DNA of 64,000 nt from an uncultured Lachnospiraceae bacterium (lineage in GTDB: Bacteria; Bacillota; Clostridia; Lachnospirales; Lachnospiraceae). Positions 1-64,000 of the stretch are shown in pieces (position 1 is the first letter of the stretch; every line of letters begins with the position of its first letter). Both the position numbers and the translations under genes were made by a program. Below the pieces are notes generated by a model. The model saw nothing but the letters and a program-made list of their open reading frames with translations, had not been told where the DNA came from and ran no database searches. The stretch covers positions 179,634 to 243,633 of the forward strand of contig CACYKH010000003.1 in NCBI GenBank assembly GCA_902774915.1, in the 5' to 3' direction.

Positions 1-373
1 CTGCTACAATAGCTCTGGCACAGCATTCTGCCCACAGATCTATATCATTCTGTGTATAGAACGCAACTACTCTTCTACCAGTTGTACCACTGGTTGAATG
101 AATACGAACGCAGTCCTTTACTGGTCTGCAAAGCAGTCCATAAGGGTATGCCTCTCTAAGATCATTTTTTGTAAGGAATGGAAGCTTGCTTATATCCTCC
201 ATACACTTTACGTCTTCAGGCTTTACACCCTTTTCATCCATAAGATTACGGTAGTACTCATTATTCTCATATACATACTTAACCTGTTTTAAAAACTTTT
301 CTTCCTGAAGAGCCTTAATCTGCTCTACTGGCATTGTCTCTATCTCTTCCTGAAAATACATTTTCTTTGCCAT
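1..373 (-). CDS. paaK: Phenylacetate-CoA ligase, N-terminal part (cut by window edge)
   Basis: The first 124 residues are visible; the rest lies beyond base 1. PaaK-type enzymes (ANL adenylating superfamily) activate aryl acids such as phenylacetate with ATP and CoA in the cytoplasm. The phosphate-binding motif STSGTTGR is at residues 93-100, and the upstream region (KLPFLTKNDLR, YPYGLL) matches the family N-terminus. The ATG at 373 follows GGAGG with about 8 bases spacing. In anaerobic gut clostridia these proteins may act on indoleacetate or phenylacetate made by keto-acid oxidoreductases; no partner gene is in view, so the substrate is open. Confidence 0.85.
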   Translation of the reverse strand, partial: MAKKMYFQEEIETMPVEQIKALQEEKFLKQVKYVYENNEYYRNLMDEKGVKPEDVKCMEDISKLPFLTKNDLREAYPYGLLCRPVKDCVRIHSTSGTTGRRVVAFYTQNDIDLWAECCARAIVA

Positions 374-411
374 CTTAATAAAACCTCCGATCTGGCATTT
401 ATTCCCCATAT

Positions 412-452
412 AACAAATAAATCAGGGTGATTGTAACTAGACAACCACCCTG
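412..452 (-). terminator. Terminator after licD
   Basis: Arms at 423-434 and 441-452 pair over 12 positions with one mismatch around a 6-base loop. Read on the minus strand the stem is followed by ATTTATTTG. It sits 36 bases beyond the licD stop and before paaK, so paaK probably has its own promoter in the remaining short gap, though none was clear. Confidence 0.6.
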
Positions 453-488
453 CATTTTAACACATATTCAGCTTAAATAAAAGAAATT

Positions 489-1364
489 CTATAAATCCAT
501 ACTTCTTGCTGGAACACCCTCAAACTTAATGTCATCAAGGTAATCAATATGATCAGGAAACTGTTCCCTCTCAGGCGGAAATTGCATGTAATCTCCATAG
601 TAGCTTCTAAGAGAAGCATCATAACCTGCAGGTGCAAAGAATTTCCTATCTCTTATAGGAAGCTCAACCTTCTTTTTATACCATTCCTTCTTGTAAACGC
701 TATCAGAAATATATGTAGCTGATACGTTAGAAAGAACGTAATATTTGCACTTTTTATTCTTATTATACATTTGAGAAACCTTTTCATACCAGGCAAAAAG
801 CCTTTTTAATGGAATAAAAATACCAATACGACATAAGATATATACAGCAAATCTTGCAAAAGGATTGGCTGGAACATCATATGTCAGATTATATCTCCTA
901 CTTGTTCCAAATACATACAACAATTTCAAGTAAAAAATATGGAGTTTTCCTCTTATGCCGCCAGGATTATTATCCATTACAAAGAGATCCATAAAGAGGT
1001 GATCACAGTTATTATGATCATAAAACCTTGCTTCTCTATCATCCTTCTTTATTGAAACTCTTTCATCTATCATTCTTGTAGTATAATCCCAGAAGTATCC
1101 ATCCTTACCATCTGGTATATGAACTCTGTATGGCGCAAGCTCATCCTTATGAGCCAAGAGCTTCTCAAAATCTTTTCTCTTGAAATAGATATCAATATCA
1201 TCATCCCAAGGAATGAAATCCTTATGTCTTGCAGCACCAATAAGAGTACCTGCTTCCATAAAATAAGTTATATTATTCTTCCTACAAACATCATCTAGTT
1301 TGCAGAGCATTTCATATTCATAATCGTGAATCTTATCAACTATTTTTTGATCCTGTACTTTCAT
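489..1364 (-). CDS. licD: LicD-family phosphotransferase
   Basis: LicD proteins transfer phosphocholine or a related phospho-substituent from a CDP carrier to cell-surface glycans. The family hallmark is near the N-terminus: AGTLIGAARHKDF then WDDDID at residues 53-58, the metal-binding nucleotidyltransferase-fold acidic cluster. At 291 aa it has normal family length. It follows, on the same strand and 159 bases away, a BCCT transporter, LicC and a LicC-choline kinase fusion, so phosphocholine transfer is the best guess for this copy. The start is ATG at 1364 behind GCGAGGT. A hairpin at 1452-1487 may make its expression partly independent of the upstream genes. Confidence 0.85.
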   Translation of the reverse strand: MKVQDQKIVDKIHDYEYEMLCKLDDVCRKNNITYFMEAGTLIGAARHKDFIPWDDDIDIYFKRKDFEKLLAHKDELAPYRVHIPDGKDGYFWDYTTRMIDERVSIKKDDREARFYDHNNCDHLFMDLFVMDNNPGGIRGKLHIFYLKLLYVFGTSRRYNLTYDVPANPFARFAVYILCRIGIFIPLKRLFAWYEKVSQMYNKNKKCKYYVLSNVSATYISDSVYKKEWYKKKVELPIRDRKFFAPAGYDASLRSYYGDYMQFPPEREQFPDHIDYLDDIKFEGVPARSMDL

Positions 1365-1451
1365 AAATACCTCGCTTGTTTTTTAGACTCATCAATTTTC
1401 TCATAATGATTTCTTTCAACAAAAGAAATATAACAGATTATCAAGAATAAT

Positions 1452-1487
1452 GCGAGAAGTATTTCAATATTTAGAAATACTCCTCGC
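1452..1487 (-). terminator. Possible terminator or attenuator between BCCT gene and licD
   Basis: Fourteen-base arms 1452-1465 and 1474-1487 pair with one mismatch around an 8-base loop. The minus-strand tail is ATTATTCTT, a weak U-tract, so partial readthrough into licD is likely. The 159-base gap shows no convincing promoter. Confidence 0.45.
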
Positions 1488-1523
1488 ATATATTTTCACT
1501 TTATATACTTATAAAAGACTAAA

Positions 1524-3194
1524 CTATTTCTCCGCTTCTTTATCAGCTGATTCTTCAGTCTTTTTCACTCTAAGTTCTCTCTCTTCGTTCTCGAGAACAT
1601 CTTCATCTATCTCAACTTCATCAAAGAATTCAGCTGGGTCCTCATTGTTATCGATATATTTACGAGCATCCTTTATGAAGCTGGCAATTATCAGGATAAT
1701 AACTATACCAACTGGGAATGCAGCTATGATAGAAACTGACTGAATGTTGTTCATACTACTCTCACTAAAGATCAGTGCGATTGGGAGAAGTATAAGAAGC
1801 ATTGCCCAGAACAGCTTCATCTTCTTAGATGCCATTTCATTACCCTTCATGTTCTTATATGAATATGAAGATGCAACAAGTGTGATTGAATCAAATGATG
1901 TAGCATAGAATGCAACCATTGAAAGAATCAGAACAACAAGTACAAACTGATAACATGGAATAGTCTTGATTATATCAATGATAACTGCATAAAGGTCATA
2001 ACCATTTGCCTCATAAGCTCCGATTGCATCGAACTTTCCTGTAAGCTGGAGGTTAAGTCCATAGTTACCAAGTATGATGAATGAAATAAGTGTTGAGAAA
2101 AGACCAAATACGTATGTACCAAGAATTACCTGCTTAACTGTACGTCCTCTTGAGATGTTACCCATGAAGAATGGAGCTGCAACGCACCATACTAACCAGT
2201 AAGCCCAATAATACATTGTCCAGTTCTGAGGGAAACCATTCTCTCTAAGTGAATCTGTGTAAGTACTAAGAACTGGGAAGTTCTGTACCATAAGTCCAAG
2301 CTCTGAGAAACCACTTTCAAAGATATATACTGCCTTTCCACTTGAAAGAAGTACATATAAAAGAAGTGTACCAAACAGGAACATACATATCTTAGAAAGG
2401 TTATTTACACCCTTCATACCAATCATAACTGATGTTGTATAAGTTGCACATGTAACAAGAAGAATTGCGATTGTTACCCACTTTGTATATTCAATACCAA
2501 AAAGTGTTGTGAGTGCATTTCCAAGAAGTGGTGTAGCTACACTGAATGTTGTAGCTGTACCTGCTATAAGTGCAATAACTGCAAGAATATCAATAGCCTT
2601 ACCAGCAACACCGTCTGTGTGCTTTCCAAGTATTGGACGGCAAGCCTCACTGTACTTCTGCTTTCTACTACCTCTAACGTGGATCATAAATCCAAAGCAT
2701 GCTGCAAGTACTGCGTAGAAGCTCCAAACAATTGGTCCCCAGTGGAAAAGAGGCATTGTATTTGCCCAGTCCTTAATAGGTCCCATCTCAGCTACTCTAG
2801 GCTCTTCTGCATAATAAACCCATTCACAGAATGAATAGAAAAGAATATCAGCAGCAAGTCCACAACAGAAAACCATCGCTCCCCATGAGAAGAAACCATA
2901 CTTTGGCTTCTCATCCTTGCCACCAAGGCGAACCTTACCAAGGTCAGAGAATGCAATGTAAAGTGAAACTAAGAAAATGCCAAGTGCAACAATCAGATAG
3001 TAGAGACCAAGCTCTGTTCCAAGGAAACTTCTGATTGCAGAAAGAACAGATGTTGAACCATCTGGATTGATAACAAAGATAGCGCATAAAATAATAAGTA
3101 TGATTAGTGGAATAATCGTTGTAGATGGGTCGATTCTGCGGCCCTTAACTACCTTTGTCTCTTCTTTTTTCTTTGAAGTGTTTTCGTTACTCAT
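1524..3194 (-). CDS. BCCT-family transporter, probable choline importer
   Basis: This 556-aa polytopic membrane protein belongs to the betaine/carnitine/choline transporter family. It has about 12 hydrophobic segments, the FHWGPIVWSFY block at residues 150-160, and the Trp-rich segment followed by ISRGRT that marks the substrate site in BetP and CaiT. Both ends are charged and cytoplasmic-looking, the C-tail being rich in Glu. Placed between licC and licD it most likely supplies choline for phosphocholine synthesis, replacing the DMT-type LicB permease of pneumococcus and Haemophilus. Whether it is Na+- or H+-coupled or an antiporter cannot be read from the sequence. RBS GGAAGG precedes ATG 3194. 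Confidence 0.87.
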   Translation of the reverse strand: MSNENTSKKKEETKVVKGRRIDPSTTIIPLIILIILCAIFVINPDGSTSVLSAIRSFLGTELGLYYLIVALGIFLVSLYIAFSDLGKVRLGGKDEKPKYGFFSWGAMVFCCGLAADILFYSFCEWVYYAEEPRVAEMGPIKDWANTMPLFHWGPIVWSFYAVLAACFGFMIHVRGSRKQKYSEACRPILGKHTDGVAGKAIDILAVIALIAGTATTFSVATPLLGNALTTLFGIEYTKWVTIAILLVTCATYTTSVMIGMKGVNNLSKICMFLFGTLLLYVLLSSGKAVYIFESGFSELGLMVQNFPVLSTYTDSLRENGFPQNWTMYYWAYWLVWCVAAPFFMGNISRGRTVKQVILGTYVFGLFSTLISFIILGNYGLNLQLTGKFDAIGAYEANGYDLYAVIIDIIKTIPCYQFVLVVLILSMVAFYATSFDSITLVASSYSYKNMKGNEMASKKMKLFWAMLLILLPIALIFSESSMNNIQSVSIIAAFPVGIVIILIIASFIKDARKYIDNNEDPAEFFDEVEIDEDVLENEERELRVKKTEESADKEAEK

Positions 3195-3229
3195 AATTTT
3201 TCAACCTTCCTTTTATATGAATAAATAAC

Positions 3230-3964
3230 TCACCTTTTAACATGTGGCTTGTAGCCCTCGTAGGACTTATCTGCTGCCACCAGCTCATCAAAGCTGTCTA
3301 TCTCAACCACATCTCCTCTATTCATCGGAGTAATGCCAAGACTGAATTTATCAAAATGTCTGAACATGGCCACATCATCCCAATAGAGATGTCGGTTGCC
3401 TGCATGGTCGAACTCGTATTCAAGATATTTCTTAAGCTTAGTACAATCTTCTTTTGACCATCTTGAAATACTGAAAAGGATCCATCCCTTGTCACCACCT
3501 GTTCTACTACAGGAAGTAACTGTACCCTCTTCATCTACCTGCATCAGCCACTCATCTGTTTTTTCCTCAGTCCAGATGGCGCTGTAGCCTGACCTTTCAA
3601 AATCAGCATGAAGTATTTTGTTATCGCGAATGACCAGGTCACCATCAAGTATCATACAGTCGCCCTGCTTTAAAATATTCTTTGCAGCATACAGAGATGA
3701 GATGTTGTTATACTCTGTATAGAACTGATTTGATATCAAATGGATGTCAGGATATTTATCGTAAAGCTCATGGAACATTTCCATCATATATCCTGTTACT
3801 ATGTATATTTCATGGATTCCATTTGCCTTAAGACCATCGATGATAGTATCTATCATTCTCACGCCATTAACCTCAACCAAAGGCTTTGGTTTATCAAGTG
3901 TGACCGGCGCCAGTCTTTCACCTTTTCCAGCGGCCATTATGATCGCTCTTTTTACTGTATTCAT
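3230..3964 (-). CDS. licC: Phosphocholine cytidylyltransferase (LicC-like)
   Basis: It would convert CTP and phosphocholine to CDP-choline in the cytoplasm. The 244-aa protein starts with the nucleotidyltransferase signature IIMAAGKGERLAPVT, then DKPKPL, and later LDGDLVI, the metal-binding Asp motif. It starts 6 bases after the stop of the LicC-LicA fusion, which carries a second cytidylyltransferase domain, so the operon encodes two. Spacing to the BCCT gene is 35 bases. Its target could be a base other than choline, for example ethanolamine; the sequence alone does not decide. Confidence 0.82.
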   Translation of the reverse strand: MNTVKRAIIMAAGKGERLAPVTLDKPKPLVEVNGVRMIDTIIDGLKANGIHEIYIVTGYMMEMFHELYDKYPDIHLISNQFYTEYNNISSLYAAKNILKQGDCMILDGDLVIRDNKILHADFERSGYSAIWTEEKTDEWLMQVDEEGTVTSCSRTGGDKGWILFSISRWSKEDCTKLKKYLEYEFDHAGNRHLYWDDVAMFRHFDKFSLGITPMNRGDVVEIDSFDELVAADKSYEGYKPHVKR

Positions 3965-3970
3965 AAATCC

Positions 3971-5758
3971 TTAAATCCTTTCGGATACAAGTTTAAAGTA
4001 ATCCTTAGCATATCTATACTGTCTCAGTGAATATTCACCGAAGTCTACACCCAGGCCTCTCTTATATTCACACCAGTTGCTCCACAGAAGACCGCACATT
4101 GAAATGTATGCATAAATCCTTGTTCTTATGGACTCATCTGTTTTCTTGCCACCAACAGCAAAGTATGTATCTATCAGATTATCAACCTGTTCCCTGTCAT
4201 AAAGTGAATAGATAGAGAACATAGCCAGGTCAACATATCTATCCTGCATTCCTGCATATTCCCAATCGATAAGCTGAATGCTTGTCTCTTCTCCATCCTT
4301 CTCGATTATCATAAAGTTATCTGGAACAGCATCGATATGAGTAAGTGTCATTTCAATCTTCTGTCCATCAATGTAATCACGCAGGGAAAGAACATTTTTC
4401 TTTGTCTCTTCATAATCGCGATAAACTGAAGCAGCTCCGTTCCAGAGTGATTCGTAATACTCAATATGAGCAAAGATATCAAATGTATGCTTAACGCTGA
4501 GCTTCATATCATGGAAGCCTCTCAGCTTCTTCATACACATTTCAAGGTCCCTTTGATCTGTTGGATCGCAGTTTCTTGAATTGTTGATGAAACGAGTTAT
4601 CTTGTATCCATTCTTAGGATTAAGATAAATGTTATCGTCGCAAACACCTTTTCCTTCAATAGCGCTGTATACATCAGCTTCCATATCTCTATCAATCAGC
4701 TGACTTGTACCCTCGCCAGGAATTCTCATTATATATTTTTCATTCTTACAGCTGAAAAGGAATGAACGGTTTGTCATACCCTTTTTAAGAACTGTGATAT
4801 TCTTTATCTCTGACTTATCAACTCCCAGAACCTCTGCCGCAACACTTATGGTATCGTTCTCAAGGTTTCTGCTTTCAGAATCAAGTTCTCTAAGCTGTTC
4901 GTATGTATTTACCTCAGTAGTTTTATTATGAGGAACAACCTTTGCACTCAGGAACATTCTGTCCTTCTTAAAAGCTGCATCCTCCCAGAATCTTTCGTCA
5001 TAAAGAGGATTCTTATCCATCTCTACAAGCTTTTCACTAAGAGCCTCGGCATCCTCTCCACATACGTAGGAAATACCGATCATTCTGTTACCAATCTTGT
5101 CGCTATCATCTCTCTTGCTCTCATCTATAACGCGAACAAGCTCAGCTTTACGGTTTACTCTTATCCAGCTGTCCTCATCCAGGATGTCGCTTACCATGTA
5201 CCAGGAATAAGCTTCAGATTTTGCAAATGGATTTTCCTCACTCCAGATGTCACAAGGAACAATGTATGTGTTATTAATCTTTCCAGCAGCAAGTGCCAGT
5301 GAGTGAAGATTATTCTTTGTAGCGTAATCATTGTTGTAGATCATCTTCACATCATATTTATCAACCAAATAGTCATAAGCTTCCATCATGAAACCAACAA
5401 CCATTGTGATGTCCTTAATGCCAACTTCATGAAGATGCTCAATTGTTCTCTCAACAAGTGGAACACCATCAACAGTAAGCATACCCTTTGGTGTCTCTGT
5501 ATTGATAGGAACCATTCTCATGCCGTAGCCTGCCGCAAGAATGATTGCATTCTTTGGACTTGAGGCTTTGATGAAATCCTTCGCCTTTTTTGTAAGTGCC
5601 ATAGAATCATCTAGCATTTTTTCCTGTATTAATATATTTATGGATTTGTTTACTGAACCTATGGAATAACCCGACTGGTCCATAAGTGTACGTTGATTTG
5701 TATAACCGAACTGAGATAGTGTAAGTAGAATATCCTTATCGATTATAGATAGTTTCAT
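3971..5758 (-). CDS. licCA: Winged-helix / cytidylyltransferase / choline kinase fusion protein
   Basis: Three parts in 595 aa. Residues 1-70 resemble a MarR-like winged helix (DKDILLTLSQFGYTNQRTLM, SGYSIGSVNKSINIL). Residues 72-300 form a LicC-type nucleotidyltransferase (IILAAGYGMRMVP, TPKGML). The C-terminal half is a LicA-type choline kinase with THIDAVPDN (Brenner motif) and LIDWEYAG (Mg-binding Asp). The enzyme would phosphorylate choline and charge it to CDP-choline. Fused LicC-LicA proteins are known in spirochaetes; the DNA-binding-like N-terminus hints at autoregulation. The start is ATG 5758, chosen because GAGAGG lies 8 bases upstream; an upstream in-frame ATG at 5821 lacks an RBS and falls in the promoter hairpin. 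Confidence 0.85.
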   Translation of the reverse strand: MKLSIIDKDILLTLSQFGYTNQRTLMDQSGYSIGSVNKSINILIQEKMLDDSMALTKKAKDFIKASSPKNAIILAAGYGMRMVPINTETPKGMLTVDGVPLVERTIEHLHEVGIKDITMVVGFMMEAYDYLVDKYDVKMIYNNDYATKNNLHSLALAAGKINNTYIVPCDIWSEENPFAKSEAYSWYMVSDILDEDSWIRVNRKAELVRVIDESKRDDSDKIGNRMIGISYVCGEDAEALSEKLVEMDKNPLYDERFWEDAAFKKDRMFLSAKVVPHNKTTEVNTYEQLRELDSESRNLENDTISVAAEVLGVDKSEIKNITVLKKGMTNRSFLFSCKNEKYIMRIPGEGTSQLIDRDMEADVYSAIEGKGVCDDNIYLNPKNGYKITRFINNSRNCDPTDQRDLEMCMKKLRGFHDMKLSVKHTFDIFAHIEYYESLWNGAASVYRDYEETKKNVLSLRDYIDGQKIEMTLTHIDAVPDNFMIIEKDGEETSIQLIDWEYAGMQDRYVDLAMFSIYSLYDREQVDNLIDTYFAVGGKKTDESIRTRIYAYISMCGLLWSNWCEYKRGLGVDFGEYSLRQYRYAKDYFKLVSERI

Positions 5759-5795
5759 ATTTACTCGCCTCTCTAGAAATACGTTAAATGTTTCA

Positions 5796-5855
5796 CAAAA
5801 GAAAAATCCGTTCTTGTTCACGAAAAATATTTTTCTCGCAACTCAAGAACGGATT
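5796..5855 (-). terminator. Long hairpin with T-tract overlapping the licCA promoter
   Basis: Perfect 12-bp arms 5805-5816 and 5844-5855 enclose a 27-base loop that itself holds the palindrome GAAAAATATTTTTC. Minus-strand reading ends in TTTTTCTTTT. The upstream arm overlaps the -10 box of the licCA promoter, so only transcripts coming from rubredoxin could fold the full stem; mRNAs initiated at about 5846 lack most of one arm. Confidence 0.6.
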
Positions 5856-5881
5856 ATACTCTTATGTTTTGTTCATGTCAA
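5853..5881 (-). promoter_or_regulatory. Consensus sigma-A promoter of the lic operon
   Basis: Minus strand -35 TTGACA (5876-5881), 17-base spacer, -10 TATAAT (5853-5858), a perfect match to the vegetative consensus. Predicted start is near 5846, giving a leader of about 88 bases before licCA. Such a strong promoter usually needs a repressor; see the flanking TTCACGAA sites. Confidence 0.85.
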
Positions 5882-5896
5882 TATTAAATTTCATTT

Positions 5897-5914
5897 TTCG
5901 TGAAAGTTCACGAA
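5897..5914. promoter_or_regulatory. Operator-like palindrome upstream of the lic promoter
   Basis: TTCGTGAA-AG-TTCACGAA, a perfect 8-bp inverted repeat 15 bases upstream of the -35 box. A third copy of the half-site lies downstream of the predicted start at 5817-5824; 5817-5828 is a 12-bp inverted match to 5893-5904. The winged-helix domain of the LicCA fusion is a plausible but unproven ligand. Confidence 0.55.
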
Positions 5915-5923
5915 CAAGGTAAA

Positions 5924-6082
5924 TTATGAAACCTTTTCAAACATGTCTTTACTAAGACCACAAACTGGGCATACCCAATCATCTGGGATATCCTCGAATG
6001 CTGTTCCAGGAGCGATACCGCTATCTGGATCTCCAACCTCTGGGTCATAAACATAGCCACATGGGCAAGCATATTTATCCAT
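5924..6082 (-). CDS. Rubredoxin, 52 aa
   Basis: Small Fe(Cys)4 electron carrier of the cytoplasm, typically serving peroxide or superoxide reductases in anaerobes. The second cysteine knuckle is canonical (WVCPVCG), and the core [15 protein letters not shown] and FEDIPDDW are standard. The first knuckle reads ACPCGY, i.e. C-x-C-G instead of the usual C-x-x-C-G, one residue short. The start ATG 6082 follows AGGAGGT with 9 bases spacing. It is a short monocistronic gene between clpB and the lic operon; no oxidoreductase partner is adjacent. Confidence 0.9.
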
Positions 6083-6120
6083 ATTTAACTACCTCCTCTG
6101 ATATGTATACATGATATACA

Positions 6121-6144
6121 AATTGCTCCATTGCTGAAGCAATT
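6121..6144 (-). other. Inverted repeat between clpB and rubredoxin
   Basis: AATTGCT at 6121-6127 and AGCAATT at 6138-6144 form 7-bp arms 38 bases beyond the clpB stop. The minus-strand tail TTTGTATAT is only a weak U-tract. It could be the clpB terminator or an operator for rubredoxin. Confidence 0.35.
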
Positions 6145-6184
6145 CTCATAACTTATTTTACAATTTTATTGAGGAGGGTGTCAA

Positions 6185-8773
6185 TCAGTCTTTGCGGCAA
6201 ATCAGGCTTCCACCATCCACATCAATTAGTACATTATCGCCAACCGCAAGCGTGTTGCTAAGTATAGCTCTGGCAACAAGTGTTTCAACATTCTTCTGAA
6301 GGAATCTCTTAAGTGGTCTTGCACCATAAACCGGGTCATAACCTCTGTCGATAACGAAGTCTCTTGCAGCATCTGTAAGGCTTATGCTTATCTCCTTCTC
6401 TGCCACACGTGAATTCAGATCCTTCATAAGCAGATCAACTATTCCAGAAATATTTTCCTTAGTAAGCGGCTTGAACATAATAATCTCATCAAGTCTGTTC
6501 AGGAACTCTGGACGGAAATGCATTCTAAGCATTTCTGTAACCTGCTTCTCAGCATCCTCTTTAATGTTACCGTCATCATCTATTCCTTCCAGCAGGAATT
6601 CAGAACCGATATTAGATGTCATTATAAGGATAGTATTCTTAAAATCGACTACATTTCCCTTGGAATCAGTAATACGTCCGTCATCCAGAATCTGAAGCAT
6701 TATATTGAATACATCCGGATGTGCCTTCTCAACCTCATCGAAAAGAACTACCGAATAAGGACTTCTTCTTACAGCATCTGTAAGCTGACCGCCCTCATCA
6801 TATCCAACATATCCAGGAGGCGCTCCAATAAGTCTGGAAACACTATGCTTCTCCATATATTCACTCATATCAATACGGATGATATTTGCCTCATTATCAA
6901 ACAGGGCTTCAGCAAGTGTTTTTGCAAGCTCAGTTTTACCAACACCTGTAGGTCCAAGGAAAAGGAAGGAACCAATAGGTTTTGTAGGATCCTTAATTCC
7001 TGCCTTTGATCTTATGATAGCCTCACTTACCAGTGAAACAGCCGTATCCTGACCAACTACTCTCTTATGAAGCTCATCTGCAAGATGAAGAGTTTTATTT
7101 CTCTCTGATTCAGAAAGCTTTGATACAGGAATACCAGTCCACTTGGAAATGATCTTTGCTATTTCTTCATCTGTAACATTCTCGTGAAGAAGCTGTCTTT
7201 CCTTTACAACTGAGGAATTCTCAAGAGTCTCAAGTTCTTTCTCCAGTTCAGGGATCTTACCATATTGCAGCTCTGCAGCCTTATCATAATTACCCTTTCT
7301 CTGAGCAATCTCAAGGTCATCCTTTGCATTTTCAATCTCTTCTCTGAGAGTTCTGACACGCTCAACCTCAGCCTTCTCATTCTCCCAGGTAGCTTTCATG
7401 CTATTGGCTTTATCCTTAAGCTCAGCCAGTTCAACCTCTATGCTGGCCAGTCTTTCCTGAGAAAGCCTGTCATCTTCATTCTTAAGAGCTGTAACTTCAA
7501 TCTCCAGCTGCATAATCTTACGCTCAATCTCGTCCACCTCAGCAGGCATGGAATTAAGCTCAGTCTTTATCATGGCGCAGGCCTCATCCACAAGGTCGAT
7601 AGCCTTATCCGGCAGGAAACGGTCCGTGATATATCTGTTAGAAAGTGTGGCCGCAGCGACAAGCGCATTATCACTTATCTTAACTCCGTGGAATACCTCG
7701 TATCTGTTCTTAATACCTCTAAGAATGGAAATGGTATCTTCAACGGTAGGTTCGTTTACAAGCACCGGCTGGAACCTTCTCTCAAGTGCCTTATCCTTCT
7801 CAATGTATTTACGATATTCATCAACTGTTGTAGCACCTATACAATGGAGCTCTCCTCTGGCAAGCATTGGCTTTAGCATATTTCCAGCATCCAGAGAACC
7901 ATCTGTTTTTCCGGCGCCAACGATTGTATGAAGCTCATCAATAAAGAGGATGATCTGTCCATCCGACTTTTTAACCTCATCAAGAACAGTTTTAAGTCTT
8001 TCCTCAAACTCACCACGATACTTGGCACCTGCAATAAGTGAACCCATATCAAGAGCAAAGATTTCCTTATCAATAAGAGAATCAGGTACATCGCCCTTAA
8101 CTATTCTCTGAGCCAGGCCCTCGATAGCTGCAGTTTTACCAACACCAGGGTCACCGATAAGAACAGGATTGTTCTTTGTCTTACGAGAAAGAATTCGAAC
8201 AATGTTTCTTATCTCCGCATCACGACCGATGACTGGATCCAGCTTCTGCTCACGAGCTCTCTGCACCAGGTTATAACCAAACTTCTCCAGTGCATCATAG
8301 GTATCCTCAGGATTATCGGACTCAACCTTCTTGCTTCCTCTTACCTCAGCAAGAGTCTTCATAAAATCATTCTTCTTAATACCAAACTTCTTAAGCAGAT
8401 TCTTTACATCAGCAGAGCCCTTATCCATAAGAGCTATAAAAAGATGCTCAACGGAAATGTATTCATCTCCCATCTTTTTAGCTTCTGTCTCAGCTGTCAG
8501 TAGAACACGACTCATCTCCTGACCCATATAGATGTCCTCAGATGATCCAGAAACATGGGGTTTATTCTTGATCATCTCCAGGGTTTCATCAATAAAGGCT
8601 GATGTTGCAATGCCCTGTTTATCCAGCAGCTTCTTTATAAGGCTGTCATCTATTGTAAGAAGACTGTAAAGAAGATGTTCGGAGGAAACTTCCTGATTAT
8701 TATATTCCATTGCAAGTCTCTGGCATTCCTCCACTGCCTCAATGGATTTTCTTGTTAACTTATCCGCATTCAT
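6185..8773 (-). CDS. clpB: ATP-dependent disaggregase ClpB
   Basis: Hsp100 chaperone that with DnaK resolubilises aggregated protein. The 862-aa product has the Clp N-domain (1-150), AAA1 with GDPGVGKT, a coiled-coil M-domain around residues 410-525 (absent in ClpC), and AAA2 with GPTGVGKTE, followed by the C-terminal D2-small domain. Start ATG 8773 is chosen for AAGGAG 7-8 bases upstream; an in-frame ATG at 8815 lies inside the CIRCE element and is untranslated leader. The gene stands alone with a HrcA operator and a good promoter, so heat-shock control by HrcA is expected. Confidence 0.96.
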
Positions 8774-8802
8774 AATCTCACTCCTTTCGATTTTTAGACT
8801 TG

Positions 8803-8829
8803 TTAGCACTCTCATGTGGTGAGTGCTAA
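8803..8829. promoter_or_regulatory. CIRCE element (HrcA operator)
   Basis: TTAGCACTC (8803-8811), nine bases, GAGTGCTAA (8821-8829): a perfect match to the CIRCE consensus, located in the untranslated leader of clpB just downstream of its promoter. HrcA bound here represses heat-shock genes at normal temperature. Confidence 0.97.
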
Positions 8830-8842
8830 TCCATTTGAATAT

Positions 8843-8871
8843 GTTATAACACCCTCTCGGATTAATGTCAA
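8843..8871 (-). promoter_or_regulatory. clpB promoter
   Basis: Minus strand TTGACA (8866-8871), 17-base spacer, TATAAC (8843-8848). The predicted start lies at about 8836, directly before the CIRCE palindrome. Confidence 0.85.
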
Positions 8872-8894
8872 CACCTTCCTGCTAAATCTTCCAC

Positions 8895-8925
8895 AAAAAA
8901 ATAGCGGCTCTCAACGGAGCCGCTA
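8895..8925 (-). terminator. Terminator of the pspA/SPFH operon
   Basis: Perfect 9-bp stem (8902-8910 with 8917-8925), 6-base loop, then seven T on the minus strand. It lies 20 bases after the stop of the SPFH gene and just upstream of the clpB promoter. Confidence 0.92.
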
Positions 8926-8945
8926 AATATCTATTTGATTTAATA

Positions 8946-9953
8946 CTAGATAAGCTTGTTTCCACACTCTGGGCAGAACTTTGCACCATTTGTAGGTGTT
9001 CCACACTCTGGACAGAACTTAGGAGCTGTACCAGTTGCCTCACCTGCTGGTGCTGCCTGCTGTGGAGCTGCCTGCTGAGGTGCTGCCTGCTGTCCACCAA
9101 AAGCACCACTCTGGTTCATATTATTCATCATCTGGCTTGCCATAGTAGCACCCATCATCATCTCAGCCATGTTACCCATTGTTGAGCCTGCACCATTATT
9201 TCCAGATGCAGCCGCATCTACCATACTGATCTGTGTATAAGAATTAAGGTCGCCAACCATTGAATTAGCTGCAGCCTGATTAATCTTCTTCTGAACTTCC
9301 TCTGGATAATTGAAGCTGTTGATACTGAAGCCTGTTACGGAAATACCGTCCTTGCTTGTCTCCATATCAAGATCTTCTTTAATACCATTGGAGATATCAT
9401 AAGCACTTGCCTGAAGGTTAAACATATCCTTACCTTCTTTTGATATCCACTTCATAAGAAGCTGATCAAGGTTTGTGATTATACGGAGCTTAACATCTTC
9501 TACTGTGTATGACTGCTTAATACCAGCAACCTTATCAATAAGTGTTGCATAATCAGAAACTACAATATTAGCAGTACCATTAGCTCTTACAGGTAAACCA
9601 CCAGGAAGCTTATCTGAAGGAAGCATTATAGGTCCCTTTGTTCCCCATTTAATAATGAACTCTTTAGTATTTACGAAGAGAACCTCAGCTCTCATTCCTG
9701 AATTAAATCCAAACTTGAAACCCTTAAGTGTTGAAAGGAATGGAATGATCTGTGACTCAATATCATAATCACCCTCATCCTTGAAGACACCTTCAATCTT
9801 TCCCTGACTAAGGAAAATGGCATCCTGACCTGGACGGATTATAAGACGTGAACCCTTCTTAATCTCCCTATTAGTCCATTTCCAGAAGATCATATTCTCA
9901 TCAAATTCTTCCCACTCAACTACATTTGCAAATTGATTAGATAGTATACCCAT
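8946..9953 (-). CDS. SPFH-domain protein with C-terminal zinc ribbon (YdjI-like)
   Basis: A 335-aa member of the SPFH/'virion core' family that in Bacillus (YdjI) works with PspA at stressed membranes. The SPFH region spans roughly residues 20-250; then comes a Gly/Ala/Asn/Gln-rich linker with repeated QQAAP units, and a C-terminal zinc ribbon built from two FCPECG motifs. There is no signal peptide or transmembrane segment. The start ATG 9953 is preferred because GGAGGT ends 4-5 bases before it; an upstream ATG at 9965 is part of that RBS. It is the last gene of the araC-nudix-pspA operon. Confidence 0.85.
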   Translation of the reverse strand: MGILSNQFANVVEWEEFDENMIFWKWTNREIKKGSRLIIRPGQDAIFLSQGKIEGVFKDEGDYDIESQIIPFLSTLKGFKFGFNSGMRAEVLFVNTKEFIIKWGTKGPIMLPSDKLPGGLPVRANGTANIVVSDYATLIDKVAGIKQSYTVEDVKLRIITNLDQLLMKWISKEGKDMFNLQASAYDISNGIKEDLDMETSKDGISVTGFSINSFNYPEEVQKKINQAAANSMVGDLNSYTQISMVDAAASGNNGAGSTMGNMAEMMMGATMASQMMNNMNQSGAFGGQQAAPQQAAPQQAAPAGEATGTAPKFCPECGTPTNGAKFCPECGNKLI

Positions 9954-9974
9954 GCTTACCTCCATTGATTGTTC

Positions 9975-10616
9975 TTATTCATCATCAGGTCCGGAGATAT
10001 CAATCATCCCATCACCTGAATTAGTATCATTTCCATCGTATTTATCTGCAAGACGTTCAACATCACTATAGTCCTGCATTGGACCAGACTGACTCAGCTC
10101 TGCCAAAGCATTTGCCTTATCAATAGCATAATCTGCTTTTTCATTTATCTTGCTATACATTGGATCTGTATAGTTTATGCCTGCACCATTTGTTTTGATC
10201 TCACTGAGCTTTGCTTCAAGAGCTGATATATCAGCCCCCAGCTTATCATTCATTTGAGAAAGGCTGTCCATATCAAATTTAGTCTTATCCAGTTTTTGCT
10301 GAAGTACCTCACCATCACCCTTCACGCGCTCAAGCTTGCCTTCATAGATTCTGGCATTTGCAGCATTACCTGCTTGCTTGGACTTAATTATATATCTATC
10401 CAGTTTTTCCTGTTCATCCAGGTTTTCATCTACTGCTCTTTTAGCTCTCTGATATTCCATTCTAAGAGCCTCGGATTCAGAATTAACCTGTCCCAGATCG
10501 GACCTTAACTGATTCAGATATTTCTCTATAGCCAGCTCAGGATGTTTCTCATCTTTATTAAAAACAGAATGGATGTTAGATGCCATTATGTCTTTAAATC
10601 TTCCTAATATACCCAT
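9975..10616 (-). CDS. pspA: PspA/IM30-family membrane-stress protein
   Basis: PspA proteins are peripheral ESCRT-III-like membrane-binding proteins that stabilise damaged cytoplasmic membrane. The 213 aa begin with the amphipathic helix (MGILGRFKDIMASNIHSVF), continue with long alpha-helical coiled-coil segments with heptads (residues 25-150), and end in an acidic tail. ATG 10616 has AAAGGA upstream; an in-frame GTG at 10631 is less likely. The adjacent YdjI-like SPFH gene repeats the B. subtilis ydjF-ydjI partnership, supporting a joint envelope-stress role. Confidence 0.87.
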   Translation of the reverse strand: MGILGRFKDIMASNIHSVFNKDEKHPELAIEKYLNQLRSDLGQVNSESEALRMEYQRAKRAVDENLDEQEKLDRYIIKSKQAGNAANARIYEGKLERVKGDGEVLQQKLDKTKFDMDSLSQMNDKLGADISALEAKLSEIKTNGAGINYTDPMYSKINEKADYAIDKANALAELSQSGPMQDYSDVERLADKYDGNDTNSGDGMIDISGPDDE

Positions 10617-10642
10617 ACTATTTCCTTTCACCTATGCAGCCC

Positions 10643-11203
10643 TTATTCCTTGGACCACATATATAAATAAGCCTGTGTTCTTGCGGCAAAACGCACGGTT
10701 TTCAGAAGCTCGCGCACTTCGCTCTTAGTATACCACGCAGCCTCAATCTCTTCAAATTGAGAATCGCTCATTTGTATGTCACCCTTGCAGGTTCCGACTA
10801 CGCAGACATTCATCTCGTTCGAAAAGCCAACAGCACTGTAGCTCAGGCCAATTATATCCTCTATAGAAACCAGTTCCAGACCTGTTTCTTCTCTAAGCTC
10901 ACGAGCAGCTGCAGTCTCTGCATCCTCTCCTGGATCTATAAGTCCAGCCGGGAAATTGTAGACCCAATAACCGCAGGCCATTCGGAATTCTTTATTAATA
11001 AGAATCCTTTCTCCGTCCTCACTTGTCATTATCAGAACTACAGCATCTGGCTTATTACCATGCAGCTCTTCATAAGTTTCTATATCTTTATTACGACTTA
11101 TCATTTCATAGGTCTTTGGCTGTCCATCCTCTGTCTCATACTGTATATCATATCTTGTGATAAACTTACCCTCTGACTTCTTGTCGATTCCTCTAAATTT
11201 CAT
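10643..11203 (-). CDS. Nudix hydrolase, ADP-ribose pyrophosphatase type
   Basis: The 186-aa protein carries a full Nudix box, starting GLIDPGEDAETAAA and ending in RELREETGLEL at about residues 91-115, which binds Mg2+ and hydrolyses nucleoside diphosphates linked to X. An FPAGLID motif before the box fits the ADP-sugar pyrophosphatase subgroup (substrate inferred). It lies 26 bases upstream of pspA and 18 bases after the AraC gene in the same operon, so it may clear stress-derived ADP-ribose or similar. No odd features. Confidence 0.85.
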   Translation of the reverse strand: MKFRGIDKKSEGKFITRYDIQYETEDGQPKTYEMISRNKDIETYEELHGNKPDAVVLIMTSEDGERILINKEFRMACGYWVYNFPAGLIDPGEDAETAAARELREETGLELVSIEDIIGLSYSAVGFSNEMNVCVVGTCKGDIQMSDSQFEEIEAAWYTKSEVRELLKTVRFAARTQAYLYMWSKE

Positions 11204-11221
11204 TTATGCCATCCTGTCCAA

Positions 11222-11983
11222 TTAGATTATATCTACCTTATGCAGCATATCAGCCTCAGTATAATTCCTATACTCTTTAGGAGTTACTCCCTTAACCTTT
11301 TTAAATACGCTGATAAAATAACTGTGGGATGAGAATGAAAGATCTGTAGCAATTTCAATACTGGTCTTATCTGTATATCTGAGCAACCAGCAGGCTTCTG
11401 CTATCTTCTCATCTCTGATAAACTCACTAACTGTACAATGCATTTCTTTTTTGAATAGCTTTGAAAGATATGTTTCGTTCAGATCAACAACCTCAGCAAG
11501 TTCAGAAACAGTTATGTTGCTGTGAATGTTTTTACGAATATAAGTCAGGCACTCTCTTATCTGTTTTGAAGTAGCACCTTCGTTTCTCTTTTTCATCATA
11601 TATTCAGCGAAGTTTTTAACCATACTAAGCTGAAGCTCCTGAATGTCCTCCACACTGTTTAGCTCATCCGCACCTTTTATATAAACATCGCTTAACTTAT
11701 AAGCAAGATCCTCAGGCATTCCCTTAGCAATACAAAACCTTGTAACAATGGCTGTCATTGTAACCATATGGTACATCATATTACGTACAGGATCCTCTGA
11801 TAGAATTCCTCTCTCAGTTGCATTTGATTTTGGAGCTCTGGCCCATCTTTCTCTAACCTGATCAATTTTTCCATCCGAGATAAGATTATAGAGAGCCATC
11901 TCATCATCAAAACCTGGATGCTTTATCTCACTTTCTCTTTCTGAAAATAGCACCTCTGTTACCTGTCTTTTAATATCTGGCAT
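11222..11983 (-). CDS. AraC-family transcriptional regulator
   Basis: The C-terminal 100 residues (about 150-250) form two helix-turn-helix motifs typical of AraC/XylS: VSELAEVVDLNETYLSKLFK and IEIATDLSFSSHSYFISVFK, ending VTPKEYRN. The N-terminal 145 aa are not a cupin and resemble no ligand domain I can name. Start ATG 11983 follows AAGGGGGT. As first gene of the operon with nudix, pspA and SPFH it may control the membrane-stress genes. The G-rich RBS is complementary to a C-rich motif in the divergently encoded candidate small RNA. Confidence 0.85.
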   Translation of the reverse strand: MPDIKRQVTEVLFSERESEIKHPGFDDEMALYNLISDGKIDQVRERWARAPKSNATERGILSEDPVRNMMYHMVTMTAIVTRFCIAKGMPEDLAYKLSDVYIKGADELNSVEDIQELQLSMVKNFAEYMMKKRNEGATSKQIRECLTYIRKNIHSNITVSELAEVVDLNETYLSKLFKKEMHCTVSEFIRDEKIAEACWLLRYTDKTSIEIATDLSFSSHSYFISVFKKVKGVTPKEYRNYTEADMLHKVDII

Positions 11984-12069
11984 GAAATACCCCCTTACTT
12001 ACTTTTCAAATAAACATAGTAAATCTCTTATTTTAAATCAGAATTTTTATATAATTCGCTTGTTTTTTG

Positions 12070-12098
12070 TAGACATAAAAAGTTAATAAGCATATAAT
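12070..12098 (+). promoter_or_regulatory. Promoter of candidate small RNA
   Basis: TAGACA (12070-12075), 17 bases, TATAAT (12093-12098): one mismatch to the sigma-A consensus, on the plus strand in a gap with no plus-strand gene. Predicted start is near 12105. Confidence 0.7.
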
Positions 12099-12104
12099 TG
12101 GCGT

Positions 12105-12222
12105 ATAAAATAAATAAGCCCCCTGTTTAAGAAGATTTTATCTTCTTAAATCATATAAATACTTTTAACCTTCACTAATGGTAGGAGGACGAATTCATAG
12201 GAATTCGTCCTTTTATCTTTTT
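12105..12222 (+). ncRNA. Candidate intergenic small RNA, about 118 nt
   Basis: The 361-base gap between the araC gene and the end of fabT holds, on the plus strand, a near-consensus promoter, a transcript with a 10-bp perfect hairpin (12126-12135/12141-12150), an unpaired tail and a strong terminator. No credible ORF or RBS/start pair is present. Bases 12119-12123 give an unpaired run of C before the first hairpin, the kind of seed that Gram-positive sRNAs use to pair with Shine-Dalgarno sequences. I recognise no Rfam family. The 5' end is inferred from the promoter. Confidence 0.6.
12186..12222 (+). terminator. Terminator of candidate small RNA
   Basis: Perfect 11-bp stem AGGACGAATTC / GAATTCGTCCT around the 4-base loop atag, followed on the plus strand by TTTATCTTTTT. 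No T-tract on the other strand, so it serves plus-strand transcription only. Confidence 0.9.
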
Positions 12223-12291
12223 ACAGTAAAACATATTTAATTATACTATAAAATCTGCTTATTTTACAACTGATAAATCCCTTAAAATGTT

Positions 12292-12327
12292 AAAAAAATA
12301 AGCCTCTGCACTATAGTGCAGAGGCTT
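12292..12327 (-). terminator. Terminator of the fab operon
   Basis: Perfect 12-bp arms (12300-12311, 12316-12327) around TATA; the minus-strand reading continues into seven T. It is placed 18 bases beyond the fabT stop. The plus-strand side also has TTTAACTTTT, so it may stop transcription both ways. Confidence 0.93.
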
Positions 12328-12344
12328 TAACTTTTATTTTAGGA

Positions 12345-12833
12345 CTATTCCAAATTGTCTTCTATCATCATCTCATTATATATCTTCTTCAGGGTGTTAT
12401 TAAACATCTTGTACTCTTCATCTGAAAGTTCACTCTTAAGACGACCTTCAACGATCTCCAGGTACTTTTCATTGATGTTGTAATAACGGTAGAACTTCTC
12501 GGTCACATCTAAATAGAATTCTCTCTTATCCTTATCAGACTGTACCTTTTTCAGATAGCCTTTTTTAATAAGAGAATTAACCTTATAGGTCGCATTTGGA
12601 GATGATATCCCAATATAGTTTGCAAACTCCTGAATTGTAGGCGTTCCAAGGCTGTGAATTATCTCCACGCAATAAACCTCAGTAGTCGTCAGAGAAAGCT
12701 CTCTTGAGCTGATCCTGCGGAAAACCTCTCTGTAATAATGAACTCTGAACTTGGCATAGAGAGCTGAGAGCGGATTTCTTTCCAATCTCTCCTCAGGAGT
12801 TATATTCTTTAATTCTTCTAAACCGGTATTCAT
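12345..12833 (-). CDS. fabT: MarR-family regulator, probable FabT
   Basis: A 162-aa winged-helix protein: SLTTTEVYCVEIIHSLGTP, then the recognition helix IGISSPNATYKVNSLIKKGY and the wing SDKDKREFYL. FabT represses fatty acid synthesis operons in streptococci and relatives, with acyl-ACP as co-repressor. Identity rests on family plus position as last gene of the fab operon, 13 bases after fabZ. The ATG at 12833 has AGAGGT upstream; the reading frame runs on into fabZ but without start signals. A palindrome in the acpP leader is a candidate binding site, implying autogenous control. Confidence 0.78.
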   Translation of the reverse strand: MNTGLEELKNITPEERLERNPLSALYAKFRVHYYREVFRRISSRELSLTTTEVYCVEIIHSLGTPTIQEFANYIGISSPNATYKVNSLIKKGYLKKVQSDKDKREFYLDVTEKFYRYYNINEKYLEIVEGRLKSELSDEEYKMFNNTLKKIYNEMMIEDNLE

Positions 12834-12846
12834 ACCACTTACCTCT

Positions 12847-13281
12847 TTACTGCTTATCACCAATCGCAAATGAAATCTCTGCCTGACAAGCAACCTTACC
12901 ATCAACTTTGGCAACACCCTTACCAAAACCAAGAGGTCCTCTTCTCTCAGTAATCTCGCATCTTAGTTCAAGAACATCCCCTGGCTTAACCTGCTTACGG
13001 AAACGGGCATTTTTTATACCGCCGAAAAATGCAATCTTTCCCTTGAACTCTTCTGAAGAAAGAATTGCTACTGCTCCACACTGTGCAAGAGCCTCTACAA
13101 TAAGTACGCCTGGCATAACATGCTCTTCTGGGAAATGTCCCTGGAAGAATGACTCATTTACAGAGACGCATTTAATTCCTTCTGCCCACTGGCCTGGCTC
13201 AAAATCTGTAATCTTGTCCACCAGCTGCATTGGATATCTATGTGGTATTATTTCTCTAATCTGATTTGAATTAAGTTCCAT
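12847..13281 (-). CDS. fabZ: 3-hydroxyacyl-ACP dehydratase FabZ
   Basis: Hot-dog-fold enzyme removing water from 3-hydroxyacyl-ACP in the elongation cycle. The 144 aa include [12 protein letters not shown] near the N-terminus and the catalytic His/Glu helix [20 protein letters not shown] (His at the start, Glu near the end). Length and motifs are typical. It starts 5 bases after fabF. No FabM isomerase or FabN-type duplicate is in this operon. Confidence 0.96.
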
Positions 13282-13286
13282 TTTTA

Positions 13287-14522
13287 TTACCCCTCATACT
13301 TAGCGAAAAGTACAGCTGCGTTGTGACCACCGAATCCAAGTGAATTTGAAAGAGCATACTTAATATCTGCCTCACGACCTTCGTTTGGTACGATATCAAG
13401 ATCACATTCTGGATCTGGAGTCTTGTAGTTAATAGTTGCAGGAACGAATCCGTCCTTGAGTGCCATTGTTGTGAAGATGGCCTCTATAGCTGCAGCAGCA
13501 CCCATAAGGTGTCCTGTCATTGACTTTGTTGAGCTGACCATAAGCTTGTATGCATGGTCACCAAATACAGTCTTGATAGCCTTTGTCTCACCAGCATCAT
13601 TAAGATGTGTTGATGTACCATGAGCATTGATATAACCAACCTCTTCTTTTGAAATGCCAGCATCAGCGATTGCCATTTCCATACATCCAGCAGCACCTGC
13701 TCCTGTTGGATCTGGAGCTGTAATATGATAAGCATCACAGCTTGCGCCGTAACCTAATACTTCACCGTAAATCTTTGCACCACGTGCCTTTGCATGCTCA
13801 AGCTCCTCAAGGATAAGAATACCAGCACCCTCACCCATAACAAATCCGCCTCTTTCAGCGTCGAATGGGATTGAAGCACGGTTTGGATCCTGTGATGTAC
13901 TAAGAGCCTGCATTACTGTAAATCCGCCAACTCCCATCTTGCAGATGCAGCCTTCTGCTCCACCTGTAAGCATTACATCCTGATATCCATCACGAATCTT
14001 GTGGAATGCTTCACCGATTGAATTGTTACCGCTGGCACATGCTGTTACTATTGATTCACAAACGCCCTTGAAACCTGTCTCAATAGCGATTTCTCCGGCA
14101 CACATATTTGAAATTGACATAGGAATGAAGAATGGAGAAATTCTTTCATAACCCTTCTCAACACCACGCATTGTCTGATCTGTAATAGTGATGAGTCCGC
14201 CGATACCTGAAGAAACGATTGTTCCACATCTGAATGCATCTTCCTTCTCAATATCAAGTCCACTGTCCTTGATAGCCTCTCTTGCAGCTATCATACCGAA
14301 CTGTGTATAACGGTCCATCTTACGAGCTTCCTTCTTATCAAGGAAGTTTGCTGGATCATAATCCTTAACCTCTCCGGATACCTTTACCTTGAAGTCTGTT
14401 GTATCAATCTGCTTTGTGAAGTCGATACCGCAAACGCCCTTCTTAATGTTCTCCCAGGCTTCCTCAAGATTATGACCAACTGGGTTAATTGTTCCTATAC
14501 CTGTAATTACTACTCGTCTCAT
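13287..14522 (-). CDS. fabF: 3-oxoacyl-ACP synthase II FabF
   Basis: Condensing enzyme adding malonyl-ACP to acyl-ACP. The 411-aa thiolase-fold protein has the catalytic Cys in [13 protein letters not shown], His in [11 protein letters not shown], Lys in [13 protein letters not shown] and His within GH. RBS AGGAGG lies before ATG 14522. It is separated from fabG by a 117-base GC-richer, hairpin-rich spacer (14541-14644), unlike the tight spacing in the rest of the operon. No fabH (priming synthase) is in the cluster. Confidence 0.96.
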
Positions 14523-14540
14523 TTTTTCCTCCTATATTTA

Positions 14541-14644
14541 GCTTAACGCCACCTGCCCGCAAAGGCACACAAGTGCCTTTCCGGCACCGTGGCTTGCTGG
14601 TCGCTTCGCTCCTCCACGATTGCAGAGCAATCGTGGCTTTTAGC
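14541..14644. repeat. Hairpin-rich GC-biased intergenic element inside the fab operon
   Basis: Between fabG and fabF lie two perfect hairpins: AAAGGCAC/GTGCCTTT (14561-14568, 14573-14580) and CCACGATTGC/GCAATCGTGG (14614-14623, 14627-14636). They are flanked by imperfect terminal complements GCTTAACGCCAC (14541-14552) and GTGGCTTTTAGC (14633-14644). The right end overlaps the fabG stop. Base composition differs from the neighbours. It resembles a mobile palindromic repeat that has inserted in the operon. Confidence 0.6.
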
Positions 14645-15389
14645 AGCTCATCCCTCCTGAGCATTCAATAACCTGACCTGTTACGTACTCAGCCTCATCT
14701 GATGCAAGGAATGCAACAACCTTTGCAACATCCTCTGGCTGTCCTGGTCTTCCAAGTGCAATATTCTTAACCATTTCTGCCTTAAGGTCATCTGAAAGAA
14801 CCTTAGTCATATCTGTTTCAATAAATCCAGGCGCGACTGCATTTACTGTAATACCACGGCTTCCAAGCTCCTTAGCAAGTGACTTTGTCATACCAATAAC
14901 TCCGGCCTTACTTGCAGAATAATTAACCTGGCCTGCATTTCCATAAATACCAACAACACTACTGATGTTTACGATACGTCCATAACGAGCCTTCATCATT
15001 GGACGTGTTGCAGCCTTCATCATGTTATATGTGCCCTTAAGGTTAGTTGATATTACAAGATCAAAATCCTCTTCCTTCATTCTCATGATAAGATTGTCTC
15101 TTGTAACACCTGCATTATTAACAAGGATATCTACCTGACCAAACTGCTCAGTTGCCTGCTTGAAAAGGTTCTCACAATCCTCAGCAACAGTTACATTTGC
15201 TGGGAATGCAGCAGCCTTAACGCCCTGCTCCTCAATAAGCTTAATTGTTTCCTCAGCAGCCTCATTGATAACAAGATCACAGATAACAACATTTGCACCC
15301 TCAGATGCAAGCTTAACACTGATAGCTCTACCAATACCACGAGCACCACCTGTTACAATAGCAGTCTTGCCTTCTAATCTCTTACTCAT
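14640..15389 (-). CDS. fabG: 3-oxoacyl-ACP reductase FabG
   Basis: NADPH-dependent short-chain dehydrogenase of the fatty acid cycle, 249 aa. The TGGARGIGRA dinucleotide loop is at the N-terminus, NNAG follows near residue 90, and the catalytic Ser and YxxxK are in NISSVVGIYG and YSASKAG, with the family C-terminus VTGQVIECSGGM. RBS AAGGAGG precedes ATG 15389; the stop lies in the arm of the adjacent hairpin element. Confidence 0.96.
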   Translation of the reverse strand: MSKRLEGKTAIVTGGARGIGRAISVKLASEGANVVICDLVINEAAEETIKLIEEQGVKAAAFPANVTVAEDCENLFKQATEQFGQVDILVNNAGVTRDNLIMRMKEEDFDLVISTNLKGTYNMMKAATRPMMKARYGRIVNISSVVGIYGNAGQVNYSASKAGVIGMTKSLAKELGSRGITVNAVAPGFIETDMTKVLSDDLKAEMVKNIALGRPGQPEDVAKVVAFLASDEAEYVTGQVIECSGGMSC

Positions 15390-15407
15390 ATCTTCCTCCT
15401 TAATAAG

Positions 15408-16358
15408 TTAACCAATCACTTCAAGTAATTTATTAATATCCTCAACTGTTTCTACACCATATACTGGAATGTCTGGTGTTGTCTTCTGCACAAATTTTGA
15501 GAGTGTTTTTCCTGGGCCAATTTCTACGAATGCTTCAACTCCCATATCAGCCATAGCCTTGATAGAATCATCAAAGTAAACTGACTTCTGTACCTGCTTT
15601 TCAAGAAGTGCTGGAATTGTTTCATCAGCTGTCTTCTCTCTTCCGATGCAGTTGAAGATTACTGGGATGTTCATATCTCCAAAGTTTTCGCTCTGGAATC
15701 TCTCTGCGAGTGCATCTCCAGCTGGCTTCATAAGTGATGTATGGAACGGTCCGCTTACCTTAACTGGAAGGCATCTCTTTGCGCCCATCTCTTTAAGAAC
15801 TTCCGCTGCCATATCTACTGCTTCAGCATCACCAGATACTGTAATCTGTCCAGGACAGTTGAAGTTTGCTGGCTCTGCAATGAGATCTGACTTTCCAGCT
15901 GCCTCAAGCTCCGCCTTAACCTTTTCACATCCTGCAAATACAGTTTCCTTATCAAGTCCAAGAACAGCTATCATCTTGCAGTCTCTTCCCTGAACAGCAG
16001 TCTGCATTGCATTTCCTCTAAACTGTACAAGAGGGATAACCTGCTCTTCTGTAAATACTCCTGCCTCATAAAGTGCACTGTACTCTCCAAGAGAAAGTCC
16101 TGCGGCACATACTGGCTCAACACCAAGGCTCTTCAGAACCTTTGTCATACCAACTGCAAATGCAACCATACAAGGCTGTGTATATTTTGTTTCATTAAGT
16201 GTTTCTGCTGGTCCCTCGAAGCAAACCTTCTTAAGATCAAAATCAACACCTGTTACATTATCAAATGTCTCTTTAAACTCAGGATATTTCTCATAGAGGT
16301 CGAGGCCCATGCCCACCTTCTGAGAACCCTGTCCAGCATAAATAAAACCAATTTTCAT
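15408..16358 (-). CDS. fabD: Malonyl-CoA:ACP transacylase FabD
   Basis: Transfers malonyl from CoA to ACP. The 316 aa open with IGFIYAGQGSQKVGMG and carry the nucleophile serine in GLSLGEYSALY (most FabDs have GHSLGE; Leu here is a tolerated variant, to my knowledge common in clostridia) and the PFHTSLM His motif. ATG 16358 is preceded by AGGAGG; the frame is open further upstream to 16406 only because it runs through a repeat element, whose codons should not be counted as protein. Confidence 0.95.
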   Translation of the reverse strand: MKIGFIYAGQGSQKVGMGLDLYEKYPEFKETFDNVTGVDFDLKKVCFEGPAETLNETKYTQPCMVAFAVGMTKVLKSLGVEPVCAAGLSLGEYSALYEAGVFTEEQVIPLVQFRGNAMQTAVQGRDCKMIAVLGLDKETVFAGCEKVKAELEAAGKSDLIAEPANFNCPGQITVSGDAEAVDMAAEVLKEMGAKRCLPVKVSGPFHTSLMKPAGDALAERFQSENFGDMNIPVIFNCIGREKTADETIPALLEKQVQKSVYFDDSIKAMADMGVEAFVEIGPGKTLSKFVQKTTPDIPVYGVETVEDINKLLEVIG

Positions 16359-16373
16359 CTCATTCCTCCTAAA

Positions 16374-16426
16374 TAAGTCAACGGGACCTGACCCCATTGA
16401 CTCCAAGATCTGTCCCTAGTGACTTA
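16374..16426 (-). repeat. Interspersed repeat copy A (between fabK and fabD)
   Basis: A 53-bp element bounded by TAAGTCA / TGACTTA with inner GGGAC / GTCCC complements. It matches copy B at 45392-45443 at 46 of 52 positions, the last 29 being identical. Its first three minus-strand bases are the fabK stop codon TAA. Confidence 0.85.
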
Positions 16427-17338
16427 CTTTCCCAAAATCTTCATTCCGTCGTTGTATATATCAGCAAGGATGTCAGCTACTGGGCGAACCTCCTTCAGCT
16501 GCCCACAAACCTGACCAGCCATAACAGAACCATTCTTCATATCACCATCTGTTACTGCTCTGCGAAGTCCACCAAGTGTAATCTGCTCAAGCTCCTCACG
16601 AGAAGCAGCCTGTGCTTCAAGCTTCAGATACTCTCTTGCCATCTGATTCTTAATTATACGAACAGGTGCATTAAGACTACGACCTGTAACTGTAGTACTA
16701 TTATCCTTAGCCTTGATAAGCTCCTGCTTGTAGTTATCATGTATTGGACATTCCTCACTGACAAGAAGGCATGTTCCTATCTGAACACCAGCAGCGCCAA
16801 GACACATTACAGCAGCAAACTGTCTTCCATCTGCTATACCGCCTGCAGCGATTACAGGAATATCTACGCAGTCAACTATCTGTGGAACCAGCGCCATAGT
16901 TGTCATATCTCCAACATGGCCACCGCTTTCGCCACCCTCAGCTATAACTGCATCAGCGCCCTGCTTTTCTACTCGACGAGCAAGTGCACTACTTGCTACA
17001 ACTGGGATTACGATAGCTCCCATCTCTTTCCATTTTTCCATGTACTTTCCAGGAGTTCCTGCACCTGTTGTGATTATCTTAATCTTCTCTTTAACAAGAA
17101 GGTCGGCAATGTTATCTACATCAGGATTAAGAAGCATAAGGTTAACACCGAAAGGCTTATCTGTTGCCTGACGTGCATCATAAATCTCCTGCTCAATTCT
17201 TGCTGCATCGTATCCACCAGAACCTATAAGACCAAGTCCGCCGGCATTTGAAACTGCTGCTGCAAATTTACCAAGGGCGATGTTTGCCATACCACCCTGT
17301 ATTATTGGATATTTTGTTCCAAGTAATTCGTTGATCAT
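16424..17338 (-). CDS. fabK: Enoyl-ACP reductase II FabK
   Basis: FMN-dependent NAD(P)H enoyl reductase, a TIM-barrel of the nitronate monooxygenase family, 304 aa. YPIIQGGMANIA at the N-terminus, the GGLGLIG loop and EGGESGGHVG are diagnostic; no FabI or FabV is present in the operon, so this would be the elongation reductase, a triclosan-insensitive type. Of two in-frame ATGs (17344, 17338) the second has AGAGG at 8 bases. The stop codon is supplied by the adjacent interspersed repeat. Confidence 0.93.
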   Translation of the reverse strand: MINELLGTKYPIIQGGMANIALGKFAAAVSNAGGLGLIGSGGYDAARIEQEIYDARQATDKPFGVNLMLLNPDVDNIADLLVKEKIKIITTGAGTPGKYMEKWKEMGAIVIPVVASSALARRVEKQGADAVIAEGGESGGHVGDMTTMALVPQIVDCVDIPVIAAGGIADGRQFAAVMCLGAAGVQIGTCLLVSEECPIHDNYKQELIKAKDNSTTVTGRSLNAPVRIIKNQMAREYLKLEAQAASREELEQITLGGLRRAVTDGDMKNGSVMAGQVCGQLKEVRPVADILADIYNDGMKILGK

Positions 17339-17386
17339 TTTCATTTCCTCTTATAAAATCCTTCATCAAACGAAGGATGACATTTA

Positions 17387-18325
17387 TTAACCAAGTACTG
17401 CGCTGTCTATGTTACGGAATTTTTCGTAACGCTCACGTGCTATCTCTGAACCGCTCTTTCCCTTGAACTTACGTAGCTCGCGGACCAGCATCTCATCAAT
17501 ATCACGATAAACAACGCTAGGATTGTGATGTGCTCCGCAAAGTGGCTCTTTGATTATTCCGTCTATAACCTTGAACTCATAAAGATCCTGAGCTGTAAGC
17601 TTCATAAGCTTGCATGCTTCATCCGCCTTTGAAGAATCCTTCCAAAGGATAGATGCAAATCCCTCTGGAGAAAGCACAGAATAGACTGCATTTTCAAGCA
17701 TGTACACCGTATTGGCAACACCTATAGCAAGGGCACCACCACTACTTCCCTCTCCTGTAACGATTGCTATTACTGGCACACGAAGTGCACTCATCTCAGC
17801 AAGGTTATGAGAGATTGCCTGGCTCTGTCCATGAGCCTCAGCATCAAGTCCTGGATAAGCACCAGGTGTATCGATAAATGTAATAATTGGACGTCCAAAC
17901 TTCTCTGCCTGCTTCATCATACGAAGTGCCTTACGATATCCTTCAGGCTCTGGCATTCCGAAGTTAAATTCCATATTTTCTTTAAGATCACGACCCTTGC
18001 GATGTCCAAGTACTGTTACTGGCACACCATGGAAGGTTGCGATACCACCATAAATACTCTTGTCCTCTTTATTCAGAACATCACCTCTCTGAATAAACAG
18101 ATCCTCGAAGAGTGCATCTATATAATCATCAACCTTAGGTCTTTTTGCATGTCTTGCAAGGTAAACTCTGTCATGTGGAGTAAGGTCCGCAGCAAGAGAT
18201 GCAGTCTTATCATATTCTGCATGAAGATCACTGAGAAGCTCAATGTGATCCATGCTATCCTTGATAGAACCAATCTGCTCTTCAAGGGCTGTAAGCTTGT
18301 TATCTATTTCTCTTATCGTTGCCAT
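17387..18325 (-). CDS. accA: Acetyl-CoA carboxylase carboxyltransferase subunit alpha
   Basis: With AccD it transfers CO2 from biotin to acetyl-CoA, giving malonyl-CoA. The 312 aa show the crotonase-fold motifs GHRKGRD, FIDTPGAYPG and GEGSSGGALAI. The start ATG 18325 overlaps the end of accD by 13 bases, suggesting coupled translation of the two stoichiometric subunits. Biotin carrier (accB) and biotin carboxylase (accC) are not in this operon and must be elsewhere. Confidence 0.96.
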   Translation of the reverse strand: MATIREIDNKLTALEEQIGSIKDSMDHIELLSDLHAEYDKTASLAADLTPHDRVYLARHAKRPKVDDYIDALFEDLFIQRGDVLNKEDKSIYGGIATFHGVPVTVLGHRKGRDLKENMEFNFGMPEPEGYRKALRMMKQAEKFGRPIITFIDTPGAYPGLDAEAHGQSQAISHNLAEMSALRVPVIAIVTGEGSSGGALAIGVANTVYMLENAVYSVLSPEGFASILWKDSSKADEACKLMKLTAQDLYEFKVIDGIIKEPLCGAHHNPSVVYRDIDEMLVRELRKFKGKSGSEIARERYEKFRNIDSAVLG

Positions 18326-19212
18326 GACTTCCTCCTTTTCTCATGGAGTTTAAGAATCTGTGCAAGGCTGTCTCTCATATCAAGTCTGTTTACAATGCCA
18401 TCTACAAATCCATGTTCCTCCAGATACTCAGCTCTCTGGAAGCCTTCTGGAAGCTTTTGACCTATTGTCTGTTCAATAACACGAGGTCCAGCAAATCCTA
18501 TAAGAGCTCCAGGCTCTGCTATAGTTATATCAGCGAGCGTAGCAAAGCTGGCACTTACACCACCCGTAGTTGGATGTGTAAGTACTGAAACGTAAAGCCC
18601 GCCGTTATCACTAAATCTTTGAACTGCTGCTGAAGTCTTAGCCATCTGCATAAGTGAGAGAATTCCCTCCTGCATTCTGGCACCACCACTGGCTGTAAAT
18701 ATGATTACAGGCAGTTCCATCTTCTCAGCTGCTTCAAAAGTCTTTGTGATCATTTCCCCAACAGCTATACCCATGCTTCCCATCAGGAACTCACTGGCCA
18801 TAACCGCAACAACTGCTTTATATCCTTTAATCTCGCAAACACCGGACAACACTCCTTCATCGAGTCCTGTCTTGTTCTTGAGCCCTGTTATCTTCTCCTC
18901 ATATTCCGGATAATCTAGTGGATTATTGAATGGAATTTCATTTCTGAATTTTCTAAATGTACCGGGATCTGCTAGTCCTGCAATACGCCTTCTAGCAGAG
19001 ATTTTAGAATGCTTGCCACACTTTGGACAAACATAAAGATTCTTTTTTACATCAGCAAGAGGAACCATAACACCACAATCGGAGCAGGTAAATACCTGCT
19101 CCGATGTTGTATCATCATCTAATTCCTCGTTTACAGATTCGACTAATTCGATCTCATCCTTGGCAGCTTTTAAACTGTCAGTGTTCTGACTATGCTTACC
19201 AAAAAGTTTCAT
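18313..19212 (-). CDS. accD: Acetyl-CoA carboxylase carboxyltransferase subunit beta
   Basis: The 299-aa zinc-ribbon carboxyltransferase partner of AccA. The four-cysteine ribbon CSDCGVMVPL...CPKCGKHS lies at about residues 43-65, and ASGGARMQEG and TTGGVSASFA form the acyl-CoA/biotin oxyanion sites. GGAGG lies 9 bases before ATG 19212. A charged N-terminal extension of about 40 residues precedes the ribbon. Confidence 0.96.
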   Translation of the reverse strand: MKLFGKHSQNTDSLKAAKDEIELVESVNEELDDDTTSEQVFTCSDCGVMVPLADVKKNLYVCPKCGKHSKISARRRIAGLADPGTFRKFRNEIPFNNPLDYPEYEEKITGLKNKTGLDEGVLSGVCEIKGYKAVVAVMASEFLMGSMGIAVGEMITKTFEAAEKMELPVIIFTASGGARMQEGILSLMQMAKTSAAVQRFSDNGGLYVSVLTHPTTGGVSASFATLADITIAEPGALIGFAGPRVIEQTIGQKLPEGFQRAEYLEEHGFVDGIVNRLDMRDSLAQILKLHEKRRKSWQR

Positions 19213-19245
19213 TTCATCATGCCTCCGAACGAGTTATCGTGTTAC

Positions 19246-19470
19246 TTATTTATGTGACTCAACGTAGTCAACAAGATCCTGAACTGTCTTGATATTAGGA
19301 AGATCCTCATCAGCGATTGCTACACCGATTGCATCCTCGATTGCCATACCAAGCTCTACTGCATCAAGAGAATCTGCACCAAGATCATCTGTAAGAGAAG
19401 CCTCAAGAGTGATCTTGTCCTCATCTACACTAAGTGTCTCTGCGATTACTGTTTTGATCTCATCAAACAT
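19246..19470 (-). CDS. acpP: Acyl carrier protein
   Basis: The 74-aa acidic carrier that holds growing acyl chains on 4'-phosphopantetheine. The attachment serine is in [19 protein letters not shown]. It is the first gene of the operon; AAAGGAG is 9 bases before ATG 19470. A 72-base AT-rich leader carries a palindrome that may be the FabT operator. Its small size and the lead position suggest high expression from the strong promoter upstream. Confidence 0.97.
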
Positions 19471-19513
19471 TTCTTTAATCTCCTTTTTTTTACATTTACT
19501 TTTAATTTTTTTG

Positions 19514-19531
19514 TTAAATAATTTTATTTAA
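19514..19531. promoter_or_regulatory. Palindrome in the acpP leader, candidate FabT operator
   Basis: TTAAATAA-TT-TTATTTAA, perfect 8-bp arms, located about 12-30 bases downstream of the predicted start. It is a size and symmetry suited to a MarR dimer; known streptococcal FabT sites contain TTTGA...TCAAA, so the match is by position not by sequence. Confidence 0.4.
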
Positions 19532-19549
19532 AATTTTTTAACCTTTTCC

Positions 19550-19577
19550 ATTATATCCTTTATTGAGATAATGTCAA
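19550..19577 (-). promoter_or_regulatory. Promoter of the fatty acid operon
   Basis: Minus strand TTGACA (19572-19577), 16 bases, TATAAT (19550-19555). Predicted start near 19543. Confidence 0.88.
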
Positions 19578-19595
19578 CCTAAAAATCAACTCAAT

Positions 19596-19624
19596 AAAAA
19601 AAGACAGGAGACTTCTGTCTCCTG
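19596..19624 (-). terminator. Terminator of the acyl-CoA synthetase gene
   Basis: CAGGAGAC/GTCTCCTG perfect 8-bp stem (19605-19612, 19617-19624), loop TTCT, followed on the minus strand by TCT and seven T. It separates the synthetase from the fab operon promoter. Confidence 0.9.
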
Positions 19625-19639
19625 CCCTCAAAAATCATA

Positions 19640-21340
19640 TTATTTATCTTCCCAATCCTTCTTCTTGATTTCGGCTCTTCTGACCTTACCACTGGATGTC
19701 TTTGGAAGTTCGCTAACAAAATCAATATACTTAGGTCTCTTATATGATGCCAGATTACTCTTAAGATATTTCATAGTATCTTTTCTAAGTTTATCTGTAG
19801 CTGTATAACCTTTTGTCAGCACGATTGATGCTTTAATAGCCTGACCTCTGACTCTGTCCGGCACACTTGTTACTGCACACTCCAGAACATAAGGCAGTTT
19901 CATTATCTCATTCTCAATCTCAAAAGGTCCAACTCTGTAACCTGCTGATTTAATAACATCATCAGCTCTACCTACATACCAGAGATAACCATCCTTATCC
20001 TTGTAAGCTGTATCTCCTGTATGATAAAAGCCATCATGCATAACTGCATCTGTCTTCTCTTTATCCAGATAATAACCCTTGTAAAGTCCGCATGGCTTAG
20101 ACTCATGAATGTCTACGCAGATTTCACCGGTCTCATTTACACCAGCTTCTCTTCCGCCTTCCACAAGAATCTTAACATCATACAGCGGACTAACCTTGCC
20201 CATTGAACCAGGTCTAGGTTCCATGCCCTTCAGGTTTGCAACCGTAAGTGTTGTCTCAGTCTGACCAAAGCCTTCCATGATCTTAAGACCTGTAGCCTTG
20301 TAGAACTTCTCATAAACCTCAGGGTTAAGAGCCTCACCAGCTGTGCTGACATTCTTAAGACTTGAAAGATCAAACTTTCTCATATCAACATGCACCAGCA
20401 TTCTGAATACTGTAGGTGGTGCACAGAAAGATGTCATCCTATATTTCTCCATCATGGAAAGAATTTCCTTGGCGAAGAATTCATCATAATCATATGTGAA
20501 GATAGGCGCTTCACAGAGCCACTGTCCATAAATCTTGCCCCAGAGAGCTTTTCCCCATCCAGTATCACTTATAGTAAAATGCATTCCGTCCGGATCTACC
20601 TGATGCCAATATCTTGCTGTCACATAATGGCCAAGTGGATACTTATGCGTATGCAGTGCCATCTTAGGATAAGAGGTTGTTCCAGATGTAAAGAACATAA
20701 GTGCTGGATCATCACCGCAAGCCACATTCGATGGCTTTTTAAAATCTGGTGAAAAGAATCTGATATCTCTATTATAGTTTGACCATCCCTCTTTCGCGCC
20801 ATTTACGATTATCTTAGCCTTAAGGCCATTGTAATTCTTTGTAGCCTTTACAACCTCGTCAGCCACATCTCCATCTGCTGTACAAATAACTGCATTAATG
20901 CTACCGGCTGTAAGTCTGTATTCAAAGTCCTTCTTTGTAAGAAGGAATGAACATGGAACTGCAATAGCTCCAATTTTATGAAGTGCCACAAGAGTGAACC
21001 AGAACTGATAATGTCTCTTAAGTATCAGAAGAACTCTGTCGCCTTTTTTTATTCCAAGATAATGAAGATAGTTTGCAGTCATGTTGGAGTACTTCATCAT
21101 GTCTCTGAAGGTAACTCTTCTTTCCTTACCCTCTTTTGAGACATGGAGCATGGCAGTTTTGTTAGGACATTTTTCTGCCAATGCATCTACTACATCATAA
21201 GCAAAATTGAACTTATCATCATCATGTATATCTATAGCTTTCAGCAGTCCCTTGCTATCCTCATAAGTGGAAATAAACTTTCCAGCTATACCAGGAACTG
21301 GGCTTAGCTTATATTCTTTTTTTGTATTTGTTTCGCTCAT
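19640..21340 (-). CDS. AMP-forming acyl-CoA synthetase (medium-chain/acetyl type)
   Basis: A 566-aa ANL enzyme converting a carboxylic acid, ATP and CoA into acyl-CoA. The adenylate-binding motif FFTSGTTSYPKMALHTH lies near residue 225, then GFGQTETTLT, YHTGD, and the C-terminal catalytic lysine in SSGKVRR. The YWHQVDPDGMHFTISDTGWGK stretch points to the acetyl/medium-chain (ACSM-like) branch rather than long-chain FadD. Its chain-length preference is inference. It is alone between terminators, upstream of acpP, perhaps recycling fatty acids. Weak RBS AAGGAA before ATG 21340. Confidence 0.88.
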   Translation of the reverse strand: MSETNTKKEYKLSPVPGIAGKFISTYEDSKGLLKAIDIHDDDKFNFAYDVVDALAEKCPNKTAMLHVSKEGKERRVTFRDMMKYSNMTANYLHYLGIKKGDRVLLILKRHYQFWFTLVALHKIGAIAVPCSFLLTKKDFEYRLTAGSINAVICTADGDVADEVVKATKNYNGLKAKIIVNGAKEGWSNYNRDIRFFSPDFKKPSNVACGDDPALMFFTSGTTSYPKMALHTHKYPLGHYVTARYWHQVDPDGMHFTISDTGWGKALWGKIYGQWLCEAPIFTYDYDEFFAKEILSMMEKYRMTSFCAPPTVFRMLVHVDMRKFDLSSLKNVSTAGEALNPEVYEKFYKATGLKIMEGFGQTETTLTVANLKGMEPRPGSMGKVSPLYDVKILVEGGREAGVNETGEICVDIHESKPCGLYKGYYLDKEKTDAVMHDGFYHTGDTAYKDKDGYLWYVGRADDVIKSAGYRVGPFEIENEIMKLPYVLECAVTSVPDRVRGQAIKASIVLTKGYTATDKLRKDTMKYLKSNLASYKRPKYIDFVSELPKTSSGKVRRAEIKKKDWEDK

Positions 21341-21385
21341 TCTTTTTCCTTTTTTTATTTCAAATCAGCAACAATTTAGACATAA

Positions 21386-21422
21386 GAAAATCCAGCACGT
21401 AGTTTTCAAAACTACGTGTTGG
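21386..21422 (-). terminator. Terminator after xth, immediately following the synthetase -10 box
   Basis: Arms 21392-21406 and 21408-21422 pair over 15 positions with one G-T wobble, with an almost loopless apex; minus-strand tail ATTTTCTT. The next promoter's -10 lies 4 bases away, so the hairpin would also form the extreme 5' end of the synthetase mRNA. Confidence 0.7.
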
Positions 21423-21426
21423 ACGT

Positions 21427-21455
21427 ATTATAATATTATCCAATTTATAAATCAA
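21427..21455 (-). promoter_or_regulatory. Promoter of the acyl-CoA synthetase gene
   Basis: Minus strand TTGATT (21450-21455), 17 bases, TATAAT (21427-21432). Predicted start about 21420, at the edge of the hairpin. Confidence 0.7.
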
Positions 21456-21467
21456 GCTGATTTTAAT

Positions 21468-22223
21468 TTATAGATCAATCTCCAGCTCAACAGGACAATG
21501 GTCAGAGCCATAGATTTCGGTATGGATCTTTGCATCCACAATTTTATCCTTAGCCTCTTCTGACACAAGGAAATAATCTATACGCCACCCTGCATTTCTC
21601 TCTCTTGAATTAAATCTGTATGACCACCAGGAGTAAGCTTCTTCCAGATCAGGATACTTATATCTGAAGCTGTCTACAAATCCGCTGTCCAGCAGGTTCT
21701 GGAACTTCTCTCGTTCCTCATCTGTGAATCCAGGATTCTGATGATTGGAAGATGGATTCTTAAGATCGATATCCTTATGAGCAACATTCAGATCCCCACA
21801 AACTATAACAGGTTTCTTCTTTGCCAGTTCTCCTGTGAAGCTTCTGAAATCGTCTTCCCACTTCATTCTGTAGTCCAGACGTTTCAGTTCATTCTGTGAA
21901 TTAGGAACATAAACTGTAATGAAATAATACTCACCCATATCAAGAGATATAAGACGACCTTCCTGGTCATGCTCCTCTATTCCCATTCCCAGTTTTACAT
22001 CAAGAGGTTCTTTCTTCGTGAATATGGCAGTTCCCGAATAACCCTTCTTGATCGCATAGTTCCAATATTGATGATAACCCGGTGTATTAACGATCAGCTG
22101 ATCCTTTTGCATTTTACTTTCCTGAAGTGCAAAAATATCTGCATCCAGCTGAGCAAAGGATTCATCAAATCCCTTCTTAACACAGGCTCTTATTCCATTT
22201 ACATTCCAAGATACAAATCTCAT
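21468..22223 (-). CDS. xth: Exodeoxyribonuclease III / AP endonuclease
   Basis: Cleaves DNA at abasic sites and degrades 3' ends in base-excision repair. The 251-aa endonuclease/exonuclease/phosphatase fold shows FVSWNVNGIRA at the start, ALQESK (metal Glu), CGDLNVAH, GWRIDYFLVS and the terminal SDHCPVELE (catalytic Asp-His). It starts 10 bases after the membrane protein gene and may be co-transcribed with it. Confidence 0.95.
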   Translation of the reverse strand: MRFVSWNVNGIRACVKKGFDESFAQLDADIFALQESKMQKDQLIVNTPGYHQYWNYAIKKGYSGTAIFTKKEPLDVKLGMGIEEHDQEGRLISLDMGEYYFITVYVPNSQNELKRLDYRMKWEDDFRSFTGELAKKKPVIVCGDLNVAHKDIDLKNPSSNHQNPGFTDEEREKFQNLLDSGFVDSFRYKYPDLEEAYSWWSYRFNSRERNAGWRIDYFLVSEEAKDKIVDAKIHTEIYGSDHCPVELEIDL

Positions 22224-22233
22224 ATTCTAGTTC

Positions 22234-22941
22234 CTATTCGTTTGTTTTAGGTGCAGGCTGCTTTGCAATAGATGAAAGTCCGCCTGCCATCATTACAAGT
22301 ACACCAAATGGAATTGCTGCAGCAGCAAAATCCACAAGGTAATAAAGCTTAGTTAATTTTAATAATTCTCCAAGACCAAAGAACACTAAAGGATTAAAGA
22401 GGAGTCTTGCTTTTGAAACTCTCATCTTACCGTTCCACACAAAATGCATATAAGCAACTGACATTCCACCAAGGGATATGATCAGATATGCAAACAGCGG
22501 AATAGCTATATAGAAGAACATTCCTTCCGTTGTTGAAATGATATCCGCACCCATCAGATTAGTTCCGAAAAGGAGCTTATAAACCAGAGCCATCATAATG
22601 TATCCAGACTGGATAAATAAATATGAAATAGTATAGGAAACTGCACCTATTTCAAAAAGAGTACCCATCTGTCTGTTGTATGCGCCCCTTTTTCTCTTAA
22701 GATATCTGAAGAGCTTAATGTATGCCTGCAGACCTACATAATTCATTGCAATACCTACAGCCGAAACAATAAGCGATATCTCAAAGCGCATATAAGACAT
22801 CTTAGGCCAGTTGCTCTGTATATATCCATTTCTTACGTTACCCTTGCCGTAAGCACCGCTGAGCCAGCAAGCCACCATACAAATGGCTGCCCCAACCATG
22901 CCTATCAGCATGTCACGCATTAGTTTGTTCTTGTTCTTCAT
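22234..22941 (-). CDS. Integral membrane protein of unknown function
   Basis: 235 aa with about six hydrophobic segments (near residues 9-27, 50-72, 98-118, 140-165, 185-200, 205-225), no signal peptide, no catalytic motif I recognise. It may belong to one of the DUF membrane families of clostridia. The start overlaps the end of the EamA gene by 29 bases (8 if the ATG at 22920 is used), which suggests coupling to that transporter. The C-terminal AKQPAPKTNE tail is probably cytoplasmic. Confidence 0.6.
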   Translation of the reverse strand: MKNKNKLMRDMLIGMVGAAICMVACWLSGAYGKGNVRNGYIQSNWPKMSYMRFEISLIVSAVGIAMNYVGLQAYIKLFRYLKRKRGAYNRQMGTLFEIGAVSYTISYLFIQSGYIMMALVYKLLFGTNLMGADIISTTEGMFFYIAIPLFAYLIISLGGMSVAYMHFVWNGKMRVSKARLLFNPLVFFGLGELLKLTKLYYLVDFAAAAIPFGVLVMMAGGLSSIAKQPAPKTNE

Positions 22942-23812
22942 CTTTCTGGTCTTGATCCTTGTTTCTTAATGTATAGCGCCATCTGATGACACCAGCACCA
23001 ATTATTATAACATATCCGATGACACTTAGTATATCTGGAATTTCTTCGAAAATCCAAACGCCCCAAAGTGCAGCAAATAAAACCTGTGCATAATCATAAA
23101 CAGATATCTCTTTTGCAGGTGCATAGGAATATGCTGCTGTAATATTAACCTGTCCACCCATAGCGCCGCATCCAGCAAAAAGCATAAAAATAAGCTGCTT
23201 GATTGACATTGGTTCAAATCTGAAAATCAAAAACGGCAAAGTTACCAGACAGGAAAACAGCGAGAAGCACATAACGATTATTATTCCTCTCTCTCCCTGG
23301 CCTGTAGCTTTCCTAAGGAACGTATAGGCAGTACCTGCGCAGAACCCTCCAAAGAGTCCTACCAGAGCAGGAATACTCGCAAGGCCCATACCTGGCTTAA
23401 CAATAAATACAACACCGACAAATGCCATCAACACGAGAAGCCATTCTATGATATTTGGCTTTTCCTTCAGAATAAAAACTGACATGATGATTGCGAAGAA
23501 TGGAGACATCTTATTCAGCATATTTGAATCTGCAAGTCCAAGTCTGTCGATAGCCCAGAAATTAGCAATAACTCCAGTTGTTCCAAACAAGCATCTGAAC
23601 AAAAGACTAGGCAGACTCTTCTTATTTATGCTGAACTTATCTTCACTTCTTGCTATCACTATGATTGCAAAAATCAGCGCAACAAAATTCCTGAAGAATG
23701 CCTTTTCCATTGTAGGCAGATCTCCAGCCAGTTTCAGAAACAGCGTCATAAGCGAAAACGAAAATGCCGCCAGCACGATATGAAGTATTCCACGTAAGTT
23801 ATTATTTTTCAT
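22913..23812 (-). CDS. EamA/DMT-family transporter
   Basis: A 299-aa protein with ten predicted transmembrane helices arranged as two EamA repeats, typical of drug/metabolite exporters (amino acids, nucleosides, cofactors). The charged tail (DQDQKDEEQEQ) is cytoplasmic. Substrate cannot be inferred from sequence or context. RBS AAGGAT precedes ATG 23812. It heads a three-gene unit with the unknown membrane protein and xth. Confidence 0.85.
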   Translation of the reverse strand: MKNNNLRGILHIVLAAFSFSLMTLFLKLAGDLPTMEKAFFRNFVALIFAIIVIARSEDKFSINKKSLPSLLFRCLFGTTGVIANFWAIDRLGLADSNMLNKMSPFFAIIMSVFILKEKPNIIEWLLVLMAFVGVVFIVKPGMGLASIPALVGLFGGFCAGTAYTFLRKATGQGERGIIIVMCFSLFSCLVTLPFLIFRFEPMSIKQLIFMLFAGCGAMGGQVNITAAYSYAPAKEISVYDYAQVLFAALWGVWIFEEIPDILSVIGYVIIIGAGVIRWRYTLRNKDQDQKDEEQEQTNA

Positions 23813-23830
23813 CTTCTATCCTTAAAACAT

Positions 23831-23856
23831 AAAACCGGAGCCGCAAAGCCCCGGTT
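23831..23856 (-). terminator. Terminator of yajC-lipoprotein operon
   Basis: Nine-base arms (23833-23841, 23848-23856) with one mismatch, loop CGCAAA, then TTTT on the minus strand. It lies 5 bases after the lipoprotein stop. Confidence 0.75.
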
Positions 23857-23861
23857 ATTCT

Positions 23862-24626
23862 TTAATAATAAAGTGGTGAAAGAAGGCTTACTGCATCTTC
23901 TATTGCAGTATCTTCATTCATGGTAAATGTAATCAGTACGATCATTCCATCTACCTTTCTAGCAAACTGAGTTCTACGACCCACATTTGTCTGCTCAGCC
24001 GGAACGTCCAGACATTCATACTTAGCCCCAAGGAATGTTACTGTCCTAACTTTAACATCCTCATATTTTTCAGATGCCATTGTCAGATATTCCTTGGCAG
24101 AATAATCCGGCATGTTATATTTTGATGGATTTATATACGAAACAATAATGGTTGAACCAGATTCCTTTTCAGATACGATAGCCGCATAGGTTGTATCTTC
24201 ATCATAAGGGGATTTGTATCCATACCACAAATTGTTTACATAGTCTTCAGTTGCACCTGTAGCAGATGCCACTTCAACTGCATCATAGAAACGCCATGTA
24301 TCACCATCGACCTTGATCTTGAATTCAGCCAGTCCATTGTAATATGTATTTCCTTCGTAAATGCCCATTGGAAGGGCGTCGGTCAGTGATGCTGGAACGG
24401 CATCAGTTGAAGATGCGTCGCCCAGTGTAGCATCAGTATAGCTGGCAATCATAAGCGCATCAGTCAGACTCGCATCTGTTTCTGTTGCATCGCCCTCTGT
24501 ACCATTTTCTACTTTTCCATCAGAGAATGAAGGTGAGGAATATGGATCTTCCTCTTCCTTCCCACAGCCTGACAGTGATGCAAGAACAAGCATCGCTATC
24601 ATAATAGCTGATATTTTTTTAATCAT
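23862..24626 (-). CDS. Secreted lipoprotein of unknown function with TDA repeats
   Basis: 254 aa. A type II signal peptide ends in the lipobox LSGC (Cys about residue 21), so the protein should be membrane-anchored outside the cell by Lgt and Lsp. Residues 45-90 are a low-complexity linker with repeated ASLTDA, ASYTDA, ASSTDA units; the remaining 165 aa look like a folded alpha/beta domain without a motif I can name. The start ATG 24626 overlaps the yajC end by 8 bases, giving coupled translation. The open frame upstream to 24773 is out-of-frame yajC. Confidence 0.75.
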   Translation of the reverse strand: MIKKISAIMIAMLVLASLSGCGKEEEDPYSSPSFSDGKVENGTEGDATETDASLTDALMIASYTDATLGDASSTDAVPASLTDALPMGIYEGNTYYNGLAEFKIKVDGDTWRFYDAVEVASATGATEDYVNNLWYGYKSPYDEDTTYAAIVSEKESGSTIIVSYINPSKYNMPDYSAKEYLTMASEKYEDVKVRTVTFLGAKYECLDVPAEQTNVGRRTQFARKVDGMIVLITFTMNEDTAIEDAVSLLSPLYY

Positions 24627-25008
24627 TTTTCTTCTTCCCAGCCTTTGTAGTCTTCTCTTCCTTTTCCTCTTCAACTGTCTCTTCTTTTTCATGAGTAGCT
24701 GAAGCACTCTCAACTTCTGCAATAGCTTTCTTGTGCATAGGGATACGGCAGTTCTTGTTATTACCGAACTCAACGATTACTGTATCATCGTCGATAGCAA
24801 TAACTGTTCCGTAGAAACCACTAGTTGTCATTATAGTATCACCAGGATGAAGACCTTTCATCATCTCTTCCTGTGCGCTCTGCTGCTTCTTGCTTGGTCT
24901 TACAAACAGGAAGTATACGATAGCAACAAGGAAAATAATGTAAGCTACAATAAAACCTACAGAGGTCTTTCCGCCTGATGCATTCAGAATCATTAACATG
25001 TTATCCAT
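24619..25008 (-). CDS. yajC: Sec translocase accessory subunit YajC
   Basis: A small membrane protein of the SecDF-YajC complex, 129 aa. One N-terminal transmembrane helix (about residues 18-38) ends in FVRPSKKQQ, the family signature, followed by the beta-rich domain LHPGDTIMTTSGFYGTV and a Lys/Glu-rich tail of about 30 residues. AAGGAG precedes ATG 25008. secD and secF are not adjacent as they are in many genomes. Confidence 0.92.
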   Translation of the reverse strand: MDNMLMILNASGGKTSVGFIVAYIIFLVAIVYFLFVRPSKKQQSAQEEMMKGLHPGDTIMTTSGFYGTVIAIDDDTVIVEFGNNKNCRIPMHKKAIAEVESASATHEKEETVEEEKEEKTTKAGKKKND

Positions 25009-25071
25009 AATATTTCTCTCCTTATCTTTTGAAGCAAAGTATTGCCTCTATTAATCAAAAAAATCTTCTCT

Positions 25072-25100
25072 ATAATATCTTAAAAAGCAAGATATTGCAA
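25072..25100 (-). promoter_or_regulatory. Promoter of yajC
   Basis: Minus strand TTGCAA (25095-25100), 17 bases, TATTAT (25072-25077). It lies between the end of the small 93-aa gene and yajC. Confidence 0.55.
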
Positions 25101-25114
25101 TAATTGAATGATTA

Positions 25115-25396
25115 TTATTCCCAGATGTGATCCTCTTCTATCACATTTAACTCAAGATAATCAAAATCAATTTCTTCCATAAAGTTTACATCTCTAAACC
25201 TTGTCTTGGCATGCTTGATAAATTCATTATTATTAGCATCCAGCCAGACTGGCACAGCCAGGTCAAACTCATCGCATAACATTTCAAGTGACTTGTAAAC
25301 CTTCTGTGTTCGTGACATCTCCTTGCCTGGAAGCTCTATAACCTTATCTTTAATAAGATGATTTTCCTTTATAATCTTTCCCCAAATACGAAACAT
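25115..25396 (-). CDS. Conserved small protein of unknown function, 93 aa
   Basis: Begins MFRIWGKI and has acidic, hydrophobic-patterned segments: a helix KVYKSLEMLCDEFDL, PVWLDANNNEF, KTRFRDVNFMEEIDFDYLEL. It is soluble, without Cys pairs or membrane helix. I recall similar short proteins in many Lachnospiraceae, often annotated only as hypothetical. ATG 25396 is chosen because GGAG lies 7-10 bases upstream; the longer frame to 25462 lacks one. It is divergent from htrA. Confidence 0.7.
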   Translation of the reverse strand: MFRIWGKIIKENHLIKDKVIELPGKEMSRTQKVYKSLEMLCDEFDLAVPVWLDANNNEFIKHAKTRFRDVNFMEEIDFDYLELNVIEEDHIWE

Positions 25397-25576
25397 ATCT
25401 GTCTCCAATCTTATCAATTCCTCAGTGAGTATAGCACAAAATCTCTGCTGGCAAAATATCAAAACCCATTTTGACGATTTTTTGACATATTTTTTACAAT
25501 TGGATGAAGGAAATATTATTGCAGGAAATATATAATTCTAACCAAGTGATGAATTTGGATGAAAGGAAGTGTAATA

Positions 25577-26974
25577 ATGTTAGAATATCATGATCCTATG
25601 AAACCAGATGAAAATAGTGGAATGAACACAGGTACTCAACCTCAGCAGCAGATGAGACCTCAGACGCCACCAGAGCAGAGACCTGTAAAAAAGGAAAAGA
25701 AAGATAGCTTCGGAAAGAAGCTTGGAAGGACGGTGATTCTTGCTCTTGTCTTTGGACTTGTAGCAGGCATTGTGTTTCTTGGAGTTGGTCTTGGAGGCGC
25801 AAAACTACGCAACAGGAATGATGTAGAAAAAGAATACTCCGATAAAGACTACGAAGAGCTTAGAGAAGAACTTGAGAATCTTAAAGAAGAACAACAACAG
25901 ACTAGCGCAAAGGTTGAGACCGAGGAAAATGAGGATGACAAAGATGATACCTCAGATGATTCCCAGGATATAGATGTACAGCAGGTTTCCAGCTCTGCAG
26001 CAACAACTACCCTAGATTACGATGTTGCTGATATAGTTGAGAAAACTCAGCCATCTATTGTTTCTATCACAACAACTGGAACAACTCAGTATCAGTACTT
26101 CTTCCAGACATATGAGCAGCCTACATCTGGCGCTGGTTCAGGAATAATAATCGGTCAGGATGACGATGTACTCTATGTTGCAACCAACTATCACGTTATT
26201 AAAGATTCCGACGAAATAAAGGTTGGCTTCAACGATGGCGAAGTTGTTAATGCAGAAGTTAAAGGCTATGACGAGGATGAAGACGTTGCTGTTGTAACAG
26301 TTCCTAAGTCAGATATGAAGGACTCAACAAAGGATGCCGTTACCGTTGCAAGTATTGGCGATTCTACTGCTCTTCAAGTTGGTGAGCCTGCAATCGCAAT
26401 AGGAAATGCCCTCGGTTACGGTCAGTCTGTAACAGTTGGTTACATCAGTGCTTTAAACAGAACTGTTGAAGGCAGTGACGGTACATTTATCCAGACAGAT
26501 GCAGCAATCAATCCTGGTAATAGTGGTGGCGCTCTCATCAATTCAAAGGGAGAAGTAATTGGAATAAACTCTGTTAAATATGTTGATAGTACCGTTGAAG
26601 GAATGGGATTCTCAATTCCAATAAACGAAGCTATGTCAATCATTAATGATGTTATTTCGGGAGTTCAGAAAGCAGAACCTTACCTTGGCGTAACAGGAGC
26701 AGCCATTGACAGACAGTACGCTCAGGTTTATGGATTCCCTATGGGTATATATGTAAAAGAAATCGAATCTGGTTCACCTGCAGAAAATGCAGATCTCCAC
26801 GCTGGGGATATAATTGTTGAATTTGATGGACAGGAAGTTTATACTAATGATGCTCTTGAATCCCTTATAAAGAAGTGCGATGACGGAGACAATGTAGAAA
26901 TGGTAGTCTACAGAGCAGATGAAACTGGAAATTACGAGAAAATGACACTTAACGTCACATTATCTGCTAAGTAG
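25577..26974 (+). CDS. htrA: HtrA/DegP-like membrane-anchored serine protease
   Basis: 465 aa: a Gln/Pro-rich cytoplasmic N-terminus, one transmembrane helix (residues 46-68), an acidic Glu/Asp-rich linker with coiled-coil, a trypsin-like domain with catalytic His in NYHVIKD, Asp in DEDVAVV and Ser in NPGNSGGAL, and a PDZ domain near the C-terminus (PYLGVTG, AGDIIVEFDGQ). It degrades misfolded proteins outside the membrane. ATG 25577 follows AAAGGAAG at 8 bases; the ATG at 25559 is less likely. With tgt it is the only plus-strand unit. The 180-base upstream gap holds TTTTGACG/TTTTGACA repeats but no clear promoter. Confidence 0.93.
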   Translation: MLEYHDPMKPDENSGMNTGTQPQQQMRPQTPPEQRPVKKEKKDSFGKKLGRTVILALVFGLVAGIVFLGVGLGGAKLRNRNDVEKEYSDKDYEELREELENLKEEQQQTSAKVETEENEDDKDDTSDDSQDIDVQQVSSSAATTTLDYDVADIVEKTQPSIVSITTTGTTQYQYFFQTYEQPTSGAGSGIIIGQDDDVLYVATNYHVIKDSDEIKVGFNDGEVVNAEVKGYDEDEDVAVVTVPKSDMKDSTKDAVTVASIGDSTALQVGEPAIAIGNALGYGQSVTVGYISALNRTVEGSDGTFIQTDAAINPGNSGGALINSKGEVIGINSVKYVDSTVEGMGFSIPINEAMSIINDVISGVQKAEPYLGVTGAAIDRQYAQVYGFPMGIYVKEIESGSPAENADLHAGDIIVEFDGQEVYTNDALESLIKKCDDGDNVEMVVYRADETGNYEKMTLNVTLSAK

Positions 26975-26984
26975 CTTGGTATGA

Positions 26985-28115
<1,131 letters not shown>

Positions 28116-28135
28116 AACTATTCAATATAAGTACT

Positions 28136-28186
28136 AAAAAAGAGCGGTTATTTAGCGTAACAACCTTTACACTAAATAGCCGCTCT
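28136..28186 (-). terminator. Terminator overlapping the end of the YigZ gene
   Basis: Arms 28141-28155 and 28172-28186 pair over 15 positions with one wobble; the minus strand then reads six T. The stop codon of the YigZ gene (28172-28174) lies inside the stem, so the last five codons double as terminator. It sits convergently to tgt, for which no separate terminator is visible. Confidence 0.85.
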
Positions 28187-28765
28187 TCCTGCAGTAACTT
28201 CTATTATTTCTCGCTTTAATCTGTCGCATTCTTTTTCTGGAACTGTAGCACTTATTACAACTTTATCAGTATATGCCACTTCCAGCGATGCGCCTTCTAT
28301 TTTTTTAATCAGACTTTTTACTCTTTCAAAATCGCCATAATCCAGGGTAATATCAAATGTCTCAGTAACCCATACTGTGGTCTTCTCTGCCGCTTTTACT
28401 GCCTCCTGAGCAGACTCAGTATAAGCTCTCACCAGACCACCCGTTCCCAGAAGAACGCCACCAAAATATCTGACAACTATAATAATTATATTACTGACAC
28501 CTGAGTTTGTAACTACATCAAGTATTGGTCTGCCAGCAGTTCCGCCAGGTTCTCCATCATCTGAAAACTTAAGTGCAGGATTGTTATCGCCTATACTGTA
28601 GGCATAGCAAACATGACGTGCTGAGTAATGTTCCTTTCGGATAGCATTTAATAGCTCTCTTGCCTCTTCCTCCGAGTCAACATTTGCCGCTATCCCCAGG
28701 AATCTTGATTTTTTAATTATAACTTCGGATGTTCCGGTTTCTGTAATTCTTATTCCACTATCCAT
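28172..28765 (-). CDS. YigZ/IMPACT-family protein
   Basis: A 197-aa protein of the conserved UPF0029/IMPACT family. Signature elements are KKSRFLGIAANV near the start, HYSARHVCYAY, DDGEPGGTAGRPIL and VRYFGGVLLGTGGLVRAYT. The eukaryotic relative regulates the GCN2 pathway; the bacterial role is unsettled (ribosome or proline-peptidase links have been proposed). ATG 28765 has GGAG 6 bases before it; a TTG further upstream lies in an interspersed repeat. Confidence 0.9.
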   Translation of the reverse strand: MDSGIRITETGTSEVIIKKSRFLGIAANVDSEEEARELLNAIRKEHYSARHVCYAYSIGDNNPALKFSDDGEPGGTAGRPILDVVTNSGVSNIIIIVVRYFGGVLLGTGGLVRAYTESAQEAVKAAEKTTVWVTETFDITLDYGDFERVKSLIKKIEGASLEVAYTDKVVISATVPEKECDRLKREIIEVTAGRAAI

Positions 28766-28778
28766 AGCTTCTCCAAAC

Positions 28779-28807
28779 AAGTCAGTGGGGACACATCTGA
28801 TAACTTA
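28779..28807 (+). repeat. Interspersed repeat copy D (between nrdR and YigZ gene)
   Basis: Bases 28779-28798 match the core AAGTCACTAGGGACAGATCT at 17 of 20 positions, in opposite orientation to copies A-C; the far end TAACTTA gives an imperfect terminal complement. The nrdR stop codon TAA (28805-28807) is the edge of the element. Confidence 0.6.
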
Positions 28808-29254
28808 TTTAAGTATCTTCTTCAGCTCGTCCATGAATGTATTCACATCCTTGAACTCTCTATATACGGATGCAAAGCGAACGTATGCAACGCCATCAAG
28901 ATCTTTAATCTTATCCATAACAATCTCGCCGATTGCATTGCTATCAACTTCTCTTGTTTCAAGGTTATAGATTTCGGATTCGATCTCGTTAACACAAGCC
29001 TCAATCCTCTCCATTGGAACTGGACGCTTGTGACAGCTTCGAATAAGACCCTGAACTATCTTTTCTCTATCGTAAGGCTCTCTTGATTTATCTTTCTTGA
29101 TAACCATAAGAGGTGTAGCCTCAACCTTTTCAAATGTTGTGAATCGCTTTCCACAAACATCACACTGACGACGACGTCTTATAGCAGTATTGTCGTCTGC
29201 TGGTCTGGAATCGATAACTCTGGTTTCTTCATCTCCACAAAATGGACATTTCAT
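28805..29254 (-). CDS. nrdR: Ribonucleotide reductase repressor NrdR
   Basis: The 149-aa regulator has an N-terminal zinc ribbon (CPFC and CDVCGKRF) and an ATP-cone that senses dATP/ATP ([18 protein letters not shown]); it represses nrd genes via NrdR boxes. Length and motifs are canonical. It is preceded by a large hairpin element and a GH1 terminator, so its promoter must lie in or beside the element. No nrd gene is in the window. Confidence 0.96.
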
Positions 29255-29277
29255 AACTTCTACCTCACATTTGTTCT

Positions 29278-29453
29278 TATGTAGTAACTACGGATTGCTA
29301 CTATGCTGCGCATATTTCGCAATCCTAGAAACATTCGCATTCTCACGATTTGCTTTGCAAATCGCTTCATGCTCATGTTTCTGCGCGCCATAAAGTCAGA
29401 AAGTTTGTTTTGCAAGCAAAAAACTTTCTGACTATGGCGCTGGTTACTACATA
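29278..29453. repeat. Multi-hairpin intergenic element upstream of nrdR (four-way junction shape)
   Basis: Perfect 11-bp terminal arms (29278-29288, 29443-29453) enclose three hairpins: GGATTGC/GCAATCC (29292-29298, 29319-29325); AGAAACAT/ATGTTTCT (29327-29334, 29375-29382) with inner CGATTTGC/GCAAATCG; and GCGCCAT/ATGGCGC (29385-29391, 29434-29440) with a perfect inner 13-bp stem (29394-29406, 29421-29433). No ORF is convincing. It could be a mobile palindromic element or a structured RNA in the nrdR leader. Confidence 0.7.
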
Positions 29454-29460
29454 TGGTATC

Positions 29461-29491
29461 AAAAAAGGGGTAATGTTGCAACCATTACCCC
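29461..29491 (-). terminator. Terminator of the GH1 gene
   Basis: Perfect 9-bp stem GGGGTAATG/CATTACCCC, 7-base loop, then six T on the minus strand, 47 bases beyond the GH1 stop. Confidence 0.92.
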
Positions 29492-29537
29492 AAATCTTGT
29501 ACTTTTATTTATTCCGTTATGAATTCATCTTAAAATA

Positions 29538-30878
29538 CTAGATGTTTTCTCCATTGCACTCTATCACTTCTCTGAACCAATGACCTGAATCCTTGATAAT
29601 TCTAGTCTGATCACGGTAATCAACGTGGATAAGACCAAATCGCATATCGTATCCATGAGCCCACTCAAAGTTATCCATTGCTGACCAATAGAGATAACCC
29701 ATAAGTTCAACTCCGTCTTCACCGGCACGTTTAAACTCTTTAAGATATCTATGCATAAAGTCAATTCGCTGTGGATCGTGAACCTTACCATCAAGAGATA
29801 CAGTATCATTAACTGCCATTCCATTCTCTGTAAGAAGAAGTGGCAAATGATATCTCTCATAAATGAATTTAGGTGACCAATACATTACCCTTGGATCAAT
29901 AACCCAGTTTAATGCATTTCGAGGAATACCTGTATACTCATTGTCGCGGTATCCTGAATCAACATCATCTGCAGCACTGTAATAAATATTCATGCCATAG
30001 AAATCTATTGGCTGTGAAATAAGCTCCATATCCCCAGGAGCAGGCACAACCATATCATCTCCGAATACTTCGTAAGCATCTTCCGGATACTTACCAAGAA
30101 CAATAGGATCTGAATAAATAGCGAGCGAGAAGAACATATCATTCATCGAGAAAGTATCTCTTCTTGCAATCTCAATATCATCTGGATTGTTTGACTTTGG
30201 AATGCGGGCTGGAGCTATAGGTGCAATTCCTATCTTTGCTTCACTCTTCGCATTCTCTCTTATGTATTTAACTGCTTTTCCATGAGCCAGAAGATAATTA
30301 TGAACCATTCTGAGTACAGTCTTATTATCACACTGCAGGAATGGTGCATGTCCACCGATCCAGAATCCATTTCCAATAAAGCATTGAGGCTCATTAAATG
30401 TAATCCAGTAATGAACTCTGTCTGATAGTGCATCTATCACAACCTTTGTATACTTCTCAAACCAATTTGGGAAGTCAGGATTTGCATAAGCGCCCTTAAG
30501 ATAAAGTTCATAAGGCAGATCCCAATGGAACAATGTGATGAGCGGAGTAATACCGTTTGCAAGAAGCTCATCTACAAGGTTACTGTAGAATTCGAGACCC
30601 TTTGGATTTACCTCTCCATCGCCATCAGGAATGACTCTTGACCAGCTTATGGAGAATCTATAGTATTTAATTCCCAGTTGTTTAAAAAGCTGTATATCTT
30701 CTTTATATCTGTGATAATGGTCGCATGCCACATTACCGTTTTCAGAATGCTTAACCTTGCCAGGTATGGATGAGGTAACATCCCAGATATTAAGGCCTTT
30801 TCCATCCTCGTTATATGCGCCCTCAACCTGATAAGCTGCTGTAGCTGCGCCCCAAATAAAATCTTTTGAAAAACCCAT
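29538..30878 (-). CDS. GH1 family beta-glucosidase
   Basis: Cytoplasmic retaining glycosidase, 446 aa, no signal peptide. The acid/base Glu is in YWITFNEPQ and the nucleophile Glu in LLLTENGMAV; the N-terminal FIWGAATAAYQVEGA is the GH1 signature. The probable role is splitting cellobiose or short beta-glucans that enter after the GH16 and GH5 enzymes elsewhere in the window act; 6-phospho-beta-glucosidase activity is not excluded, though no PTS gene is near. AAGGAG before ATG 30878. It is a single-gene unit. Confidence 0.94.
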   Translation of the reverse strand: MGFSKDFIWGAATAAYQVEGAYNEDGKGLNIWDVTSSIPGKVKHSENGNVACDHYHRYKEDIQLFKQLGIKYYRFSISWSRVIPDGDGEVNPKGLEFYSNLVDELLANGITPLITLFHWDLPYELYLKGAYANPDFPNWFEKYTKVVIDALSDRVHYWITFNEPQCFIGNGFWIGGHAPFLQCDNKTVLRMVHNYLLAHGKAVKYIRENAKSEAKIGIAPIAPARIPKSNNPDDIEIARRDTFSMNDMFFSLAIYSDPIVLGKYPEDAYEVFGDDMVVPAPGDMELISQPIDFYGMNIYYSAADDVDSGYRDNEYTGIPRNALNWVIDPRVMYWSPKFIYERYHLPLLLTENGMAVNDTVSLDGKVHDPQRIDFMHRYLKEFKRAGEDGVELMGYLYWSAMDNFEWAHGYDMRFGLIHVDYRDQTRIIKDSGHWFREVIECNGENI

Positions 30879-30913
30879 ACGTAACTCCTTTTCTTTTAAA
30901 AACTCCGAACATC

Positions 30914-30922
30914 ATTATAACA
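30914..30922 (-). promoter_or_regulatory. Extended -10 promoter of the GH1 gene
   Basis: Minus strand TG-T-TATAAT (an extended -10) with no good -35 hexamer; start predicted near 30907, about 30 bases before ATG. No clear cre site was seen. Confidence 0.55.
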
Positions 30923-30966
30923 AACTTCTATCCATTATTGATATATAAATTTCTAACTTTATTTAT

Positions 30967-31001
30967 AAAAAAGCGACATACAAAGAATATCTTTGTATGT
31001 C
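30967..31001 (-). terminator. Terminator of the ABC-F gene
   Basis: Perfect 12-bp stem (30975-30986, 30990-31001) with a 3-base loop, then GC and six T on the minus strand, a few bases beyond the ABC-F stop. Confidence 0.93.
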
Positions 31002-31007
31002 ACTTAA

Positions 31008-32933
31008 TTATCCCTGTAATTCGTCCCACTCAGTATAGAGCTCTTCCAGTTTTATCTCCGCAACTTCCTTCTTTTCTGATAGTTCAAGCAGGAGCTCAAC
31101 ATTTGTTCCATTTGCCGGATCATTAATCTGAGTATCGATTTCTGAAAGCTCAGCTTCAGTCTGTTCTATAGCTTTTTCAACACGCTTGATGGCATTTTCG
31201 CGTTTACGCTGTTCGGCATAAGAGGCTTTCTTCTCTTCGTATTCCAAACGGCCAGCAGACTTCGTTTTACCATCAGATTCTGTTTCAGTATTCTCGACTG
31301 CCACATCGCTATGCTGAAGATTAAAGAGTTCATCTCTCTTCTCTTCAAAATAATCATAGTTTCCTTTGTAGTTTGTCAGAACCTTTTCACGTAGTTCAAG
31401 AATCCTCGTAGCTGTCTTGTTTATAAAGTATCTATCGTGACTAACATATAGCACGGTTCCTGTATAATCCTTAAGAGCATCCTCCAGGATTTCCTTTGAA
31501 GGAATGTCCAGATGGTTGGTAGGCTCATCAAGGATCAGGAAATTGGCTGGTGAAAGCATAAGCTTTGCAAGAGAAAGCCTACCCCTTTCACCTCCGGATA
31601 GATCGCCGATGGTCTTGAATACATCTTCTCCTGTAAAGAGAAATGCGGCCAGGACGTTTCTTATTCTTGTATTATTCATATCCGGGAAGGAATCAGACAT
31701 CTCGTCAAATATGGTCTTGCCCGTATCCAGATCATGGTGCTCCTGATCAAAATATCCAACTCTTACCTTTGCACCAAGTGCCACATTACCAACATCTTTG
31801 GAAAGCTTGCGTGCAAGAATTTTGAGGATTGTGGTTTTTCCTGTTCCATTACCTCCGATCAGTGCCACATGCTCTCCGCGCTTAATATCTATATCAAGAT
31901 TTTCAAACAGCTGGTTATCACCATAAGCTTTTGCAAGGCCTTCAACCATGAGTACATCTTCGCCTGATTCACATACAGGTTCCAGTTTAAGTCTCATATC
32001 AGTTTGAACTTCCGTTGGTTTATCAAGTCTGTCAATCTTATCCAGCTTTTTCTCACGACTCTCAGCCCTCTTAATAGACTTCTCACGATTGAACTGCTTA
32101 AGCTTTGTTATAACAGCCTCTTCATGAGCAATCTCAGCCTGCTGCTTTATATAAGCATTCATTTCGGCCTGTCTGCGTTTCGCCTTCTCTTCTCTGTAAT
32201 AAGAATAGCTTCCGTTATAAACCTGGGAAACACCCTGATCTATTTCAATGATCTTATTAGTTATCTTATCTATAAAATATCTGTCATGGCTTACAACAAT
32301 AACAGCTCCGGGATAAGAAGAAAGATATCCTTCCAGCCATTTTGTGGACTCCATATCCAGATGGTTTGTTGGCTCATCAAGGATTACTATATCAGGATGA
32401 CTGAGAAGCAGGCGGCCTAATGCCACTCTCATCTTCTGTCCTCCAGAAAGACTTGCTATTGGTCTATCATAATCCTCTTTAGTAAATCCAAGACCCGCAA
32501 TAACTCCCGTAATCTCACTTTCATATGCGTAACCATTTTCTCTATCGTACTGTGTGGAAAGTCGATTATATGCTTCAAGGATTGGAGCAAGCTCCTGCTC
32601 ATTCTTACCCTCCATCTCCTTCTCAAGCTCACGGATTCTTTTTTCCATTTCGAGAATATATTTCTTTGCTTCCTGCATGGCTGAATAGATGGTATTATCC
32701 AGTTCAGTATCCTGATTCTGAGAGAGGTAACCCAGCCTCACATCACGGGCCATTACCACATTACCACTGTCAGCCTCATATTCTCCCAATATAACGCGAA
32801 GAAGTGTGGTCTTGCCGGCACCATTTATGCCGACTATTCCACACTTATCATTTTTCTCAATATGAAAATTAACATTCTTCAGAACCTGCGTATCCGCAAA
32901 GCTCTTAGCCACATTTTGACAAGCCAGTATCAT
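31008..32933 (-). CDS. ABC-F family ATPase
   Basis: A soluble 641-aa protein with two ABC domains and no membrane part: Walker A motifs GINGAGKTT and GGNGTGKTT, signatures SLSGGQKMRVAL and LSGGERGRLSL, an inter-domain linker of charged helices, and a C-terminal coiled-coil (EKKASYAEQRKREN onward). ABC-F proteins act on the ribosome E-site, some giving antibiotic resistance. Its start overlaps the histidine kinase stop by 4 bases (ATGA), so it belongs to the regulator/exporter set. Both YdiF/Uup housekeeping and resistance roles are possible. Confidence 0.9.
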   Translation of the reverse strand: MILACQNVAKSFADTQVLKNVNFHIEKNDKCGIVGINGAGKTTLLRVILGEYEADSGNVVMARDVRLGYLSQNQDTELDNTIYSAMQEAKKYILEMEKRIRELEKEMEGKNEQELAPILEAYNRLSTQYDRENGYAYESEITGVIAGLGFTKEDYDRPIASLSGGQKMRVALGRLLLSHPDIVILDEPTNHLDMESTKWLEGYLSSYPGAVIVVSHDRYFIDKITNKIIEIDQGVSQVYNGSYSYYREEKAKRRQAEMNAYIKQQAEIAHEEAVITKLKQFNREKSIKRAESREKKLDKIDRLDKPTEVQTDMRLKLEPVCESGEDVLMVEGLAKAYGDNQLFENLDIDIKRGEHVALIGGNGTGKTTILKILARKLSKDVGNVALGAKVRVGYFDQEHHDLDTGKTIFDEMSDSFPDMNNTRIRNVLAAFLFTGEDVFKTIGDLSGGERGRLSLAKLMLSPANFLILDEPTNHLDIPSKEILEDALKDYTGTVLYVSHDRYFINKTATRILELREKVLTNYKGNYDYFEEKRDELFNLQHSDVAVENTETESDGKTKSAGRLEYEEKKASYAEQRKRENAIKRVEKAIEQTEAELSEIDTQINDPANGTNVELLLELSEKKEVAEIKLEELYTEWDELQG

Positions 32934-34099
32934 TCATCTGTTTCCTTTAAATATATTATTACTTCAAGGCCCGGATCCCTGTTATAAAGCTTCAGACTTC
33001 CATCCATTCTTCCTACCAGTTCGTTCACAATATAAAGTCCAAGTCCTGAGCCATTTTCGTCACCAACATTCTTTCCTCTGTAGAACTTTCCAGTAATAAA
33101 TGGCATCTCCTCATCTGGTATTCCAGGACCAAAATCTCTGAAATGAAGTTTAATTCCATCAGTGTTTTCCAAACTGATCTCAACCTTGGTTTTTGCATAC
33201 TTCTCGGAGTTACTCTTTAAGTTCTCTATTATCTGAAGCAGTCTCTTCCTATCCGCATTTACCAGAATGGCTTTTCTATCTTCATCTGATTCAGGAAGGA
33301 TAATATCCACTTCATCTTCACTTACAAAGAGTCCTCTTACATCCTTATCAATGAACTCGATTATATCAAAGCTCTCCTTATTTACGTCAAGCTTATTCAT
33401 TTCTGAAATAGAATGGATGAAAAGATCATTTGTCAGCTGGGAAACCTCATCACATTTCTCCATAAGAACTGTCAGGTACTTTTGCCTCTTCTCCGGAGTT
33501 GAATCCATATTAGCTTCAAAAGCTTCAGCATATGCTCTTATTGAAGCCATAGGAGTTTTTATATCATGAGAAAGAGTTGCTATGACAGTCTTATTGTTCT
33601 CGATTGCATTTTTCTCTGCAGTACGGGATTTGATTATCTCCTTACGCATATTATCGAACGCCCAGGTAAAATCACCAAAATAATTGCCCTTACCCATCTT
33701 AAGAGATACATCCAAATTACCTTTGGATATCTCGGTGGCATATTCCTTTAATTCATCGAACGGCTTAAGAATACGGACGTAGATAAAAACAAGTAGGGAA
33801 AGGATCATTATGATACAAAAGAGCATCATAGCCCATACACACAGTACTTCCTTCTGGATGATTGCATATGTAATCTCCTCATCCTTGGAACTGATATTAT
33901 CGACTGCATCAAGCGCTCCATCAGTATCGCCGAAAAGAATAAGCTGCTGGAGTTCATTTTCCGCAACCACTCTGTCATTTCGAAGCTGCTCTACTTCCTT
34001 ATTGCTTGAGAAAAGGACCATCATTATTGCAAATGCAAATGCAGCCAGAATCAAAATATATATTAAAGATATATAAACTATTTTTTTCTTCATCTTCAT
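32930..34099 (-). CDS. Sensor histidine kinase
   Basis: 389 aa: transmembrane helix (7-29), short extracellular region (about 30-88), second helix (about 89-110), HAMP, then a HisKA domain with the phospho-acceptor His in TLSHDIKTPMAS and an HATPase with N box LKSNSEKYA, DFGPGIP and GSGLGLYI. It is all intact. The sensor loop of about 60 residues is short, consistent with sensing at the membrane or through the neighbouring exporter. It sits 4 bases after the response regulator gene. Confidence 0.93.
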   Translation of the reverse strand: MKMKKKIVYISLIYILILAAFAFAIMMVLFSSNKEVEQLRNDRVVAENELQQLILFGDTDGALDAVDNISSKDEEITYAIIQKEVLCVWAMMLFCIIMILSLLVFIYVRILKPFDELKEYATEISKGNLDVSLKMGKGNYFGDFTWAFDNMRKEIIKSRTAEKNAIENNKTVIATLSHDIKTPMASIRAYAEAFEANMDSTPEKRQKYLTVLMEKCDEVSQLTNDLFIHSISEMNKLDVNKESFDIIEFIDKDVRGLFVSEDEVDIILPESDEDRKAILVNADRKRLLQIIENLKSNSEKYAKTKVEISLENTDGIKLHFRDFGPGIPDEEMPFITGKFYRGKNVGDENGSGLGLYIVNELVGRMDGSLKLYNRDPGLEVIIYLKETDE

Positions 34100-34103
34100 C
34101 CAA

Positions 34104-34778
34104 TCACTTATTCAAAATATATCCAACTTTAAATACTGTTTTGATATGCTGTGGTTTTGAAGGATCATCCTCCAGCTTTTCGCGGAGCCATCTGATATGT
34201 ACTGTCAGGGTTGATGCATCCACCTCGCTGAACGCGCCCCACACCTCCGAAATGAGCTTATCCTTTTCAACAGCAGTATCCATATGTTTACACAGATAAG
34301 CCAAAAGGTCAAATTCTTTTAGAGAAAGATTTACCACTTTGCCAGACTTTGTAACTGTACGGGATGTAAGATTAACCTCCACATCACCGAATGTTACGGT
34401 CTCCTCTTCCTCAAAGCCATAGGTTCTTCTTATGAGTGCATTTACACGCACCAGCAGTTCCTTCATAGAATAAGGCTTAGGAAGATAATCATCGCCGCCC
34501 ATCTCAAAGCCTGCCACTCTGTCATCCACACTGGTTCTTGCACTGGCAAAAATAACAGGCACGGTAGAGACCTTGCGCAGCTCCTGACAAACCTCAAAGC
34601 CTTCGCCATCCGGCAGATTGATATCCAAAAGTATCAGATCGAACTTTCCATCTGTCAGAACCTCGTAAGCTTCATCCACGCTAAAAGCCTGCTCAACCTC
34701 GTATTCATATGTCTCAAGCATCTCCCTTGTAATATCCGAGAGCGCCCTATCATCATCAATTATAAGAATCTTCCTCAT
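34104..34778 (-). CDS. OmpR-family response regulator
   Basis: 224 aa: receiver domain with phospho-acceptor Asp in LILLDINLPDG and the conserved Lys in LPKPYSMKELL, then a winged-helix DNA-binding domain (ALIRRTYGFEE through VGYILNK). Partner of the adjacent kinase; likely target is the ABC exporter operon upstream. The start ATG and its RBS GGAGGG lie inside a partial copy of the interspersed repeat (34776-34797), a striking overlap. Confidence 0.94.
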   Translation of the reverse strand: MRKILIIDDDRALSDITREMLETYEYEVEQAFSVDEAYEVLTDGKFDLILLDINLPDGEGFEVCQELRKVSTVPVIFASARTSVDDRVAGFEMGGDDYLPKPYSMKELLVRVNALIRRTYGFEEEETVTFGDVEVNLTSRTVTKSGKVVNLSLKEFDLLAYLCKHMDTAVEKDKLISEVWGAFSEVDASTLTVHIRWLREKLEDDPSKPQHIKTVFKVGYILNK

Positions 34779-34797
34779 CTGTCCCTCCAGTGACTTA
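34776..34797 (-). repeat. Interspersed repeat copy C carrying the RBS and start codon of the response regulator
   Basis: The minus-strand stretch TAAGTCACTGG-AGGGACAGATG equals the core of copies A and B with two added bases, which create GGAGGG. The last three bases are the ATG of the response regulator. Confidence 0.6.
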
Positions 34798-34820
34798 TTA
34801 TATCATAGAAAAACGTAGAT

Positions 34821-35034
34821 GCCGAGCAGGTCTGACAAACTCTTTTCGAGACCGTCGCGGGTCTCGGTGCTTAGCGATTCACGAGCCTGAAAGGCGACGT
34901 GAGAGCTTAGCAAGCCGAAGCTTCTTTTCGAAGAAAGGAAGCCGGCGTCCGCTAGGAGGAGAATGGTCCGGTGGACCATTCTCGCAGAGAGCGGAAGCGA
35001 TGTCGAGAAAAAAGTTGTGTCAGACCTACTCGGC
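34821..35034. repeat. Large structured GC-rich element between the ABC permease and response regulator
   Basis: Terminal complements of 17 bp with one mismatch (34821-34837, 35018-35034) extend further imperfectly inward. Inside are hairpins: CGAGACC/GGTCTCG (34847-34853, 34860-34866); TGCTTAGC/GCTTAGCA (34868-34911, imperfect); GCCG..GCTTC / GAAGC..CGGC (34914-34945); and a perfect 11-bp stem GAGAATGGTCC/GGACCATTCTC (34959-34969, 34973-34983) inside CCGCT/AGCGG. GC content is well above the surroundings. Overlapping ORFs on both strands are by-products. It is either a MITE-like insertion or a structured RNA. Confidence 0.7.
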
Positions 35035-35047
35035 CATAACATTTTTC

Positions 35048-37456
35048 CTATTCAGTTATAAGTTCTCTGGCGCTGACCTTTTTAACCTTGCGAGAGGCAA
35101 TATATCCAAATACAAAGTAAACTACCAAGAATACAAGGATAGGCTTCATGAAGAACCAGAAATCGAAGTCCAGGACTACGTGAGGTATTCCGAACATAGT
35201 AAATACTGAGGACATCATCTTCTCAGAGAAGAGTCTGGCTATTATAATGCCGAAGACTGAACTGATGAGACACAGTATTGTGAATCTGGTTGCAAATTGT
35301 CTACGGATACTTCCAACAGAGAATCCGATAGCTCTATAGATACCCAGATCTGTACGTTCCTGAATAAACGCTTTGTTGCATACCATGAGGACAGTAACTA
35401 TTGCGAAGATAAAGGACAGTGTATAAATAAGAATTCTCGAACCATCTGCTGCGGTATAGAAATTGTTTACGAACATCGCCTTATCTTTCTCAAAGTCGCT
35501 GAATTTAATTTCTACTTCATCGCCATATTTCTCTTTAACTTCCTCCTCAATCTTCTTGCCATTACTTGAATCTTCCAGGATTATACCGTGCATACTTAAC
35601 TGATTGTATTTGTATTTCTTGGTTTTATCCTTCTTCAGTCTGTCAAGCCCTTCAAGAGACATAGAAATGCATTTTCCTGTATCATTCATAGTCTGGAAAA
35701 TGCCTACTACAACATAGTCTTCGGACAGTTCATCACGACCGATAGAAACTGTATCGCCTACATTTATCTTCAAAAGATCACTTATCTGCTCAGTGATAAC
35801 TATCTCATTATCATACTTGATATCTCTGCCCTTATAGACAGTAGACAGCTGGTCTGGGAATGCTTTAACTATGCAGCTTACATTTTCGCCCTCTATGGAC
35901 ATATAAATATGTGACCAGTACTGTTTACTTTTGATATTAGAATACTTCTCAACGATCTCTTCAATATCCTCTGTTGAATATTTAGGTTCATTCACATTGA
36001 ATGCATATTCAATCTCATAGAATGGCTCACCCATAGATTCAAGAGCTTCTCTAGATTGAATGAAACCACCCATAAGCTCTACAGTTATGATAGTGAAAAT
36101 AAGAAGTGATGTTACCACTACGATACTTATATAACGTTTTGGTGCAGAAGTGATCTGGCGAAGTCCGAGCCAGAAGCCCTGCCCCTTCTTATAAATAGGT
36201 GAATTTAAAATGCTATCGAAATAGAAATCATCTCTACCCTTTGTTATGGCTTTAACAGGGGAAGTCTTCGATACTTTTCGAGTAAAGAACCAAACAAAGA
36301 TAACTGTTACAATAAACAGGGCAAGCATGAACACTGCTGCTTCAAGCACAGGCACCTGCTTAGCTGGAACGATTGATGTCAGTTCAAAGAATACTGAGCT
36401 CATTACTCTTTCCAGTGGAATAGAAATGATGACTCCTAGTATAACTCCTACCAGCTCAACAAACAGATACTGAATCACATAGATTGTGCGGATTTTCTTA
36501 TTCGTGAAGCCTTGGCTCTTAAGTATACCGAGGTTTACATAATCTATTTCCATCTCAGTGCTAATATTATGACCAGCTACGATCAGGAATATAGCCAGAA
36601 GGAGCACTGCAAATCCAGTTATTACAGCTAAGATTATATTTATAAAAATTCCTGTATAGTGTTCAGAAGTCTCTTTTGATAGTGACGCGATTGATAAATC
36701 ATCAAACTTGGTAGCCAGATTCAATTCTCTAAGAAAAATATTTGATGACTCATCCGCTTTTTCGTTCGGGAATACATAGGCGACTTTTCCGTAAAAGGAA
36801 TTACTATTATCCTGAAGTTCATCTGACTTTTCCTTTACGACAGAATATATTTCATTAAAATCCTCTTCACTTAAAAATACTGTTTTCCATCCCATAATGG
36901 ACGAACCCATATATGCATCCTGTACGAAACCTTTAACAGTAAACTCCTTGGTTTCATCCATGAAGTCTATAGATATCTTTCCTCCTACCTCAGCACCCAG
37001 GGTTCCATGTATTCCGTATGGTAAATAGATTTCCCCCTTCTTAAGACCAAGCGAAGCATGTTCATTTGTGCCCGGCATAATAAGATCAGAACAATCGCTA
37101 TTCATAATAGGTAATGTATCCAGCATCTTAGTTACAAAATAGCCATTACCTTCCTCTTCTTTTCCTACAGTAGCATTCCTTCCAACCAGAGCATCGTAAG
37201 ACTCTACATGATCTACTGTATCCTCTGCTTCTACCTTCTTTTCAAGTTCATCGGAATATTTATTATTATCAAAATATGCGAGTATTACGCCTTTATCTTC
37301 TATCTTAAAGGCCTCTTCCATTGCTGTCTCATAATTCTTTCTGACACCGATCATAGTTATTACGCTGACTACGATGAACATAGTAAGAAGCATGAAACTC
37401 AGCATGGTACCTTTTCTATTTCTAATACTTGCCTTAACAAGTGAAATTGTTTCCAT
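35048..37456 (-). CDS. FtsX-type ABC transporter permease (MacB/Bce-like)
   Basis: An 802-aa membrane protein: N-terminal helix (about 18-40), an extracellular domain of some 220 residues, a first FtsX block of three helices (about 268-400), a second helix near 450, another extracellular domain, and a second FtsX block at the C-terminus (about 680-795). Such permeases with a MacB/LolD-type ATPase expel or disarm peptides at the membrane, often reporting to a two-component system. The ATPase lies 11 bases upstream, the TCS downstream. AGGAGG before ATG 37456. Confidence 0.88.
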   Translation of the reverse strand: METISLVKASIRNRKGTMLSFMLLTMFIVVSVITMIGVRKNYETAMEEAFKIEDKGVILAYFDNNKYSDELEKKVEAEDTVDHVESYDALVGRNATVGKEEEGNGYFVTKMLDTLPIMNSDCSDLIMPGTNEHASLGLKKGEIYLPYGIHGTLGAEVGGKISIDFMDETKEFTVKGFVQDAYMGSSIMGWKTVFLSEEDFNEIYSVVKEKSDELQDNSNSFYGKVAYVFPNEKADESSNIFLRELNLATKFDDLSIASLSKETSEHYTGIFINIILAVITGFAVLLLAIFLIVAGHNISTEMEIDYVNLGILKSQGFTNKKIRTIYVIQYLFVELVGVILGVIISIPLERVMSSVFFELTSIVPAKQVPVLEAAVFMLALFIVTVIFVWFFTRKVSKTSPVKAITKGRDDFYFDSILNSPIYKKGQGFWLGLRQITSAPKRYISIVVVTSLLIFTIITVELMGGFIQSREALESMGEPFYEIEYAFNVNEPKYSTEDIEEIVEKYSNIKSKQYWSHIYMSIEGENVSCIVKAFPDQLSTVYKGRDIKYDNEIVITEQISDLLKINVGDTVSIGRDELSEDYVVVGIFQTMNDTGKCISMSLEGLDRLKKDKTKKYKYNQLSMHGIILEDSSNGKKIEEEVKEKYGDEVEIKFSDFEKDKAMFVNNFYTAADGSRILIYTLSFIFAIVTVLMVCNKAFIQERTDLGIYRAIGFSVGSIRRQFATRFTILCLISSVFGIIIARLFSEKMMSSVFTMFGIPHVVLDFDFWFFMKPILVFLVVYFVFGYIASRKVKKVSARELITE

Positions 37457-37467
37457 TTCCTTCCTCC

Positions 37468-38277
37468 TTACCAGTCAAGGGACTCAAGCCATGCATTAAC
37501 CTGCGCCTCGCGAGATTTGTTGCTCTGAAGCAGCTCTCCATCACTATTCTTCTCACCATATCTGGTAAGCTCGAGTTCGCCAACAATGTTTCCATCCTCG
37601 AGGTAGAGAAGTCTGTTACCTCTGATAGCAGACTTTATATCATGAGTAACCATCACTATACTTTGACCTTCATTATTTATGTCAGTCAGAAGGTCCAGAA
37701 CCGCTTTAGTATTCTTTTTATTAAGCGCTCCTGTTGGCTCATCAGCAAAAAGAATTGTAGGATCATTTATAACCGCTCTTGCAATGGCGCATCTTTGCTG
37801 CTCACCTCCAGATACTCTGGAAGGAAGATGATTCTTAACATCACTTAGGCTCATTCTATCCAGAAGTTCCTCAGCCTTTTTCTTTGTATCTGCCGAACTT
37901 CTATTCTTGTCCAGATAACCAGTAACTGCCACATTTTCAAGAAGAGTCAGGTTGCTTACCAGATGCATCTGTTGGAAGACGAATCCAAAGTCTTCGCTTC
38001 TAAGCTTAGACATCTGTCTTTCCTTAGTCTGAGTGATGTCTATCTCTTTTCCACCCTCTCTCTTCTTGCTTGTAAAGAGAACCTGTCCTGCAGTCGCTTT
38101 GTCCATTCCAGAAAGCGCATAAAGAAGTGTTGACTTACCAGAACCTGAAGAACCCATGATAACTGTGAAGTCATCCTTGTATATATCCAGGTTAACATTA
38201 GTAAGAACAGATGTTATTTCTCCATTGTTTGCAAATGATTTCTGCACATTTTTTGCTGATAAGATTATTTCTTTCAT
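37468..38277 (-). CDS. ABC transporter ATP-binding protein (MacB/LolD type)
   Basis: A 269-aa ATPase with Walker A GSSGSGKST, signature VSGGEQQRCAIARA, Walker B ILFADEPTG and switch VTHD. It extends about 35 residues beyond the usual 230. The long basic/Ser-rich tail ends AWLESLDW. It pairs with the FtsX permease. First gene of the exporter operon; the leader holds an imperfect TTATTC...GAATAA inverted repeat near 38315-38335 that could be a response-regulator site. Confidence 0.92.
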   Translation of the reverse strand: MKEIILSAKNVQKSFANNGEITSVLTNVNLDIYKDDFTVIMGSSGSGKSTLLYALSGMDKATAGQVLFTSKKREGGKEIDITQTKERQMSKLRSEDFGFVFQQMHLVSNLTLLENVAVTGYLDKNRSSADTKKKAEELLDRMSLSDVKNHLPSRVSGGEQQRCAIARAVINDPTILFADEPTGALNKKNTKAVLDLLTDINNEGQSIVMVTHDIKSAIRGNRLLYLEDGNIVGELELTRYGEKNSDGELLQSNKSREAQVNAWLESLDW

Positions 38278-38334
38278 TTTTCTACCTCAACATTTAATTC
38301 TTAGGCAAGTACTCTTTTATTCTATCATTACTGA

Positions 38335-38375
38335 ATAAGAAAAGGTACTGTATGCCATCTGCTTACAGTACCTTT
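38335..38375 (-). terminator. Terminator of the GH16-GH5-CPBP operon
   Basis: Perfect 12-bp arms (38341-38352, 38364-38375) with an 11-base loop; minus strand tail TTCTTATTC. It separates the CPBP gene from the ABC exporter promoter region. Confidence 0.75.
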
Positions 38376-38390
38376 ATAACATTTAAGATA

Positions 38391-38410
38391 TTAAGGAGTC
38401 CTTAAGAACT
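38391..38410 (-). repeat. Palindromic repeat, copy 1 (after the CPBP protease gene)
   Basis: A 20-bp sequence with the palindrome TTAAGGAGTCCTTAA, identical to copy 2 at 43382-43401, lying 5 bases after the stop codon of the CPBP gene. Confidence 0.75.
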
Positions 38411-38415
38411 CCAAA

Positions 38416-39417
38416 TTATTGCAGGGCTATTATTTCCACAATAGTAAGACCTATTATAAGTATTGTAAATAAGATAACACCCACGTTCACGAATACAATT
38501 TTACCAGCGCCCTTTACTGGAAGTGGTGACTGACTATCATTAACCTTCATCCTCTTTACATTAAGGATAAAGAAGACTAAGCCAATAATGGCAAATGCAA
38601 TCTCAACCAAGAAATATACCAGAAGCAAAATGAATGCAGGATTAGAATAGATTTCCATCGCCTTATCAAGTGTAGCCGGATCATTCAGATTTCCGGATGA
38701 AATGCTATCTAATACAGACAAATCAATATGCTTCATTATAGCCATAGGTACAATTCCACTAAAGAGATTGACCAGCATATGAAGAATAATTGAATATCTT
38801 ATCTTTCCTGAAATAGTATAGATATATCCAAATACAATTCCAATTACCGTAGTATAGAAGAACTGATGAAGGTTTGTATGGAACAGTCCAAACATTATTG
38901 CTGAAAGATAAATTGCATATCTCTTGTTATATTGCCCAACCTTATCAATAATAAACTTTCTAAATGCCAGCTCTTCACAAATAGGACCCACTATAACAGC
39001 AAATAAAATTGATGGAAGAAGCTCCTGTTTGTTTATCAGATCTATGGTGGAGTTCTCAATAGTAAGCCCCGTAATACCCTGAAGAATAGAAATAACTATT
39101 GTACCCATTATATTTGTCGAAAACATAAAGCATACAGTTATAAAATAAAACTGTGCCATATATTTAGGCCTTATATCATGAACCTCAGGCTTCTCACTTT
39201 GAATCCTGGTAAGGAATAAAATGCAGATAGGAAAACCTATCGCCCATATTGGTAAAAGACCTAATGCATAAACTGCCCAGCTATTCTCTCTTAGAGAATC
39301 TTTATAATCAGAAAGAATAAGAGATAAAGCTACTGATGCCGCCTCATACATAAGAACAAATATAAAATAACTAAAACCAAGCCATGAATATTTTTTTCTG
39401 ATATCTTTAGTTTCCAT
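38416..39417 (-). CDS. CPBP-family intramembrane glutamic protease
   Basis: 333 aa with about eight transmembrane helices. The family catalytic motifs are present: CEELAFRKFI (the E-E-x-x-x-R motif), FGLFHTNLHQF (His) and a later VNLFSG Asn. Such CAAX/Abi proteases process prenylated or peptide substrates, or act as bacteriocin self-immunity proteins. It starts 2 bases after the GH5 stop, so it is translated with the glycosidases although no functional link is obvious. Confidence 0.9.
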   Translation of the reverse strand: METKDIRKKYSWLGFSYFIFVLMYEAASVALSLILSDYKDSLRENSWAVYALGLLPIWAIGFPICILFLTRIQSEKPEVHDIRPKYMAQFYFITVCFMFSTNIMGTIVISILQGITGLTIENSTIDLINKQELLPSILFAVIVGPICEELAFRKFIIDKVGQYNKRYAIYLSAIMFGLFHTNLHQFFYTTVIGIVFGYIYTISGKIRYSIILHMLVNLFSGIVPMAIMKHIDLSVLDSISSGNLNDPATLDKAMEIYSNPAFILLLVYFLVEIAFAIIGLVFFILNVKRMKVNDSQSPLPVKGAGKIVFVNVGVILFTILIIGLTIVEIIALQ

Positions 39418-39419
39418 AT

Positions 39420-40448
39420 TTACAGTATCTTGACCAGTTCATCGATCACACTCTTCATATGATCGTCAACCAGACCAAAGTCCATCTCCTTATAACTCCA
39501 TGCGGCTCTACCAATACCATGTTTCTCAAAAACAGAGCAGATCATCTTATACCATTTCATTGTATCTTCAGCAGTTGCAAGATTGATAACACCATACTCT
39601 CCACAATAAAGAGCTACATTTCTTTCCTCAGCAACTCTTACAGCTTCACTTACGAGATTCTCAAAATATTCAACGCCCATCACCTTATCTGGATCGAAAT
39701 CTGAGAAATCAGCTGCATATCTTGCCAGATTCTGTTCAGTGTATTCATTGTATTTTCCATAAGTTACATCGAATGGCATTCTGAAATTTGTATCCATTCC
39801 TGCTACCCAGTATCCACCCTGATGAGTAAATACCAGTGGTTCATAACAATGGAAGTTATAAACTATATTTTCATCAACAGGAAGCGCAAGATCTTTAAGT
39901 GCCTCAATACTATTATTATAGTATCCGCCAAGAAGGATCTTAATATCAGGAGCAATAGCTCTGATACGCTTAATACACTTCGTAGATATCTCATTCCAGA
40001 TATCACAATATTCCTTTTCTGTTACTTCATTCAGAATCTCAAAGCAAAGTCTATCAGAATACTTTCCATATCTCTTTGCGAACTCTTCCCAAAGCTTATA
40101 GAATCTTTCCTGATAAGATGCATTCTCAAAGAATCCTGTTTCTGCTTCTCCATCATCAAAACTAAAACCAAATGTTTTGTGAAGATCAAGGATCATATTG
40201 AGGCCATACTTCTCAGCCCAATCCAAAACCTTGTCAAGATAAGCAAAGCCATCCTCTTTATAGTTGCCCTCGTTATCTTCTACAAGATCATAATCAATAG
40301 GAACTCTTATATGGTCCAGTCCCCAATTCTTGATTACTTCTATATCTTCTTCTTTTATAAAATTATCATAACGCTCTTTGGTGTGATCACACTGAGACAG
40401 CCAGCCTCCAAGATTCACGCCATGCATGTAGCCCTCAAGTTTTTTCAT
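39420..40448 (-). CDS. GH5-family glycoside hydrolase (endo-beta-glucanase-like), cytoplasmic
   Basis: 342 aa, no signal peptide. It has HGVNLGGWL at the start, HIRVPIDYD, LDLHKTFGFSF, the acid/base Glu in FEILNEVT and the nucleophile Glu in LYCGEYGVI. It probably hydrolyses oligosaccharides that enter the cell after extracellular cleavage by the neighbouring GH16 enzyme; specificity (beta-1,4-glucan, mannan, 1,3/1,4-glucan) is not decided. ATG 40448 has AGGAGA 8 bases upstream; the longer frame to 40469 overlaps the GH16 stop. Confidence 0.88.
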   Translation of the reverse strand: MKKLEGYMHGVNLGGWLSQCDHTKERYDNFIKEEDIEVIKNWGLDHIRVPIDYDLVEDNEGNYKEDGFAYLDKVLDWAEKYGLNMILDLHKTFGFSFDDGEAETGFFENASYQERFYKLWEEFAKRYGKYSDRLCFEILNEVTEKEYCDIWNEISTKCIKRIRAIAPDIKILLGGYYNNSIEALKDLALPVDENIVYNFHCYEPLVFTHQGGYWVAGMDTNFRMPFDVTYGKYNEYTEQNLARYAADFSDFDPDKVMGVEYFENLVSEAVRVAEERNVALYCGEYGVINLATAEDTMKWYKMICSVFEKHGIGRAAWSYKEMDFGLVDDHMKSVIDELVKIL

Positions 40449-40461
40449 ATTAATTCTCCTG

Positions 40462-41919
40462 TTACTCAACTACTTCAAGTCTTACATTTCTTATATGGAT
40501 AGTTGCAGTACTATCTGTCTTACCCATATTGAACTCAACACGACCATTATCGTCGGTCTCATCCTTCATATCAATATCGAATTCAAAGGTCTGCCAATCA
40601 CCTGTAAGCTCCACCTCTGTATCATCAAGATATCTGATCCAGTTCTCATCAGGAGCTGTAATAGCAGTCTTCATTGTTCTATCTTCCTCAGCATATGCCT
40701 CGAAAGTAAATTTATATTTGCTTCCCTGAACCATAGGCATTTCAGGTTGTACAAGCTGGATAGAATACTCCTCTGAGCCTGCTTCCTCTGTGGTGATGAT
40801 AATCTCATTATCTTTTATTTCAGCAGCACCCTTTCCACCATTCAGCTGGAGGAACTTCCAATTTGTATCATCCGTTAAATCTTCGGCCTCAGCAAAGTCC
40901 ACATTATATACATAGTTACCTGTTTCATCAGGCTCTCTAAGTTCCAGTACAACCTCAGGCTTTTCTACATTCTCATCATAGCTTTCCTTCTGATAAATAC
41001 GAACATAGTCAACCTTCATAGCAGCTCTATCATCAAATACAGTGGTCTCATCTGGATCTCCTGGCCAGTCACCACCAACGGCAACGTTCAGGATAACATG
41101 GAATGGCTGATCAAATGGTGCTGGGTAAGGCTTTTCCTTTGCACCAGGCCACTTTGAAAACCAGTCACTTGTCTCATAATACTGTTCGCCATCTACATAC
41201 CACTTAATGATACCTGGCTCATAATCAACGGCGAATACATGATAATCCTCAGAGAAGCTTCCTTCAGAAAGAGTATATGTACCCTGATTCTGCTTATGAG
41301 GCTCTCCATAATGAACAGTACCATAGTTCATTGTTGTGCTGTCACCAAGTACCTCAGCAATATCTATCTCACCACACTTAGGCCACTGTCCATAGTTGTC
41401 CTCGTCCTGTGGCATCATCCAGAATGCAGGAAGGAATCCCTTACCTTCTGGGAACTTAATACGTGCTTCAAATCTTCCGTATTTAACATCATGCTTATTC
41501 TGTGTGTTTACACGGCCAGATGCATATGAAACGTTTCCATTTTCATCCTCAGTTTTTACAGGCTGAATAACAAGCTCTCCATCCTTTACGAATGCATATT
41601 CATCACTTGGAATGTATTCCTGAAGCTCGTTGTTAACCCATCCTGCCTTATGTTCTTCCCTGTTCCAGTCATCCTCGTTCAACTCTGTTCCATTGAACTC
41701 ATCATGCCAAACAAGATGATATCCATCAGGAATTTCAATCTCATCTTCTGAAACATCAGTAGCACTGGTATCTACCGATTCCGCAGCATCTTCTGCCGAT
41801 GCTGTTTCTGTCTCGGTTGTATCCGCACCAGTATTTCCTGTATCTTTAGACCCACATGCAGTAAGTCCTGAAAGAATCATAGCGCTGATAAGCGTCATGC
41901 ATAATATTCTTTTTCTCAT
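40462..41919 (-). CDS. Secreted GH16 beta-glucanase lipoprotein with C-terminal carbohydrate-binding domain
   Basis: 485 aa. Lipobox LTAC follows a signal peptide, then an acidic Thr/Glu linker to about residue 60. The GH16 jellyroll spans about 65-300, with the catalytic ExDxxE as EIDIAE in CGEIDIAEVLGD. The last 170 residues look like a CBM4/9-type beta-sandwich. It should cut laminarin or mixed-linkage beta-glucan at the cell surface. ATG 41919 follows GGAGGG. It precedes GH5 by 13 bases, giving an extracellular-to-intracellular degradation pair. Confidence 0.92.
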   Translation of the reverse strand: MRKRILCMTLISAMILSGLTACGSKDTGNTGADTTETETASAEDAAESVDTSATDVSEDEIEIPDGYHLVWHDEFNGTELNEDDWNREEHKAGWVNNELQEYIPSDEYAFVKDGELVIQPVKTEDENGNVSYASGRVNTQNKHDVKYGRFEARIKFPEGKGFLPAFWMMPQDEDNYGQWPKCGEIDIAEVLGDSTTMNYGTVHYGEPHKQNQGTYTLSEGSFSEDYHVFAVDYEPGIIKWYVDGEQYYETSDWFSKWPGAKEKPYPAPFDQPFHVILNVAVGGDWPGDPDETTVFDDRAAMKVDYVRIYQKESYDENVEKPEVVLELREPDETGNYVYNVDFAEAEDLTDDTNWKFLQLNGGKGAAEIKDNEIIITTEEAGSEEYSIQLVQPEMPMVQGSKYKFTFEAYAEEDRTMKTAITAPDENWIRYLDDTEVELTGDWQTFEFDIDMKDETDDNGRVEFNMGKTDSTATIHIRNVRLEVVE

Positions 41920-41947
41920 GGTAACCCTCCCCATACTTTTGCTGTAT

Positions 41948-42553
41948 TTATAATGCCGCCTTAAATGCAGCTAAAAGATCTGAATATTCCTCATAAGCTG
42001 GCAGATCTGGATAGTCCTTCTTAATCTGCTCAGTAGATCTGAACAAGAATCCTGCCTTACTGGCCTGAATCATTGCCAGGTCATTAAAGCTATCTCCAGT
42101 TGCTATTGTATCAAAACCACAAGACTGAAGTGCCTTTACTGTTGTAAGCTTTGATTTCTCACATCTCATTCTAAAGCCTGTAATCTTTCCATCCTCTGCC
42201 ACTTCAAGTGTGTTACAGAAGATAGTTGGCATTCCCAGCTTCTCCATAAGTGGTTTTGCAAATTGTTCAAATGTATCGCTGATTATAATAACCTGAGTTA
42301 CATCTCTTAACTGATCAAGAAATTCCTTTGCTCCAGGAAGTGGATCAATCTTGGAAATTGTCTCCTGAATCTCTTTAAGACCAAGACCATGCTCCTCAAG
42401 AATTCCAAGTCTCCAATTCATAAGCTTGTCGTAATCAGGTTCATCTCTGGTAGTTCTCTTAAGCTCTGGAATACCACTCTCCTCTGCGAAAGCAATCCAG
42501 ATTTCTGGAACAAGAACTCCTTCAAGATCTAAACATGCAACATTCATTCCCAT
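41948..42553 (-). CDS. thrH: ThrH-type phosphoserine phosphatase / homoserine kinase-like HAD protein
   Basis: 201-aa HAD hydrolase. DLEGVLVPEIWIAFAE at the N-terminus (the ThrH subgroup signature, with DLEG in place of DxDxT), IIISDTF, and the TGDSFNDLAMI Mg motif. In Pseudomonas ThrH dephosphorylates phosphoserine and can transfer the phosphate to homoserine; in clostridia it is proposed to serve serine synthesis. GGAGG precedes ATG 42553 and directly abuts the T-tract of an upstream terminator. It is 28 bases upstream of the GH16 gene. Confidence 0.88.
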   Translation of the reverse strand: MGMNVACLDLEGVLVPEIWIAFAEESGIPELKRTTRDEPDYDKLMNWRLGILEEHGLGLKEIQETISKIDPLPGAKEFLDQLRDVTQVIIISDTFEQFAKPLMEKLGMPTIFCNTLEVAEDGKITGFRMRCEKSKLTTVKALQSCGFDTIATGDSFNDLAMIQASKAGFLFRSTEQIKKDYPDLPAYEEYSDLLAAFKAAL

Positions 42554-42565
42554 TTAATTTTCCTC

Positions 42566-42612
42566 CAAAAAAAGCGCTATCCATATGATACCAAAAAAAT
42601 ATGAATAGCGCT
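42566..42612 (-). terminator. Terminator of the TraX-like gene
   Basis: Arms 42573-42586 and 42599-42612 pair over 14 positions with one mismatch, followed by seven T on the minus strand. The T-run runs straight into the thrH RBS, so the terminator also shapes the thrH leader. Confidence 0.88.
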
Positions 42613-42626
42613 ACATTCTTATTCGA

Positions 42627-43334
42627 TTATTTATAGCATCCAAAGTGCCATGCTATAAGGAACAATATAAACAAATGAAGTGGATAAAATACATAGAAAA
42701 ACCATTTATTAAATGCACTCTTTTTGCCACTCTCACCGTTATAAAACACAAGTAGAAGTATTGGAACCAAAACAACTCCTAATTGAAAAATCTGCTTCCA
42801 GTTGACCATTATAACAGCGCCAACCCAAATTGCACAAATTATAAAATAGGATATCCACTGTTTCTTCTTGTCATCCCTGTAAATGTAGAAGAAAAATACC
42901 CACAGCACGCAAATCGCATTCCAATCACAAGGCATAGCAATTATACATATAATAACCAGAAGCACTATCTTTACTGCTTTTGGAAGATTAGATTCATCCC
43001 ACATCCAGATGGCAATAAAAGAAAGAAACAATGCCGAAATTACACTAAAAGCAGCTGTTGGCCATTTACCATATTCATATAAGGTAAATGCAGGCCAGGA
43101 AATAATTGAAAAAATAAAAAGCCGGAGTGCATAGTTCTTCTTATTCTTTGTATATTGATAACCTTCAGCTAAAAGAATTGCCATACCTGGTCCGGTAAGC
43201 CTTCCCACAAAATGCATAACCTGTCCCAGAACACTATCAAGAGAGGTAAATCTCCAGGCAATATGGTCTATCACCATGGCTATTATCAGTATGTACTTTA
43301 TCTGATTCCTATTTAATACTTTCAGTCTCTCCAT
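42627..43334 (-). CDS. TraX-family membrane protein
   Basis: 235 aa with about seven hydrophobic helices. The N-terminal motif NRNQIKYILIIAMVIDHIAW and the C-terminal YPLHLFILF are the TraX pattern. TraX of F plasmid acetylates pilin; chromosomal clostridial homologues are likely acyltransferases of unknown target. Last gene of the purM-to-traX minus-strand run, 65 bases after radA with a palindromic repeat between. Confidence 0.85.
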   Translation of the reverse strand: MERLKVLNRNQIKYILIIAMVIDHIAWRFTSLDSVLGQVMHFVGRLTGPGMAILLAEGYQYTKNKKNYALRLFIFSIISWPAFTLYEYGKWPTAAFSVISALFLSFIAIWMWDESNLPKAVKIVLLVIICIIAMPCDWNAICVLWVFFFYIYRDDKKKQWISYFIICAIWVGAVIMVNWKQIFQLGVVLVPILLLVFYNGESGKKSAFNKWFFYVFYPLHLFILFLIAWHFGCYK

Positions 43335-43381
43335 CTTTGCTAAGCCCTTCTACTTTTTTCTTTAACATACACCCAAAGTTA

Positions 43382-43401
43382 TTAAGGAGTCCTTAAGAAC
43401 T
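43382..43401 (-). repeat. Palindromic repeat, copy 2 (at the radA stop)
   Basis: Identical 20 bp to copy 1 at 38391-38410; the TAG stop of radA (43400-43402) overlaps its edge. Confidence 0.75.
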
Positions 43402-44770
43402 AAATTATATGTAAAGCCTCTCCAATATTTGCTGCATATTGAATTTCAACACCAAGATTTTCAATATCAGACTTAGCATTTGATTTAGGAACAATAGCCT
43501 TTGTATAACCAAGCTTTGCTGCTTCCTTAATTCGTTGAGATATATTACGAACTCCACGGATTTCTCCGGCCAGTCCTATTTCACCAATGATAACAGTCTT
43601 GCTGTCAATCGCCCTATCTCTAAAGGAAGATGCAATTGCACACACAACTCCAAGATCCGTTGATGGATCATTTATCTTAAGACCGCCAGCCACATTTACA
43701 TAACAGTCACATCCTGACATACTGATACCACCACGTTTTTCAAGAACAGCTGTAAGCAGGCTGACTCTGTTATAATCAAGTCCTACTGACGTTCTTCTAG
43801 GCATACTAAAATTGGAATCTGTACAAAGAGCCTGGATTTCAACCAGCATTGCCCTTGTACCTTCAACCACGCACACAACAGCGGAGCCAGATGAATTTTC
43901 CGGTCTACCATTTAGGAAGAACTCTGAAGGATTGATTACCTCCTCAAGCCCACTGTCCGTCATATTGAAAACTCCAATTTCATTAGTAGAACCAAATCTG
44001 TTTTTGTTGGCTCTCAAAAGTCGGAATCCGCCACTGTCATCGCCTTCAAAATAAAGAACACAGTCTACCATATGTTCAAGGGTTCTAGGACCAGCCACAG
44101 TACCCTCTTTTGTAACATGACCAACTATAAAGACAGCTGAACCCTTTTGTTTAGCAAGCTGAAGAAGTCTTGCTGTCACCTCTCTAACCTGTGAGATAGT
44201 TCCAGGTGCCGTTTCAACATTAGATGCTTCGATGGTCTGTATCGAATCTATAACAACAACTTCTGCAGAAAGATTTTCAATCTGACCTTCAATGTTATCC
44301 ATATCGTTATCACTAAGAAGCATAAGCCTCTCTTCCATAACGCTACCTTCATCTATCCCAAGTCGAACTGCTCGGGACTTAATCTGAGACGTAGATTCCT
44401 CTCCAGAAACATAAAGAACCTTCGTATCATCCTTTACCAGATTACGGCACATTTCCAAAAGAAGAGTTGATTTTCCAATACCCGGATCACCGCCTACCAG
44501 AACAAGAGAACCTTTGACAATACCGCCACCCAACACTCTGTCCAGCTCTGAAATATGTGTACTGATCCTTGTTTCCTCTGATGAAGAAACATTCTTAATA
44601 CTGGTTGCTCTGGGTCTATCCGCAACTGAAACAGTTTTATTAGCCCTTGTCTTTGTAACCTTCTCTTCTACAAAGGAATTCCAGGCCTTACAGGATGGAC
44701 ACTGACCCATCCACTTACCGTATTCATTTCCACATTCTTTACAATAGAAAATCTGTTTATCCTTTGCCAA
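43400..44770 (-). CDS. radA: DNA repair protein RadA (Sms)
   Basis: 456-aa branch-migration protein aiding recombinational repair: four-cysteine zinc finger CKECG/CPSC at the N-terminus, RecA-like ATPase with GGDPGIGKSTL, the RadA-specific KNRFG motif in RANKNRFGSTNE, and a Lon-like C-terminal domain (GDCYVNVAGGLKI variant, TVIIGEIGLAGEIRGV). The start is read as TTG 44770 because GGAGG lies 5 bases before it and the resulting MAKDKQIF matches the family start; the frame itself is open from 44782. In bacilli radA follows clpC as it does here, with one gene between. Confidence 0.94.
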   Translation of the reverse strand: MAKDKQIFYCKECGNEYGKWMGQCPSCKAWNSFVEEKVTKTRANKTVSVADRPRATSIKNVSSSEETRISTHISELDRVLGGGIVKGSLVLVGGDPGIGKSTLLLEMCRNLVKDDTKVLYVSGEESTSQIKSRAVRLGIDEGSVMEERLMLLSDNDMDNIEGQIENLSAEVVVIDSIQTIEASNVETAPGTISQVREVTARLLQLAKQKGSAVFIVGHVTKEGTVAGPRTLEHMVDCVLYFEGDDSGGFRLLRANKNRFGSTNEIGVFNMTDSGLEEVINPSEFFLNGRPENSSGSAVVCVVEGTRAMLVEIQALCTDSNFSMPRRTSVGLDYNRVSLLTAVLEKRGGISMSGCDCYVNVAGGLKINDPSTDLGVVCAIASSFRDRAIDSKTVIIGEIGLAGEIRGVRNISQRIKEAAKLGYTKAIVPKSNAKSDIENLGVEIQYAANIGEALHII

Positions 44771-44790
44771 AATAACCTCCAAATACTAAA

Positions 44791-44845
44791 GCGGAGGAAG
44801 AATCATCTATAAACATAGATCCTTCGCTCCGCTCTGAATGACATT
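44791..44845 (-). repeat. Palindromic TGTCATTC...GAAGGATC-type intergenic repeat
   Basis: GCGGAG/CTCCGC (44791-44796, 44827-44832) with inner GAAG/CTTC and ATCTAT/ATAGAT form a long hairpin, then GAATGACATT. A short related fragment (GAAGGATGACATT) lies at 17368-17380 between accA and fabK. Similar palindromes are frequent in intergenic regions of many bacteria. Confidence 0.5.
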
Positions 44846-44854
44846 TTCGTTATG

Positions 44855-45268
44855 TTAGTTCTTTTCTATTACTACATCAACCTTATCATTCTCTTCGAGT
44901 TCTGCGCTGATGCTGAGCTTACCGCCCAGATTAGTCTTCATCTTACCAACATAAACATCATCTACGTGAACCTTGTATTCAGTTTCAGGCTCAAGCTCAA
45001 GTGTTAACTGAGCATCACTTTCGCCCTCTACACTGAACATTACCTTTGAATCATTTGCTCTGAACTCATGAACTGTAGTTCCTGGCACTGACTCATAAAC
45101 GAACATTCCGTTCTTTTCAAGCTTTGTTATCTCATTGAATGTTTTTATCTTATAGCTATCTCCGTTATATTCAAAACCATCCTTTTTAGTCTTTTCTGGT
45201 AATTCATAATTACCAAAGCTTATAGATCCGTTATCCTCCTCACGAATGAGTTCGTCTATAACTGCCAT
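44855..45268 (-). CDS. Conserved protein of unknown function between clpC and radA
   Basis: 137 aa, soluble. N-terminal helix AVIDELIREEDN, then a Lys-rich middle and a beta-rich C-terminal half (VMFSVEGESDAQLTLELEPETEYKV, YVGKMKTNLGGKLSISAEL). I recall relatives in Lachnospiraceae sometimes labelled endosialidase, but no catalytic motif supports that here. ATG 45268 follows GGAGG by 6 bases; the frame to 45328 has no start signal. Placement between clpC and radA suggests a role in protein quality control or stress, by context only. Confidence 0.65.
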   Translation of the reverse strand: MAVIDELIREEDNGSISFGNYELPEKTKKDGFEYNGDSYKIKTFNEITKLEKNGMFVYESVPGTTVHEFRANDSKVMFSVEGESDAQLTLELEPETEYKVHVDDVYVGKMKTNLGGKLSISAELEENDKVDVVIEKN

Positions 45269-45391
45269 TTCATACCTCCTAAATAAATAACAATAAATGT
45301 GACGCATATCACACTTAAATAATATCAAATATCCACCACGATTACCACATGAGAATTCTTAATTTTTCCTTAATAAGTCAATATAAGTCAA

Positions 45392-45443
45392 TAAGTCAAT
45401 GAGACCCGGTCCCGTTGACTCCAAGATCTGTCCCTAGTGACTT
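45392..45443 (-). repeat. Interspersed repeat copy B (end of clpC)
   Basis: 52 bp, 46 of 52 identical to copy A. On its far side the TAAGTCAA edge is repeated three times (45374-45399). The last codons of clpC (Ser-His-stop) are written by this element. Confidence 0.85.
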
Positions 45444-47884
45444 GTTTTAAATTCTAGCTGATTATTAACCACTGTGATACTCACTTTGTCTCCAGCCTTA
45501 ATTTCTCCACCCAGCATCTTTTCAGCCATCACATCTTCGACGTATGTCTGGACTGCACGTCTAAGTGGACGGGCGCCATACTTCTTATCATAGCCCTTAT
45601 CAAAAATATATTTCTTAAGTCTGGCACCGTAGGTCAGTTTGATATCAGATGTTTCTCTAACTCTCTTCTTCAGTTCAGCAAGCATCAGACCAGCTATCTC
45701 CTGAATCTGTTTTTCTTCCAGAGTTCTGAATACAACTATATCATCCAGACGGTTAATGAATTCCGGCTTGAATAAAGTCTTCACTTCATCCATTATCATA
45801 TTCTTCATTTCTTCGTGCGTCTTTTCAGCATCAGGCTGCTGACCAAATCCGATAGTCTTTGGATCGATTATCTTCTCAGCACCAAGGTTAGATGTCATTA
45901 TGATAATTGTATTTTTAAAGTTAACTTTTCTTCCCTGAGCATCTGTAATATGTCCTTCATCCAGAACCTGAAGCAAAATGTTGAATACATCTGGATGAGC
46001 CTTTTCAACCTCATCAAAAAGTACCACACTGTAAGGATTTCTTCTTACCTTTTCAGAAAGCTGTCCGCCTTCATCATAGCCAACATATCCAGGAGGAGAA
46101 CCAGTAATCTTTGAAACCGTATGTTTCTCCATATATTCGGACATATCAACTCTTATAAGACTCTTCTCATCTCCAAAGAGTTCCTCGGCAAGTGCCTTTG
46201 AAAGCTCAGTCTTTCCAACACCTGTAGGACCAAGGAAGAGAAATGCGCCAATTGGTCTTTCCGGTGATCTAAGTCCGGCTCTGCTTCTCTTAATAGCCTT
46301 AGCTACTATGGAAACAGCCTCATCCTGACCAATTATTCTTTCATGAAGCTTGTCCTCTAAAGCAAGAAGCTTATTCTGCTCACTTTCACTAAGCTTTGTT
46401 GCAGGAATCTTTGTCCATACAGAAACAACTTCAGCTATATCATCTTCAGTAATATTTGGAGTTTCGAAGATGTCATCTTCCTTCTCCTCAATTTCTTTAA
46501 GCTTCTTTCTACGGCGGGAAGCCTTAGCTATATTACCCAGCTGAAGATTAAGTTCAATCTCTTCATTCAGTTTTTCCTCAATGGAACCGCCCTTCTTGGA
46601 ATATGCAAAGTCATTAGGTATACTTCCCAGCTTAACTCTTGCACAAGCCTCATCCATAAGGTCAATAGCCTTATCTGGTAGAAAACGGTCATTTATATAT
46701 CTGACAGAAAGAGTAACTGCAGCCTGAATAGCCTCGTCCTCTATATTAACTCCATGATACTCTTCATATCTTGGAGCAAGCCCCTTAAGGATTTCTACAG
46801 TTTCCTCAGCAGTTGGTTCTTCAACTGTTATAGGTTGAAAACGCCTTTCGAGCGCTGCATCCTTCTCAATATATTTTCTGTATTCATTCAGAGTTGTTGC
46901 TCCGATAACATGAATCTCTCCTCTGGAAAGAGCTGGTTTGAAGATGTTAGCTGCATCGTGGGAGCCTTCAGCCCCACCTGCTCCAACAAGGGTATGAAGC
47001 TCATCTATAAAGAGGATGATATCTGGATCCTCCTTCAGTTCAACCAAAGCCTTCTTCAGTCTCTCTTCAAATTCACCTCTATATTTGGTTCCTGCCAGCA
47101 TAGCTGCAAGATCAAGATTCAGAATTTTCTTATTCTTAAGATTCTCAGGAACATCACCACGTACTATCATCTGGGCAAGTCCCTCAACGATAGCTGTCTT
47201 ACCAACGCCCGGCTCTCCAACGAGGCATGCATTGTTCTTAGTTCTTCTTCCAAGAATCTGCATAACTCTCACAATCTCGTCATGACGACCAACCACAGGA
47301 TCGAGTTTCATATCTACAGCCTCTTCAGTCATATCTCTGGAGAACTGTTCCAACATCGACTTAGTTTTCTTTGTGACTTTTTTCTCCTGACCAGGAGCGT
47401 AGATATGTTCCTTCACATACTTCTTACTATCCTCAGTAGTAAGGCCTGTAGCAAGAAGCATTTCCTGACAAATCGAATACTGATTAAGGTTCTTACCCTT
47501 AAAAAGACTTACAATATAAGGGTTTCTATCCCTTACTATACTTATGAAGATGTGCTCTGTACCAATCTCATTTGCACCAAGGCGCTTTGCATCCTCGGCA
47601 GCATTTTCAAGAACCATTATAGTTCTATCTGTATATTCGCCTGTAGAACCTTCATGTCCCACAGCATTAGACTCGAGGGCGAGACTTTCCACTAATCTGT
47701 GGATTTCTCCCCCTCGAATATCATTTTTGAGCATAACTCTATAGGCCAGACCTCTGTGCATTGTGTAAATAGAAATTACAATGTGTCTGACATCTATATA
47801 ATCATTATTCATTCTTTCCGCCAGGCTCTTTGCTGCATCCAGCACGTCACTGGCGGTTTTAGAAAACTCTAAACTACTGTTCAT
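45434..47884 (-). CDS. clpC: ClpC-type AAA+ unfoldase
   Basis: 816-aa partner of ClpP. Clp N-domain (1-145), AAA1 with GEPGVGKT, short UVR-like middle (LNEEIELNLQLGNIAKASRRRKK), AAA2 with GPTGVGKTE, and the C-terminal D2 domain with a VGF-like loop (TIGFGQQ) nearby. Missing the long M-domain, it is ClpC not ClpB. ATG 47884 overlaps the purD end by 11 bases; a TTG precedes it. ctsR, mcsA and mcsB, the usual operon mates, are absent. The C-terminus KTSH derives from the adjacent repeat. Confidence 0.94.
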   Translation of the reverse strand: MNSSLEFSKTASDVLDAAKSLAERMNNDYIDVRHIVISIYTMHRGLAYRVMLKNDIRGGEIHRLVESLALESNAVGHEGSTGEYTDRTIMVLENAAEDAKRLGANEIGTEHIFISIVRDRNPYIVSLFKGKNLNQYSICQEMLLATGLTTEDSKKYVKEHIYAPGQEKKVTKKTKSMLEQFSRDMTEEAVDMKLDPVVGRHDEIVRVMQILGRRTKNNACLVGEPGVGKTAIVEGLAQMIVRGDVPENLKNKKILNLDLAAMLAGTKYRGEFEERLKKALVELKEDPDIILFIDELHTLVGAGGAEGSHDAANIFKPALSRGEIHVIGATTLNEYRKYIEKDAALERRFQPITVEEPTAEETVEILKGLAPRYEEYHGVNIEDEAIQAAVTLSVRYINDRFLPDKAIDLMDEACARVKLGSIPNDFAYSKKGGSIEEKLNEEIELNLQLGNIAKASRRRKKLKEIEEKEDDIFETPNITEDDIAEVVSVWTKIPATKLSESEQNKLLALEDKLHERIIGQDEAVSIVAKAIKRSRAGLRSPERPIGAFLFLGPTGVGKTELSKALAEELFGDEKSLIRVDMSEYMEKHTVSKITGSPPGYVGYDEGGQLSEKVRRNPYSVVLFDEVEKAHPDVFNILLQVLDEGHITDAQGRKVNFKNTIIIMTSNLGAEKIIDPKTIGFGQQPDAEKTHEEMKNMIMDEVKTLFKPEFINRLDDIVVFRTLEEKQIQEIAGLMLAELKKRVRETSDIKLTYGARLKKYIFDKGYDKKYGARPLRRAVQTYVEDVMAEKMLGGEIKAGDKVSITVVNNQLEFKTSH

Positions 47885-49148
47885 CAATCGCTTTACCTAT
47901 ATCGTGTCTCATATACTTATTATCAAAATCGAGAAGCTCTGTAGCTTTATAAGCATTAGCTCTTGCCTGTACAAGGTTTTCACCGAGAGCAGTTACACCG
48001 ATAACTCTTCCTCCGTTTGTAACAACCTTTCCAGCATCATCAAACTTTGTTCCTGAATGGAATACATAGTATCCATCTTTATCCTTAAAGTTCTCAAGAC
48101 CTCTGATTTCATATCCTTTCTCATAAGAAACAGGATATCCATCAGATGCAAGCATAACGCAAACAGCTGCATTATCTTCAAACTGCAGATCAACCTGATC
48201 AAGTGTACCATCAGCACATGCAATCATTACATCAAGAAGATCATTCTTAAGTCTTGGTATAACAACCTGAGCCTCTGGGTCACCAAAACGGGCATTGAAC
48301 TCCAGAACTCTAGGTCCCTTTTCTGTAAGCATAAGTCCGCAGAAAAGAACACCCTTAAACTCGCGGCCTTCTGCAGCCATAGCATCAATAGTTCTCTGAT
48401 AAACATTCTCCTCACAGAACTTAGCTATCTCATCTGTATAGAATGGACTAGGTGAAAATGTACCCATACCACCTGTATTAAGACCTGTATCTCCATCTCC
48501 TGCTCTCTTATGATCCTGAGCAGATGTCATTGGAAGGATAGTCTTTCCATCTGAGAAGCAAAGAACAGAAACCTCGCGGCCTGTCATAAACTCTTCTATA
48601 ACAACCTTATTTCCAGCTTCGCCGAACTTCTTATCAACCATGATCTCCTGAATTCCAGCTTTTGCCTCTTCAAGAGTATTGCAGATAAGTACACCCTTAC
48701 CAAGAGCAAGTCCGTCTGCCTTAAGAACATAAGGAGCTTCCTGAGTCTCAAGATAAGCAAGAGCCTCGTCAGCTGATTCAAATGTCTCATAAGCAGCTGA
48801 AGGAATGTTGTACTTTTTCATAAGGTCTTTTGAGAAAGCCTTTGAAGCCTCAATGATAGCAGCATTCTTTCTAGGTCCAAATGTCTTAATGCCTTCGTCA
48901 AGGAATGCATCTGCGACTCCTGCAGCAAGTGGATCATCTGGTGCAACTATTACAAAATCAATTTCCTTTTCCTTTGCAAATGCTACCAGTGAATCTGCAT
49001 CCATAACTGATATATTCACACACTCTGCAAGTTCAGCTATTCCTGCGTTTCCAGGTGCAGCATAAAGCTTGTCACATTTTGGACTCTTAGCAACAGCCCA
49101 TGCAATTGCATGCTCACGGCCACCGCCACCAACTATCATTACTTTCAT
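47874..49148 (-). CDS. purD: Phosphoribosylamine-glycine ligase PurD
   Basis: ATP-grasp enzyme, second step of purine synthesis, 424 aa. Motifs GGGGREHA at the start, YVLKADGLALGKGV and EFNARFGDPE are diagnostic. AAGGAG 9 bases before ATG 49148. It overlaps clpC by 11 bases, an unusual coupling of purine synthesis with a protease subunit. Confidence 0.97.
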   Translation of the reverse strand: MKVMIVGGGGREHAIAWAVAKSPKCDKLYAAPGNAGIAELAECVNISVMDADSLVAFAKEKEIDFVIVAPDDPLAAGVADAFLDEGIKTFGPRKNAAIIEASKAFSKDLMKKYNIPSAAYETFESADEALAYLETQEAPYVLKADGLALGKGVLICNTLEEAKAGIQEIMVDKKFGEAGNKVVIEEFMTGREVSVLCFSDGKTILPMTSAQDHKRAGDGDTGLNTGGMGTFSPSPFYTDEIAKFCEENVYQRTIDAMAAEGREFKGVLFCGLMLTEKGPRVLEFNARFGDPEAQVVIPRLKNDLLDVMIACADGTLDQVDLQFEDNAAVCVMLASDGYPVSYEKGYEIRGLENFKDKDGYYVFHSGTKFDDAGKVVTNGGRVIGVTALGENLVQARANAYKATELLDFDNKYMRHDIGKAIDEQ

Positions 49149-49192
49149 CTATTCAATCTCCTTGTTATTCTTAATTTACTATTCTCAGGAAT

Positions 49193-49813
49193 TTAGTTTC
49201 TCATATCTACCGGCTTATTATAAACTACCTCTCCATTGGCAATCATATTGATAGCCTGAGGAAGTATCTTCCACTCAGCTTCTTCCATTATTCTCTTCTG
49301 AAGGGTTTCAGGAGTATCACCATCCTGTACATAAACAGCCTTCTGAAGAATTATAGGACCTGTATCTGTTCCAGCATCAACAAAGTGCACTGTAGCACCG
49401 GAAACCTTAACACCTCTTTCAAGAGCAGCCTTATGAACCTTAAGACCATAGTAGCCTGTTCCACAGAAAGAAGGAATAAGTGAAGGATGTATGTTAATGA
49501 TCTTACCTTCATACTTATCAATTACTATTTGTGGAATAACAACCAGGAATCCAGCCAGCACAATAAGATCTGGCTTATATTCATCCAGCTTCTCAGCAAA
49601 TGCTCTGTTAAATGAGGATCTATCCGGATAATCCTTAGGGGATATAACCTCATTCTTAATGCCGGCATTTTCAGCTCTTGTAAGCGAATAAACATCGTGA
49701 TTATTGCTGATAACACCAACTATTTCTGTATTTGTTATAGTTCCGTTTCCTACGGCATCAATGATAGCCTGGAGGTTTGTTCCGCCTCCGGATACAAGTA
49801 CTAATACTCTCAT
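49193..49813 (-). CDS. purN: Phosphoribosylglycinamide formyltransferase PurN
   Basis: Formyl-THF dependent third step, 206 aa. [11 protein letters not shown] at the start, and the catalytic Asn-His-Asp: Asn/His in [12 protein letters not shown] and Asp in DAGTDTGPI, with the family HFVD motif. The ATG overlaps the purM stop by 4 bases (ATGA). Normal length. Confidence 0.97.
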
Positions 49814-50835
49814 ACTAATTCAACTCCCTTTTCTCCGCTGACTACTTCACCAAGTACACATGCCTTATCGCCTGTACTTTCAAGAGCGCTGATAACCTTG
49901 TCCTTATCAGCTGGATCAATTGCCAGCACCATTCCAATACCCATATTAAATGTGTTATACATCATCTGCTCTGCTATATCACCCTTATCAGCAAGGAGCT
50001 TAAAGATAGCAGGAACTTCATATGCGTTCTTATTAATTACAGCCTTAACTCCATCAGGAAGCATACGTGGAATATTCTCATAGAATCCACCACCTGTAAT
50101 ATGGCTACATCCCTTTATTGTAACTCCGGCATTCTTAACTGCCTTAAGTCCCTTAACATAGATTCTTGTAGGCTCAATAAGTGCCTCACCAAGAGTCTTA
50201 CCAAGCTCATCATAATATGTATTAAGAGATTCCTCAGTCATCTCGAAAACGCTTCTTACAAGTGAGAATCCATTACTATGAACTCCACTTGAAGCAATAC
50301 CGATAAGCATATCACCAGGCTTAATGTTTTCACCAGTAATAAGATCCTTCTTATCTACAACTCCTACTGCAAATCCAGCAAGATCATAGTCATTTTCTGG
50401 CATAAGTCCTGGATGCTCTGCTGTCTCACCACCAACAAGTGCAGCCTCAGACTGACGGCATCCTTCTGCAACACCACTTACGATAGTTGCTATCTTCTCA
50501 GGGAAGTTCTTTCCACAAGCTATATAATCCAGGAAGAAAAGTGGCTCACCACCTGAGCAGGCTATATCATTTACGCACATTGCAACTGCATCAATACCGA
50601 TTGTATCGTGCTTATCCATTACAAATGCAAGCTTAACCTTTGTTCCGCATCCATCTGTTCCTGACAGAAGAACAGGCTCTTCCATCTCCTTAATCTTGCT
50701 AAGATCGAATGCTCCTGCAAAGCCTCCTAAGCCGCCCAAAACCTCAGGTCTCATTGTTTTCTTAACATGTTCCTTCATCAGTTCAACTGACTTGTAACCT
50801 GCCTCAATATCTACTCCTGATTTTTTGTAATCCAT
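49810..50835 (-). CDS. purM: Phosphoribosylformylglycinamidine cyclo-ligase PurM
   Basis: Forms AIR, fifth step. 341 aa: [37 protein letters not shown] motifs. Two adjacent ATGs; the second (50835) has the better 7-base spacing to AGGAGG. First gene of the purMND-clpC run with its own promoter. No PurR box or purine riboswitch is seen in the short leader. Confidence 0.96.
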
Positions 50836-50878
50836 CATTTTTCCTCCTGATTTGTTTTTATAAAATTACCACCTTGAC

Positions 50879-50907
50879 ATTATATTCTATATGCCAATTT
50901 TTGTAAA
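50879..50907 (-). promoter_or_regulatory. purM promoter, overlapping the preceding terminator
   Basis: Minus strand TTTACA (50902-50907), 17 bases, TATAAT (50879-50884). The -35 lies in the T-tract of the thioesterase terminator. Start predicted near 50872. Confidence 0.75.
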
Positions 50908-50945
50908 TAAAAGATGTAGCCTTGCTGAGGGCTAGGCTACATCTT
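50903..50945 (-). terminator. Terminator overlapping the thioesterase end
   Basis: Perfect 12-bp stem (50911-50922, 50934-50945), 11-base loop, minus-strand tail TTTATTTAC. The stop codon of the thioesterase and the codons for its final residues lie in the stem. Confidence 0.9.
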
Positions 50946-51366
50946 CTTTTTCTACTAATTCTTCAAAAATACCATAAACCTCAGGAAATGTCTTCTTAAG
51001 ATTCATAGGTTTAAATTCTGTATCAACAAACGCATGTGATGTCTGAGCTGTATGAAGAACTTCGTCAGTTCCTGATCTAAGTATCTGATACTTAAGTGTA
51101 AATCTGACCGGGCTGAGTTTAATGATAGTCGGTTTGATTTCGATTACATCTCCATATGTTATTGACTTTGTGTAATAATCATGAAGCTCTAAAACTGGTA
51201 TGATTATCCCCATCTCTTCCAGTTTATCATAGGAGAGTCCAACCTGGTCCATCAAATGAAGCCTTGCCTCCTCCAGATATCTGGCATAGTTAGAATGATG
51301 CACTACCTGCATCTGATCAGTTTCATAATAATTAACTACTCTTACGTATGACTCAAGCTTCATCAT
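50932..51366 (-). CDS. Hot-dog acyl-CoA thioesterase (YbgC/FadM type)
   Basis: 144 aa. The 4HBT motif YETDQMQVVHHSNYARYLEEAR holds the catalytic Asp and the conserved HHxNY. It hydrolyses acyl-CoA thioesters in the cytoplasm; substrate unknown. The first ATGs overlap the coiled-coil gene end by 14 or 11 bases, so translation is coupled. It ends inside its own terminator. Confidence 0.87.
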   Translation of the reverse strand: MMKLESYVRVVNYYETDQMQVVHHSNYARYLEEARLHLMDQVGLSYDKLEEMGIIIPVLELHDYYTKSITYGDVIEIKPTIIKLSPVRFTLKYQILRSGTDEVLHTAQTSHAFVDTEFKPMNLKKTFPEVYGIFEELVEKEDVA

Positions 51367-52171
51367 CTTTTTTTACAACCTCGTTTGTTCTGTCCATTAC
51401 TTCTATTTCAAGTCCTTCTTTTTCACCCTCATCAATCTTAACAGCTGTTCTGTCAGGACTGATAGGTGGACGAGCATTATCCTGCTTAATCTCTGCTTCC
51501 TGATCCTCACTAAGAATAAGACGCATCTGATTTCTTTCTTCTCTTTCCTTGGCCATAGCTTTCTTTCTCTCATTGTAAAGCTCTACAGAAAGAAGCTCGC
51601 TAAGCTCTAGAATCTGAGCATATCTGTCGCTGGCTTTAAGTCCATTCAGGTTACTCATAAGCTCAGCCTTATTCTCTGCAATATCCTCAATCTTCTGTCT
51701 GAGGGTACTTCTCATACGAGAATATTCCTGTTCAATCTTTTCATAGGAATCTGCCACCAGGTGATCAACCTCAGTAAGCATCTCATCTGTATAAATAAGA
51801 GACGCAGCATAAATGTCAGATGCAGTCCTGAGACTGTCTTTTTCTTCCTGACTCAGATCAGCCGATCTAAATGCAGGCGGCTCATTATCTTTTCTCTTCG
51901 TTACACGAATACGGCTTGCAGTTCTTTCTGCCTGATAAAGGATTTCCTCAGCTTCGTCCTTAGCTTCCTTAAGGATTCTTGCCCTCTTATCATTAACCTC
52001 TCTGTAGGCATTAAGTTCATTCTTAACCACCTCAGAAACTTTATCAATAAGATTCAGGAGCTCTTCTCTATCCAGCACTGCCTTCTCAGAATGAAGTGCC
52101 GCAGAAGGTGCATCCTTAACTCTGGTTTTTAATCCTTCAAGCAGTATCTCTGCTCTACCCTTTTGTTCCAT
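51353..52171 (-). CDS. Coiled-coil protein of unknown function
   Basis: 272 aa, strongly helical and charged, without membrane or Cys motifs: a long coiled-coil from about 35 to 100 (AKDEAEEILYQAERTASRI), a second from 140 to 210, then an acidic disordered tail. The pattern resembles ATP synthase b or DivIVA-like scaffolds but I recognise no family. It lies between a GT2 glycosyltransferase and the thioesterase, close to ftsZ; a role in envelope organisation is possible but only suggested by position. Confidence 0.55.
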   Translation of the reverse strand: MEQKGRAEILLEGLKTRVKDAPSAALHSEKAVLDREELLNLIDKVSEVVKNELNAYREVNDKRARILKEAKDEAEEILYQAERTASRIRVTKRKDNEPPAFRSADLSQEEKDSLRTASDIYAASLIYTDEMLTEVDHLVADSYEKIEQEYSRMRSTLRQKIEDIAENKAELMSNLNGLKASDRYAQILELSELLSVELYNERKKAMAKEREERNQMRLILSEDQEAEIKQDNARPPISPDRTAVKIDEGEKEGLEIEVMDRTNEVVKKDDEA

Positions 52172-52183
52172 ATGTTCTACCTC

Positions 52184-52936
52184 TTAGTGAAAATAATGCT
52201 TCTTAAAACCTCTGATCGTATAAGAGAACATTTGCAAAATACTGGCTGGAACACCCAGCCCTATATATCTATATACTTTATATGTCATTATAGCAGATTT
52301 TGCTTTATTTCCAGATTTACTTGAATGACTGCTTCTATAAAAAAGAAGCGGTCTGTTAATTCCTGCTGCATATCCGCCTTCTCTGAGGATACTTAGCCAA
52401 ACAGCATAGTCCTCATGAAAATCTCCATCTGGAAAAGGATATTTTAATGCGTAATCTTTTTTTAGCATAACCGAGGAGCAATTTATCTGATTGGATTTAA
52501 GCAGCAATTTGTAGTCTACCACTTTTTCACAGCCAATGTAATGACCAGTGTCATTTCCCTCTTCATCTATTATCTCTCTTCCCGAGAAAACAATAGCAGG
52601 AGCTTTTGCATTTCTCCTGAAACGGTTCATGACCTTTATCTGCTTTTCAAGCTTGTCAGGAGCCCAATAATCATCCGAATCGAGATATGCTATCAAATCC
52701 CCTTTAGCTTCTGAAACTCCTATATTTCGAGCCTCAGCAGCCCCAAGAATCTCGGCATATTCTATAAGTCTTACTCTTCCATCACTAAGTATATCATCAC
52801 TTAGTTCTGGAGAAATAATACTTCCATTATCTACTATTATCAACTCCAGATTATCATAGGTCTGATTCAAAACAGATCTGACTGCAGTTTCCAGTGTGCT
52901 GCCGCTATTATGGCTGGGCATTATAACACTTACCAT
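52184..52936 (-). CDS. Glycosyltransferase family 2
   Basis: 250 aa, GT-A fold: VSVIMPSHNSGSTLETAVRS at the start, IVDNGS, YLDSDDYW (the D-x-D metal motif) and LFYRSSHSSKSG near the end. Typical of EpsE-like transferases that add a sugar to polysaccharide or teichoic acid precursors. No membrane helix. It lies downstream of ftsZ behind its terminator, before the coiled-coil gene. Confidence 0.87.
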   Translation of the reverse strand: MVSVIMPSHNSGSTLETAVRSVLNQTYDNLELIIVDNGSIISPELSDDILSDGRVRLIEYAEILGAAEARNIGVSEAKGDLIAYLDSDDYWAPDKLEKQIKVMNRFRRNAKAPAIVFSGREIIDEEGNDTGHYIGCEKVVDYKLLLKSNQINCSSVMLKKDYALKYPFPDGDFHEDYAVWLSILREGGYAAGINRPLLFYRSSHSSKSGNKAKSAIMTYKVYRYIGLGVPASILQMFSYTIRGFKKHYFH

Positions 52937-52955
52937 CTTTTCTCCTCAGTCGATT

Positions 52956-52985
52956 AAAAAGCCGACAACAGCTAGTTGCCGGCTT
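52956..52985 (-). terminator. ftsZ terminator
   Basis: Eleven-base arms (52959-52969, 52975-52985) with one mismatch, then a T-run on the minus strand, 23 bases after the ftsZ stop. Confidence 0.85.
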
Positions 52986-53008
52986 AATTAAACTCAAACT
53001 AATTTCTT

Positions 53009-54205
53009 TTATCCTCTTTTAAGGAAATCAGGAATTTTAAGGTTCTGATTAGCGTTTGTGTTGATCACATCCTTATTACCTTCCAGCGCTGTATCAGTTG
53101 TCTCAGGCTTATCCATTATTGGACCACCAAGATTAAGTGGAACTGGTGTAGCCTTCTTAGCTGTACTTGTCATTGAAGGTGTCTTAAGAACATCACCAAA
53201 TGTTGGAGCCTTTGGAGCAGCCTTAGCTGATGGCATTACAACCGCGCCCTTCTCAGCATCCTCAAGTCCTGTTGCGATGATTGTAATACTTACATCCTCG
53301 CCTGCAACATCGTTATCAACTGTACCGAAGATGATATTTGCCTCTTCTCCAGCAACTTCTGAAAGATATGTGATAGCATCGTAAGCTTCAACGATACCAA
53401 CATTTCCAGAGAAGTTAACGATGATATCTGTAGCACCATTAACTGTTGTCTCAAGAAGTGGTGAATCCATAGCAGCCTTGATAGCATCAACGGCTTTGTT
53501 ATCTCCACTACCATGACCAATACCGATATGAGCAATACCCTTATCACGCATTACTGTCTGGATATCAGCGAAGTCAAGGTTAATGAGACCTGGCTTATTA
53601 ATAAGATCAGTAACACCCTGAACACCCTGCTGAAGAACTTCATCAGCCTTCTTTAAAGCATCAGGAATACTTGTTCTCTTATCACAAATCTGAAGTAATT
53701 TATCGTTAGGAATAACAATAAGTGTATCTACATTCTCACGAAGCTTTGCAACACCGTTAACAGCGTTAGCCATACGAGGCTTTCCTTCGAATGAGAATGG
53801 CTTTGTTACAACACCAACTGTAAGAATACCAAGGTTTCTTGCAATCTCTGCAACTATAGGAGCAGCACCTGTACCTGTTCCACCACCCATACCGCATGTT
53901 ACGAATACCATATCAGCATCCTTGATGATGTCATTTATCTCTTCTCTGTTCTCTTCTACAGCGCTTGCACCGATCTCAGGCTTAGCTCCTGCGCCAAGTC
54001 CCTTAGTGAGCTTCTCACCGATCTGAATCTTAGTAGTAGCTCTACTAAGTGAAAGTGCCTGCTTATCTGTATTAATTGCTATAAGTTCTACACCCTCAAC
54101 ATTTTCGTCAATCATTCTGTTTACAGCATTATTTCCTGCACCACCAACACCGATAACCAGTATTCTTGCAGGATTTTTCTCATCATTTGACTTTATCTCA
54201 AGCAA
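53009..54205 (-). CDS. ftsZ: Cell division protein FtsZ
   Basis: Tubulin-like GTPase building the Z-ring, 398 aa. [12 protein letters not shown] and the GTP loop [10 protein letters not shown] are present, and the C-terminal conserved peptide IPDFLKRG that binds FtsA or other anchors ends the protein. The start is TTG 54205 because AAGGAGG lies 8 bases before it. No ftsA precedes it, contrary to the common order; the membrane anchor must be elsewhere or another protein (e.g. SepF). Confidence 0.96.
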
Positions 54206-54260
54206 GGTTCTTTCCTCCTTAATTTATAATACTTTTAAAGTCTAGTCACACTTATCTTGT

Positions 54261-54289
54261 ATTGTACTTAATTTTTCAAGAAATAGCAA
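54261..54289 (-). promoter_or_regulatory. ftsZ promoter
   Basis: Minus strand TTGCTA (54284-54289), 17 bases, TACAAT (54261-54266), in the 132-base AT-rich gap between ftsQ and ftsZ. It would let ftsZ be expressed apart from the upstream cluster. Confidence 0.6.
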
Positions 54290-54337
54290 GATAAATATTA
54301 TGTAAATTAAAATTTTTTATCATATTTATTATGATTT

Positions 54338-55051
54338 TTATTTAACCTTGAAACTGGCTATTGGATTATCCTGACTGTAATCCTTCATGTACAGAACTCC
54401 AGTCTTTCCTTCCAGTTCTTCAGAGTCAAGGATATTACCTAGATTCATAAGCTGAACCGCTAGGTTCGAACCATCACCCAGCTCTATTTCAATATTATCC
54501 TTTCTGAGGATGATCTCGCCATCAGCAGTGAATTCAATTCCCTGTATATCCAGATCATACTTATCCAGAAGCTGTGTGATAGTCAGGATCATATCGAACT
54601 TCTTCTTATTCTCAATAGGAAGCTTTTCTCCCAGCTGCCAGCTCTTAATGGATAGTCCCTTTATATATGGAACTCCTTCATGTCTCTCCTTCGATGTTTC
54701 CATTACTATGCCGTCCTTATCAAAGAAAACATAGCTTTCCATATATTCAATGCATCCTGCCACCGACTTTTCATAAACCTCAACCTTTACCTTGTGTTTA
54801 TCTACAAAGTCAATATCCAGCTTGGATACGAAAGGAATCTCATCTTTCTTACCGAATTCATTATTCAAATATAGAAGTATTGTGTTCCCCATAAGGGCTT
54901 CCTTCTTAACAGCCTTCTCGACTGCCTTCTCATTGGAAAGGTTGCACCCAACCACTTCTACTGTCTTAAGTGTATAAGTACTGCAGTATAGAAGTCCTAT
55001 GAGCAGGATGACCAGAAACACAATGGGGACAATATGAACTTTACGTCTCAC
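54338..55051 (-). CDS. ftsQ: Division protein FtsQ/DivIB
   Basis: 237 aa: short basic N-terminus, one transmembrane helix (10-28), POTRA domain (TLKTVEVVGCNLSNEKAVEKAV), then the beta domain. It bridges FtsB/L and other divisome parts outside the membrane. Its start overlaps the end of ftsW by 11 bases. Confidence 0.88.
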   Translation of the reverse strand: MRRKVHIVPIVFLVILLIGLLYCSTYTLKTVEVVGCNLSNEKAVEKAVKKEALMGNTILLYLNNEFGKKDEIPFVSKLDIDFVDKHKVKVEVYEKSVAGCIEYMESYVFFDKDGIVMETSKERHEGVPYIKGLSIKSWQLGEKLPIENKKKFDMILTITQLLDKYDLDIQGIEFTADGEIILRKDNIEIELGDGSNLAVQLMNLGNILDSEELEGKTGVLYMKDYSQDNPIASFKVK

Positions 55052-56192
55052 GCTTTACCTTCTCCCGCCTGCTTCCTGCAGGTTCAATCTGTCTCGATAC
55101 GGCCAGGAGCAGTCCCATCTCAACCATAAGGAAAAATATGGACGTTCCTCCGTAACTAATAAATGGTAACGTAACACCTGTATTAGGAAATATATTTGTA
55201 ACAACGCACATGTTGATAACCACCTGGGATGCAACGTGCACGATAATACCAACAACAATGAGAGAACCATATCTATCAGGAGCTCCCTCAGCAATAAACT
55301 TGAATCTCCAGAGCATGAAGATGAAAACCAGTATAATTCCTACAGCTCCAACTATTCCCAGTTCCTCGCAGATAACCGAGAATATCATATCATTCTGGGC
55401 CTCTGGGATACTACCCATCTTCTGAAGACTCTGTCCAAGTCCTCTACCGAAAAGTCCACCAGAGCCGATGGCATATAGACTCTGAAGTGTCTGATAACCC
55501 TTTTCAGAAGCCTCTGGATTAAGCCACGCTGTAATACGGTCACTTCGGTATCCTCTACCAAAGATGAACATTGCTATAGCAGCCGCACCAGCTATTCCGA
55601 TTGGAACAAGGTACTGTACTCTAGGTGTGGCAACGAACCAAACACCAACGGCTATAGATGCACATATAACAGCTGTACTCAGGTTTTCAACCGCAATAGG
55701 AATAACAAGTATTCCTACCGGAATAAACAGTTTAACTGTATCTTTAAATGTATAAAGCATTTCCTGTCTGTCATTGCAGGCATATGCCATATAAAGAATA
55801 ATAACCAGCTTAGCAATCTCTGAAGGCTGGAATGACATACCACCAACCCCCAGCCATCTGGCGGAACCGTTAACGGCTACACCGATGAAAAGAACGATAA
55901 CAACCAGTACAAACTCAATACCTATAGCAACAAATGTAAGATATTTAAGTTTCTGGTATTTTATATGCGATACAAAGAACATTCCAATAAATCCCAAGGA
56001 AGCAAACATAAACTGGTGATTAAGGAAATGTGTTGTATTTCCATAGGTTCTATTTGAGATAAATGAACTTGAACTATATACCATTACAAATCCAAGAAGC
56101 GTCAGAAAAATGATATAGAAAAGAGAAGGGTAATCAAAATAAGTACCCTTCACTATCCAGGATCTAATTTTTCCTATAAGACCTCTTTGCAT
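55041..56192 (-). CDS. ftsW: Septal peptidoglycan glycosyltransferase FtsW
   Basis: SEDS-family polymerase of lipid II, 383 aa, ten transmembrane helices. Motifs RWLGVGGMSFQPSEIAKL, GYQTLQSLYAIGSGGLFGRGLGQS and PFISYGGTS are diagnostic. Its ATG follows the murD stop directly, with GAGGAG inside murD. It pairs with the FtsI transpeptidase encoded upstream. Confidence 0.94.
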   Translation of the reverse strand: MQRGLIGKIRSWIVKGTYFDYPSLFYIIFLTLLGFVMVYSSSSFISNRTYGNTTHFLNHQFMFASLGFIGMFFVSHIKYQKLKYLTFVAIGIEFVLVVIVLFIGVAVNGSARWLGVGGMSFQPSEIAKLVIILYMAYACNDRQEMLYTFKDTVKLFIPVGILVIPIAVENLSTAVICASIAVGVWFVATPRVQYLVPIGIAGAAAIAMFIFGRGYRSDRITAWLNPEASEKGYQTLQSLYAIGSGGLFGRGLGQSLQKMGSIPEAQNDMIFSVICEELGIVGAVGIILVFIFMLWRFKFIAEGAPDRYGSLIVVGIIVHVASQVVINMCVVTNIFPNTGVTLPFISYGGTSIFFLMVEMGLLLAVSRQIEPAGSRREKVKRET

Positions 56193-57551
56193 TTACTTCT
56201 CCTCAAGTCCATTTACATATACTTTAAATAAAGTACCACGTTCTTCATAACTCTTAAACATATCCCAGCTTGCACATGCAGGCGAAAGAAGCACACTGTA
56301 ACCCGGCTTCGCATGCTCATATGCATACTCTACTGCACCCTTCAGATCTTCAGCTCTGAAAACCTGGTTAAATCCATGCTTTTTGCAGCATGCTTCAATT
56401 TTATCTGCTGTCTCTCCAATAAGAACCAGCATCTGGATCTTACCACCAAAGCTTTCAATCCATTCATCATAATCTGACTCTTTGTCATAGCCTCCACCAA
56501 TAAGAATTGTAGGAGTCTTCATAGCTTGTACAGCTTTAATAGCTGCATCTGGGTTTGTACCCTTTGAGTCATTATAATATTTTACTTCGTTAACTTCTCT
56601 AACATATTCTATACGGTGCTCAACACCCTTAAATGCATAAACAGTATCTCTTATAATACTTACAGGAACCTTCATATAGTAAGCAATAGTTACTGCCGCA
56701 AGTACGTTTTCGAGATTATGCTGACCAAGAATCTGAATCTTATCTATATCCAGAATTTCCTCCTCTTCGCCAGCTTCATTAATATAAATCTTTCCATCTC
56801 TGGTAAATGCACCCTCTTCCGGTTCTATCTCATGACTGAAGTAAATCTTCTTTACTCCCGTAATGGCACCTTCTCTTGCTTTCAGCTCAGGATCATCATA
56901 GTTGAGAATTACAAAGTCTGACTCTGTTTGATTCTCTGTTATCCTGAACTTTGCATTTACGTAATTATCAAATGTATAGTGTCTGTTCAGATGATCTGGT
57001 GTAAGGTTGAGAATAGCAGAAACATGAGGTCTGAACTCATGAATTGTCTCGAGCTGGAAAGAGCTTATCTCAGCCGCTATCACTGTACTTTCCGTGGTTG
57101 AATCTGCAAATCTTGTAAATGGAAGTCCAATATTTCCAACCACCAGATAATCATCTGTATAATTTTTAAATATCTCACCTACAAGGGTTGTTGTAGTTGT
57201 CTTTCCATTAGTTCCGGTTATTGCAGCTATGACTCCCTTATTGAAATAATAAGCAAGCTCTATCTCGCCCCAGATTGGAATACCCTTATCTCTTACTTTA
57301 TTAACAAAAGGTGCATCTACAGGAATACCAGGACTGATAACAAATAGATCAGCACCCTCAAGAAGATCATCAGTTAATTCCCCAAGCTTTACATCAAAGT
57401 TTGGTGTTTCGAAATTCTTTAAAAGCTCTTCTCTATCCAGCTTTTCGTTGCCATCATAAAGAATAACATTTGCATTGTTTCTGATAAGCAGTCCTGAAGA
57501 AGCTATACCACTTTTTCCTGCTCCTGCCACTATTACTTTTTTTCCCTGCAT
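56193..57551 (-). CDS. murD: UDP-MurNAc-L-Ala:D-Glu ligase MurD
   Basis: Cytoplasmic wall precursor ligase, 452 aa. ATP-loop GTNGKTTTTTL, Rossmann-like N-terminus KVIVAGAGKSG, DSKGTNPDAAIKA and SPACASWDMF motifs are all intact. It follows ftsI at a 12-base distance, where most relatives have mraY between the two. Confidence 0.96.
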   Translation of the reverse strand: MQGKKVIVAGAGKSGIASSGLLIRNNANVILYDGNEKLDREELLKNFETPNFDVKLGELTDDLLEGADLFVISPGIPVDAPFVNKVRDKGIPIWGEIELAYYFNKGVIAAITGTNGKTTTTTLVGEIFKNYTDDYLVVGNIGLPFTRFADSTTESTVIAAEISSFQLETIHEFRPHVSAILNLTPDHLNRHYTFDNYVNAKFRITENQTESDFVILNYDDPELKAREGAITGVKKIYFSHEIEPEEGAFTRDGKIYINEAGEEEEILDIDKIQILGQHNLENVLAAVTIAYYMKVPVSIIRDTVYAFKGVEHRIEYVREVNEVKYYNDSKGTNPDAAIKAVQAMKTPTILIGGGYDKESDYDEWIESFGGKIQMLVLIGETADKIEACCKKHGFNQVFRAEDLKGAVEYAYEHAKPGYSVLLSPACASWDMFKSYEERGTLFKVYVNGLEEK

Positions 57552-57563
57552 GTTTGCCTCCCT

Positions 57564-59597
57564 TTATTCACCAGGCTCATTCGCCTGTGCGCCTTCTTCT
57601 GTAGCCGCTTCCGTAGTAGCCTCTGTTGGCGCTTCTGTTGTTGCATTTTCTTCTGGTGTTGAACCCGCAACACTTATATCTGGTACATTTCCTTCAAATA
57701 CTGGAGTTGCTACTTCGTCTGTACCTGTAGCATCTGAAGGTGTAGCTGTTCCAGTTCTATGTATATTCATATAAGGCAGAAGCTCTTCTGCAATCTTATT
57801 AAAGAGAAGAGTTCCGGCCGCTGAACTTGCCTGATCATCTGCTCCTGGTTCATCTACTACACAGTAGATAACAACCTGCGGATCACTAACAGGAGCAAAA
57901 CCTATAAACGAAAGAATGTATTTTCCATTTCCTCTAGGAAGCTTCTCTGCAGTACCTGTTTTTCCACCTATCTCGTATCCTTCTACGATAGCCTTCTTAC
58001 CAGTACCTTCCTCAACAACCTCTTTAAGGATCTGCTTCATCTCATCTGAAGTTTCCTCAGAAATAGTTCTTCTAACAAGGATCTTATCATAGTTCTTAAC
58101 CAGGTTTCCATCTGCATCAAGAACCTTCTTAACTACATGTGGCTGATAATAATAACCACCATTTACAACTGAACAGAATGCTGTACCAAGCTGCATCATT
58201 GTAACAGTAACACCCTGTCCGAATGAAGATGTAGCAAGCTCAACAGGGTTAAGTGTATCCTGATGATAAACCATTGTATAAAGGTCCTGATCACTTGCCT
58301 CACCTGAAATATCAATATTTGTTTTCTGACCAAATCCATAAAGCACCTGATACTTATCAAATGTTGTTGAACCCTCAAGTGCAGCTATCTGCATAAGGCA
58401 GTCATTACATGAATACTCAAGAGCCTGTGGCACTGTAAGCATTCCATGACCATTAACATTGTGACACTTAATATCATAATCAGCTACATGCTGAATGCCA
58501 TCGCAATAGAACTGTTCATCACCTGTTATTACACCATCCTCAATGGCACCTGATACTGTAAAAGGCTTGAAAGTAGAACCTGGCTCAAAGGAATCACTGA
58601 TAACGAAATTACGCCAAACGTTATTCAGATGTTCAACCTTTTCTTCATCACTGAGTCCGTCTACTACCGCCTCAAATTCTCCGTCTGTCAGCTCACCATC
58701 TTCTTCAAACTGGTACTTTGTTGAATCCATAGAATAAGCATTGTTTGGATTATATTGATGTGAGTTATAAAGAGCAAGAATCTCGCAATCCTTAGGATCC
58801 ATAACAAGAACCGAAATATTCTTAGCTCCCATATCCTTCATGAACTCATCGCATTTAATCTGAACAATACGCTGAGCCTCACTATCGATAGTAGTCACAA
58901 GGCTATCGCCATTAGTTGGCTGTTCAACCTGCCTTGTAAGGTTATAATCTTCTCCAAGGTATGAATAAGTACGTCCATTCTGACCATTCAGGTAAGAATT
59001 ATAACTACCTTCAATACCACCTATACCTTCATTACCGCTTACTACGAATCCAAGAATATGACATCCCAGCTCGTTATTTGGATAATATCTCTTATATTCC
59101 TCTTCAAGTCTTACTCCAACCACATTGTTCAGCTTACCAGCTCTTCTGTCGGACTGATAATCCTTAACCTCGTCGTAAGTAAGCTTCTTTCTGATAACCT
59201 CATATTGAGAATCAGACTTTGCAAGATATTTAGCCATCTCCTCATCAGAAACATTGAAGTACTTCTTAAGAGCTTTACTTGTAGCCTTCTTCTTTGAATC
59301 AAATTCAAGGATATTCTTTGGCTCGATGATGACATTGTAAACCATTGTACTTGTAGCAAGAAGGGAACCATTACAATCGTAAATATCTCCCCTCTTATAA
59401 GGTACGGTTACACTCTCGTAGCCCTTCTGACTAAGTATCTTCTCGTTATAATCGTCACCTCTGACAATATTGAAATATATAATTTTACCTACAATGACAA
59501 CAAAAAAAAGAGTAAAAACGATAAGCAAAACCTGAAGACGCTTACGCATCCTCTTGATAAATACTTTTCTTTTCCTCTTTTTTCTCTTCTGCTCCAT
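57564..59597 (-). CDS. ftsI: Septal penicillin-binding protein FtsI/PBP2B-like
   Basis: Class B transpeptidase, 677 aa: short basic tail, transmembrane helix (about 20-45), dimerisation/PBP domain, then the active site SxxK in GSTFKPF, S-x-N in YSCNDC and KTG in GGKTGTAEK. The last 50 residues are a Thr/Glu/Ala-rich low-complexity tail (external). ATG 59597 (MEQKRKK) chosen by family; only a weak RBS GCGGGA precedes it and an in-frame GTG at 59642 abuts the ftsL stop. Confidence 0.93.
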   Translation of the reverse strand: MEQKRKKRKRKVFIKRMRKRLQVLLIVFTLFFVVIVGKIIYFNIVRGDDYNEKILSQKGYESVTVPYKRGDIYDCNGSLLATSTMVYNVIIEPKNILEFDSKKKATSKALKKYFNVSDEEMAKYLAKSDSQYEVIRKKLTYDEVKDYQSDRRAGKLNNVVGVRLEEEYKRYYPNNELGCHILGFVVSGNEGIGGIEGSYNSYLNGQNGRTYSYLGEDYNLTRQVEQPTNGDSLVTTIDSEAQRIVQIKCDEFMKDMGAKNISVLVMDPKDCEILALYNSHQYNPNNAYSMDSTKYQFEEDGELTDGEFEAVVDGLSDEEKVEHLNNVWRNFVISDSFEPGSTFKPFTVSGAIEDGVITGDEQFYCDGIQHVADYDIKCHNVNGHGMLTVPQALEYSCNDCLMQIAALEGSTTFDKYQVLYGFGQKTNIDISGEASDQDLYTMVYHQDTLNPVELATSSFGQGVTVTMMQLGTAFCSVVNGGYYYQPHVVKKVLDADGNLVKNYDKILVRRTISEETSDEMKQILKEVVEEGTGKKAIVEGYEIGGKTGTAEKLPRGNGKYILSFIGFAPVSDPQVVIYCVVDEPGADDQASSAAGTLLFNKIAEELLPYMNIHRTGTATPSDATGTDEVATPVFEGNVPDISVAGSTPEENATTEAPTEATTEAATEEGAQANEPGE

Positions 59598-59641
59598 AAT
59601 ATACGTCCCGCTGTTTATTCTAATTAAAGTCCAAAAGACCA

Positions 59642-60121
59642 CTAATTAGTGGTCTTTGGTACATCGTCATATTGTTTTACGTAATCACCCTGAGCGTCTT
59701 CATAATATATGATAGCACCATTCTCAGAGTATACCATACCTAGCTCATTTGTGGCTATAGTATATATATCATCCAGCGAGTACATACTTTCCAACTTATT
59801 CTCATAAGCAGCGTTATCAGCTTGCACATCCTGTATCTGCTGTTGTATGGATTCTATTTTTCTTTCTTTACTCTCCACACTTCCCTGTACTGCCAGCATG
59901 ATTACACAAGAAACAATTACCATAATAAGCATTGTTGCCAGGACTAATGTGTATCTCAGATCAAAGCCCTTTGACTGTTCAGCTTTCTTGGCTGCCTTTG
60001 TATATGTTTTTCCTTTTCTTCTTGGGCGAGCACTTGGTCTTCTTTCAGGACTTGGTGCTGGCTGCAATCTTCTGACTGCTCCGCCCTCTTCAATATATAA
60101 ATCTCTCACTCTAGTTGCCAT
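59642..60121 (-). CDS. ftsL: FtsL-like division protein
   Basis: 159 aa: basic Arg/Pro-rich N-terminus (about 50 residues), one transmembrane helix (about 55-75), coiled-coil (ESKERKIESIQQQIQDVQ) and a short C-terminal domain ending in acidic residues. Position between rsmH and ftsI identifies it as FtsL. AAGGGG before ATG 60121. The intracellular N-terminus is longer than usual. Confidence 0.8.
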   Translation of the reverse strand: MATRVRDLYIEEGGAVRRLQPAPSPERRPSARPRRKGKTYTKAAKKAEQSKGFDLRYTLVLATMLIMVIVSCVIMLAVQGSVESKERKIESIQQQIQDVQADNAAYENKLESMYSLDDIYTIATNELGMVYSENGAIIYYEDAQGDYVKQYDDVPKTTN

Positions 60122-60142
60122 ATATCTTCCCCTTATATGGTT

Positions 60143-61075
60143 TTATTTTTTCTCGAACACCCTAAGCTTTGCACTGCTGCTTCTAGGATTAATCTCAAGT
60201 TCTTCATCATTTGCAACAATTGGTTTTCTTGTTATTACCTTCCCCTTTGAAACTCTGCCGCATGTACATACCGGAAACTCCGGAGGACATATACATGGAT
60301 TTTCAGCAGTTCGAAAAGCACTTTTTACTATTCGATCTTCCAAGGAATGGAATGTTATGATGCATAGCCTTCCATTCGGTTTTAACATTTCTATCATATC
60401 CTCCAGGCTATCTTCTAAGACCATTAACTCTTTATTGAGTTCAATCCTGAGTGCCTGATAGGTTTTTTTGCATGGGTTGCCGCCCTTTCTTCGAGCGGCA
60501 GCCGGAATAGCGTCCTTTATTATGTCGTTTAACTCAAATGTCGTCTCTATTCTTTTGGTTTCTCGCTTATTAACTATGTTCGCTGCTATTCTTCCAGCAA
60601 ACTTTTCTTCTCCGTAGTCTGAAATGATTCTTCTCAGCTCGTCCTGTGAATAATCATTTACAATATCCTGTGCCGTATATGGCACCTCTCTATCCATCCT
60701 CATATCCAGAGGAGCATCCTCTCTATATGAGAAGCCTCGTTCTTTGTTATCAAACTGGTACGATGAAACTCCCAGATCCAGGAGTATTCCATCAACCCCA
60801 TCTATTCCTTCATCCATAAGTACGTTTTTCATATTCACGTAATTACTATGGATGATCTTTACGTTTTTATATTCTTTTAATCTTTCACTTGAAGCCTTGA
60901 TGGCATCCATATCCTGATCTATACCTATAAGACGTCCTTTATCAGAAAGTCTCTTTACTATTTCCGAAGAATGCCCTGCTCCACCAAGGGTTCCGTCTAC
61001 ATATGTTCCATCAGGTTTTATATCCAGACCTTCAAGAACTTCATTTAACATGATAGGTATATGTTTAAACTCCAA
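60143..61075 (-). CDS. rsmH: 16S rRNA m4C1402 methyltransferase RsmH (MraW)
   Basis: 310-aa SAM-dependent methylase; [35 protein letters not shown] and [26 protein letters not shown] are family blocks. The start is TTG 61075 with AAGGAG 7 bases before it. It forms the usual mraZ-rsmH-ftsL-ftsI start of the dcw cluster. Confidence 0.95.
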
Positions 61076-61096
61076 AACATGTCTCCTTAAAGAGGA

Positions 61097-61546
61097 TTAA
61101 ACCTGAAGTCCATACTTAGCAATTAGATCCGTAATAGCATCACCGTCTTCAGTGATATCAGCAAATGTAGCTTCGTACTTCTGCTTATCCCAAACCTCAG
61201 CTCTTTCTCCATTTCCTATAACAACAACTTCCTTTGTTATACCGGCATACTTTCTAAGGTTCTGTGAAACTATTATTCTTCCCTGAGAATCCAGGTCACA
61301 CATTGAAGCGTTAGCTGCGAAGAATCTCATAAGATTTCTTCCTTCAACAGAACTTGTATCAACCTGTTCTCTTAAGTTATTCATGAACTTATCCCATTCT
61401 TCTACTGAATAAATTCTCAAACACTTATCTGGGTCTGTAGCAATTACTATCGTTGAACCAAGACTATCTCTGAATTTTGCAGGAATACTAAGTCTGCCCT
61501 TAGTATCTACGTTATGAAAAAATTCACCAAACATACTAAGTGCCAC
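61097..61546 (-). CDS. mraZ: Transcriptional regulator MraZ
   Basis: 149 aa with two SpoVT/AbrB-like halves: FHNVDTKGRLSIPAKFR and DLDSQGRIIVSQNLR (the DxxGR repeats). MraZ binds tandem TGGGN boxes before its own gene and controls the dcw cluster. GTG 61546 is proposed because GGAGG lies 10 bases upstream; the ATG at 61534 has no RBS in range, although many annotators would choose it. Four TGGGN-like repeats lie 100 bases upstream. Confidence 0.9.
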   Translation of the reverse strand: MALSMFGEFFHNVDTKGRLSIPAKFRDSLGSTIVIATDPDKCLRIYSVEEWDKFMNNLREQVDTSSVEGRNLMRFFAANASMCDLDSQGRIIVSQNLRKYAGITKEVVVIGNGERAEVWDKQKYEATFADITEDGDAITDLIAKYGLQV

Positions 61547-61644
61547 TTTCGTTTTTCCTCCTTTCTTAGTCTTGGTAATTTCGATTGTGCGGGTTCGGTT
61601 GAGTTTCCCCACTTTGTGGGTAGGATATGGAAAAACTCAACACT

Positions 61645-61684
61645 TTCCCCCACATTCCTCTCCATCTTACCCCACCTCTCCCCA
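61645..61684 (-). promoter_or_regulatory. Tandem MraZ boxes
   Basis: Minus strand: four 10-base repeats TGGGGAGAGG, TGGGGTAAGA, TGGAGAGGAA, TGTGGGGGAA (61684 to 61645), the first two exact TGGGG. Spacing of 10 and G-run match the known MraZ operator. A further TGGGG is at 61607-61611. Confidence 0.85.
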
Positions 61685-61692
61685 AATTGCAA
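61664..61692 (-). promoter_or_regulatory. Probable mraZ promoter within the MraZ boxes
   Basis: Minus strand TTGCAA (61687-61692), 17 bases, TAAGAT (61664-61669). Two boxes lie in the spacer and -10, as expected for autorepression; the -10 is only a moderate match. Confidence 0.5.
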
Positions 61693-61724
61693 CATTTTTT
61701 TTCACAAAAAACCTTTATTTTTAG

Positions 61725-61763
61725 CCAAAAAATAAGCTCCCACGATTTCCCATCGTAGGAGCT
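61725..61763 (-). terminator. Terminator of ychF-lgt
   Basis: Arms 61735-61746 and 61752-61763 with one mismatch; minus-strand tail TATTTTTTGG. It stops transcription before the mraZ promoter. The plus-strand side also has TTTT. Confidence 0.8.
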
Positions 61764-61823
61764 TTTGCTCATAATAACAATATATATGGTTGTCAGTTTG
61801 ACCGAGGCACTAAATATGGTATT

Positions 61824-62897
61824 TTAGTCCTCTTCCCCACTTTCATCCACTTTTTTATCTTTTTCTTCTATTTCATCAATTTCTTTTTCGATTTCTTCGT
61901 CTTCTGATGTTTCAGTATCTATTTCGTCTACTTCAGAATCTTCATCTACTTCTTCATCCTCATCATCTTCCTTGGCAGGAACGTAGTTGATCTTAGGCTC
62001 CTTACCACGTTTGATATCCAGACGATTCTTGATGATAACTCCAACCGCAACGATAACACATAGAATCGCAACCACCTGACTTACCTTAAGTGGTCCTATC
62101 ATAAGCGAATCTGTACGAAGGGCTTCAACCCAGAATCTTCCAAGTCCATATCCAGCTATATAGATCATAGACATTTCGCCATCGAACTTCTTATGCTTTC
62201 TATATAGGAAGAGACCAATAAGAAGTGCTGTATTCCAAAGTCCTTCATATAGAAAAGTAGGATGAACCGTGAAACAAGGAACGCCCTTTACTGTTTCAAG
62301 ATTCGCCCACATCTCAGAAGTGATAATACCTTCGCTTGTCAAATGGCTCAGAAATCTATCTGAATAGTATTCCACAGGTATGGCCATTCTAAGTGGTCCA
62401 TCAGTAAATGCACCGAAGGCTTCTCTATTGAAGAAGTTACCCCATCTTCCAAGTATCTGGCCTACCAGAACACCCATTGTGATAGTATCACCGAAGAGTG
62501 GGAAGTAGAGTTTTTTCTTCTTCGCAAAGATAGCTCCTGCTGTTACACCGGCTATAAGTCCGCCATATACAGCAAGTCCACCATTACGTACATTTATCAT
62601 ATCAAGGATAGTCGCGCCAAAACTTTTACCAGGCTCTATAAATCTACCAAGATTAAAGAGAATGTAGTAAAGACGGGCACCGACTATAGCAGGGATGATA
62701 AGTACAAGGAAGAAATCCAGATAGTCCTCATCATTCTGTCCTGTCCTCTTAGCTTCCTTCATAGCCACAAACAGAGCCAGAACAAAACCAAGGGTAATTA
62801 CGATTGCATAAATTGTAATATCAAATTTGAATATTCTTATATAGGAAATAACCTTTTCAAAGAATATGTGTAATCCAGGAAAATATATTCCGTCCAT
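61824..62897 (-). CDS. lgt: Prolipoprotein diacylglyceryl transferase Lgt
   Basis: Membrane enzyme adding diacylglycerol to lipobox cysteines, 357 aa. Seven helices; catalytic motifs RNGGLAVYGG and GRWGNFFNREAFG are intact. The last 65 residues are an unusual cytoplasmic acidic tail of Glu/Asp (EDDEDEEVDEDSEVDEID). It would act on the lipoproteins seen in this window (24.6 kb and GH16). It is 8 bases after ychF. Confidence 0.95.
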   Translation of the reverse strand: MDGIYFPGLHIFFEKVISYIRIFKFDITIYAIVITLGFVLALFVAMKEAKRTGQNDEDYLDFFLVLIIPAIVGARLYYILFNLGRFIEPGKSFGATILDMINVRNGGLAVYGGLIAGVTAGAIFAKKKKLYFPLFGDTITMGVLVGQILGRWGNFFNREAFGAFTDGPLRMAIPVEYYSDRFLSHLTSEGIITSEMWANLETVKGVPCFTVHPTFLYEGLWNTALLIGLFLYRKHKKFDGEMSMIYIAGYGLGRFWVEALRTDSLMIGPLKVSQVVAILCVIVAVGVIIKNRLDIKRGKEPKINYVPAKEDDEDEEVDEDSEVDEIDTETSEDEEIEKEIDEIEEKDKKVDESGEED

Positions 62898-62905
62898 AAA
62901 AACCT

Positions 62906-64000
62906 CTAAACATTAAATTTGAAAAGAACTACGTCGCCATCCTTCATAACGTATTCTTTTCCTTCCTGACGAACCAGACCCTTTTCTTTAGCAGCTGTCA
63001 TGCTACCCTCACGGATAAGATCGTCATAAGCAATAACCTCTGCCTTGATAAATCCTCTCTCAAAATCAGAGTGGATTTTACCAGCGGCCTGAGGAGCCTT
63101 TGTTCCCTCTTTAATAGTCCATGCTCTGGACTCCTGCTTTCCAGCAGTAAGATAACTGATAAGTCCAAGAAGTGAATAGCTTGCCTTGATAAGCTTATCA
63201 AGACCAGACTCTTTAAGTCCTAAATCTTCAAGGAACATCTTTCTCTCATCATCATCAAGTTCTGAAATCTCAGCTTCCATCTGTGCACATACAGCGAATA
63301 CTGAAGCACCAGTTTCAGCTGCATAATCACGAACCTTCTTTACATAGTCATTGGATGCGCCGTCATCAGCCATATCATCCTCGCCTACGTTTGCAGCATA
63401 AATAACCTTCTTCTCTGTAAGGAGTGCATATTCCTTTATCCAGCTGTTTTCGTCATCATCATTTTCATCTATCTCGAAAGTTCTTACTGGATTACCAGCT
63501 TCGAGATGAGCCTTTATCCTATTCTGGAAATCAAGTTCCTTAGCAGCCTGCTTATCATTACGAGCAAGCTTAACTGTTTTGGATATTCTTCTTTCAAGAA
63601 CTTCCATATCAGAAAAGATAAGCTCAATGTTGATAGTCTCAATATCTCTGATTGGATCTACAGAACCATCTACATGGACTACATCCGAATCATCAAAGCA
63701 TCTGACAACATGAACTATAGCGTCGCACTCACGGATATTTGCAAGGAACTGGTTTCCAAGTCCCTCACCTTTTGAAGCACCCTTTACAAGTCCGGCAATA
63801 TCAACGAACTCTATAATTGCAGGAGTTGTCTTATCTGAATCATACATCTTTGTAAGCACATCCAGACGTTCATCTGGAACTGCTACTATACCTACGTTTG
63901 GATCTATTGTCGCAAATGGATAATTTGCAGCAAGCGCTCCTGCCTTTGTAAGTGAATTAAATAATGTAGATTTTCCAACATTAGGAAGTCCCACTATACC
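62906..64000 (-). CDS. ychF: YchF/OLA1-family ATPase, 5' end cut
   Basis: Obg-related P-loop NTPase that prefers ATP, a ribosome-associated, redox-sensitive factor. G1 motif GLPNVGKSTLF at the visible start, FVDIAGLVKGASKGEGLGN, and the C-terminal TGS domain ending VLFKFNV. About 4-5 N-terminal residues (the MKLG of other members) lie beyond base 64000. An ordinary housekeeping gene. Confidence 0.95.
   Translation of the reverse strand, partial: GIVGLPNVGKSTLFNSLTKAGALAANYPFATIDPNVGIVAVPDERLDVLTKMYDSDKTTPAIIEFVDIAGLVKGASKGEGLGNQFLANIRECDAIVHVVRCFDDSDVVHVDGSVDPIRDIETINIELIFSDMEVLERRISKTVKLARNDKQAAKELDFQNRIKAHLEAGNPVRTFEIDENDDDENSWIKEYALLTEKKVIYAANVGEDDMADDGASNDYVKKVRDYAAETGASVFAVCAQMEAEISELDDDERKMFLEDLGLKESGLDKLIKASYSLLGLISYLTAGKQESRAWTIKEGTKAPQAAGKIHSDFERGFIKAEVIAYDDLIREGSMTAAKEKGLVRQEGKEYVMKDGDVVLFKFNV

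What the first reader, a model, noticed from the sequence alone, without database searches (positions are those of the whole stretch)
34821..35034. 214-bp GC-rich structured element between an ABC exporter and its two-component system
Terminal 17-bp complements and four interior hairpins (one perfect 11-bp stem) make this the most structured DNA in the window, clearly different in base composition from its neighbours. It lies inside the probable exporter-regulator operon and just upstream of a repeat that supplies the regulator's RBS. It may be a MITE, or a regulatory RNA separating exporter from regulator expression.
Basis: seen in the sequence. Interest (0 to 1): 0.72.

Follow-up and report, generated by a model that had tools for sequence, protein, structure and literature searches.

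The report
Transposon-borne structured RNA repeat
The element is one copy of a family of small mobile DNA repeats, found in one family of gut and rumen bacteria and not listed in the RNA library searched, whose copies keep the same folded-RNA shape while their sequences drift, which suggests that the RNA fold matters to the mobile element or to its host.

Summary
In detail: this is the most structured of 1204 stretches of the window (folding z about -10 and -11). It is one of at least 7 copies in this genome of a repeat family. A covariance model finds it in 45 of 61 genomes of the genus and 62 of 397 of the bacterial family; in a class-wide sample of 391 the only 4 hits are in that family. 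Mobility: in another genus it sits in a 269-bp MITE with 10-bp target duplications (7 of 17 units); elsewhere it lies in an ISLre2 transposon. RNA: the fold covaries, hairpin P5 has a GNRA tetraloop in 102 of 105 copies, and stem mismatches are more often G.U than A.C on one strand (83 v 38; 18 v 2 in 39 recent copies). Rfam has no match. A dedicated role between this exporter and regulator is not supported. Function is unproven; my best guess is a cis-acting RNA carried by transposons.

The parts
34808..34847 (+).
   Evidence: arms of the same copy pair far better than arms of different copies
34848..34852 (+). GA of the tandem G.A mismatch, then GAC of the inner P1 stem (5' side)
   Evidence: positions; pairs counted
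34857..34861 (+). P2 stem, 5' side (GCGGG); covaries with CCCGC in other copies
34865..34867 (+). P6 stem, 5' side (CGG)
34868..34912 (+). P3 hairpin, the most conserved part (TGCTTAGCGATTCACGAG..CGTGAGAGCTTAGCA)
34913..34947 (+). P4 hairpin, optional and exchangeable module
   Evidence: missing in the C7 copy, different in other species
34949..34951 (+). P6 stem, 3' side (CCG)
34960..34982 (+). extra perfect 11-bp hairpin in the P6-P2 joining loop; not in the other six copies of this genome
34981..34985 (+). possible P2 stem, 3' side (CTCGC, one G.U with GCGGG); shares two bases with the extra hairpin, so P2 may be weakened in this copy
   Evidence: read from the sequence; the minimum-energy fold pairs this region otherwise
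34989..35001 (+). P5 hairpin with GGAA (GNRA) tetraloop at 34993-34996
35002..35006 (+). inner P1 stem 3' side (GTC) and GA of the tandem mismatch
35007..35047 (+). P1 stem, 3' arm; ends next to the stop codon of the permease gene
34797..34825 (-). promoter-like site before the response regulator; its first hexamer lies in the outer end of the element
   Evidence: 10 of 12 matches, spacing 17; 3 sites found in the region against 0.7 in shuffles; consensus match only
34104..34778 (-). response regulator (Response_reg, Trans_reg_C), downstream neighbour
32930..34099 (-). histidine kinase (HisKA, HATPase_c)
35048..37456 (-). FtsX/MacB-type ABC exporter permease, upstream neighbour
37468..38277 (-). 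ABC exporter ATPase

Best explanation
The feature is one copy of a dispersed, mobile repeat family whose unit is a structured RNA module of about 110-170 nt (P2, P6, P3, optional P4, P5 with a GNRA loop) closed by a long variable stem P1. Shown: many copies, presence/absence between related species, carriage by a MITE and by an ISLre2 transposon in relatives. Strongly supported: selection for pairing of the RNA read from one strand, the + strand in this window. Inferred: the RNA works in cis. When a transcript runs through a sense copy it folds into a compact domain that makes the insertion tolerable, by guarding message ends or limiting polarity between neighbouring genes, and so helps whatever transposon carries it. 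Antisense copies, like the one in this window, would then be silent or in an off state; inversion between the P1 arms can turn the core round. I put about 0.35 on the cis role; the confidence below is for 'mobile repeat carrying an RNA-level fold'.
For: Copies: at least 7 in this genome, 38 in G003 and 34 in G068, 55 in G539 and 60 in G448. Fold: on the MAFFT alignment of 22 copies 92.3% of cells pair, 21 of 35 pairs have double changes, covariation 0.261 against 0.116 for shuffles and at most 0.112 for slid partners; on 105 distinct rows aligned by the model 93.6%, 31 of 35, 0.420 against 0.139 and at most 0.073. GNRA in all 102 tetraloops of 105 distinct rows, in six versions. P1 mismatches inside good helix on the element-sense strand: G.U 83, A.C 38 in 104 copies (sign-flip p 0.0003); 18 against 2 in 39 copies of G539. 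Arms pair with their own partner (mean score 46.5, n 104), not with arms of other copies (18.6, n 309). Mobility: MITE of mostly 268-271 bp, TIR CACGGTAAACGCA, 10-bp target duplication in 7 of 17 units; G071 copies 99.3% identical over 267 bp; six copies of equal score in G002, the five of them read 99.9-100% identical with the DNA around, inside an ISLre2 transposon. An IS30 transposase stands next to the copy in L029. Setting: 52 of 65 single copies with both neighbours called lie between genes of one direction.
Against: Sense and antisense copies are about equally common, 28 and 24, which does not favour a role in the host transcript. On the operon-sense strand the G.U excess is not significant (45 against 34, p 0.26), and in antisense copies alone it is 21 against 16. 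In the core stems it is small, 51 against 40. In G539, counted as distinct position-and-pair types, G.U is 6, A.C 2 and other mismatches 9, so shared descent inflates the 18 against 2. In one search one of five measures, further pair types, does not beat the shuffles (63 of 500 reach it). RNAalifold on its own did not propose P2. The outermost P5 pair fails in 68 of 98 cells. The alignment was fitted to the model and holds orthologues. The core is inverted in place between sister species at two loci. Copying of one palindrome arm onto the other could give part of the P1 covariation without selection. GNRA-like loops are also stable in single-stranded DNA (recalled). No transcript data.
Confidence: 0.8

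Rival explanations
1. Purely a DNA element: a MITE whose palindromes serve transposition or form cruciforms; arms stay complementary because replication copies one arm onto the other.
For: TIRs and target duplications; core flips between the arms; no orientation bias, 28 sense and 24 antisense; fast paired changes in recent copies.
Against: A DNA process should treat G.T and A.C mismatches alike, yet G.U is in excess on one strand. GNRA loops are kept with variable N and R. P2 and P6 covary away from the outer arms.
Confidence: 0.15
2. An RNA that acts for the transposon itself, for example by controlling transposase expression or by binding a transposon protein, and has passed from one transposon to another.
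For: The module sits between transposase stop and right end of an ISLre2 element in G002 and next to an IS30 transposase in L029.
Against: The two transposases belong to different families and the module is sense to the one and antisense to the other. The copies of the own genome whose neighbours I recognised by eye (window, panB-panC, rpsO, lon, dapA-dapB) have no transposase beside them; this was not counted further.
Confidence: 0.25
3. A regulatory RNA specific to this exporter-regulator locus.
For: Present at this place in G000, G012, G066 and G083; its outer end supplies the first hexamer of a promoter-like site of the regulator.
Against: No copy in the 430 nt read after the permease in 15 of 15 more distant relatives (20 of 40 matches were fetched); antisense here but sense in G066; similar copies at other loci.
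Confidence: 0.05

Closest known systems
bcr1 and the other bcr repeats of the Bacillus cereus group (passages of PMC3446304 and PMC2267715 seen)
   Same: Many-copy MITE-like intergenic repeats with predicted RNA structure; about half of the copies were found expressed, in UTRs, operon gaps or alone (PMC3446304).
   Different: Other bacterial group. Here the arms differ from copy to copy while staying paired, pairs covary, and the module occurs in an ISLre2 element, beside IS30, in a MITE and in divergent pairs. In that paper only bcr3 went with a change of mRNA decay. Sequence homology to bcr repeats was not tested.
BOX, ERIC, RUP and NEMIS repeats (recalled)
   Same: Modular or palindromic mobile repeats in bacterial intergenic DNA that fold as RNA.
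   Different: None of these was compared here.
RAGATH-18 RNA of IS607 TnpB (passages of PMC11061315 seen)
   Same: Structured RNA tied to a transposon, common in Firmicutes.
   Different: The paper reports it with IS607 TnpB (64% of copies) and with no other IS family. Here the transposons seen are ISLre2 and IS30, and no Rfam family matched.
REPIN / RAYT systems (recalled)
   Same: Inverted pairs of hairpin repeats spread through a genome.
   Different: Terminal repeats with 10-bp target duplications in G539 do not fit a Y1 transposase (recalled); no RAYT search was made.

Membership tests
MITE | terminal inverted repeats | tested here: met
   G539: CACGGTAAACGCA within 3 mismatches at both ends of 17 units, exact at both ends in 8 (47 loci examined). 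Window copy: 39-nt arms, 74% complementary.
MITE | target-site duplication | tested here: inconclusive
   Met in G539: 10 bp with at most 1 mismatch in 7 of 17 units. None read for the window copy; the empty sites found carry other repeats.
MITE | many short copies without a transposase gene | tested here: met
MITE | a parental transposase with the same ends | tested here: inconclusive
   112 TIR matches in G539, about 100 listed; no transposase between two of them was identified, and no systematic look was made.
structured RNA family | covariation beyond chance | tested here: met
   four of five measures, five of five
structured RNA family | strand-specific pairing rules (G.U tolerated, A.C not) | tested here: met
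   P1. Weak in the core alone, 51 against 40.
structured RNA family | transcribed | not testable with these tools
   no transcriptome available
known Rfam family | match at gathering score | tested here: not met
   Searches (window; 14 loci): only Clostridiales-1 and a lysine riboswitch, neither at the element. At E up to 10 around the element two snoRNA hits beside it, far below their gathering scores.
intrinsic terminator | G+C-rich hairpin followed by a T run | tested here: not met
   0 found in 34700-35150, both strands
invertible switch (inverton) | both orientations within one strain | not tested
   Orientation differs between species at two loci; no read data for one strain.
TnpB guide RNA | TnpB gene beside it | not tested
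   No systematic search of neighbours.

The most novel reading that the evidence does not exclude
A transposon-companion RNA: one RNA module, unlisted in Rfam, has been taken up by different kinds of DNA transposon (an ISLre2 element, probably an IS30 element, and a MITE of unknown parent) in dozens of genera of one bacterial family, because its fold acts in cis to make insertions in operons harmless; divergent pairs of the module give one sense copy whichever strand is transcribed.
Probability: 0.3. Interest if true: 0.8.

Novelty: new variant of a known kind. Interest (0 to 1): 0.62.

Why it matters
Bacterial MITEs are usually treated as DNA debris. Here a mobile repeat carries an RNA fold that stays under pairing constraint in copies spread over many genera and in more than one kind of transposon. 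If the RNA has a function, a selfish DNA element would be carrying a folded RNA that pays for its own insertion. It also gives an annotation key for a repeat family of gut and rumen Lachnospiraceae.

Tried and rejected
Insertion of a cassette into pre-existing hairpins (terminators): suggested by the different outer stems in the first seven copies; rejected because the outer stems share a loose consensus and change in pairs at orthologous loci (by eye).

Hairpin A (GAGACC/GGTCTC) as the stem at the 5' side: RNAalifold prefers it, but only one of its five pairs shows a double change, in one sequence, while four of six P2 pairs show double changes. The two were not put into one formal test.

Arm copying as the sole cause of P1 covariation: considered because recent G539 copies already show double changes; the mismatched intermediates are more often G.U than A.C (18 against 2 in copies, 6 against 2 in distinct types). 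Not excluded as a contributor.

The extra 11-bp hairpin as a nested mobile repeat: one other similar place in the genome, which looks like a terminator hairpin. Dropped.

A transposase between a '-' and a '+' copy in G024: the region holds chromosomal genes, by eye parA/parB-like and an arginyl-tRNA-synthetase-like gene. No partner found.

Phages and plasmids (one 151-base query each) and viral contigs (exact pattern): no match. Papers: in the listings no title or abstract start describes this repeat, and one search listed none.

Full report
What is there. The window lies in G000, a 2.61-Mb genome in 67 contigs. The stretch 34821-35034 lies between the stop codon of an FtsX/MacB-type permease and a response-regulator gene, both on the - strand, with the ATPase and histidine kinase beyond them. 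It folds far better than shuffles on both strands, is the most structured of 1204 windows tested, and its inverted arms reach from 34808 to 35047. Rfam gives nothing for it: at gathering score in the window, at a loose threshold around it, or in 14 further loci that carry copies.

Copies. A DNA search of the own genome gives seven places with substantial matches. Aligned, they share a core but each has its own outer arms. Module P4 is missing in the C7 copy, most of the 3' part of the core in C4 and C2, and the extra 11-bp hairpin occurs only in the window copy. A DNA search of 61 genomes found it in 21, own included, all of the same genus. A pattern scan of one genome for each of 84,980 species gave 85 stretches, 80 of them listed, in records titled Lachnospiraceae, Eubacterium or Bacillota, many from rumen. 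The same pattern gave none in viral contigs, and a 151-base query none in phages and plasmids. Contig lengths identify G005 with isolate AC2031 and G009 with YSB2008.

Fold. From 22 copies I wrote a structure: P1, a tandem G.A mismatch, inner P1, P2, P6, P3, optional P4, and P5 with a tetraloop. On the MAFFT alignment 92.3% of cells pair and 21 of 35 pairs show changes on both sides; four of five measures exceed all 500 shuffles, the fifth (further pair types) does not. A model (R1) aligned 110 matches in 94 loci (the window copy scores 95.1 bits). The 105 distinct rows give 93.6% and 31 of 35, covariation 0.420 against 0.139 in shuffles and 0.073 at most when slid. That alignment leans towards the structure and some rows are orthologues, so cells are not independent. 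The outermost P5 pair fails in 68 of 98 cells. The P5 loop is GNRA in 102 of 102 tetraloops; 3 of 105 rows have another loop.

Which strand. If the RNA is under selection, G.U should be tolerated and A.C not. In P1 of 104 copies (6 of 110 dropped for short or identical arms), mismatches flanked by Watson-Crick pairs are G.U 83, A.C 38 and others 137 on the element-sense strand (sign-flip p 0.0003, arm composition nearly even). In 39 copies of G539, delimited out of 47 loci read, they are 18, 2 and 11; as distinct types 6, 2 and 9. Among copies between genes of one direction, sense copies have 29 and 13, antisense 21 and 16; on the operon-sense strand that is 45 and 34. In the core stems the excess is small, 51 and 40. 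So the element-sense strand, + in the window, seems to be the one that matters, although the neighbouring genes are on -.

Distribution. With models R1 and R2, own genome included in each: 45 of 61 genomes of the genus; 5 of 295 of the order, the other four in four other genera of the same family; 62 of 397 of the family, in 56 of 334 genera; 4 of 391 of the class, all in the same family. In the larger searches only 8 to 11 candidates per genome were scored, so these are lower bounds.

Setting. In 94 loci with simple ORF calls, 52 of 65 single copies with both neighbours called lie between genes of one direction, 28 sense and 24 antisense. Loci with two copies are '-' then '+' in 14 of 14, plus one triple '-++'; they come from few genomes and are not independent. 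In G448 eleven further close pairs in the listing have the same order. It is no strict rule: G484 has two '-' copies 180 bases apart and G658 four '-' copies within 7 kb.

Orthologous loci. Gene names here are read by eye. At the window locus the element is in G000, G012 (two contig pieces), G066 and G083; G034 ends at a contig edge; the other 15 relatives read have none within 430 nt (20 of 40 matches were fetched). In G066 the core is inverted relative to G000, G012 and G083, with breakpoints inside an identical stretch of the arms. At panB-panC the core of G034 is inverted relative to G012 and G083. Near rpsO, G000 and G034 share the site but differ by paired changes in P1 and P3 and by the P4 module. 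dapA-dapB: present in G000, absent in G012, G034, G066, G083. Another site, filled in G034, G066 and G083, is empty in G000, at window 16358-16424. Both empty sites carry other repeat-like DNA, so exact duplications could not be read.

Mobility. G071 copies L206 and L207 are 99.3% identical over 267 bp with different flanks. In G539, 17 units with both TIRs (up to 3 mismatches) could be delimited among 47 loci; 10 are 268-271 bp long, 7 have a 10-bp target duplication with at most one mismatch, and three of the longest have 3 mismatches in one TIR and may be chance. Some units have lost the core. In G002, six copies of equal score were listed; the five read share 99.9-100% identical DNA. In the one read whole, the copy lies between the stop of a UPF0236/ISLre2 transposase and the end of the shared DNA. 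TATGACATG stands on both sides of that unit; the right end was located, but no left inverted repeat with at most 2 mismatches was found. In G009 (L029) the neighbour is an IS30-family transposase, and a copy with the same flank occurs in L057; that the copy moves with the IS30 element is not shown.

Interpretation. Shown: a mobile, many-copy repeat and a covarying fold. Strongly supported: constraint on the RNA of one strand. Inferred: a role in cis that makes insertions tolerable, with antisense copies silent; I give this about 0.35. The equal share of antisense copies is the main point against it. A role for the carrying transposon itself is the main rival.

Local effect. The outer end of the element provides the first hexamer of a promoter-like site before the response regulator, with a TATAAT at 34802-34797; a TATAAT at about the same place is visible by eye in several relatives without the element (L173, L175, L178). 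This could alter regulator expression independently of any RNA function.

Literature. I saw passages of PMC3446304, PMC2267715 and PMC11061315 and search listings only for the rest. The paper on 224 candidate structured RNAs is not held, so the claim that the family is unlisted rests on Rfam 15 and these searches.

Noticed in passing
window 29282-29449 (-): Clostridiales-1 RNA (RF01699), 114.3 bits; lies in the second most structured part of the window.
   Followed up: no
window 34797-34825 (-): Promoter-like site before the response regulator whose first hexamer lies in the outer end of the element.
   Followed up: partly
window 16358-16424: Empty site of an element that sister species G034, G066 and G083 carry; another palindrome-like sequence stands there.
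   Followed up: partly
L007 258-436: Lysine riboswitch upstream of the dapA-dapB site of the own genome.
   Followed up: no
L229-L236, L169: A short repeat GTCATTCTGA(A/G)CGAA in intergenic DNA of sister species, at dapA-dapB and before the response regulator.
   Followed up: no
L208, L209 (G071): Composite units in which the first RNA module seems replaced by a different palindromic sequence, with ends like the other pairs (by eye).
   Followed up: no
G658 contig C9 21474-28420; G484 contig C23 21391-21674: Copies in the same orientation close together, unlike the divergent pairs seen elsewhere.
   Followed up: no
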